This document shows positions 1 through 34,818 of a stretch of 34,818 nucleotides of DNA, piece by piece. Numbering within the stretch: position 1 is the first letter of the stretch; every line of letters begins with the position of its first letter. Source of the stretch: Clostridia bacterium (GTDB taxonomy: Bacteria > Bacillota > Clostridia > Christensenellales > QALW01); NCBI GenBank assembly GCA_017516345.1, contig JAFXDC010000062.1, positions 1 to 34,818 on the forward strand, written 5' to 3'. The translations under genes and the position numbers were made by a program. The notes below the pieces were generated by a model, which made no database searches, was not told where the DNA came from, and saw only the letters and a list, made by a program, of their open reading frames with translations.

Positions 1-13
1 GGGCGGGTGGGCG

Positions 14-44
14 CAAAAATACCCGATCGGTAAGGATCGGGTAT
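14..44 (-). terminator. Rho-independent terminator of the GH-like lipoprotein gene
   Basis: On the minus strand a perfect 10-bp stem (ATACCCGATC / GATCGGGTAT) with a 6-nt loop is followed by a T run. It starts about 5 nt after the stop codon at 50, so it ends that transcript. Confidence 0.85.
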
Positions 45-49
45 ACGTA

Positions 50-2011
50 TTATTTACCTGTGTAGCTGTAGGAGTATCTTCCTACGGGGAATACCGAGCC
101 GGAGGTATAATAGCTCATCATATTGTCGGATTCCTTAACGGTGTCGGCAACCTTAAAGTAGAAGGTATTGGTGTTTTCCATGCCGATCACGCTTCTTGGG
201 ATCTTAAGGAACATAAACTCGTTTACCACTACCATCTCGGCCTCGCCGGCGTCGGTAAGTCCGAAACTCTTATCAAGCTTTTGAACCTTAACCTTGCCGT
301 TATTCTCAGCGGTTCTGTTGATAACGTAAGAGTAGCCCTCCCAGCCGTTATTGATATCGGGGTTACCTGCACTCAAGAATACGTTCATCCAGTTGTCGCC
401 GTAGCGCTCGGTGATATTATCTCCACAACGGATCATCATGTAGATATTATCAAGATCGTGAGTGACCCTTACCTCCTGGATGTTATTCTTGGGTGTCTCC
501 TCGGTGTAATGATACTTCTTACCATCTGCGGACATATAGTCTCTGCCGTAAGCCTCGGTACCAAACTGACGGTATACCGCCTCGACGTTGTACCACTGTG
601 CTACAGAGCCGTTGATATCTATATTGTTTCCGTAATAGGTTTTTGCGGTCTGATCGTTCTTGAACTTACGTATATTCTGGGTGCTTTGATGCACGTAGTT
701 ATCCTTATAATATCCGTTTGCAGGCTCGATGGAGATCGAATACTCATAGTTGCAGGTATCGCACATCATATACTCGCCGTCCCACTCGCTCTTAAGTGCG
801 GTCCAACCGTTCCACATTACTAACATAAGGGTATCGGGTTGCTTTTCGTGTGCCTGATCCCAACATATCTGATAATATGTACCCGACTCAAGTCCGCCAT
901 CCACCTTCATATTATTGTAGATGTCATAGTTTCTTCCCCAGTTTATTACCCCGCGGGTGATGCTGAAGGAGAAGGGGATATTGGGATGGCTTGCAACCGC
1001 AACGTTCATATAATCTCCAAGAGAGGTGGAACGAACGCGAAGGGGCTGTGCCCACTCGATCCACGAATAACCGATCCATCTGCCGTCGTACAGCTTGTCA
1101 TAGATGGGAGATTTATATCCCACGGTCATGCTGTCGTTGGGCCATCTGGGCTCTACGAAGTAGAAGAAATCAAGTATCTCCTGGCTGAGGTCTGCATACG
1201 TGCCGTCCGAGAAGTCGGTAACTCCTCTTGTGCCCGCCTCGGCGATATCCTTGGCGGTTTCGGTATAAGCTATGATGGCAGGCTTGCCGTCTCTTTTATA
1301 CCAGGCCTCCTCGTACTGTGTTTCGCAGTATATGTACTGATACAGCTCGCGAACGGTCTTATTGTTCATGGAATGAACGTAGAACACAACCTGAGGAGCG
1401 TCCCAGCCGTCGCCTCTTAGCTTGACTATTTCTGCCATAAGCTTCTCGCTTGCTTCTTCAAATATCCAACCGTTTGTAACGTCAAGCACGAGGTAATCAA
1501 TACCCATATTTGTAAAGAGCTCAAGCTGTTTTTTTATAATATACGGGTCGTTACTGTCGTAATATCCGTAAAGGGGCTCTCCCCAATAGTGGCTCTTATT
1601 GTTGGGGCTTATACGGTCCTTTTCCTTAAATACCTTATCCGGGCCGTACTCCTCGATGATCTTTGATACGTCGTATATACCGCTTCCGATGGTGCTCTTA
1701 AAGAAGCCCTCCGAAAGGTGATAGAATATACCTATCTGCTTATCGTTTTCGGTGGTATAAGGCATGGTGACTCTGCCAAGCTCATCCACGGCAACCATGT
1801 TGCTCGTATCGTAGCCAAGGCTTGCATACTTATCGTTTTCCTCTACCCATTCATATTTATCATCCTGCTCCACCACATTATAGCTTGGAATAGGCTCCAT
1901 GCTGAAGGTGGGATCCACACTTACGTCGGGGCCCGTGGGGGTATCACAGCCTGTAAGAAGAAGTGCAGAGGCAAGAATGATACAAAGCAATAAAGTTAAA
2001 TGTCTCTTCAT
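50..2011 (-). CDS. Secreted lipoprotein, GH71/GH99-like glycosidase candidate with C-terminal CBM9-like domain
   Basis: 653 aa. A lipoprotein signal peptide ends in LLTGC with Cys22 as the predicted lipidated residue, so it should sit on the outer face of the membrane. Residues about 100-430 read like a TIM-barrel glycosidase of the GH71/GH99-like type: short strand-like stretches such as GIDYLVLDVTNGW and VVFYVHSM alternate with helices, and the region is rich in Trp and Tyr. Residues about 480-650 (IDINGSVAQWYN onward, then INNGWEGYSYVIN) resemble a CBM9-like carbohydrate-binding sandwich. Family-level knowledge suggests hydrolysis of an alpha-linked glycan, but I cannot identify catalytic residues or substrate. 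The ATG is preceded by GGGAGGAAAAG, and a promoter and terminator of its own make it monocistronic. It could also be a non-catalytic binding protein. Confidence 0.6.
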   Translation of the reverse strand: MKRHLTLLLCIILASALLLTGCDTPTGPDVSVDPTFSMEPIPSYNVVEQDDKYEWVEENDKYASLGYDTSNMVAVDELGRVTMPYTTENDKQIGIFYHLSEGFFKSTIGSGIYDVSKIIEEYGPDKVFKEKDRISPNNKSHYWGEPLYGYYDSNDPYIIKKQLELFTNMGIDYLVLDVTNGWIFEEASEKLMAEIVKLRGDGWDAPQVVFYVHSMNNKTVRELYQYIYCETQYEEAWYKRDGKPAIIAYTETAKDIAEAGTRGVTDFSDGTYADLSQEILDFFYFVEPRWPNDSMTVGYKSPIYDKLYDGRWIGYSWIEWAQPLRVRSTSLGDYMNVAVASHPNIPFSFSITRGVINWGRNYDIYNNMKVDGGLESGTYYQICWDQAHEKQPDTLMLVMWNGWTALKSEWDGEYMMCDTCNYEYSISIEPANGYYKDNYVHQSTQNIRKFKNDQTAKTYYGNNIDINGSVAQWYNVEAVYRQFGTEAYGRDYMSADGKKYHYTEETPKNNIQEVRVTHDLDNIYMMIRCGDNITERYGDNWMNVFLSAGNPDINNGWEGYSYVINRTAENNGKVKVQKLDKSFGLTDAGEAEMVVVNEFMFLKIPRSVIGMENTNTFYFKVADTVKESDNMMSYYTSGSVFPVGRYSYSYTGK

Positions 2012-2032
2012 TTTTCTTTTCCTCCCGAAATT

Positions 2033-2054
2033 TACTTAATAACTACTTAATAAC
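2033..2054. repeat. Tandem 11-bp direct repeat in the 5' leader
   Basis: TACTTAATAAC occurs twice head to tail (2033-2043, 2044-2054) between the -10 hexamer and the ribosome binding site of the 50-2011 gene. Confidence 0.8.
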
Positions 2055-2056
2055 TA

Positions 2057-2085
2057 ATTTTATCACAATCAAAATCATAATACAA
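2057..2085 (-). promoter_or_regulatory. Promoter of the GH-like lipoprotein gene
   Basis: On the minus strand TTGTAT (2080-2085) and TAAAAT (2057-2062) are separated by 17 nt, about 45 nt upstream of the start codon. The -35 matches only moderately. Confidence 0.5.
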
Positions 2086-2166
2086 TGCACAAAACTAACT
2101 TTTTTACCTCTAAAACATTAACTATTCTAACATTCGGTATGATTTTTTTCACATTTACATTTTCAT

Positions 2167-2202
2167 AAAAAAAGCATTGCGAGTACTTCGCAATGCTTTT
2201 TT
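2167..2202 (-). terminator. Rho-independent terminator of the 912-aa lipoprotein gene
   Basis: Stem AAGCATTGCGA / TCGCAATGCTT with loop GTACT and long A and T flanks. It lies just past the stop codon at 2206 and could work in both directions. Confidence 0.9.
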
Positions 2203-2205
2203 GTG

Positions 2206-4944
2206 TTATTTTACCTTAACAAGTCTGTAGCTGTAGGTGGCATCCTTGTCGCCGCTGTGCTCCACGTTATAGGTTATCTCGTAGGCCTTAGTGTCGTTAT
2301 CGTACCAGGTCTGCCAATAGTCGTTGCCGTATACCGACTGGTCCACCTTCTCCCAGGTGTCACCCTTCTTGACCTGAAGCTCAAAGCCCTTGCTTGACTT
2401 CACGTTTGTAAAGGTAAGGGGTACGTAGCTTACGCCGCCCTTTACGGTGATCTCCGCCATAACGTCCTGATCGACGGTCTCAACGTAGATGGGAACCTGC
2501 TTAAGCACCTTGCCTACCGTTGCGGTAACAGTTGTCTTGTTGCCTACGGCATAGCGGTAAGCAAGCTTCCAGGTATTGAACTCCTCCCGGGGGAAGCCCT
2601 TCATTACCCGGCTGGGACCGTAGTATTGCTCCTTGGTAACGGGCAGGTTGATGTATTCCACAACGCCCTCCACGGTGGAGCCCTTAAGGATCTTGTTGCC
2701 CACCTCGGCGGGAGGACAGAGCTCTACCTGAATACAGGGAATATTGTAGTTCATGGTGTTTCTGAGGTTGAAGGAGGGCTTATCGTAGGTCTTGCCGTTA
2801 AGAACTGCGTTATAGGACACAACGTTAAGCATACGGTTTGCATCGGGACCCTTCTTATGCTCAAGAGGTACTGCTTGCATAAAGGCAAACCACATGCCCT
2901 CGCCGGGCACCTCGATGCGTTGCATGGTATCGCTTCCGATGTACTCTGCTTTTTTTGTGGTGGGGCAGGCAAATTCGCCGGAATATACGGTATCGCCAAT
3001 GTTGAAGCTTATAGTGCCGTCATCGTTACCTACCGCCATGGTCTTCCACTCGTTGTCGTTATAGTCATCAGCACCGAACTGATAGAACGCCATACGATCA
3101 AAGGTAACATCTTTGAGGAAGGTGTACTTAAAGGTGTGCCAAACACGGGAAGCATCATCGGTTCTGGGAAGGTTGGCGGTTATCTCAAACCTTACCGCAT
3201 CATCAAGCGTAACGCCGGTATAAATGACCTCGGTAATATTGGGGCCCTGCTTCTTAAAGCGGGTCTGTACCTGCTTGAAGTATACTATTTTGCCGCCCTT
3301 GTTTTTATTGTAAAAGAGCATATTGCCGCCGCCGTTACAAGCGGTCCAGCCATATTTTCCGCCCATGGAATCTACAAGCAGAGGACGGATATCATCAATG
3401 AAGGAGCGTCCGTGCGCGGTCTCGGGATCGTAGCAGAAGGACTCGCCGAAGATGCCGCTGGTCTCCCATTGCTGGTAGTTGCCACCCCAACCCGCAAGGG
3501 ATATCTGAGAGTGACTGCAAGCAAATACTCCGCCCCAGGTTCCGTAAACGATGGTCATTTCATAGGTCACGCTCTTACCTGCGGGGATCTCTATCATGGT
3601 ATAGCCATGGAACCAGGTTCCCGACCAATGGCGCTTGGGATCGTTTCTTGCCGCGTAGTGGGGGCTGTTTTTATCGGTGTTGTGCTCGTGCCAGTTCTTG
3701 GATAGCTGTACCTGCACGCCCACGGGCTCGCCGGTGACCGCATCACGTATCATTGGGCTGAACGCCTCAACGTGGAAATCCTTTTCCTTAACAAACTGAA
3801 TGGGAAGCTTGATGTCCGCACCGCTGTTATTGGTGATGGTGAACTTAAGACGGTCAAGATCGTCAAGCTTTTCGGTATCGCGGAAGTCGGTGGTGCGGTC
3901 GGTCATCATCTTGTTCATGTCGATCGAGAGATATCCCTTATGGGTATCAAAGGTGACGTCCTGCTCCTTACCCTCCTTGGGGGATATCTGCACAGCCTGG
4001 GTCTGAAGCCTTTCACGCGCAATATAGTTTACCGCATCCTGACTTGAGGCGTTTGCGGAGGGGATTATAATAATGCCCATGCCGTTAAACTGCGACTTTT
4101 TAAGGGTCACGCCAGTATATCTGAAAGTGATATTGCTTCCGTCGATGCTATAGGTGATGCCTTTCTCATCAGGGGCGATGAAGCTGTAGCCGTAGCCGTC
4201 GGCGTTTGCCACGGTGATGGCGCGTCCGTCGCAGCTTTGAGTAAATACGTTATACTCTGCGGGAAGCTTGAAGGTTATTCCCATTCCTACCCCCTCAAGC
4301 TTTGCATCGGGGGACCACAGAGCAAGCTCAAGGGCCATATATTCAGGCATTACCGCTATCTCCACTCTGCCCGAGATATCGGCAAAATTCTTAAACATAA
4401 GGCTCATGATGTCGATGCGCTGCATATAGCGACCCGACTCAAGTATTCTTGAGCTTATGTTTCCGCCGCCAACGGCGTTGGTGTACTGATATTTACAATC
4501 CTCGCCGTCCTTATTAATGGCAAAATAGCTTGTTTTGATCTCGGGGAGGGACTCAAGCAGCTTATTGTCACCCGTGTTTACCTGACTTTCGGGAATATCC
4601 TGCTTGATATATCCCAGATTCTTTATAATACCGCTTAAGGTATTGACTGTAACGCCGTAGTGACCGGTCTGCATATTCATCTGCCACATGCCGCCGCGGT
4701 TGAATCCGTCACGCCACCACATGGTGGTGTAATCCCTTGTGTCGGGCTTTTGAATAACGTTTCCGTTTTCGTCATATTCATATTCCTTGCCGCTGGGTGT
4801 CTCTCCCGTTACGCCCTGCTGCACGTCCTGAGTGGGAGTGGTGCTCTGAGAGGGGGTCACCGAAGCGGTGGGCACGGTTCCAACGTCGCACGCAGTAAGC
4901 AGCATTGCAACCGCAATAAGTAAAATAATTATACTTTTTCTCAA
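2206..4944 (-). CDS. Large secreted lipoprotein of unknown function
   Basis: 912 aa. Residues 1-19 form a lipoprotein signal peptide (MLLTAC, Cys19), followed by a Thr/Ser/Gln/Pro-rich linker to about residue 60. The rest is beta-rich and aromatic, with many Trp, Tyr and Gly residues (for example WGGVFACSHSQISLAGWGG near the middle), as in extracellular carbohydrate-active or carbohydrate-binding proteins. The last ~80 residues (ITVKGGVSYVPLTF onward) look like a separate beta-sandwich. I do not recognise a named family. The start is TTG at 4944: GGAGG lies 7 nt upstream and the signal peptide begins there. Next to another secreted lipoprotein, but transcribed on its own. Polysaccharide lyase, glycosidase or binding protein are all possible. 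Confidence 0.7.
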   Translation of the reverse strand: MRKSIIILLIAVAMLLTACDVGTVPTASVTPSQSTTPTQDVQQGVTGETPSGKEYEYDENGNVIQKPDTRDYTTMWWRDGFNRGGMWQMNMQTGHYGVTVNTLSGIIKNLGYIKQDIPESQVNTGDNKLLESLPEIKTSYFAINKDGEDCKYQYTNAVGGGNISSRILESGRYMQRIDIMSLMFKNFADISGRVEIAVMPEYMALELALWSPDAKLEGVGMGITFKLPAEYNVFTQSCDGRAITVANADGYGYSFIAPDEKGITYSIDGSNITFRYTGVTLKKSQFNGMGIIIIPSANASSQDAVNYIARERLQTQAVQISPKEGKEQDVTFDTHKGYLSIDMNKMMTDRTTDFRDTEKLDDLDRLKFTITNNSGADIKLPIQFVKEKDFHVEAFSPMIRDAVTGEPVGVQVQLSKNWHEHNTDKNSPHYAARNDPKRHWSGTWFHGYTMIEIPAGKSVTYEMTIVYGTWGGVFACSHSQISLAGWGGNYQQWETSGIFGESFCYDPETAHGRSFIDDIRPLLVDSMGGKYGWTACNGGGNMLFYNKNKGGKIVYFKQVQTRFKKQGPNITEVIYTGVTLDDAVRFEITANLPRTDDASRVWHTFKYTFLKDVTFDRMAFYQFGADDYNDNEWKTMAVGNDDGTISFNIGDTVYSGEFACPTTKKAEYIGSDTMQRIEVPGEGMWFAFMQAVPLEHKKGPDANRMLNVVSYNAVLNGKTYDKPSFNLRNTMNYNIPCIQVELCPPAEVGNKILKGSTVEGVVEYINLPVTKEQYYGPSRVMKGFPREEFNTWKLAYRYAVGNKTTVTATVGKVLKQVPIYVETVDQDVMAEITVKGGVSYVPLTFTNVKSSKGFELQVKKGDTWEKVDQSVYGNDYWQTWYDNDTKAYEITYNVEHSGDKDATYSYRLVKVK

Positions 4945-4952
4945 AATAGTAG

Positions 4953-4958
4953 ACCTCC
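4953..4958 (-). promoter_or_regulatory. Ribosome binding site fixing a TTG start
   Basis: The minus strand reads GGAGGT, then 8 nt, then TTG. No in-frame ATG exists nearby and the signal peptide starts at this TTG, so TTG initiation is well supported. Confidence 0.8.
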
Positions 4959-5043
4959 ATTGTATTGTTATTATAATTATAACACATATGTCCGCCCTAA
5001 GTAATATACAAAACTAACATTCCTTAGCACATTTCTAACACTT

Positions 5044-5079
5044 TTAAAAAGCACACCCAAAAAACTTTTGAGTGTGCTT
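5044..5079 (-). terminator. Terminator of the LacI-DMT-Gfo/Idh operon
   Basis: On the minus strand AAGCACAC pairs with GTGTGCTT around an inner CAAAAG/CTTTTG-type stem, followed by TTTTT. It lies about 14 nt after the stop codon at 5093. Confidence 0.85.
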
Positions 5080-5092
5080 GATGCTTTTTACA

Positions 5093-6346
5093 TTAACCCA
5101 GGCTTGCAGTCTGCTTGCTTGCCCAGTCCTTTTTTGCATTTTCTATATCCTTTTGCTGTGGCTGATATGGATGTATACTGCAGGGCACGGTATTGCCCTC
5201 GCCGTTTTCATCCGGGAACGGTGTGGCATTATCATTTTCCCAAAGCACACGCTCCTCTTCCTTGCTCATGTCGGGGATATCGTAGCGTTTTCCCTCCATC
5301 GCGCTTCTCCAGCCAAGTATTGCAACGCTGGACATTGCCACCGAGCGATACACGTCAAAGAAGGGATCACGGTCCTTTTCTATGCAGTTTACGAATTCCC
5401 TTATCATCCAGAAATCACTGCCGCCGTGTCCGAAGCCGTTGCAAAGCTCTCTGTCAAGCTCGTCATCCACCCTCCACGGAGGATCGTAGGTGGTATCGGG
5501 CTCTCCCTCGGGTCTGTGCCAGTCGTTATAGCGCACGGTGACCTTTTCCACGGTGCTGTACGGATTTTCCGCGCTTCCCCTGGAGCCGCTTATACGGTAG
5601 TGGTTACCGTGTCCGCCCCAGGCGCTTGCCCCCTGCACCCTTGCTATGGAGCCGTCCGACATGCTTAAAAGCATTACAGCATGCTCGGGAGTACGCCTTA
5701 TGGTACCCTCTATCCATTCGGGAAAGTATACGGTCTGCGCCATTACGGTCATGGGCATACTTTGAGTAATGTGCATCACCGGCCCCAACGCATGCGTGCA
5801 ATAGTAGGTAGGCGGGCACCAGACCCTCCAATGATTCGGCTCGGGAGTGGTGGCGTTTCTGTATGCCGCAGGAGAGGGATGGTTGTACTCTCCCTCACAA
5901 TACAGCGCTCTGCCGAGCTTGCCCGACTGATACAGATGCTTCATCTCAAGATTGCATCTCATAAAGGGGTAATTCTCCGCAAGCATATATTTTACGCCGT
6001 TTATCTTGTTATATTTTTCCCACTGTCTGCAAAGCAGTACACCCTCCGCCATGGTGGAGTTGCTTATGGTCTCGCTTAAAACGTGTATGCCCCTTTCAAA
6101 GCATTTGACGGCAAACCTGACGTGCTGATCAAAATAGTTCGCCAAAATTACCGCATCAAGTCCATCGTGCTCAATGAATTCATCAAAGTCGGTATATGCC
6201 TTGCCTCCGGGAGCAAGCAGCTCCTTGCATTTATCTATCCTTTCCTGATCGACGTCACAGATGGCAACAAGCTCCACGTTTGCCTTCTTCATAATTATTG
6301 CGTACCACCAGCCGCGACTGAGTCCGAATATTCCAAGTCTTATCAT
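5093..6346 (-). CDS. Gfo/Idh/MocA-family oxidoreductase (copy A)
   Basis: 417 aa, normal length for the family. The N-terminal Rossmann fold starts with GIFGLSRG (residues 5-12), followed by an acidic cofactor-binding position in CDVDQERI. The C-terminal domain carries THALGPV (184-190) and GFGHGGSDFW, typical of the substrate domain. Family members are NAD(P)-dependent sugar or inositol dehydrogenases, and some catalyse dehydration or hydrolysis by redox cycling. The usual EKP motif is replaced by SET (91-93) and a distinctive AENYPF follows at 123-128, so standard lysine-based catalysis is doubtful. Last gene of the operon, 74 nt after copy B, with GGAGA 7 nt upstream of ATG. The first ~130 residues are almost identical to copy B. 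Substrate unknown; cytoplasmic. Confidence 0.88.
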   Translation of the reverse strand: MIRLGIFGLSRGWWYAIIMKKANVELVAICDVDQERIDKCKELLAPGGKAYTDFDEFIEHDGLDAVILANYFDQHVRFAVKCFERGIHVLSETISNSTMAEGVLLCRQWEKYNKINGVKYMLAENYPFMRCNLEMKHLYQSGKLGRALYCEGEYNHPSPAAYRNATTPEPNHWRVWCPPTYYCTHALGPVMHITQSMPMTVMAQTVYFPEWIEGTIRRTPEHAVMLLSMSDGSIARVQGASAWGGHGNHYRISGSRGSAENPYSTVEKVTVRYNDWHRPEGEPDTTYDPPWRVDDELDRELCNGFGHGGSDFWMIREFVNCIEKDRDPFFDVYRSVAMSSVAILGWRSAMEGKRYDIPDMSKEEERVLWENDNATPFPDENGEGNTVPCSIHPYQPQQKDIENAKKDWASKQTASLG

Positions 6347-6420
6347 AATTGTCTCCTTTTAATTCTATCCCGTGCTTTTACTATATTACGCCCGTTTATA
6401 TTTTGCGTCAAGTGCCTTAT

Positions 6421-7686
6421 CTAGCCAAGCTTTGCCGCCTGGTTTTTCGCCCATACCCTCTCCGCCTCGGCGATGTCCTCCGCGGTGGGCTCGTAGGGAT
6501 CAAGCGAGCAGGGCACTGTGGCTCCCTCTCCGTTCTCATCGGGGAAGGGTGTGGAGTTATCGTTCTCCCAAAGCACTCTGTCCTCTTCCTTGCTCATGTC
6601 CGGGATCTCGTAGGTCTTGCCCTCTAAAACAGAGCGCCAGCCAAGAATGGCGACGCTCGCCATCGCGGTTGCGCGATAGACGTTAAAGTACGGCTCCCGA
6701 TCCTTTTGTATGCAGTTTACGAATTCTCTTACCATCCAGAAATCGCTTCCGCCGTGACCGTAGCCCTCGCAAAGGGATGCATCAAGCTCGTCATCCAAAT
6801 GCCACTGAGCATCGTATATCCTGTCGCTCTCCCCCTCGGGACGCTGCCAGCTATTATAACGAAGATTTATCCTGTCCTGATCTCCCCTTACGCTCTCGGC
6901 GGTGCCGAACTCTCCTGCTATCAGATAATGATTGCCCTCTGCTGCATATCCGGTGCAGCCCTGGACCCTTGCCACGGCGCCGTTATTCATTTTGCAAAGC
7001 ATTATCGCGCCGCTTTCACAGACGCGTCTTACAGGTCCTCCGCACCTTTCCGCCTTATCGGTAACGCTTATCGTTTGAGCGGTGACCGACACGGGAGTAA
7101 GACCTGTAATAAACATTACAGGACCCAGCGCGTGCGTATTATAATACGTTGCGGGAAGCCATGCACGCCAATGGTACATCGATGGAGTTATCATATTTGT
7201 AAATTCCTTTGGGGCGGGATGATTGTACTCGCCCTCGGCATACATCACCCTGCCAAGTCTGCCTGACTCGTAAAGATATTTAAGCTCCTGATTGCACTTC
7301 ATAAAGGGGTAATTCTCCGCAAGCATATACTTTACGCCGTTTATCTTGTTATATTTTTCCCACTGTCTGCAAAGCAGTACGCTCTCCGCCATGGTGGAGC
7401 TGCTCGTGGTCTCGCTTAAGACGTGTATGCCCCTTTCAAAGCATTTGACGGCAAACTTGACGTGCTGATCAAAATAGTTACACAGTAAGACCGCATCCAA
7501 GCCGTCGTGCTCAATGAATTCATCAAAGTCTGTATATGCCCTACCGCCCGGAGCAAGCAGCTCCTTGCATTTATCTATCCTTTCCTGATCGACGTCACAG
7601 ATGGCAACAAGCTCCACGTTTGCCTTTTGCATAAGTATCGCGTACCACCAGCCGCGACTGAGTCCGAATATTCCAAGTCTTATCAT
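6421..7686 (-). CDS. Gfo/Idh/MocA-family oxidoreductase (copy B)
   Basis: 421 aa, tandem paralogue of the next gene. It has the same GIFGLSRG Rossmann start, the same SET in place of EKP, and the same AENYPF, THALGPV and GHGGSDFW motifs. The N-terminal ~130 residues and the last ~120 are highly conserved between the copies, while residues about 140-300 differ much more, including a longer loop around DKAERCGGPVRR. This suggests a shared cofactor and reaction with different substrates. The ATG has GGAGA 7 nt upstream. It lies 59 nt after the DMT permease gene and no terminator separates them, so it belongs to the LacI-headed operon. Sugar oxidation in the cytoplasm is inferred from family and context. 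Confidence 0.88.
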   Translation of the reverse strand: MIRLGIFGLSRGWWYAILMQKANVELVAICDVDQERIDKCKELLAPGGRAYTDFDEFIEHDGLDAVLLCNYFDQHVKFAVKCFERGIHVLSETTSSSTMAESVLLCRQWEKYNKINGVKYMLAENYPFMKCNQELKYLYESGRLGRVMYAEGEYNHPAPKEFTNMITPSMYHWRAWLPATYYNTHALGPVMFITGLTPVSVTAQTISVTDKAERCGGPVRRVCESGAIMLCKMNNGAVARVQGCTGYAAEGNHYLIAGEFGTAESVRGDQDRINLRYNSWQRPEGESDRIYDAQWHLDDELDASLCEGYGHGGSDFWMVREFVNCIQKDREPYFNVYRATAMASVAILGWRSVLEGKTYEIPDMSKEEDRVLWENDNSTPFPDENGEGATVPCSLDPYEPTAEDIAEAERVWAKNQAAKLG

Positions 7687-7745
7687 GATCGTCTCCTTTA
7701 CATCTTTATTTCTGTTTATGTTTTTTTATTATGCTCGCAAGTGGT

Positions 7746-8660
7746 CTATATTGCAAGGCATACTATCGCCGTAATTCCTATCGCAAGGGTGATTATCTTT
7801 CTCAAGCTCACCCTTTCCTTGAACAGAAGCATGCTGACAAGCGAGCACATAAGGGCAAGTCCGCCGTTGATGCACGGATAAAGTATTGCGGCATCCACCT
7901 TGACACTGAGGATATTGAGCAAGCCGTTGCCCATAAAGCTACCCAAGCCTGTAAGCAGGACGGCGATAATAAAATACAAAACGTATTTAGTGTCAACATC
8001 CCGCTTGACGTAATGCCCGCTTTGCTTTTCGGGGTGTTTTTTTCGATTTATAAGGGTAACGATAAAGACCCCGAAGTATATGATGCCTCCCACGCCGTAG
8101 GCTATTCCCAGGAAGGCACCGTCACTCTTTCCCTCAAGCATGGTCTGGTTCACCTTTTGGAGCACCGCAGTGGTACCGTTTGAGGCAAATGCAAAAAACA
8201 CGGCTATGAGCCATTGCAGATTGACCCTTTTCCCTCCGTCGTTTGAGGAGGAAAATGCCGAGAGGAATATGGTCACCACAAGCAGACACAGTCCCACCCC
8301 TCCAAGCAGGGAAATATTCTCACCGTACACTATAAGAGAAAACACGAGGGGTATGGAAAGGCTCAGATTGGTTATCACAGAGGTGAGGGACATAGGTCCG
8401 ATGTCAAGACACCTTGCGTTTAAAAACGATGCGGTAAAAAACAGTATGCCAAAGCACACCGCATATATCACGGTAAGGGTAAGCGGTGCGGTTCTTACGC
8501 CGTAAAAGATAAAATTAAGCGCCGAAGCCACCAAGCAATAGCAGGACTGATAAAGCCTGAACGACCAATCGTTTATCCTCAGCTTAAGCTGAAAAAACCT
8601 TATAACGGTGCTGGATAAGCAAAAGAACAGCACCGAGAGGAATATCATTAATTGATCCAT
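7746..8660 (-). CDS. EamA/DMT-superfamily membrane transporter
   Basis: 304 aa with about ten hydrophobic segments arranged as two five-helix repeats, split by a hydrophilic loop at roughly 145-155 and another at 205-225. This is the classic drug/metabolite transporter layout. Conserved EamA-type features include an acidic residue in VYGENISLLGGVGL and LLFKERVSL near the end of each repeat. The start ATG at 8658-8660 lies just beyond the LacI stop codon, with GGGAGAGG upstream, so translation is probably coupled. Its place between a LacI regulator and sugar-type oxidoreductases suggests it moves a sugar, sugar derivative or product, but DMT proteins have very varied substrates and none can be assigned. 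Confidence 0.85.
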   Translation of the reverse strand: MDQLMIFLSVLFFCLSSTVIRFFQLKLRINDWSFRLYQSCYCLVASALNFIFYGVRTAPLTLTVIYAVCFGILFFTASFLNARCLDIGPMSLTSVITNLSLSIPLVFSLIVYGENISLLGGVGLCLLVVTIFLSAFSSSNDGGKRVNLQWLIAVFFAFASNGTTAVLQKVNQTMLEGKSDGAFLGIAYGVGGIIYFGVFIVTLINRKKHPEKQSGHYVKRDVDTKYVLYFIIAVLLTGLGSFMGNGLLNILSVKVDAAILYPCINGGLALMCSLVSMLLFKERVSLRKIITLAIGITAIVCLAI

Positions 8661-8661
8661 A

Positions 8662-9609
8662 TCATGCCTCTCCCGATGCGGTGATCACCTTGGAGGCCAC
8701 GTATCTGCTTTGAGCCTCCTTGCCGTCCAAGAGGTCAAGCACAAGCTCTACAGAGCCATAGCCCTGCGCATAGGCGTCCTGTACCACGCAGCCAAGCATA
8801 CTGCCATCGTTAAGATACCGTCTGTCCGCCCCGGCAAGCTCGTGGCCAATCAGCACGATGCGCTTATCGGTCCTTTCCCTAAGCTTATATATTGCGCCTC
8901 CGCCAACGTGGCTGGCGCCCGTGGTGACGTATACACAATCGGGATATCCCGCCTCCGCAAGCCTTTTTGCAAGCATGGCGGCGGCAATATTTTGGGCGTT
9001 ATTGAGCTGAATGACCGTGATCCTTACGTTGGGTATTCGGCTTTTTACGGTATCGGTAAAGCCCTCTATTCGTTTGTTGACCGTCATCTTGCCCCTGAAT
9101 TTTACAATTGCAATATGGGTGACATCCTTCACCAATCCCGCCGCCTTTACCCCCTCGTCGTATCCGTCGGGGCCTATAAAGGGCAGGCCTTGGTCGTCGC
9201 TCTCCTCGTTAAGCAGAACACACGGGCGACTCTTGAGCATTTCTTTAGTTTGGGGCTCCAACGTATCGGAGGGGTAGCAGATATAGCAATCGCACTCGCC
9301 GATCCGGCTCTGCAGAGTCATCCCAAGGTCTCTGGAATAATAGAAAAAATTAGCCCTTATGCTGCGCCCCGACGCCTTTATGGCGTCGCTTATTCCGCTT
9401 GTAACGTCCTTCCAGAAAAATATGGGACGCTTTGGCACGATGACCCCCACCGTGATACCGTCCCCCGAGCTTTTCTTGCACGCCGCGTTATACATTTCCA
9501 ACACCTCGCGCGAGGTCTTATCGGAGAAGGCAAACGGATCGCTTATTATCTTTTTTACCGTGGACTCGGAGAGTCCCAGCTTTTTTGATATATCCTTTAT
9601 GACTGACAT
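8662..9609 (-). CDS. LacI-type transcriptional regulator
   Basis: 315 aa. The N-terminal helix-turn-helix (residues about 3-45; VIKDISKKLGLSESTVKKI) matches the LacI pattern of alternating Ser/Thr and Val. A periplasmic-binding-protein-like ligand domain follows from about residue 52 (ITVGVIVPKRPIFFWKDV) to the end, of the type that binds sugars. It heads a four-gene operon, so it most likely responds to the sugar handled by the downstream permease and oxidoreductases and regulates its own operon. Start ATG at 9609 has AAGGAAG 6 nt upstream. The hinge region is short and unlike the canonical LacI hinge helix. A 10-bp palindrome ATTGCACAAT at 9676-9685 upstream is a weak operator candidate. 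Confidence 0.85.
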   Translation of the reverse strand: MSVIKDISKKLGLSESTVKKIISDPFAFSDKTSREVLEMYNAACKKSSGDGITVGVIVPKRPIFFWKDVTSGISDAIKASGRSIRANFFYYSRDLGMTLQSRIGECDCYICYPSDTLEPQTKEMLKSRPCVLLNEESDDQGLPFIGPDGYDEGVKAAGLVKDVTHIAIVKFRGKMTVNKRIEGFTDTVKSRIPNVRITVIQLNNAQNIAAAMLAKRLAEAGYPDCVYVTTGASHVGGGAIYKLRERTDKRIVLIGHELAGADRRYLNDGSMLGCVVQDAYAQGYGSVELVLDLLDGKEAQSRYVASKVITASGEA

Positions 9610-9814
9610 GCTGCTTCCTTATTTATATTTATCACAAAAATTTTAACAAACAAGATACAGAAAATAAATATACTCATTGCACAATTATTTTTTATATTAT
9701 TTTTTAACACACCTCTGCTTTCCTTTTTTTGCGCACGCCCACCCCATACACGCCCGTATATTACCCGCTATACCCCCCTATATTCTAAATTTTGCTTCAA
9801 ATAATAAAAACACC

Positions 9815-9843
9815 TTGACAGAAACCGCCCTCATCAATATAAT
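9815..9843 (+). promoter_or_regulatory. Consensus sigma-A promoter of yceD-rpmF
   Basis: TTGACA (9815-9820), 17-nt spacer, TATAAT (9838-9843): a perfect match in all twelve positions. Transcription would begin near 9850, which rules out the longer upstream reading frame and fixes the YceD start at 9872. Confidence 0.95.
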
Positions 9844-9871
9844 ATCATGGTGCAAAGATGAGGAGTTTTTT

Positions 9872-10375
9872 ATGATCCTGAACGTAAAAAATGCATTAAA
9901 AAATCCCGGTGAGGTCTTCGAGCTTGAATGCGATGTGGTTTTTCCAGAGGAAGACTTTCAGGGCACGGTCAAATATAACCGCGCGGCACACTTTTCCGGC
10001 TCGTATGCCTCAATAGGCGGAAATATCGAGCTCAAGGGGGATGTCACCGCAAGCCTCAGGTTGGTTTGCTCAAGATGTCTTGAGGAATTTGACAAGCTTG
10101 TTTCTTGCGAGGTGGAGGAATGCTTCTCCCACGACCCGACCGACGACATGCTTCCCATCAGCGCCGCCGACACGGTAGACGTCGGTGAATGTATTCACAG
10201 CAGCATTCTTATGAGCCTGGAGCTCTTGAGGATATGTTCTCCCAAATGCAAGGGGCTCTGTCCCGTTTGCGGAGTAAATAGAAATGAAGTATCGTGCTCG
10301 TGCAGTCAGAGCAAACCGAAGAAGGACAACCCCTTCGAGGTACTGCAAGGGCTGCTAGACAACGAGGAGGTGTAA
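9872..10375 (+). CDS. yceD: YceD/DUF177 family protein
   Basis: 167 aa. The family is conserved in bacteria directly upstream of rpmF and has been linked to rRNA metabolism; its molecular function is not settled. The sequence shows the family's CSRCLEEF motif near residue 67 and a C-terminal cysteine cluster ([13 protein letters not shown], then CSCSQS) that looks like a metal-binding site. The start ATG at 9872 is chosen because AGGAG lies 6 nt upstream and the promoter -10 sits at 9838-9843; an open frame extends further upstream but cannot be transcribed from that promoter. The stop is 4 nt before rpmF, and the rpmF ribosome binding site is inside its 3' end, so the two are co-transcribed. 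Confidence 0.92.
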
Positions 10376-10379
10376 GACC

Positions 10380-10565
10380 ATGGCATTACCTAAGAAGAAA
10401 GTATCCAAAGCAAGACGCGATTCCCGCCGTGCAAACTGGAAGCTCTCCCTGCCCGGAGTGGTAGAGTGCCCCAAGTGCAAGGAGCCCAAGCTGGCTCACA
10501 GGGTATGCAAATCCTGTGGCTATTACGACGGTAAGCAGGTCATCGCGACCGAAGAGAGCAAGTAA
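10380..10565 (+). CDS. rpmF: 50S ribosomal protein L32
   Basis: 61 aa, standard length for bL32. It begins with [20 protein letters not shown], the typical basic N-terminus, and has a zinc-ribbon pair (CPKC at 30-33 and CKSC at 46-49), so this is the zinc-binding C+ form. AGGAGGTG lies 7 nt upstream of the ATG, inside the end of yceD. Structural component of the large ribosomal subunit. Confidence 0.98.
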
Positions 10566-10583
10566 TTTTTACTGCAAATTCAC

Positions 10584-10636
10584 AAGGCCGAGCTACGGTT
10601 CGGTCTGTTTTTTGCACCCTGTGGGTGCTCTTTTTT
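10584..10636 (+). terminator. Two tandem terminators after rpmF
   Basis: First hairpin: GGCCGA pairs with TCGGTC, followed by a T run (10586-10613). Second hairpin: GCACCC-TGT-GGGTGC (10614-10628), followed by TCTTTTTT. Together they end the yceD-rpmF transcript. Confidence 0.8.
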
Positions 10637-10646
10637 ACTTGCAACC

Positions 10647-10681
10647 AAAAAGAGCGTATCCTTTTCGGATACGCTCTTTTG
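10647..10681 (-). terminator. Terminator of the anchored extracellular protein gene
   Basis: Perfect stem AAAAGAGCGTATCC / GGATACGCTCTTTT with a four-base loop. It lies 13 nt after the stop at 10694 and is symmetric, so it may act in both directions between the convergent genes. Confidence 0.92.
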
Positions 10682-10693
10682 TTGTTTTATAGA

Positions 10694-12064
10694 TTATTCG
10701 TGGCTGACCTCTTGATAGAAGGCACCGTCCATATAGATCTGTCCGTCCTTTATCTCGACGGTATATATCTCCTCTGCGGCAAAGATATGCTCAAAGGTAG
10801 CGGTTATGGCCTCGCCCAGGTTGTCGTTAAGGTACTGTATGATACCGCCGCCGTTATAGTCGGGAAGGCTGTTGAGCACTCCCTCGGGGATCATATTTGC
10901 GCCAAGACCGTTGATCTTTACGTTTTCAAGATATACTCTGCCGTTTCTTGTTTTGAACTCAAGCACTATCACAGAGCCGGAAAGGTAATCGTCAATGACA
11001 GCCTGCCCGGTCTTACATCTTGCAATACCGATGCTTACCGAAAGAACGTCCCCCTTGATGCCGGCCGAGATGCCCTCAAGCTTAACAAGGCTTCCTACCT
11101 GTCCTGTAATATCATCACCGTAAAGTACGAGGGTGTCACCGTCTATCTCTCCGATGATGGCCTTATTATCATCAATAATATCGTTGTTTTTATCCACCGT
11201 GCCAAGAACGCGGCCGTCGGTAAGAACAAGCTGCTTGCCGTCAAGGCTTGCCACCACCTGTCCGTCGTAATAAAGCTTGCCGTCCTCAAATCTGAGGAAT
11301 TGGGTGTCTCCCTGAACGGCGGGGGCATTTCCCTGATTCGGCTTCTCCGCAATGTAGCTGTCGTAGCTTGAATTGAAGGAATCCTCTTCGCCCGAGGAGA
11401 TGCTTCCGTCGGTCTCGACCTTTATAAAGCCGCCGCTTATATCTTCGCTTGTGAAGAACCCATCCTCATCGCCCAGCTTGCCGATAAGCTCGCCTTCTGC
11501 GTTATAGATGTTGCCCTCCTTGTCCACCTTGTACGAGGGAGCGGTTATGCCCGAGATAAAGCCGACGGTTTCATCCCCCTCGGTGTAGGTCTTATCGTTT
11601 ATATATTTGTCATCCTCTGCCTTTTCCTTGGAGACCGTCCCGGAAAGTCTTACCGGACCTCTGCCTGCAGGCTTATAGACAACGCTCGTGCGCTGAGACT
11701 CCGCCTCAAGCTCAAGCGCGGAAAAAACGTCTTCAAGAATGACCGCAAGATCCTCCGCCTTAAAGTCGCGAACCGCAAGAAGAGCGTTTACCTCGCCCTG
11801 AGAAAGGGTGACCTGCTCCTTTTTGGGATTTGAGAACACGGGTCTTTTACCTCTTGTAGGACCCTGGGCGCGCTGCTGCTCGATCTTTTCAAGCACGGGG
11901 AGCTTTTCCACCACCGCTACCTTTTCCTCTTGGGTAAATTCATTGTCCTTAAAGCCTCTGCCGCCGTAAAGAATAACGAACAGCGCAGCAACCGCAACCA
12001 CCACGAATGCCGTGATGCCCGCAAAAATGCCAAGGCCTATTTTGGCTCCCTTTTTCATTGCCAT
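10694..12064 (-). CDS. Membrane-anchored extracellular protein, function unknown (weakly YpmS-like)
   Basis: 456 aa. A single N-terminal transmembrane helix (about residues 9-33) follows a basic MAMKKGAK start, so the rest is probably outside the cell. Residues 85-95 (VTLSQGEVNALLA) and the C-terminal third (VYLENVKINGLGANMIP) resemble the framework of YpmS/DUF2140-type proteins, but this is an impression only. The middle (about 150-330) is very acidic and built of short strand-turn units of the form G-x-I-x-D/N-x-x-G-x-x-I/V-G-x-V/I, as in GNIYNAEGELIGKL and KLYYDGQVVASL. The ATG has AAGGAGG 8 nt upstream. It lies downstream of the SH3b gene after 267 nt of non-coding DNA and ends at a strong terminator. 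Confidence 0.75.
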   Translation of the reverse strand: MAMKKGAKIGLGIFAGITAFVVVAVAALFVILYGGRGFKDNEFTQEEKVAVVEKLPVLEKIEQQRAQGPTRGKRPVFSNPKKEQVTLSQGEVNALLAVRDFKAEDLAVILEDVFSALELEAESQRTSVVYKPAGRGPVRLSGTVSKEKAEDDKYINDKTYTEGDETVGFISGITAPSYKVDKEGNIYNAEGELIGKLGDEDGFFTSEDISGGFIKVETDGSISSGEEDSFNSSYDSYIAEKPNQGNAPAVQGDTQFLRFEDGKLYYDGQVVASLDGKQLVLTDGRVLGTVDKNNDIIDDNKAIIGEIDGDTLVLYGDDITGQVGSLVKLEGISAGIKGDVLSVSIGIARCKTGQAVIDDYLSGSVIVLEFKTRNGRVYLENVKINGLGANMIPEGVLNSLPDYNGGGIIQYLNDNLGEAITATFEHIFAAEEIYTVEIKDGQIYMDGAFYQEVSHE

Positions 12065-12074
12065 AAAATCTTCC

Positions 12075-12331
12075 TCCTTAGATATATTATCGTAAGTCCG
12101 AATATTTTTGTTTTGTTATTTCTTATCACCCTGCCGAGCAAGGCGTACTATCAGAAACGTCTCTTAAAGCGCCGGTCGATGCAGAAAAGCGCAAGAATAG
12201 TGCTTACCACCCTGATCCGTTTCAGAGCGGTTAGATCCTGCTGTTTTGCAAGCTAGGCAAGGAGGCACACCGGCGGTGCTCCACAAAGCGAGTCGCCGCA
12301 AAAGAGCGGAAGACGAATGCTTTACAACGGA
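12075..12331. other. GC-rich non-coding stretch with several potential hairpins
   Basis: No credible coding frame here. It is clearly more GC-rich than other intergenic spaces in the window. Inverted repeats include CCCTGC-CGA-GCAAGG near 12131-12145, GGAG-CACC / GGTG-CTCC around 12260-12281, and a longer ACTAT...ATAGT pairing enclosing GCGC/GCGC between about 12148 and 12212. No signature of 6S, SRP, tmRNA, RNase P or the riboswitch classes I know. It could be a leader of the minus-strand gene, a small RNA, or a decayed gene. Confidence 0.35.
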
Positions 12332-13021
12332 TCAAGCCATGGGCTCCAAATACTTCTTCATCATATATCCCGTTCTGTCGTCGGGGAGCTGAACCTGTAC
12401 CCAATCACCTGCGAAGCGAAGGATGACCACTTCGGTGCCGAGAGCGCACTCGGTGACCTTTTCGCTGGAGGCGCTTGCCTGAGAGCGAATGTTAACGAAG
12501 GACTCAACGTTGGCTATCTTGCACTTGGGGCTCATGGTGCAGGCTGCAAGGAAGTTGGTCTTGAGATAACCGATCTTATCGCCAAGCTTGACCTTGGTCC
12601 AATCGCCCGCTTCGCCGCAGTTGAAGTTAAGAACTATCATTACGGTACCCTTCTTGAGGTTATCAAGTATCTCGCTGTCGGTGTTGGAGTCTGCGCGGAA
12701 GTTTACTCCGTCGTTTGCCAGCATGCAGTAGCCGCCCTCGTACATACCGTTAACGGGGGGATTGGTCACTGTGGGCTCTATAGAGGGAGTGGGGGTCTCT
12801 GCGGGCACGGAGGGGCTTTCGGTTATCTCCACTGTAGCGGAGGGCCCGGGCGCAGTCACGGTAGTGGTAGCCGTGGGCGAGGCAGAGGGATTCGGTCCGG
12901 GATTATTATTGCCCGAAGCAAATATCAGCACTATAAGTCCGATGATGAGCAGTGCAGCAAGCACAAGTATTGCATATGCTCTTACCTTTCTGAAAATGAT
13001 CCTTTCCTTCTGTCCTGCCAT
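12332..13021 (-). CDS. Membrane-anchored double SH3b-domain protein
   Basis: 229 aa from ATG 13021. That start is preferred over one 16 codons upstream because AAAGGAAG lies 7 nt before it and the upstream extension falls in a hairpin-rich leader. One transmembrane helix (about residues 15-40; AILVLAALLIIGLIVLIFA) is followed by a Pro/Thr/Ser/Glu-rich linker to about 100. Two bacterial SH3 domains follow: the first has VNFRADSNTDSEILDNLKKG, the second VNIRSQASASSEKVTECALG, each ending in the usual GWV/GYL pattern. Such domains commonly bind peptidoglycan or other surface partners, so a cell-envelope role is inferred. No catalytic domain is present. Confidence 0.88.
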   Translation of the reverse strand: MAGQKERIIFRKVRAYAILVLAALLIIGLIVLIFASGNNNPGPNPSASPTATTTVTAPGPSATVEITESPSVPAETPTPSIEPTVTNPPVNGMYEGGYCMLANDGVNFRADSNTDSEILDNLKKGTVMIVLNFNCGEAGDWTKVKLGDKIGYLKTNFLAACTMSPKCKIANVESFVNIRSQASASSEKVTECALGTEVVILRFAGDWVQVQLPDDRTGYMMKKYLEPMA

Positions 13022-13037
13022 GATGTACTTCCTTTCC

Positions 13038-13069
13038 GACGCCTTAGAGCGTCTTGCGATATCTCGCAA
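13038..13069 (-). promoter_or_regulatory. Two adjacent hairpins in the 5' leader of the SH3b gene
   Basis: GACGC-CTTAGA-GCGTC (13038-13053) and TTGCGA-TATC-TCGCAA (13054-13069) are perfect inverted repeats directly upstream of the ribosome binding site. They could control translation, stabilise the mRNA, or be protein-binding palindromes. Confidence 0.5.
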
Positions 13070-13150
13070 CGAATTTATCTTTTTGTAGTTATTTCCTGTA
13101 TTATGACTAAATAAGGGTGATCCTATATACTATTATACCTCTATATATAA

Positions 13151-13178
13151 TTTATAATAAAACACCCGTGTTTGTCAA
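13151..13178 (-). promoter_or_regulatory. Promoter of the SH3b gene
   Basis: Minus strand TTGACA (13173-13178), 16-nt spacer, TATAAA (13151-13156). The transcript would have a leader of roughly 120 nt. Confidence 0.65.
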
Positions 13179-13228
13179 TACGTAAAATGCAAATAAAATG
13201 TAAAATTATTTCGAAATTTTTGCCAAGC

Positions 13229-14710
13229 TTAAATAAGCAGGTCCTTTGCGGGGAAAACCGGCTTGCAGGTAACGTTTATTCCAAGCTTTCTTAACGTTCC
13301 CTCATCCCCGCTTCTGAGCATCTGTGTAGAGTGCATATCACAGCCTCTGAGGCTCTTTAGCTGATTTACCGCAAGGGCGGCGGTGGGATTTGTGGCGGCG
13401 CAGATGGAGAGCGCGATGAGCACGTCGTCAAGCTTAAGCACCGAGCTTGCACTTCCCAGGATGTCCCCCTTAAGGCGCAGGATGGGCTCAAGCACTATGG
13501 GGGATATCAGCAGTATCTTATCGTCAAGCCCCGCAAGCCTTTTTATGGAGTTTATTACCGCACTTGCGCTTGCGCTCATAAGAGAATTGGTCCTGCCGGT
13601 AACGATGGTGCCGTCGGCAAGCTCTATTGCCACTGCGGGCATACCGCAATCGGCGGATTTCTCCTCTGCGGGCAGTACAACGGGTCTATCCTTGGGGTTG
13701 ATGCCCAGCTGTTGCATTATGGTCTCTATTTTATCCAGCGTGCTTTGCTTTTCCTTACCCAGCTTGCAATCGCAGGCGGTCTTATAATACCTGCGGAGCA
13801 CCTCCTGCTTGGAGGCATAGCTTACGGCATCATCATCATAGATACACAAGCCCGCCATATTTACACCCATATCGGTGGGCGAACGGTAGAAGTCGGGGTT
13901 TCCCGTGACCCTCTCCAGTATGGTACGAAGCACGGGGAATGCCTCAACGTCGCGGTTATAGTTAACGGTGGACACGCCGTACGCCTCAAGGTGAAAGGGG
14001 TCTATCATATTAACGTCCTGAAGGTCGGCGGTTGCCGCCTCGTAGGCAAGGTTTACGGGATGCTTAAGGGGCAGATTCCACACCGGGAAGGTCTCAAACT
14101 TGGCGTAGCCCGCAGTCCTTCCGCGCTTATGCTCGTGATAAAGCTGACTAAGGCAGGTGGCAAGCTTACCGCTTCCGGGGCCGGGTGCGGTAACCACCAC
14201 CAGAGGTCTTGTGGTCTCTATGTACTCGTTTTTACCGTAGCCGTCCTCGCTGACTATGGTGTTGATATCGGCGGGATAGCCCTTTATATTATAATGCTTA
14301 TAGTGTCTGATGCCCATCATATCAAGGCGGCGAAGGAAGGGCTCAACTGCGCTTTGTCCGTTATAGCGCGTAATTACCACGGAGCTTACCATGATGTCCA
14401 TTTTGGTAATGAGGTTTATAAGCCTTATTACCTCCGCATCGTAGGTGATGCCTATGTCGGCACGCATCTTGGTCTTTTCGATATCGGCGGCGTTGACGCA
14501 GAAGACTATCTCCACACGGTCTCTGAGCTTATGGAGCAGCTTTATCTTCCCGTTGGGATCAAAGCCCGGCAGTACCCTTGCGGCATGCAGATCGTCAAAG
14601 ATCTTTCCTCCAAACTCCAGATACAGCTTATTGTCGAACCTTGAGATCCTCTCCAGGATATGCTCGGTCTGCTTTTCCATATACATTTCGCTGTTAAAAC
14701 CCTGTTTCAT
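13229..14710 (-). CDS. DUF1846 (UPF0371) family protein
   Basis: 493 aa, the usual size of this family, and recognised from the N-terminus (GFNSEMYMEKQTEHILERI) and overall pattern. Residues about 170-190 contain a glycine-rich P-loop-like stretch (TAPGPGSGKLATCLSQLYH), consistent with nucleotide or phosphate binding. Later segments such as TGRTNSLMSASASAVINSIK form a second conserved block. No signal peptide, so cytoplasmic. The biochemical function is not established in what I know of the family. The ATG follows GGAGGTAGCA, and an own promoter lies about 45-70 nt upstream, so it appears monocistronic and divergent from the esterase array. Confidence 0.9.
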   Translation of the reverse strand: MKQGFNSEMYMEKQTEHILERISRFDNKLYLEFGGKIFDDLHAARVLPGFDPNGKIKLLHKLRDRVEIVFCVNAADIEKTKMRADIGITYDAEVIRLINLITKMDIMVSSVVITRYNGQSAVEPFLRRLDMMGIRHYKHYNIKGYPADINTIVSEDGYGKNEYIETTRPLVVVTAPGPGSGKLATCLSQLYHEHKRGRTAGYAKFETFPVWNLPLKHPVNLAYEAATADLQDVNMIDPFHLEAYGVSTVNYNRDVEAFPVLRTILERVTGNPDFYRSPTDMGVNMAGLCIYDDDAVSYASKQEVLRRYYKTACDCKLGKEKQSTLDKIETIMQQLGINPKDRPVVLPAEEKSADCGMPAVAIELADGTIVTGRTNSLMSASASAVINSIKRLAGLDDKILLISPIVLEPILRLKGDILGSASSVLKLDDVLIALSICAATNPTAALAVNQLKSLRGCDMHSTQMLRSGDEGTLRKLGINVTCKPVFPAKDLLI

Positions 14711-14752
14711 TGCTACCTCCGCCTAAAAAAGACAAAATATTTTACCATTATT

Positions 14753-14781
14753 ATTGTAAGTTCATCGGCCTCAAAAGTCAA
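14753..14781 (-). promoter_or_regulatory. Promoter of the DUF1846 gene
   Basis: Minus strand TTGACT (14776-14781), 17-nt spacer, TACAAT (14753-14758). Confidence 0.8.
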
Positions 14782-14916
14782 GAGTAAACCGCATTAATTC
14801 CGAATTAAAATTGATCATAGTTTGCCCTATCCGACCTCTTTGAGGCTTTGCGAAGGTTTTTTTAAGATAAAATGGCAGATCGCCCGAATTTTGAAGGCTT
14901 GGTCGTTGATTTTTTA

Positions 14917-14945
14917 TTGATATTTTAAAATCGGTATGCTATAAT
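14917..14945 (+). promoter_or_regulatory. Promoter of esterase paralogue 1
   Basis: TTGATA (14917-14922), 17 nt, TATAAT (14940-14945). Gene start is about 50 nt downstream. Confidence 0.85.
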
Positions 14946-14994
14946 GAAAACAATCTATCCGATCAGGGATAATTTTTATTAAAGGAGAAAAAAC

Positions 14995-17112
14995 ATGAAA
15001 AAGCTACTTACGGTATTGCTGGCGGTATGTCTTCTTACCCTGTGTGCTTGCACACCGAGCACCGAGGTAACAAACAGCCCGTCCGGCAATCCAACGACCG
15101 AAATACCCTCCGTAGGTACCACTGAAGGCACCACCGCGGGTACTACCGAAGGTGTCACCGAGGGTACTACAGAAAGTGCGACACCCGATCCCACTCCCGC
15201 TCCCGAGGAGTCTGACAAGCTGGTAATTGAGGATTTTGAGAAGGGCGAGCCCTCCGACCTTGTTGCAAGCCTTGACTGGTCGGACAAAGGCTACGGCATT
15301 GAAAACCCCATTTTGTCCATCATAAGCGACGGCACCGATATCGGCAAGGGCTACAAGGTAGAGCTTCTTGGCGCATCGTGGTGTCAGAACCTTACCTTAA
15401 AAGGAGATAAGGTATCCGCTGCTTACGCAAAGGGCGAAAAATATCTGCGCATGTGGATAAGCAATCCCACCTCCGGAACGGTGGGAATCGGTATTACCAT
15501 TTACAACAATGACAGCGTTCTTGCAAGCTACGGCGTTACTAAGGCTGTTATTACCGGCGCAAACGGAACCGCCTCCAAGCTCGAGGTCGGCGATCCCTCC
15601 GATATGGGCCAGGGCACTGCATCTGCAATTATCGTACCCTCAGGCTTCCAGGGTTGGATAGCCTTTGACACCACCGAGCTCATCCCACATTGGGGCAATC
15701 CCGTGTTAAGTGACACCACCGCTGTTAATAGGATAGTTATCGACGTTCGTCCCAACGGCTTCTCCGCAGAGGAGTTCTACGTGCTTGACGAGATCTGCCT
15801 TGCCAGGAGCGCAAGCGGCAATGCCCGCACATGGGACGATCCCAACAAAGGAGAGGAAGAAGAGTTGCCCAAGGACGTACATATCTTAAACGGCTTTAAC
15901 AACGCCATCAACACCACCCCCGAATTCCACGAGATGCCCGACTTTGCCCCCACCGGTCAGTTTGCGGGCATCAAGGCAGGCTGGTTTGAGGGTATGACCA
16001 AGAACGGCAAAAAGACCAAGGTATTTGCATACGTAGGCTTCCCCAAGGATGCAAGCGCATCAAGCAAGGTTCCCGCCATCGTGCTTAACCACGGCGGCGG
16101 CGGTCACGCCTTCCTGCAGTGGGTAAAGATGTGGAACGACCGCGGCTATGCGGCAATCGCCATCGACAACACGGGCTACTTCCCCACCAAGGTAAATGCG
16201 GGCAGCACCGAGACCAACGGCGATTGGCGCTTCGGTATTCCAAGAGATCTTAAGGAGGACGGCTTCGTAAACGCTCCCAACAACGACGGCATGGGCTCCT
16301 CCAAGGGCAAGGTGGAAAATATGTGGATGTACCACGCAGTTGGTCAGACCATACTTGCCTCCAATATCCTTCGCGCTGATGAGCGCGTAGACGGCAGCAA
16401 GGTCGGGGTTACCGGCATCTCCTGGGGCGGCGTAATAACCAGCATCACCATAGGCTATGATACCCGCTTTGCATTTGCAATTCCGATCTACGGCTCGGGC
16501 TATCTTGATGAGGCTCTCTCCTGGATGAAGGATAACTTTGCAGGTGCAGAGACCCGCGAGCTCTGGCTTGCTCAGGACAATTTTGATAAGGTGGATATGC
16601 CCGTTCTGTGGCTGTGCTGGAACGACGATAACTGCTTCTCCATCAACAGCAACTCCAAGAGCTATCTTGACACCATCAAAAACAATCCCGATACAAGACT
16701 CAGCATGATCAATAAGATGTATCACTCCCACGGCAGCGGTTGGGCACCCGGCGAGAGCATGCTCTTTGCCGACTCCATCGTCAAGGGCGGCACCAAGCTG
16801 ACAGACTTCAAGTCTCAGCCCACGGGTAAGAGCATAAACGCCGAGCTTATCATGGCAAGCGGCGTAACGGTTACCGCTACTCTTTATTACATCACCGAGG
16901 ATATGACCTATTCCACCTACGATAAGAACGGCTGGAACAGTCCCAGCACCTATATGGATCAGACCTGGCAGACCAAGGCCCTTTCCGTGGAGAACGGCAA
17001 GGTGGTAGGCGAGATCCCCTCCGATGCCAAGGGCTATTACGTAGAGCTTAAGACCACCATAGACGGCAAGCAATACGTTACCTGCTCGGCATGGACCACC
17101 GACGTAAAATGA
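14995..17112 (+). CDS. Secreted lipoprotein esterase, paralogue 1, with extra N-terminal binding-like domain
   Basis: 705 aa. Signal peptide with Cys19 as lipidation site (TLCAC). A Thr/Glu/Gly repeat linker (TTEGTTAGTTEGVTEG) runs to about residue 70. Residues about 76-271 form a beta-rich domain also found in the anchored protein at 29357-30091. From about 300 an alpha/beta-hydrolase follows: oxyanion region HGGGGHAF, nucleophile Ser476 in GISWGG, likely acid Asp544 or Asp545 in WNDDN, likely base His577 or His579 in YHSHGS. A C-terminal beta domain of ~100 residues completes it. Family resemblance is to acetylxylan-esterase/dienelactone-hydrolase-type enzymes, so surface removal of acyl groups from glycans is a reasonable inference; substrate unknown. 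Own promoter, RBS AAAGGAG and terminator. The hydrolase core is nearly identical to paralogue 2. Confidence 0.85.
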   Translation: MKKLLTVLLAVCLLTLCACTPSTEVTNSPSGNPTTEIPSVGTTEGTTAGTTEGVTEGTTESATPDPTPAPEESDKLVIEDFEKGEPSDLVASLDWSDKGYGIENPILSIISDGTDIGKGYKVELLGASWCQNLTLKGDKVSAAYAKGEKYLRMWISNPTSGTVGIGITIYNNDSVLASYGVTKAVITGANGTASKLEVGDPSDMGQGTASAIIVPSGFQGWIAFDTTELIPHWGNPVLSDTTAVNRIVIDVRPNGFSAEEFYVLDEICLARSASGNARTWDDPNKGEEEELPKDVHILNGFNNAINTTPEFHEMPDFAPTGQFAGIKAGWFEGMTKNGKKTKVFAYVGFPKDASASSKVPAIVLNHGGGGHAFLQWVKMWNDRGYAAIAIDNTGYFPTKVNAGSTETNGDWRFGIPRDLKEDGFVNAPNNDGMGSSKGKVENMWMYHAVGQTILASNILRADERVDGSKVGVTGISWGGVITSITIGYDTRFAFAIPIYGSGYLDEALSWMKDNFAGAETRELWLAQDNFDKVDMPVLWLCWNDDNCFSINSNSKSYLDTIKNNPDTRLSMINKMYHSHGSGWAPGESMLFADSIVKGGTKLTDFKSQPTGKSINAELIMASGVTVTATLYYITEDMTYSTYDKNGWNSPSTYMDQTWQTKALSVENGKVVGEIPSDAKGYYVELKTTIDGKQYVTCSAWTTDVK

Positions 17113-17133
17113 TCAGGCTTAGCTGATACCCTT

Positions 17134-17167
17134 AACACCCAAGTGCTTCGCGCTTGGGTGTTTTTTT
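17134..17167 (+). terminator. Terminator of esterase paralogue 1
   Basis: Stem ACACCCAAG / CTTGGGTGT with a short GC-rich loop, then a T run. Confidence 0.92.
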
Positions 17168-17220
17168 AGTGATGCTTCTATAAAAATTCTTATAATTTTT
17201 ATTTTTCTATTGCTTGAGTA

Positions 17221-17249
17221 TTGAAATATCACACATATTATGCTATAAT
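17221..17249 (+). promoter_or_regulatory. Promoter of esterase paralogue 2
   Basis: TTGAAA (17221-17226), 17 nt, TATAAT (17244-17249). It overlaps the apparent 5' extension of the reading frame, which fixes the start at 17281. Confidence 0.88.
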
Positions 17250-17280
17250 GAATAAAATCGTAATTAAAGGAGTTAAAAAA

Positions 17281-18708
17281 ATGAAAAAGCTATTGTCATT
17301 ACTTTTGCTGCTTTGCACTCTGTTTGTATGTGCGTGCGCTCCCACAGAGCAGCCCACTGCATCACCTGAGGGCACTCAGGGAAGCACCGAGACCCAAGGC
17401 ACTGCGGAGGTTCCCGAGCCCACGCCCGCTCCCACCATGCTTCCCACCGATGAGAGCCTTCCCGCAAGCCAGCAGATCGAAAACGGCTTTATAAACGCCA
17501 CGAACACCACCCCCGAGTTCCATGAAATGCCTGATTTTGCCCCCACAGGTCAGTTTGCGGGCATCAAGGCAGGCTGGTTTGAGGGCATGAGCAAAAACGG
17601 CAAAAGGACCAAGGTATTTGCATACATAGGCTTCCCCAAGGATGCAAGCGCCGACAGTAAGGTGCCTGCCATCGTGCTTAACCACGGCGGCGGCGGTCAC
17701 GCCTTCCTGCAATGGGTAAAGATGTGGAACGACCGCGGCTATGCGGCAATCGCCATCGACAACACGGGCTACTTCCCCACCAAGGTAAACGCGGGCAGCA
17801 CCGAGATCAACGGCGACTGGCGCTTCGGTATTCCAAGAGATCTTAAGGAGGACGGCTTCATAAACGCCCCCAACAACGACGGAATGGGTTCCTCCAGGGG
17901 CAAGGTCACGAACATGTGGATGTACCATGCAGTGGGTCAGACCATACTTGCCTCCAATATCCTTCGCGCTGATGAGCGCGTAGACGGCAGCAAAGTCGGG
18001 GTTACAGGCATCTCCTGGGGCGGCGTAATAACCAGTATCGTTATTGGCTACGACACCCGCTTTGCATTTGCAATTCCGATCTACGGCTCGGGCTATCTTG
18101 ACGAGTCCCTTGCCTGGATGAAGGATAACTTCGGCGGCGCGCAGACTAAGGAGCTTTGGCTTGCTCAGGATAATTTTGATAAAGCAGATATGCCCGTGCT
18201 CTGGCTGTGCTGGAACGACGACACCTGCTTCTCCATCAACAGTAACTCCAAGAGCTATCTTGATACCGTAAAGAACAATCCCGATACAAGACTCAGCATG
18301 ATCAATAAGATGTATCACTCCCACAGCAGCGGTTGGGCACCCGGCGAGAGCATGCTCTTTGCCGACTCCATCGTCAAGGGCGGCGCCAAGCTTGCTGACT
18401 TCACATCTCAGCCCACGGGTAAGAGCATAAACGCCACCCTCAGCATTGATCCCTCCGCCACCGCTATCTCGGCAACTCTTTATTATATTACTGCCGATAT
18501 GACCTACAGCAAGTACGATAAGCACGGCTACGGCTATGCCGACACCGCAATGGATCAGGTATGGCAGACCAAGGCCCTTACCATAGAGGACGGCAAGGTA
18601 ATCGGGGATGTTCCCGCCGATGCAAAGGGCTACTATATTGAGCTCAAGACCACAATTGGCGGCAAGCAGTACGTTTCCTGCTCTGCATGGATCACCGACG
18701 TTAACTGA
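17281..18708 (+). CDS. Secreted lipoprotein esterase, paralogue 2
   Basis: 475 aa from ATG 17281. The frame is open 20 codons further upstream, but AAAGGAG sits 8 nt before this ATG and the promoter -10 lies at 17244-17249. Signal peptide with Cys19 (FVCAC), then a short Thr/Glu/Pro linker and directly the alpha/beta-hydrolase; the extra domain of paralogue 1 is absent. HGGGGHAF, Ser245 in GISWGG, WNDDTCF and YHSHSSGW give the likely oxyanion hole, nucleophile, acid and base. The core matches paralogue 1 over long stretches of DNA, while the signal peptide and linker match paralogue 3. Predicted surface serine esterase; substrate unknown. Confidence 0.87.
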   Translation: MKKLLSLLLLLCTLFVCACAPTEQPTASPEGTQGSTETQGTAEVPEPTPAPTMLPTDESLPASQQIENGFINATNTTPEFHEMPDFAPTGQFAGIKAGWFEGMSKNGKRTKVFAYIGFPKDASADSKVPAIVLNHGGGGHAFLQWVKMWNDRGYAAIAIDNTGYFPTKVNAGSTEINGDWRFGIPRDLKEDGFINAPNNDGMGSSRGKVTNMWMYHAVGQTILASNILRADERVDGSKVGVTGISWGGVITSIVIGYDTRFAFAIPIYGSGYLDESLAWMKDNFGGAQTKELWLAQDNFDKADMPVLWLCWNDDTCFSINSNSKSYLDTVKNNPDTRLSMINKMYHSHSSGWAPGESMLFADSIVKGGAKLADFTSQPTGKSINATLSIDPSATAISATLYYITADMTYSKYDKHGYGYADTAMDQVWQTKALTIEDGKVIGDVPADAKGYYIELKTTIGGKQYVSCSAWITDVN

Positions 18709-18722
18709 CGGGCCGATTTCTG

Positions 18723-18754
18723 CTACCCAAGCGCTTCGCTTGGGTAGTTTTTTC
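18723..18754 (+). terminator. Terminator of esterase paralogue 2
   Basis: Stem CTACCCAAGCG / CGCTTGGGTAG around TT, then TTTTTT. Confidence 0.92.
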
Positions 18755-18840
18755 TCTTGAGGTGTTGCTTGCAAATACCATCAAGGCTTGCGAAAAATAT
18801 AAGCATTATAAATTTTCGGTGCAAAACACTCCTTTTGTTG

Positions 18841-18869
18841 TTGAAATTAAGGATATATTGTGATAGAAT
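18841..18869 (+). promoter_or_regulatory. Promoter of esterase paralogue 3
   Basis: TTGAAA (18841-18846), 17 nt, TAGAAT (18864-18869). Confidence 0.8.
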
Positions 18870-18900
18870 ATAAAAAAATACTAAAATAGGAGCAATCATA

Positions 18901-20337
18901 ATGAAAAAGATAGTTACTGTTTTGCTGATACTTTGCACCCTGTTTGTCTGCGCGTGCGCTCCCACCGAGCAGCCCACCGCATCACCTGAGGGTACTCAGG
19001 GAAGCACCGAGACCCAAGGCACTGCGGATGTTACCCCCGAGCCCACTCCGACTCCCACCATGCTTCCCACCGATGAGAGCCTTCCCACAAGCCAGCAGAT
19101 AGAGAACGGCTTTATTAATGCCACGAACACCACCCCCGAGTTCCACGAGATGTCTGATTTTAACCCTACGGGTCAGTTTGCGGGAATCAAGGCAGGTTGG
19201 TATGAGGGTATGGACAAAAACGGCAAAAAGACCAAGGTCTTTGCCTACGTTGGCTTCCCCAAAAATGCAAGCGCCGACAATAAGGTCCCCGCAATAGTGC
19301 TTGTGCACGGAGGCGGCGGTCACGCATTTTTGCAATGGGTAAAGATGTGGAACGATCGCGGTTATGCCGCAATCGCAATGGATAACACGGGCTACTTCCC
19401 CACCAAGGTGAACGCGGGAAGTACCGAGACCAACGCCGACTGGCGCTTCGGTATTCCAAGAGATCTTAAGGAGGACGGCTACACAAACGCCCCCAATAAC
19501 GACGATCTTCAGTCCTCCAATAAAAAAAATGCAAGCACCATGTGGATGTATCACGCTGTAGGTCAGACCATTCTTGCCTCCAACCTGCTTCGCGCAGATG
19601 AGCGCGTAGACGCTGACAAGGTCGGCGTTACAGGCATCTCCTGGGGTGGACTTATAACAAGCATCACCATGGGCTACGACAGCCGCTTTGCCTTTGCAAT
19701 TCCGATCTACTGCACCGGCTACTCGGTGGAAAACGTATGGGGCGGCATGTACACAAGATTCACCCGTGACAACGGCACCCAGGAGCTTTGGGCACCCGAG
19801 AACCGCTACGATAAGGTAACCATGCCTGTGTTGTGGCTGTGCTGGAACGATGATAACGGACTGTGGGTAAAGAGTAACTCCCATAGCTATCTTGACGGCA
19901 TCAAGAACAATCCCGACTGCCGCCTGAGCATGAAGCATAAGATGTTCCATTCTCACGGATCGGCATGGACTCCCGGAGAAAGCATGGCCTTTGCCGACTC
20001 GGTGGTAAAGGGCGGAGCAAAGCTTACCCAGGTGACCGATAATTCTCAGGGCAAAGCTCTCTCCCTGACCCTTAATGCCGATGCAAGCGCAACAAAGATC
20101 ACCGCTACTGCTTATTATCTTACCAAGGAGATAACCCATAAAAAGTACAAAAAATATCACTACGATCCGTCCCACGATTTCCTTGAGGAGCAGTGGAACA
20201 CCGTAGCGCTGACGGTTGACGGAAATACCGTAAGCGGTACTCTGCCCGATGACGCATTAAGCTACTACGTAGAGGTCAAGACCACCGTTGGCGGCAAGGA
20301 GTACGTTACAAGCTCGGTATACACCGCCTTCAACTGA
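18901..20337 (+). CDS. Secreted lipoprotein esterase, paralogue 3
   Basis: 478 aa. Signal peptide with Cys19 (FVCAC); the signal and linker DNA is close to identical to paralogue 2. The alpha/beta-hydrolase has VHGGGGHAF, Ser247 in GISWGG, WNDDNG and FHSHGSAW as the probable catalytic elements. It differs from paralogues 1 and 2 in the segment after the nucleophile (YCTGYSVENVWGG instead of YGSGYLDE) and in the C-terminal domain (YLTKEITHKKYKKYHYDP), features it shares with paralogue 4. So the array has two substrate-domain types. RBS AGGAG lies upstream of ATG, with own promoter and terminator. Predicted surface serine esterase; substrate unknown. Confidence 0.87.
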   Translation: MKKIVTVLLILCTLFVCACAPTEQPTASPEGTQGSTETQGTADVTPEPTPTPTMLPTDESLPTSQQIENGFINATNTTPEFHEMSDFNPTGQFAGIKAGWYEGMDKNGKKTKVFAYVGFPKNASADNKVPAIVLVHGGGGHAFLQWVKMWNDRGYAAIAMDNTGYFPTKVNAGSTETNADWRFGIPRDLKEDGYTNAPNNDDLQSSNKKNASTMWMYHAVGQTILASNLLRADERVDADKVGVTGISWGGLITSITMGYDSRFAFAIPIYCTGYSVENVWGGMYTRFTRDNGTQELWAPENRYDKVTMPVLWLCWNDDNGLWVKSNSHSYLDGIKNNPDCRLSMKHKMFHSHGSAWTPGESMAFADSVVKGGAKLTQVTDNSQGKALSLTLNADASATKITATAYYLTKEITHKKYKKYHYDPSHDFLEEQWNTVALTVDGNTVSGTLPDDALSYYVEVKTTVGGKEYVTSSVYTAFN

Positions 20338-20354
20338 TCTGTAAAAGCATTATT

Positions 20355-20387
20355 AAAGCACGGACTTAAATGAACCGTGCTTTTTTT
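20355..20387 (+). terminator. Terminator of esterase paralogue 3
   Basis: Stem AAAGCACGG / CCGTGCTTT with an 11-nt loop, then a T run. Confidence 0.9.
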
Positions 20388-20407
20388 ATAAAATTTTCAG
20401 TTTTTTA

Positions 20408-20436
20408 TTGATTTTCCTCATAGCATTTGATAAAAT
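20408..20436 (+). promoter_or_regulatory. Promoter of esterase paralogue 4
   Basis: TTGATT (20408-20413), 17 nt, TAAAAT (20431-20436). Confidence 0.8.
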
Positions 20437-20462
20437 ATAAAAAAACAAAAGGAGAAATAAAC

Positions 20463-21716
20463 GTGAACAGATCGCAGCAGCTTGAGCTTGCATTCACGCA
20501 AGCAGAAAATATCACTCCGATTTTAAACGATATGCCCGAATTTGCTCCCACGGGAGCTTACTCCTACATACGCCCCGTATGGTTCGAGGGCATGAACAAG
20601 GGAGATAAAAAAACCAAGGTCTTTGCCTATATCGGCTTCCCCGAAAACGCAAGCGCCCACAGTAAGGTCCCCGCAATAGTGCTTGTGCACGGAGGCGGCG
20701 GGCACGCCTTTTTACCCTGGGTAAAGATGTGGAACGACCGCGGATACGCCGCCATTGCCATGGATGACACGGGCTACTTCCCCACTGCGATAAACGCAGG
20801 CGACAGCGAGACGTGCAAAAATTGGGAGTTTGGTCTGCCCGAATATCTCAAGGAGCCCGACTATACCGACGCTCCCAATAACGACGATCTTACCTCCTCG
20901 GCAAATGAGGACGTAAGCACCATGTGGATGTACCACGCCGTAGGTCAGGCAATACTTGCCGTAAGCATACTTCGCGCCGACGAGCGCGTGGAGAGCTCCA
21001 AGGTGGGCCTTACGGGAATTTCCTGGGGCGGACTTATTACCAGCATCACCATGGGATACGACGACAGGCTCGCCTTTGCCATTCCGGTATACTGCACCGG
21101 CTACTCTGCAAGCAACCCCTGGGGCGGCATGAAGGAGCGCTTCAGCCGCGATAACGGCACCGCCGAGCTTTGGTCTCCCGAGGCGCGCTACGATAAGGTA
21201 AAAATGCCGGTTTTGTGGAGCTGTTGGAATGACGATAACGGTATGTCGGTGCAATCCAATTCCTTAAGCTATCTTGACGGAGTTAAAAACAATCCCGAGG
21301 ATCGCCTTAGCATAAGGCATATGATGTTCCATTCCCACTCATGCTCCTGGTGCGTTCCCGAGAACATGGCGTTTGCCGACTCTGTGGTAAAGGGCGGCGC
21401 AAGGCTGACCGGAATAGAAAATAACACCGTGGGCAGAAGCATAAGCCTTACCCTGACCCCCGACTCCTCCGCAGAGGGCATTACCGCCACCGTCTTCTAC
21501 CTTACCAAGGAGATCACCCACAGTAGGTTTAAAAAGTATCATTACGATCCCTGGCATGAATTCCTGGAGGAGTATTGGAATACCGCTCCTCTTACGGTGG
21601 AGGGCAATAAGGTCTCGGGCGAGGTTCCCGCGGATGCCTTAAGCTACTACGTGGAGATAAAGACCCTCATAGGCGGCACAGAATACGTTACAAGCTCGGT
21701 ATATACCGAATTATAA
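20463..21716 (+). CDS. Cytoplasmic esterase, paralogue 4
   Basis: 417 aa from a GTG at 20463, chosen because AAAGGAG lies 8 nt upstream. The apparent earlier ATG at 20427 overlaps the -10 element, and the protein alignment with the paralogues begins just after the GTG. No signal peptide and no linker: it starts directly with the pre-hydrolase segment (LAFTQAENITPILNDMPEF), so it should stay in the cytoplasm. VHGGGGHAF, Ser187 in GISWGG, WNDDNG and FHSHSCSW give the usual catalytic set. Closest to paralogue 3 in the cap and C-terminal regions. It could act on imported oligosaccharides or esters left by the surface enzymes (inference). Confidence 0.87.
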   Translation: MNRSQQLELAFTQAENITPILNDMPEFAPTGAYSYIRPVWFEGMNKGDKKTKVFAYIGFPENASAHSKVPAIVLVHGGGGHAFLPWVKMWNDRGYAAIAMDDTGYFPTAINAGDSETCKNWEFGLPEYLKEPDYTDAPNNDDLTSSANEDVSTMWMYHAVGQAILAVSILRADERVESSKVGLTGISWGGLITSITMGYDDRLAFAIPVYCTGYSASNPWGGMKERFSRDNGTAELWSPEARYDKVKMPVLWSCWNDDNGMSVQSNSLSYLDGVKNNPEDRLSIRHMMFHSHSCSWCVPENMAFADSVVKGGARLTGIENNTVGRSISLTLTPDSSAEGITATVFYLTKEITHSRFKKYHYDPWHEFLEEYWNTAPLTVEGNKVSGEVPADALSYYVEIKTLIGGTEYVTSSVYTEL

Positions 21717-21730
21717 TTTATTAAGGCAAC

Positions 21731-21765
21731 AAAAAGGAGTACGGAATCCCCGTGCTCCTTTTTAT
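21731..21765. terminator. Bidirectional terminator between esterase 4 and gin
   Basis: AAAAAGGAGTACGG pairs with CCGTGCTCCTTTTT (one G-T pair) around a short loop. It sits between convergent genes and carries A/T tracts on both sides. Confidence 0.88.
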
Positions 21766-21795
21766 TGCACGAATGCGCATATATACATATTTATA

Positions 21796-21969
21796 TTATG
21801 CGCCCGCCTTTCCGTTAAAAGCCTTACTGACAGCCTTGATATACTCCTTATAGCTCTCGTCGTGCACCCTTGTGACCACTATTTTCCACTCACAGTCCGA
21901 GCAAATGCTCTTGCCCAATATCACAAGGTTATCCTTTTTTCTTTCTCCGCAAATTGCACACTTTCTCAT
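21796..21969 (-). CDS. Gin/CsfB-like sigma-G inhibitor
   Basis: 57 aa from ATG 21969 (a TTG five codons upstream is an alternative). The small protein has two CxxC pairs (CAICGE near residue 4 and CSDCEW near 23), a spacing typical of the zinc-binding Gin family, followed by a charged helical tail (SYKEYIKAVSKAF). In Bacillus, Gin/CsfB binds and inhibits sigma-G in the forespore and is encoded a few genes upstream of yaaO and tmk. Here the same neighbours follow, but gin is on the opposite strand. This supports both the assignment and a spore-forming host. Confidence 0.8.
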   Translation of the reverse strand: MRKCAICGERKKDNLVILGKSICSDCEWKIVVTRVHDESYKEYIKAVSKAFNGKAGA

Positions 21970-22062
21970 ACCTTCACCCACCAATTTTTTACTGATTATA
22001 CCCTTTATGCTGTATAATATTCAGATAAATCCTCCCGAGTGCGAAAAAAGAACGAAAAAAGA

Positions 22063-22091
22063 TTGTCATTTATTGCGTGTTTTAGTACAAT
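22063..22091 (+). promoter_or_regulatory. Promoter of the decarboxylase gene
   Basis: TTGTCA (22063-22068), 17 nt, TACAAT (22086-22091), about 30 nt before the start codon. Confidence 0.8.
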
Positions 22092-22121
22092 AATAATGAA
22101 GTCAAAAAAGGAGAGCTTACA

Positions 22122-23402
22122 ATGAGTCTTAAGGAGCTGCTTGATGCCTACTGCGACGTATCGCCCATCAGATACCATATGCCCGGTCACAAGGGCACGG
22201 TTCCCGTCTGCCCCGCGCACGACGTTACCGAGCTTGACTGCACCGACGACCTTTACTGTCCCGGGGATGCCATAATGAAGCTTGAGCGCACCCTTGCCCT
22301 TCGCTCAGGCAGCAAATGCACTCTTGCCCTTACCGACGGCTCATCTGCAGGGGTACGCATAATTTTTATGGTTTTAGCCGAGCATGCGGCGAATAAAAGA
22401 GTGCTTCTTGCCGATAATCTTCACAGAAGCGCTATAGACGGCTGCATCCTTGCGGGCATCGATCCCGAGATATTGCCTCCTTGCGATATTGAGGATAATA
22501 TCGACTCGAGCGTCGGGGCGGTATTCCTTACAAGTCCCGACTACTACGGCAGCATCACCCCGCTTGAGAGCATCGCAAAAAAATGCAAGCAGGTAAATGC
22601 CATTCTGGCGGTGGACGAGGCACACGGTGCCCATCTGCCCTATATAGGCATAAAAAGTGCCTCAAGCATTGCGGATATCTCGGTGCAATCCATGCACAAG
22701 ACCATGGGAGCTCTTACTCAGGCGGCAACCCTGTGCGTAAATAATACTGAGCTGATAAACAGCGCCAAATACCACCGAAGGGGGCTTTGCACGAGCTCAC
22801 CGAGCTTTCTTGTGCTAGAGAGCATGGAGTGGGCAAGCGAGCAATACAGCCTTCTTGCAGAGGATTTTTTAAACAGATTAAAGAGCCTCAGGGATGGGCT
22901 GAGCCTGAAGCACGCCTCCCTTGGCTCTGCAGAGGGACGCGACCCGTCGCGACTGTGCATAACGGTATCCCCATATACCTCAGGCTATCGCGCATCGGAG
23001 CTTTTAAAGGGCAATGGCATCATACCCGAGATGGCGGATGCAAGCCGAGTGGTGCTGATACTTTCCCCACACGACGGGGACTATACACCCCTTAAGCAGG
23101 CTCTGTTGTCCCTTGATGAGGCTTTGCCCGACTTCAATTGCGACATCACCGTGCCCAAGGCACCAAAATGCAAAAGGGTCATATCCATGCGAAGCGCCGC
23201 CCTTGCCAAAAAGACATATCTCCCCTTGCGCGATGCCATAGGCAGGATCTGCGCCACAAGCGCGGGGGCATATCCGCCCGGCATACCCTGCATATACCCC
23301 GGATGCATCATAGATGAGGATATCGCGCTCTACCTTGAGGCCATGGCAAGCCGTGGCGAGGTGTTCGGCTTTGACGATACCATTGCGGTGGTGGAGCTTT
23401 AA
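22122..23402 (+). CDS. YaaO-like Orn/Lys/Arg decarboxylase-family PLP enzyme
   Basis: 426 aa. Fold-type I PLP enzyme: VDEAHGAHLPY (Asp165 near the PLP pyridine nitrogen, His168) and Lys193 in SMHKTMGALTQ as the Schiff-base lysine. The N-terminus RYHMPGHKG is a signature of the family. It lacks the N-terminal response-regulator-like wing of inducible decarboxylases and matches the compact YaaO/SpeA type found beside tmk in Firmicutes. Likely reaction is decarboxylation of a basic amino acid for polyamine synthesis in the cytoplasm; which amino acid cannot be told. Starts at ATG after AAAGGAG. Own promoter; tmk follows after 144 nt with a separate promoter. Confidence 0.92.
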   Translation: MSLKELLDAYCDVSPIRYHMPGHKGTVPVCPAHDVTELDCTDDLYCPGDAIMKLERTLALRSGSKCTLALTDGSSAGVRIIFMVLAEHAANKRVLLADNLHRSAIDGCILAGIDPEILPPCDIEDNIDSSVGAVFLTSPDYYGSITPLESIAKKCKQVNAILAVDEAHGAHLPYIGIKSASSIADISVQSMHKTMGALTQAATLCVNNTELINSAKYHRRGLCTSSPSFLVLESMEWASEQYSLLAEDFLNRLKSLRDGLSLKHASLGSAEGRDPSRLCITVSPYTSGYRASELLKGNGIIPEMADASRVVLILSPHDGDYTPLKQALLSLDEALPDFNCDITVPKAPKCKRVISMRSAALAKKTYLPLRDAIGRICATSAGAYPPGIPCIYPGCIIDEDIALYLEAMASRGEVFGFDDTIAVVEL

Positions 23403-23483
23403 AGCAAAACCGTCGTTACATTCCGTTAAGGCGGCTCAAATATATACAAAGTGTAAATTTTTCGTTATTTCCGTCATGGGCCA

Positions 23484-23512
23484 TTGCAATGGCGGCAATA
23501 AAGTAGTATAAT
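23484..23512 (+). promoter_or_regulatory. Promoter of tmk
   Basis: TTGCAA (23484-23489), 17 nt, TATAAT (23507-23512). Confidence 0.85.
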
Positions 23513-23546
23513 AATATAAATTAACAATAAACAAAGGATGAAAACC

Positions 23547-24176
23547 ATGAAAGGCTTTTTTATAACCCTTGAGGGCACCGACGGAAGCGGCAAAAGCACT
23601 CAGTTGAAATATCTTACAAGGTCCTTAAACGAGCTTGGCTACCCCGTGACCGTAACCCGCGAGCCGGGCGGCTGTCGCCTCAGCGAGCAGATGCGGGACA
23701 TGGTGCTTTCCGCACAAAATAACGAGCTTTGCGACATAAGCGAGCTTCTGCTGTACGAGGCGGCGCGCGCTCAGCACGTTACCCAGGTCATAAAGCCCGC
23801 GCTGGAGCAGGGACATATAGTCATTTGCGACCGCTTTACCCACTCCACCCTTGCCTACCAGGGCTATGCAAGAAAAATAGATCTCGGTCTTATAAACACC
23901 CTTAACAGCGTGGCGGTCCAGGGCATCAGTCCCGACATGACCATCATGCTCCTTGTGGACCCCGAGGCATCGTTTGAGCGCAAGGGCGGCGTGGACAAGG
24001 ACGACCGCATGGAGCTTGCGGGAAGCGGCTTTCACGCAAGCGTATACAAGGGCTACTGTCATATGGCGGAGCAGGACAGCAGCATCTTTGCTCTGCACAC
24101 CGCCAAGTATAAAAAGCATCAGACCGCCGAGCTCATATTAAACGAGGTCAAAAAGCGTCTTAACCAAAGAGATTGA
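23547..24176 (+). CDS. tmk: Thymidylate kinase
   Basis: 209 aa. Phosphorylates dTMP to dTDP in the cytoplasm. P-loop GTDGSGKS (residues 10-17), the TREPGG substrate motif, CDRFTHSTLAYQG (the DRx3S region) and an RKGGVDKDDRME lid region are all present; length is normal. The ATG at 23547 is preferred to one at 23538: AAAGG lies 9 nt upstream, and the earlier ATG would overlap that site. It probably leads a short operon with the two membrane-protein genes that follow at 18 nt and by overlap. Confidence 0.97.
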   Translation: MKGFFITLEGTDGSGKSTQLKYLTRSLNELGYPVTVTREPGGCRLSEQMRDMVLSAQNNELCDISELLLYEAARAQHVTQVIKPALEQGHIVICDRFTHSTLAYQGYARKIDLGLINTLNSVAVQGISPDMTIMLLVDPEASFERKGGVDKDDRMELAGSGFHASVYKGYCHMAEQDSSIFALHTAKYKKHQTAELILNEVKKRLNQRD

Positions 24177-24194
24177 TCCTTTAAGGAGCATTTT

Positions 24195-24740
24195 ATGCCG
24201 TCAAGAATAAATAAACCTTATAATTATGATATCTTTGAGCTCCCCGCCTATCTGTCCAAGCAATCGGCAGACGGACTGCACGTTCACAAAATATCCCGCA
24301 ACTACATCTCATTTAAGCAAGGCGAGCCCAAGCAATACGATTACAATATCCTTCCCATCAATAACTCCACCGAGCTTGATAGCATCAAGGAGCTTTCCGG
24401 ATGGGAGCCCGTGCTGTTTTTCGGGGAGTTTTGTTTGCTTCGCGCACCCCAAGGCACCCCCTTCACCGTGGTGGCGGACACAAGGCTCACCCTTGTAAAG
24501 CTCTCGTTTATGCGCACCATGTACATAATAAGGCTTTCCCTTGCCATAATGGGTGCTTTGTTCTCGGTGATAGGTATCATCCAATATTGGCACGTTTCCC
24601 CCACGCTTACCGTGATAAGTGCAGTGCTGCTGCCCGTTCTTATCTTCTTTGGCTTAAGGGAGCTTTTTCCCCTGCTTCGCCTTATTAAAAGTATAAAAAA
24701 ATTACGGAAAGGGTGTTCGGATGCAAGAGAAGCTTTATAA
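24195..24740 (+). CDS. DUF2812-like membrane protein
   Basis: 181 aa. The N-terminal ~110 residues are soluble and contain a pattern typical of DUF2812 proteins: a KYxxF-type opening, then ISFKQGEPKQYDYNI and, near the end, WEPVLFFGEFCLLRA. Two hydrophobic helices follow (about 113-132 and 139-158) and a basic tail (KSIKKLRKG). AAGGAG lies 6 nt before the ATG; the gene starts 18 nt after tmk and overlaps the next gene by 20 nt. Function of the family is unknown. In other Firmicutes DUF2812 genes often accompany PadR-type regulators, but none is seen here. Confidence 0.7.
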   Translation: MPSRINKPYNYDIFELPAYLSKQSADGLHVHKISRNYISFKQGEPKQYDYNILPINNSTELDSIKELSGWEPVLFFGEFCLLRAPQGTPFTVVADTRLTLVKLSFMRTMYIIRLSLAIMGALFSVIGIIQYWHVSPTLTVISAVLLPVLIFFGLRELFPLLRLIKSIKKLRKGCSDAREAL

Positions 24741-25800
24741 GGTGCTCCGCTTCGGTAATAAAAATTTTGACGCTCTGTGCCAATGGCTTGGTAAAATGAG
24801 CGCTCGGGGCTACTTTCTGCATTCTGTAAAGGGTCATCTTTATTTCTTTACCAAAAATGCCCCCTGCCCGCTTGAGTATCACGTTGAATACGTTTCGGCA
24901 AACGTAAACGATACCCTGCAATATATCGGGCTTTGCGGTTGGAATTATATCTGCTCGGACGGCTATCTGCACTTTTTCTGCTGCACCAAGGGCAAGCATT
25001 ACTATACAGGTGCCTTCTATAAGCGCTCCTGCTACAGCGAGCGCAAGCAGTTCTTTTCCTCTCTGCTTATCTCCGATGCCGTATCGGTGCTCATCTGCCT
25101 TGCCTGCTGTCTGCTTATAGCACCCAAGCTGTCCTCCCCTCTTACCTACGTTCTTTTCCTGCTTATATTGCTTATCGGCATCTACTGCCTTGGCGGGCTT
25201 ATAAATAACGCTCTTATACTTTCCAGCATCAATAAGCGGCTTGCCGCTCTTCCGAGAAGCCAAGCCCCCTCCCGCACCGCAGAGCTTGTCAGTCCCGATG
25301 AGCAATACGCCGCATCCTTCCTTGATGCCTGCCTTGCTTATAAGGAGGCGGGCGGTATGCTCTATGATATCAGCACCCTGACCGATGCGCGCAACCTTAT
25401 CCATCGCCTGAATGCCGCGGCACAGCCCGATGATGAGCGCGAGCCCTTCTATACCTACTGGCTTATTGATAACGGCTCCTACGTCGGAAGCGCCAATCTG
25501 CGCCTGACCCTTACCGAAGCCCAACGCAAGTGCGGCGGTAATATCGCATACGAGATACGCCCCGAAATGCGGCTGCGCGGCTACGGCACCGTGATACTTT
25601 CCAAAATGCTCGAAGAGGCGGCAAAAAAGGGACTGGAGAGTGCAGTGCTTACCTGCGAGGCGGATAACATCTCGGCGGTAAACACCATAGAAAACTGCGG
25701 CGGCAAGCTTATAAGCATACACGTGGCAAACCTCGACGGCTTTGTCCGCCCCACCAGAATATATAACGTAAGCCTGAGAAATATAAAAAACGACTTATAA
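24721..25800 (+). CDS. DUF2812-like membrane protein fused to a GNAT acetyltransferase domain
   Basis: 359 aa. Residues 1-100 repeat the DUF2812-like layout (FDALCQWLGKMSARGYFLHS, later WNYICSDGYLHFFCC). Two transmembrane helices follow at about 113-136 and 142-165. From about 195 a complete GNAT-type N-acetyltransferase domain is seen: strand GSANLRLTL, strand NIAYEIRPEMRLRGYGT (the acetyl-CoA-binding R/Q-x-x-G-x-G/A loop is RLRGYGT), and AVLTCEADNISAVNTIENCGG, typical of motif A/B. The enzyme domain should lie on the cytoplasmic face. Acceptor unknown. Starts inside the previous gene with GGAAAGGG upstream, so the two are translationally coupled. Confidence 0.78.
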   Translation: MQEKLYKVLRFGNKNFDALCQWLGKMSARGYFLHSVKGHLYFFTKNAPCPLEYHVEYVSANVNDTLQYIGLCGWNYICSDGYLHFFCCTKGKHYYTGAFYKRSCYSERKQFFSSLLISDAVSVLICLACCLLIAPKLSSPLTYVLFLLILLIGIYCLGGLINNALILSSINKRLAALPRSQAPSRTAELVSPDEQYAASFLDACLAYKEAGGMLYDISTLTDARNLIHRLNAAAQPDDEREPFYTYWLIDNGSYVGSANLRLTLTEAQRKCGGNIAYEIRPEMRLRGYGTVILSKMLEEAAKKGLESAVLTCEADNISAVNTIENCGGKLISIHVANLDGFVRPTRIYNVSLRNIKNDL

Positions 25801-25825
25801 AACAACTTGACTTATAAAACAACTT
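25792..25825. repeat. Tandem 17-bp duplication across a stop codon
   Basis: GACTTATAAAACAACTT occurs twice in direct succession (25792-25808, 25809-25825). The first copy contains the TAA stop of the GNAT fusion gene. Confidence 0.9.
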
Positions 25826-25831
25826 ATAACA

Positions 25832-25873
25832 AAAAAATGATTGAGATTCCCAAATGCATCTCAATCATTTTTT
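25832..25873. terminator. Bidirectional terminator
   Basis: AAATGATTGAGAT pairs with ATCTCAATCATTT, flanked by A and T runs on either side. It serves the tmk operon and the convergent 25878-26648 gene. Confidence 0.93.
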
Positions 25874-25877
25874 AATA

Positions 25878-26648
25878 TCATTCAAAGCTATCTTCCACCC
25901 ATATACTTTTCAAGGCAAAAGAAAATTCCAGTCCATACTCAACTACAAGGGTATTTTCTCCGACAAGACTTTCGTATTCTTTATTTGCAAGCTTCGCCCA
26001 CAGATCCTTATTAACGGGAAAATAATTATACCCTATTCCAACATACGTACGGCAGTCTGAGGACACCTCTACAATTTGCTCTCTGACACCTAACGTCTTC
26101 AATTCTTTTAACGCTACTTTTCTTTCTCCCAGTTCTACGTTCTCATCCTTGACCTGCCAATGATAATTATATTTTGCACTTATATCATAATCCTGCGAAA
26201 GCTTTTCTTTGATATCGTTTTTTGTGGCTTCAAGCTGTTGTGCAGAATCATTTTCTATAAAGAAATAGGTTAAATAAAGCTTATCTTGCCAAAAAACATA
26301 GCACACAGTTGCATCATACCCATAATAACTTACTGTTTCGTTGCTTTTAAATACCTCTACCCTCTTTAGATTGTATTCATCTATATTAACTTGCTCAAGC
26401 TCTGCAGGCTCAAGGATAAGCACGGTCTGCTTTGAGTATTGCAGGAAAATACCTCTGTCCGCAATGCTTTTGCATGAAAAACGCATAACACAATAGCTTA
26501 CAGTAACAACCACTAAAAAGTAAACCAAAAGCACTATCAGAATCTTGAGCCACATATTCATTTTCTTTTTTGCTTTGGTCTCCATATTACCACCCACACC
26601 TTTCTTCTTCATCTGCGTACGTAAAGCACTTTTTAAACCAAGCTTCAT
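25878..26648 (-). CDS. Membrane-anchored protein of unknown function
   Basis: Up to 256 aa. A basic N-terminus (METKAKKK) precedes one transmembrane helix (about residues 31-53; LKILIVLLVYFLVVVTVSY). The rest, mainly beta and charged, should face outside: it contains VLILEPAELEQVNIDEYNL and WQDKLYLTYFFIEND. I recognise no family. The start is uncertain: ATGs at 26648, 26612 and 26585 are in frame, none with a good Shine-Dalgarno; the one at 26585 puts the basic stretch at the very N-terminus. Base composition is more AT-rich than its neighbours, which may indicate recent acquisition. It sits between the tmk operon and the rhamnosidase with no obvious link to either. Confidence 0.6.
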   Translation of the reverse strand: MKLGLKSALRTQMKKKGVGGNMETKAKKKMNMWLKILIVLLVYFLVVVTVSYCVMRFSCKSIADRGIFLQYSKQTVLILEPAELEQVNIDEYNLKRVEVFKSNETVSYYGYDATVCYVFWQDKLYLTYFFIENDSAQQLEATKNDIKEKLSQDYDISAKYNYHWQVKDENVELGERKVALKELKTLGVREQIVEVSSDCRTYVGIGYNYFPVNKDLWAKLANKEYESLVGENTLVVEYGLEFSFALKSIWVEDSFE

Positions 26649-26731
26649 AAAAAATATCCCATCATTAATTTAATAATGGTATTTCGTTTAGATAATAGTG
26701 TATCATAATAATCACAGTGTGGCAAGAAATA

Positions 26732-29218
26732 TCAGAGTCTTTCGGTGAAGCTGTAGCTGCCCGAGCCGACGCGGTAGGTCTTTTTACTTATGGGCATAAC
26801 GAGCTCTGCTCGCGCGTTGCAGGGCACCGTGATGCTTACCGTTATCTCGCCGTCCTTTATGCTCCAGCCGCATTTTGCCACGCCGCGCACGGTCTTAAGG
26901 GTGGCGCGGGCGCTATCCATTCCGTTTGTGACGGTGGGGGCAAAGGAGATCTCCTTATATCCCGGGCGCTTGGGGGTGATCCCCGCAACAAAGCCGTAGA
27001 GCCAATCCCCAACAGAGCCGTAGGCGTAGTGGTTAAAGGAGTTCATATTGTAGTCCTCAAAGCTTCCGTCAGGCTTGATACCGTTCCAGCGCTCCCATAT
27101 CGTGGTGGCGCCGAGGTTTACCGCATAGAGCCAAGAGGGGTAATCCTCATTAAAGAGCAGCTTTGCCGCTAGTTCGTGACGACCGTTTTGAGAAAGGCAT
27201 TTAAGCAGCAGGGGAGTACCCACAAAGCCGGTTACCATATGGTCGTTGTGGCGCTTGAGATTCTCCACCAGGCTATTAAGCACGCGGGGGCGCATGATTG
27301 ACGGGAGCATATCAAAATAAAGCGCAACGGTGCAGGCGGTCTGAGTATCACTTACAAGACGGCCGTTTTTAGTCAGATATTCATCACAAAATGCCCTTTT
27401 GACCTTCTTTGACAGATCATCATAATACGCCGCGTCCTGCTTTTTGCCAAGCTCGCGCGCCGCCCTTGCCACAAGGGAGGCAGAGTAAGCAAAATAAGCA
27501 TTTGCCACAAGGTTTACGTCGGTGGCACCCGTGCGGCTCTCCCCCTCGCGGTCCATGCCCAGCCAATCTCCGTACTGGAAGTCCTTGGTCCAAAGGTAGC
27601 CTTCACTTCTTGACTTAATAAAATCCACCCAGCCCTTCATTGAGGGATACTGTCTTTCAAGGAAGCCCTTGTCACCGTAAACGTCGTACATAACGCTCGG
27701 GATGACGGTTGCGGCGTCACCCCATGCCGCGGCGCCGTTGATGCCAAACAGATCCGGCACCATATGGGGCACTCCCCGCTCGGGGGTCTGCTGTGCGGCA
27801 AGGTCCGCCATCCACTTGGCAAAAAAGGCACAAACGTCCATGTTATACGATGCGGTGGGGGCAAACACCTGCGCATCCCCCGTCCAGCCAAGGCGCTCGT
27901 CGCGCTGGGGACAATCGGTGGGGATATCTATAAAATTACCCTTCTGTGACCAAAGGATATTTTCAAAAAGCTTGTTTATTCTGCTATCCGAGCATTCAAA
28001 GTGCCCTGTCTGCTCCATATCGCTGTAGAGCACGCAGGCGGTGAAATTCTCTTTTTTGATGTTTTTTATTCCCTCTACCTGACAGTAGCGGAAGCCGTGG
28101 AAGGTAAAGTGCGGCTCAAGGGTCTGCTTTTTGCCGTTGAGCACGTACTCGTCACGGCAGGCGGCGCTTCTGAGGTTCTCGGTGTAGATCTCACCCTTTT
28201 GGTCCAGAACCTCGCAATGCTTAAGCACCACTCTGCTTCCCGCCTTGCCCTTAACCATAAAGCGCACAAAGCCGCTTAGGTTCTGTCCGAAATCAAGCAC
28301 TGTCTTGCCGCTCGGGGTGATGATGACCTCCTTTACCGCCACCTCCTGCATTATGCGCACGGGAGTGGATACCGACGGAACGATATCTCCGCTATAGGGG
28401 ATGAGCTCCACTCCGCCCAAGGCGACATCCTCAAGGCGGGTATCCTGTACCTCGCCCGCCTCGCGCTCGGAAAAGAGTATACGTCCGCTTGCAAGACCCC
28501 AGCTTTCATCGGTGTAGATATCCCTCTGCGACCCATCCGCAAGCTCAAGGTGCAGTCTGCACGCCACTGCGGGGCGCTCGCCGTATACGTGCACCCTGTT
28601 TACGCATCCGAATGGACCGCAAAACCAACCCGGTGCGGCGATTATGCTTATCGCATTCTTGCCCGAGCGTATAAGACGAGCAACATCATACGCCTGATAC
28701 TGCAAGCGCTTATCATACGCGGTGCATCCGGGAGTGAAGTAATCCTCTCCCACTCTTTTTCCGTTAATATGCGCCATATAAACGCCTTGTGCAGATATGT
28801 ACATATATGCATTTTTGATTTTTTCACTATCAAATTCCTTTTTGAAGATGGGACAGAAGGAATCGCGATCCTTTGGAGCGCACTCTGCGGGATAGGTTAT
28901 AAACTCTCCCATGCTCTCCCCCATAAGACCGGTCATGAAGCCTGTGGTGGCCTCCGCCTTATTGCCGTGGTTGTCCCAAACGCGAACACGCACGCTATAG
29001 CGGGTCCGGGGCAAAAGCTCGCCGCCATACCTTATAAGCTGATGCTCATTCTTGCGGTCATACTTCCACACCGCGGTATTTCCCTTCATGACAGTGATGG
29101 CGCAACGGGTCTGAAGGGTATGCTCCTTATCGCTGTTTATGATATAAGAAAACAGCGGCTTCTCCTCGATGGATATGGGCGCCGTTAAATACTCAACCTT
29201 TAAATCGGAAATATACAT
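26732..29218 (-). CDS. Alpha-L-rhamnosidase, GH78
   Basis: 828 aa. Hydrolyses terminal alpha-L-rhamnose from oligosaccharides or glycosides. Domain order fits GH78: N-terminal beta domains (about 1-310, including AYMYISAQGVYMAHING), then the (alpha/alpha)6 barrel with DCPQRDERLGWTGD carrying the probable acid Glu441, and TIWERWNG carrying the probable base Glu709, then a short C-terminal beta domain. No signal peptide, so intracellular. The start at 29218 is fixed by AAGGAG 8 nt upstream; a longer frame to 29287 runs through the promoter. It implies import of rhamnosides, yet no transporter lies near. Monocistronic. Confidence 0.95.
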   Translation of the reverse strand: MYISDLKVEYLTAPISIEEKPLFSYIINSDKEHTLQTRCAITVMKGNTAVWKYDRKNEHQLIRYGGELLPRTRYSVRVRVWDNHGNKAEATTGFMTGLMGESMGEFITYPAECAPKDRDSFCPIFKKEFDSEKIKNAYMYISAQGVYMAHINGKRVGEDYFTPGCTAYDKRLQYQAYDVARLIRSGKNAISIIAAPGWFCGPFGCVNRVHVYGERPAVACRLHLELADGSQRDIYTDESWGLASGRILFSEREAGEVQDTRLEDVALGGVELIPYSGDIVPSVSTPVRIMQEVAVKEVIITPSGKTVLDFGQNLSGFVRFMVKGKAGSRVVLKHCEVLDQKGEIYTENLRSAACRDEYVLNGKKQTLEPHFTFHGFRYCQVEGIKNIKKENFTACVLYSDMEQTGHFECSDSRINKLFENILWSQKGNFIDIPTDCPQRDERLGWTGDAQVFAPTASYNMDVCAFFAKWMADLAAQQTPERGVPHMVPDLFGINGAAAWGDAATVIPSVMYDVYGDKGFLERQYPSMKGWVDFIKSRSEGYLWTKDFQYGDWLGMDREGESRTGATDVNLVANAYFAYSASLVARAARELGKKQDAAYYDDLSKKVKRAFCDEYLTKNGRLVSDTQTACTVALYFDMLPSIMRPRVLNSLVENLKRHNDHMVTGFVGTPLLLKCLSQNGRHELAAKLLFNEDYPSWLYAVNLGATTIWERWNGIKPDGSFEDYNMNSFNHYAYGSVGDWLYGFVAGITPKRPGYKEISFAPTVTNGMDSARATLKTVRGVAKCGWSIKDGEITVSITVPCNARAELVMPISKKTYRVGSGSYSFTERL

Positions 29219-29258
29219 ATTTTCTCTCCTTGCTATAGCAATCTTTAATAGTATCCTA

Positions 29259-29287
29259 ATGATACCACATCCGTCTCCCGATTGCAA
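29259..29287 (-). promoter_or_regulatory. Promoter of the rhamnosidase gene
   Basis: Minus strand TTGCAA (29282-29287), 17 nt, TATCAT (29259-29264). Confidence 0.7.
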
Positions 29288-29308
29288 TGCAAAGCCATCC
29301 GAAAAACA

Positions 29309-29339
29309 AAAAAAACCTGCAAAATTTTGCAGGTTTTTT
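29309..29339. terminator. Symmetric terminator upstream of the rhamnosidase promoter
   Basis: AAAAACCTGC-AAAATTTT-GCAGGTTTTT palindrome. It ends the 29357-30091 transcript and separates it from the rhamnosidase gene. Confidence 0.92.
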
Positions 29340-29356
29340 ATTGGTTTAATTTGAAA

Positions 29357-30091
29357 TTATCTCTTCTTTGCAACTACGAGAGCGCCAAGACCGGTGATAG
29401 CAGCCACTGCGTAAGCGATAACAGAGATATCAGCGGTAGTGGTGATATCGTCAACGAACTGTGCGCTGTCAAGGACAAAGTAAATATCTCCGGCAGGCTC
29501 GTTGGGAAGGGGAGACCAAGCACCGAATCTGATGTCGATGTTAAGTCTGTCTGCATTTGTAACATCAGCGGAGTAAGCGCTCAAAGGCCAATAAATGAAG
29601 CCCTTAAAGCCGGCAGGAACGATAACGGCTGCTGTGCTGTTGCCGCTCATTCCGCCTTCACCGGTATTAACGGTAGGCTTGCTTCCATCGGTAGCTACAA
29701 GAACACACTGCGAGCTATCAAATACGTTTGCACCACCAAAGTTAAGTCTGAAGGAAAGCTCAACATCACTGCCGGTAGTATCCATGTAGATTCTGAAATA
29801 CTGGTCAGTCGTGCCGTTCTTGATGGCAGCAACTACATCGGCGTCGGTAATGTGGAAATCACATACAGCAGCGGTGCGAACACATTCAACCTTAACACCG
29901 TTGCCGTCGTTTCCTGAAACTGCGGAAATCGAAGGTGCGGAAAGGCCATAGCTTGCAAGACCTGCGTTCCAGCCCATGAAGGTGGAAATATCGGTTGCAT
30001 CAAAGCCACTAACAAGAGTTTCTGCAGCAAAAGCAGTCAAACTAAAGCAAGCCATCATTACTGCAAGAAGGATTGTGATGATCTTTTTCAT
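29357..30091 (-). CDS. Secreted, C-terminally anchored protein with a carbohydrate-binding-like domain
   Basis: 244 aa from ATG 30091. AAAGGAG lies upstream, and an earlier in-frame ATG at 30130 overlaps the -10 box, so the shorter form is used. A cleavable signal peptide (ends AFAAE) is followed by one beta-rich domain (about 25-210) that matches residues 76-271 of the first esterase: compare AAVIVPAGFKGFIYW here with SAIIVPSGFQGWIAF there, and RLNIDIRFG with RIVIDVRPN. A hydrophobic helix and KKR end the protein, preceded by TADIS; this looks like a sorting or stop-transfer tail without LPXTG. A surface binding protein is inferred. Own strong promoter. Confidence 0.75.
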   Translation of the reverse strand: MKKIITILLAVMMACFSLTAFAAETLVSGFDATDISTFMGWNAGLASYGLSAPSISAVSGNDGNGVKVECVRTAAVCDFHITDADVVAAIKNGTTDQYFRIYMDTTGSDVELSFRLNFGGANVFDSSQCVLVATDGSKPTVNTGEGGMSGNSTAAVIVPAGFKGFIYWPLSAYSADVTNADRLNIDIRFGAWSPLPNEPAGDIYFVLDSAQFVDDITTTADISVIAYAVAAITGLGALVVAKKR

Positions 30092-30128
30092 AATGATAAT
30101 CTCCTTTATATAATTATTTGTTGCTACC

Positions 30129-30158
30129 ATTATATCCCCCTCCGCTGGAATTTGTCAA
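30129..30158 (-). promoter_or_regulatory. Promoter of the anchored binding-like protein gene
   Basis: Minus strand TTGACA (30153-30158), 18 nt, TATAAT (30129-30134): both hexamers perfect, suggesting high expression. Confidence 0.9.
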
Positions 30159-30231
30159 TACTTTATTCATAAATTATTATTAAATTTCTCCTAATGTGCG
30201 ATTTTTACCGTGATATACAGCATTCATAATA

Positions 30232-30264
30232 AAAAAGGATCGCAACAAAATGAAGCGATCCTTT
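30232..30264 (-). terminator. Terminator of proS
   Basis: Minus strand AAAGGATCGC / GCGATCCTTT stem with an 11-nt loop and a following T run, about 28 nt after the stop. Confidence 0.9.
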
Positions 30265-30291
30265 AAGAGTTTTGTCCTTTAAGCTTATTGA

Positions 30292-32010
30292 TTAAAATGC
30301 AAGCATCTCGAATATCTTTGCCTTAACCGCGTCCACGCAACCGTCAAGGGGAAGCTTAACTGCAAAGGATTTATCCCTTGCGGTAAACTCGCAGACGTTT
30401 TCCTTGTTGTTACGGGGGCTGACTATTATGCGCAGAGGAACACCCAGCAGGTCGGCATCCGAGAACATAAAGCCCGCGCTTACCGTTCTGTCGTCGTAGA
30501 TGACCTCTACGCCCGCCTTCTGAAGCTGCTGATAAAGCCTGTCAGCGTTTTCCTTAACGAGGGGATCGTCTGCGCGCATGGCGCAAAGGTGAACCTGCCA
30601 GGGAGCAATACTCATGGGCCAGATGGGGCCGTAATCATCGTGATGCACCTCGCATACCGAAGCGGCAAGTCTGCCCACGCCTATGCCGTAGCAGCCCATG
30701 ATGGGGTTGTGGCTTATGCCGTCCGCATCAAGATAGGTCATATCCATGCTCTTGGTGTACTTGGTGCCAAGCTGGAAGATGTTGCCCACCTCTATGCCGC
30801 GGCTGATGGTTATTGCATGCTTGCCACACACCGGGCATATTCCTCCCTGAACCACCTTGGAGGCATCCACGAATTTTACGCCCGAAGCGTCACGGGAGAT
30901 ATCAAAGCCCGTATAGTGGTAGTCCTCCTTGTTGGCTCCGCAGATAAGATTGTTGGTATTCTCAAGGCTTACGTCGTAAAGCACGGTGCCCTTGAAGGCA
31001 TCAAGACCGCAGGGGCCGATAAAGCCTGCAATAAGTCCGCTGCTTTGGTCAAGATTTGCAGGGAAGATATCCGACCCAACTATGTTTTTAAGCTTTGCCT
31101 CGTTTACCTCGTAGTCGCCGCGGAGGAACAATACCACAAGTCCGTCGTCGGTCTCCTTGCGGTAAACCACCGCCTTGCAGGTCCTTGCTGCCTCACTGCC
31201 AAGGAAGGAGGCAACCTCCTCAATGGTGTGCTGGTTGGGTGTATGCACCAAGGTAAGGGGGGCGCTTTGCTCGTCGCGCTTATTCTCCACAATGGTCTGC
31301 GCCGCCTCCATATTTGCGCGGTATCCGCACTCGGGGCAGATGACGATGGAATCCTCACCGATGGGACACAGCAGCATAAACTCGTGGGATACGCTTCCGC
31401 CCATCATGCCGGAATCCGACTTAACAGACACCACCTCGGGCACACCTGCGCGGGCAAACACACGCTCATACGCCTCGTGGCAACGTTTATAATACTGCTC
31501 AAGATCCTCCTGCGAGGTGTGGAAGGAATAGGCATCCTTCATGGTGAACTCGCGCACGCGGATAAGACCGCCGCGGGGACGTGCCTCGTCGCGGAACTTG
31601 GTCTGGATCTGATATATCATAAAGGGATATTTCAAATAGCTCTGTCCGTACTCGCGAACAAGGTGGACCGCCGCCTCCTCGTGAGTCATACCAAGAAGCA
31701 TCTTGTTGCCGTTACGGTCGGTAAAGCGCAGAAGCTCGCTTCCCACGCTTTCATACCTGCCCGACTCCTCCCAAAGGGATGCGGGCATTACCACGGGGAA
31801 CATTACCTCCTGGCCGTCAATTGCGTCCATCTCCTCGCGGATGATGTTTTCGATCTTCCTCAAAATGCGCTTCATGGGCATAAAGGAAGAAAAGATTCCG
31901 TTGGCTACGTACTTGATGTATGCGCCGCGCACCATCAAGGCATGACTGTCGATACTGCAGTCGGCGGGTCTTTCCTTAAAGCGCTCGCCCACAAGGTTTG
32001 CAAGTTTCAT
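30292..32010 (-). CDS. proS: Prolyl-tRNA synthetase, bacterial type with editing insert
   Basis: 572 aa from ATG 32010. Charges tRNA-Pro with proline. Class II motif 2 (TKFRDEARPRGGLIRVREF, about 137-155) and motif 3 (GIGVGRLAASV, about 442-452) are clear. The insert domain for editing mischarged Ala-tRNA lies between about 230 and 390, bordered by two CPxCG pairs (225-229 and 392-396). The C-terminal anticodon-binding domain follows. AGGAGTG lies 6 nt before this ATG; the frame is open for 36 further codons upstream, but that part is the T-box leader and is not translated. Regulated by uncharged tRNA through the leader. Confidence 0.97.
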   Translation of the reverse strand: MKLANLVGERFKERPADCSIDSHALMVRGAYIKYVANGIFSSFMPMKRILRKIENIIREEMDAIDGQEVMFPVVMPASLWEESGRYESVGSELLRFTDRNGNKMLLGMTHEEAAVHLVREYGQSYLKYPFMIYQIQTKFRDEARPRGGLIRVREFTMKDAYSFHTSQEDLEQYYKRCHEAYERVFARAGVPEVVSVKSDSGMMGGSVSHEFMLLCPIGEDSIVICPECGYRANMEAAQTIVENKRDEQSAPLTLVHTPNQHTIEEVASFLGSEAARTCKAVVYRKETDDGLVVLFLRGDYEVNEAKLKNIVGSDIFPANLDQSSGLIAGFIGPCGLDAFKGTVLYDVSLENTNNLICGANKEDYHYTGFDISRDASGVKFVDASKVVQGGICPVCGKHAITISRGIEVGNIFQLGTKYTKSMDMTYLDADGISHNPIMGCYGIGVGRLAASVCEVHHDDYGPIWPMSIAPWQVHLCAMRADDPLVKENADRLYQQLQKAGVEVIYDDRTVSAGFMFSDADLLGVPLRIIVSPRNNKENVCEFTARDKSFAVKLPLDGCVDAVKAKIFEMLAF

Positions 32011-32039
32011 TATATTCACTCCTAAAAAATAATTTATAA

Positions 32040-32266
32040 AATAAAAAGCCCCGAGCAAAATGCCCAGGGCGAATATGCATCCGCGGTACCACCTGTATTC
32101 GGATATTTCTATCCGCACTTGATCATGCTCTGTAACGGGAGCGCCCGCCGCGTTCTTCGCGGTGGCTCCAAGACGGGTCGCGGCTACCGCTTAAGGGCTT
32201 GCACCTTCCGCCCTCTCTCTTAAAAGCATTATTCCGCTTGCTTCTCTTCAACGCCTTATTCATCTT
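32040..32266 (-). ncRNA. T-box leader of proS
   Basis: Minus strand. From the 5' end it shows the stem I consensus (AGAGAGAGGGCGG, then GGTGCAAGCCC), the conserved GGAGCC after the specifier region, CCGTTACAG, and the T-box AGGTGGTACCGCGG (within 32081-32095), followed by a terminator hairpin GCCCTGGGC / GCTCGGGGC with a T run (32043-32070). Uncharged tRNA-Pro would stabilise the antiterminator. A proline-type triplet (CCC or CCG, about 32174-32177) lies in the right region to be the specifier, but I cannot fix it without folding. Confidence 0.95.
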
Positions 32267-32271
32267 ATCTA

Positions 32272-32300
32272 ATCCTACCACCTAAGCGCGATTTTGTCAA
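32272..32300 (-). promoter_or_regulatory. Promoter of the T-box-proS unit
   Basis: Minus strand TTGACA (32295-32300), 17 nt, TAGGAT (32272-32277). Confidence 0.8.
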
Positions 32301-32337
32301 CCCGCTAATTAAAAATCAGCATATTTATACGTTTTAT

Positions 32338-32367
32338 TTGACAAATCCCCCCACAGAGATATATAAT
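32338..32367 (+). promoter_or_regulatory. Promoter of the FMN riboswitch-ribU unit
   Basis: TTGACA (32338-32343), 18 nt, TATAAT (32362-32367): both hexamers perfect. Confidence 0.88.
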
Positions 32368-32383
32368 GTTAAAAAATCAAGAT

Positions 32384-32532
32384 GTTTCTTCAGGGTTGGG
32401 TGCGATTCCCTACCGGCGGTAACAGCCCGCTAACGCATTTTTGCGCCGAATCGGTGAAATTCCGATGCCGACGGTACAGTCCGGATGAAAGAAGATATGT
32501 TTATCTCGCCCTGCATTTTTGCGGGGCTTTTT
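32384..32532 (+). ncRNA. FMN riboswitch (RFN element) with expression-platform terminator
   Basis: The aptamer (about 32384-32497) contains the canonical blocks: TTCAGGG, GGGTGCGATTCCCTACCGG, CGGTAACAGCCCGC, TCGGTGAAATTCCGATGCCG, ACGGTACAGTCCGGATGAAA and a closing GAAGATA that pairs with the 5' side. A GC-rich hairpin (GCCCTGC / GCGGGGC, 32508-32527) with a T run follows, so FMN binding should cause premature termination. It controls ribU. Confidence 0.98.
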
Positions 32533-32564
32533 AAATTCAAGGCATATCTTAAAAGAGGTCAACA

Positions 32565-33164
32565 ATGAAACAAATAAACGCCACTCGCCGCCTGACGGTG
32601 ACCGCCATCCTGGCGGCAATGGCAATACTGCTATCCTTCTTCCCTAAATTCAAGCTTCCCTTTATGCCAAGCTTTATCTCCCTTGATTTTGCAGATCTCC
32701 CCGCCCTTATAGGCTCCTTTGCATTGGGCCCGATAAGCGGAGTTGTGATCTGCCTTGTGAAAAATCTCATCGGACTCTTTGACTCCATGACGGGCGGCGT
32801 GGGTGAGCTCTCCAACTTCCTTATAAGCGCCTCCTTCGTGCTGGTGGCAGGTCTTGTCTATAAATATAAGCACGACCGCATCGGCGCCCTCATCGGCTCG
32901 GTGGCAGGCGCTCTCGTGTGCGCCGTTTTAAGCATTTTTGCAAACTATTACCTTGTCTATCCCATTTATTTTAATATTATGAGCCGCGATGCAGTGCTTG
33001 GCATGTATAAGGCACTCAACCCAAGCGTCACCACCCTTTGGGATGCCCTTCTGTGGTTTAACGCCCCCTTTACCCTTGCGCGCGAGCTGCTTAACGCCCT
33101 TATAACCTTCCTTATCTACAAGCGCATCGCTCCCCTGCTCAAGGGCAGAAAAAGGGATGCGTAA
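32565..33164 (+). CDS. ribU: Riboflavin ECF transporter S-component
   Basis: 199 aa, typical length. Five to six transmembrane helices, with the family hallmark FISLDFADLPALIGSFALGP near residues 36-55. It captures riboflavin at the membrane and works with the shared ECF energy module (EcfA1, EcfA2, EcfT), which is not in this window. The preceding FMN riboswitch confirms the substrate. AAGAGGT lies upstream of the ATG. Single-gene unit ending at a hairpin shared with the next convergent gene. Confidence 0.96.
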   Translation: MKQINATRRLTVTAILAAMAILLSFFPKFKLPFMPSFISLDFADLPALIGSFALGPISGVVICLVKNLIGLFDSMTGGVGELSNFLISASFVLVAGLVYKYKHDRIGALIGSVAGALVCAVLSIFANYYLVYPIYFNIMSRDAVLGMYKALNPSVTTLWDALLWFNAPFTLARELLNALITFLIYKRIAPLLKGRKRDA

Positions 33165-33214
33165 AACAAGACCTCAGTGGTTAAGCGGGCACACCACCGC
33201 CTCAAAATATCAAC

Positions 33215-33260
33215 AAAAAGCACCTGTCCGAGGCTCTTCTTTCTCGCAGGTGCTTATTTT
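33215..33260. terminator. Terminator between ribU and the small convergent gene
   Basis: AAGCACCTG pairs with CAGGTGCTT; an inner CGAG/CTCG pairing extends the stem. A and T tracts flank it, so it may act on both strands. Confidence 0.85.
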
Positions 33261-33271
33261 ATATTGATATC

Positions 33272-33430
33272 CTACAGGTCGTCGGCGTCCTGTTGGGGCA
33301 TTCCGCCGTCCTCGGGGTTGCCCGTGTACGACCCCAGCACGTCACTTTTTATATCCCCCTTGCCCCCCTTCATTTTTTCCATCACGGCGCTTTTTGTCGA
33401 TTTTTGTCTGTTTTTGCTCTTTTTTGTCAT
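33272..33430 (-). CDS. Small acidic-tailed conserved protein
   Basis: 52 aa from ATG 33430. This start is chosen because GGAG lies 6 nt upstream; 11 further codons are open but have no ribosome binding site. A strongly basic N-terminus (MTKKSKNRQKSTKS) is followed by an acidic, Gly/Pro-rich C-terminal motif DVLGSYTGNPEDGG and QDADDL. From memory similar GSYTG...DADDL tails occur in small proteins of other Clostridia; I could not verify this. Function unknown, no membrane helix. Confidence 0.7.
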   Translation of the reverse strand: MTKKSKNRQKSTKSAVMEKMKGGKGDIKSDVLGSYTGNPEDGGMPQQDADDL

Positions 33431-33501
33431 GTCCTGCTCCTTTTTATTGCTTCTTGTCCGCAACTAATGCGTCATCATAAGTAATTATTTGCTTATATCG
33501 G

Positions 33502-33530
33502 TGGAAATATTCCGGCCTTTGTGATATAAT
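33502..33530 (+). promoter_or_regulatory. Promoter of the YhaM-like gene
   Basis: TGGAAA (33502-33507), 17 nt, TATAAT (33525-33530). The -10 is perfect and the -35 moderate. Confidence 0.65.
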
Positions 33531-33561
33531 AGAGCTATAAATAAACTAGGAGTGAATCCAT

Positions 33562-34521
33562 ATGGCATACGAGCAAAAAAAGATATCCACCCTTTCAAAC
33601 GGCGATTCCTTTGAGGGCTTTCTCATAGTCAAAAGCATTGCGGTCAAAACAGGCTCGACCGGAAAGAATTACGTTGACCTTACCCTTGCCGACGATATGG
33701 GCAGCATCAACGCCAAGATATGGGACTATTACGAGGCCTTAAGCAGAATAAATCAAAACGATCTTATAAAGGTGCGCGGCACGGTCACCGTGTGGCAAAA
33801 CGTACTGCAATTAAGAATAGAAAAGGTGCGTCTTGCCACCGCCGAGGATCCCGCCCGTATTGAGGATTTCGTCCCAAGCGCCCCCGAAAGCGGCGAGGAT
33901 ATGCTTGCCGCGGTCAAGGCTTATGCGGAAAAAATAACCGATCACGACCTTTCGGCCATCGTTGATTACGTGCTCAAAAAATACGAGCAGCCCCTTGTTT
34001 ATTGGCCCGCCGCAATGGCAAACCACCACTCGGTGCGCTCGGGTCTGCTCTATCACACCCTCACCATGCTTCGCTCGGGCGAGGCTCTGTGCGGGGTGTA
34101 CACCGACCTTGATACCGATTGGGTATACGCAGGTGTCATTTTGCACGACATACAAAAAATTGAGGAGCTTGGCAGTAACGAGCTTGGGCTGGTGAGCGAC
34201 TACACCCGCGACGGACTTCTGCTTGGACATATCATACAGTGCACGCTGCTTATCGCCGAGGCGGGTAAAGCGGTAAATGCCGACCCCGAGACCGTGGCTC
34301 TGCTTCAGCACATGATAACCGCACACCACTACGAGCCCGAATACGGCTCTCCCCGCAGACCCATGTTCCCCGAGGCCGAGCTGCTGCATTATCTTGATAT
34401 AATCGATGCCCGCATGTACGACTTCCGCAAGGCGCTTGCCGACGTAAGCGAGGGCGGCTTCTCGGAAAAGCAATGGCTGCTTCACAACAGAAGACTCTAT
34501 AAACGCAATAAAAAGAACTGA
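33562..34521 (+). CDS. yhaM: YhaM-family 3'-5' exoribonuclease
   Basis: 319 aa, typical length. An N-terminal OB-fold nucleic-acid-binding domain (about 15-95; GKNYVDLTLADDMGSINAKIWD) is followed by an HD phosphohydrolase domain (about 150-300): His165 in LLYHTL, His195-Asp196 in LHDIQK, His255-His256 in ITAHHYEPEYGSP, and the final Asp cluster in DIIDARM. YhaM trims RNA and single-stranded DNA from the 3' end in the cytoplasm. AGGAG lies upstream of the ATG. The M3 peptidase gene follows after 24 nt, probably in the same transcript. Confidence 0.93.
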   Translation: MAYEQKKISTLSNGDSFEGFLIVKSIAVKTGSTGKNYVDLTLADDMGSINAKIWDYYEALSRINQNDLIKVRGTVTVWQNVLQLRIEKVRLATAEDPARIEDFVPSAPESGEDMLAAVKAYAEKITDHDLSAIVDYVLKKYEQPLVYWPAAMANHHSVRSGLLYHTLTMLRSGEALCGVYTDLDTDWVYAGVILHDIQKIEELGSNELGLVSDYTRDGLLLGHIIQCTLLIAEAGKAVNADPETVALLQHMITAHHYEPEYGSPRRPMFPEAELLHYLDIIDARMYDFRKALADVSEGGFSEKQWLLHNRRLYKRNKKN

Positions 34522-34545
34522 TTTTTTTACTAAAGAGGTAATATT

Positions 34546-34818
34546 ATGAGCTTTAATAACTACGAATACAAAAGGGTGGAGCTTTGCCCCATCGACAAAA
34601 GCATCACCGAGCTTCCCGAGAGGATAAAGGCTGCCAAAAGCGCCGCCGAGGCACTTGAGCTTTACGGCAGATACGAGGCCTTCCGCGAGCATCTTTACAC
34701 CATGTACTGCCTTGCTTATATAAGGTATTCCATCAATACTCATGACGATTTCTACGCCAAGGAAAACGAGTATTACAATCTTAATCTCCCCCGTCACGAC
34801 GAGGTGGCAAACGCGGTA
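34546..34818 (+). CDS. M3-family oligoendopeptidase, 5' part only
   Basis: The first 91 codons, running off the window edge. The start MSFNNYEYKRVEL is preceded by AAGAGGT 7 nt upstream. The segment around AYIRYSINTHDDFYAKENEY is typical of the N-terminal helical region of PepF/Pz-type M3 peptidases, which are zinc enzymes that cut oligopeptides in the cytoplasm. The HExxH active site would lie beyond this window, so the call rests on the N-terminus only. Confidence 0.8.
   Translation, partial: MSFNNYEYKRVELCPIDKSITELPERIKAAKSAAEALELYGRYEAFREHLYTMYCLAYIRYSINTHDDFYAKENEYYNLNLPRHDEVANAV

Follow-up and report, generated by a model that had tools for sequence, protein, structure and literature searches.

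Concerted evolution of tandem paralogues by gene conversion has been described in prokaryotes (PMC6053082) as well as for tandem arrays of Trypanosoma brucei (PMC1855330). With these systems, as far as they are treated in the two accounts, the locus analysed here shares homogenised segments, trees that depend on the block of the gene under study, and paralogues whose mutual similarity exceeds that to the sister-species orthologue. It differs from them in that homogenisation appears to be partial and to act at the scale of domains, in that the exchanged patch comprises an export signal and a linker instead of a whole gene, and in that the array seems to be young and not long-lasting. Our literature search returned general treatments of the process and did not turn up the array itself. 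Such exchange is ordinary and well documented, and the array is a clear instance of it, not a new system. The locus lies on a 34,818-nucleotide stretch (in the following referred to as the window) from contig 11 of a clostridial draft genome (1.61 Mb, 68 contigs, 70.5% complete) and harbours four alpha/beta-hydrolase genes, e1 to e4. We consider it probable that these genes form an array of mostly secreted, CE7-like carbohydrate esterases, which has been reshaped by gene conversion between its copies.

The four genes are arranged in tandem and head to tail on the + strand (14995-21716), and the four open reading frames bear out the four tandem esterase paralogues named by a first-pass annotation of the sequence. 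For e4, the GTG start codon at 20463 was adopted in place of the TTG at 20427 given in the mechanical list of open reading frames. The features of the array are as follows:

14995-17112, + strand: e1, 705 aa; lipoprotein signal, linker, CBM-like beta domain, CE7-like alpha/beta-hydrolase esterase and C-terminal beta domain
15211-15855, + strand: beta domain of e1 (residues 73-287), predicted jelly-roll like CBM28/CBM11
16420-16422, + strand: predicted catalytic serine codon of e1 (GISWGG); counterparts at 18013, 19639 and 21021
17137-17166, + strand: terminator hairpin and T-run of e1; sequence common to e1 and e2 (e2 copy at 18725-18753), not to the 3' flanks of e3 and e4
17281-18708, + strand: e2, 475 aa; lipoprotein signal, linker and esterase; 5' block grouping with e3, remainder with e1
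17281-17538, + strand: e2 segment common to e3, from the signal through the linker to about codon 86; e3 counterpart at 18901-19161
18901-20337, + strand: e3, 478 aa; lipoprotein signal, linker and esterase with second cap type; 5' half near e1/e2, 3' half and promoter e4-like
18901-19528, + strand: 5' tract of e3, putatively converted by e2; runs from the signal to approximately column 447 of the alignment, with an imprecise 3' edge in columns 434-488
20463-21716, + strand: e4, 417 aa; GTG start; esterase with second cap type and without signal peptide

Each gene is preceded by a ribosome-binding site and a promoter-like region of its own. The column of the predicted catalytic serine is invariant across an alignment of 33 sequences, and all four copies look active, since the GISWGG nucleophile, the WNDD aspartate and the HSH histidine are kept in each of them. 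A lipobox (LCAC/VCAC) can be read from the signal peptides of e1, e2 and e3, while e4 begins right at the esterase and lacks a signal peptide, so that the earlier description as a surface-enzyme family fits e1 to e3 and fails for e4. Only e1 carries an extra beta domain of approximately 215 residues at the junction of linker and esterase, which is absent from e2 to e4. In turn, e3 and e4 have a cap (IYCTGYS..WGGM..RF) and a C-terminal domain in common that are unlike those of e1 and e2 (tree support 1.0), as the first-pass annotation had recognised; its two domain types are real as sequence types. Judged by fold and layout, the two cap types probably correspond to two specificities. The e1-specific domain, the missing signal peptide of e4 and the occurrence of the e3/e4 cap only at this locus had not been pointed out at first pass.

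The assignment of the family is based on weak matches to alpha/beta-hydrolase profiles and on structure prediction. The profile of the dienelactone hydrolases (DLH, Pfam PF01738; cut-off 21) is passed by e1 (23.1), e2 (24.5) and e4 (22.4), with e3 (19.4) falling below, while none of the four reaches the gathering score of 21 for AXE1 (PF05448; 16.5, 17.7, 17.0 and 17.1 bits for e1 to e4). According to the AlphaFold2 prediction for e1 (mean pLDDT 84), residues 290-598 match best to the CE7 acetyl xylan esterase/cephalosporin C deacetylase 1l7a (Z 25.9 over 266 residues, rmsd 3.2). As an S9 carboxypeptidase follows next in the ranking (Z 23.4), the modelled fold alone is insufficient to single out CE7. 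Thus, e1 resembles CE7 enzymes (1l7a, 3fvt and 1vlq) in its predicted fold and in the GxSxGG nucleophile, but the array differs from them by an identity of only 14-16%, by scores below the AXE1 cut-off and by the additional C-terminal beta domain, to which e1 adds the N-terminal CBM-like domain. When modelled separately (AlphaFold2, pLDDT 81.6), the latter domain was superposed by VIA-align with Z 11.7 on 3acf (CBM28) and Z 11.1 on 6r3m (CBM11) over approximately 150 residues. The likeness to these jelly-roll modules is one of fold only (10-16% identity), with no Pfam family and no PDB sequence match above noise, and we regard the domain as a putative carbohydrate-binding module. At 29357-30130 (- strand), a stand-alone protein is encoded that combines an e1-type CBM-like beta domain with a signal peptide and, apparently, a membrane anchor at the C-terminus; it has no Pfam match. 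The substrate may be a plant polysaccharide, which fits the alpha-L-rhamnosidase encoded in the same window. From fold and layout, e1 to e3 would act as surface lipoproteins that deacylate plant polysaccharides outside the cell, with e4 as their counterpart inside the cell, where it would process fragments taken up.

For comparison, we used one other genome of the genus, Bacillota bacterium SUG1229 (JAQXIQ01), here called the sister species. It has a single full-length e1-type gene in a conserved neighbourhood, separated by one open reading frame from the orthologue (85% identical) of the DUF1846 gene flanking e1 in the window. A second esterase copy of the sister species (s110; 8864-10057 of locus L043) is unlinked and, like e4, has no signal peptide. 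We retrieved 80 named loci from an alignment search, and none of them contained a second esterase copy. Given one array-type gene in the sister species and no fetched locus with two, the expansion to four copies appears to be local to this lineage, and the copy-number variation that the first-pass annotation had named as a check was thus found. The succession of signal, beta domain and esterase is common, as a domain profile detected it in many clostridial relatives from gut and rumen as well as in the sister copy; hence, e1 is most simply read as the ancestral layout and e2 to e4 as reduced forms. No relative with a readable cap had the CTGYS..WGGM..RF type of e3 and e4.

How are the four copies related to each other? 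In promoter, core, cap, C-terminal domain and terminator, e1 groups with e2; apart from the terminator, the same blocks place e3 with e4. The 5' coding block, comprising signal peptide, linker and first esterase codons, deviates from this pattern in that e2 pairs with e3. Both similarities had been noticed at first pass: core positions 16060-16200 of e1 are identical to e2 at 133 of 141 sites (94%), although in the register 17653-17793 and not 17660-17800 as quoted, which is off by 7 bases, and signal and linker DNA of e2 and e3 (17330-17410 against 18950-19030) agree at 76 of 81 sites (94%). Over the whole 5' coding block, e1 and e2 share only 62% identity. In a codon alignment of e1 to e4 and two sister genes, e2 matches e3 at 76 of the 88 informative sites up to column ~323 (17538 in e2) and e1 at 244 of 305 sites downstream. 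MaxChi places the break in e2 between columns 323 and 325, with p = 0.0001 in permutations for all sites and equally for silent sites only. Employing AU tests on four taxa with the sister copy as outgroup, we found that the 5' signal/linker block supports (e2,e3) and rejects (e1,e2) (p = 0.001); in the last 270 codons, (e2,e3) is the rejected grouping (p = 0.042). The PHI test gave p = 0.06 on the four genes and p = 0.002 with the two sister genes added. Block-wise trees, the check proposed at first pass, thus conflict between signal/linker and the 3' part, and the earlier suggestion of recombination or gene conversion proves mostly right and offers the best account. Its wording that no single duplication tree explains the array holds for the 5' block only, as the unrooted split of e1 and e2 against e3 and e4 is rejected in none of the esterase blocks. 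For this reason, the cap and C-terminus common to e3 and e4 do not constitute a conflict in themselves; the anomaly seems to lie in a 5' half of e3 that is too near to e1 and e2.

This unusual nearness of the e3 5' half becomes visible in silent distances. Between e2 and e3, dS amounts to 0.42 (0.27-0.78) in signal and linker, 0.51 (0.33-0.78) in columns 324-447 and 1.18 (0.81-1.68) beyond column 447, while the controls for columns 324-447 and 447-717 are flat (e3-e4: 1.06 and 1.19; e1-sister: 1.18 and 1.13). Derived sites shared by e1, e2 and e3 stand against those shared by e3 and e4 at 27:11 before column 488 and at 9:63 after it (p = 8e-10), with a silent-only version of the test not being significant (p = 0.30). 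A GENECONV-like run between e2 and e3 covers 14 silent codons in columns 412-434 (p = 0.007 before correction for the six pairs), and silent-only MaxChi for e3 was not significant (p = 0.26). No AU test rejected the grouping of e3 with e4, the values for the N-terminal half being 0.33-0.54, a range at which e3 was not retained as a formally proven topological recombinant. As neither AU in the N-terminal half nor silent-only MaxChi decides against the pairs e1/e2 and e3/e4, the case for e3 rests on distances, which make its mosaicism likely.

Could a single duplication tree with the pairs e1/e2 and e3/e4 and strongly uneven rates, i.e. a fast signal and linker of e1 along with caps and C-termini of e3 and e4 under selection, produce the same picture without any recombination? 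Because simulating a long e1 branch alone reproduced the raw 5' site counts, MaxChi was dropped as stand-alone proof, and our reading now relies mainly on silent distances and polarised sites together with the AU test. The weak silent-only tests for e3 and the AU results in the esterase blocks likewise agree with such a tree. However, the AU rejection in the 5' block speaks against a long e1 branch, as do sites polarised by the sister copy: in the 5' part, with e1 equal to the sister copy, 26 sites unite e2 and e3 against 4 uniting e1 and e2, compared to 25 against 65 on the 3' side of the break. In addition, dS between e2 and e3 is lowered in the 5' block relative to the 0.90 after the break, which an acceleration of e1 cannot cause. 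Rate differences as the sole explanation therefore appear very improbable, and we take the 5' exchange between e2 and e3 as demonstrated at the level of sequence comparison.

Whether this exchange requires conversion is a separate matter, as a single unequal crossing-over between e1 and e3 would yield e2 as a middle hybrid with the 5' part of e3 and the 3' part of e1. This was our first model: e2 occupies the expected position in the middle of e1 and e3, dS between e1 and e2 past the break (0.39) equals that between e2 and e3 ahead of it (0.42), and one continuous alignment of 1765 columns (83%) runs from the e1 core via the spacer to the 5' end of e2. Spacer alignment was dropped as evidence since the shared terminator dominates it. 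A crossing-over predicts that e2 derived its promoter from e3, yet the upstream flank of e2 is closer to that of e1 (54/72, z 5.4) than to that of e3 (46/70, only z 2.2), and e3 pairs with e4 (z 3.9); these flanks are short (about 70 bases), promoter-bearing and hence constrained. In the 3' flanks, e1 and e2 are similar with z 6.7 and all other pairs with z < 1. Because promoters pair e1 with e2 and e3 with e4 and terminators pair e1 with e2, the segment common to e2 and e3 is probably internal, which is clear on its 3' side and depends on the approximately 70 promoter-bearing bases on its 5' side. Crossing-over also leaves the nearness of e3 to e1 and e2 in columns 324-447 unexplained and, after the promoter comparison, was lowered as sole cause to an unlikely alternative. 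An assembly artefact, i.e. repeats collapsed or chimerised, has to be considered for a contig of an incomplete draft genome in 68 pieces. Exact repeats between copies reach at most 77 bp, which is shorter than the usual read length. Moreover, the copies differ markedly along most of their sequence, their frames are intact and each has a promoter-like region of its own, rendering an artefact extremely improbable.

Gene conversion within the array, the account we favour, would start from a gene of the lipoprotein type with CBM-like domain and esterase that multiplied in tandem in this lineage, homologous recombination then pasting segments from copy to copy. In the simplest series, e1 and e2 would have arisen by duplication (dS 0.64 in less conserved parts), after which e2, a putative donor as the comparison covers one genome of the species, would have passed on the signal peptide, the linker and the 5' half of its esterase (approximately 630 bp; dS 0.42-0.51) to an e4-like gene, resulting in e3. 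Later, patchy exchange may have homogenised the e1/e2 core (dS 0.24), whose low silent divergence is borderline as a tract (p = 0.068). DUF1846 orthologues of the window and the sister species differ by a dS of 1.47 (1.13-2.16) compared to 0.39 (0.30-0.50) between e1 and e2 after the break, and therefore at least this e1/e2 similarity should be younger than the species split. A bolder version, which we regard as conceivable though doubtful, is that conversion grafted the e2-derived export signal and linker onto an intracellular e4-type esterase with a new cap and thereby created e3. If true, this would represent a natural domain graft by which a diverged enzyme reached the cell surface in a single step. 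From the sequence evidence, a gut-type lineage of the Clostridia seems to multiply and recombine one polysaccharide-esterase gene, leading to copies with different export and cap modules.

The esterases are not the only tandem genes of this genome with such a pattern. In a pair of Gfo/Idh/MocA oxidoreductase genes (5093-6346 and 6421-7686, - strand), which has one close relative in the sister genome, codons 1-134 are nearly identical (dS 0.26), while the rest of the gene is saturated at silent sites (dS 2.41), with p = 0.0001 for the change-point. The pair appears to have undergone the same partial homogenisation and lends independent support, with a conversion tract sharper than in the esterases. 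Two independent tandem families would thus be partly homogenised in one 35 kb window, and the lineage may therefore be suited for measuring how conversion reshuffles carbohydrate-active enzymes. As negative control served two tandem genes from contig 44 of this genome (704-2383 and 2446-4326 of locus L049), which share 49% amino acid identity and show uniform silent divergence (0.43). Two large lipoprotein-like genes in the window (50-2011 and 2206-4944, - strand) have no Pfam match; the product of the former is 30% identical to a lipoprotein of the L049 pair. The linker of the second L049 copy resembles the TQG-rich linker of e2 and e3 at the protein level.
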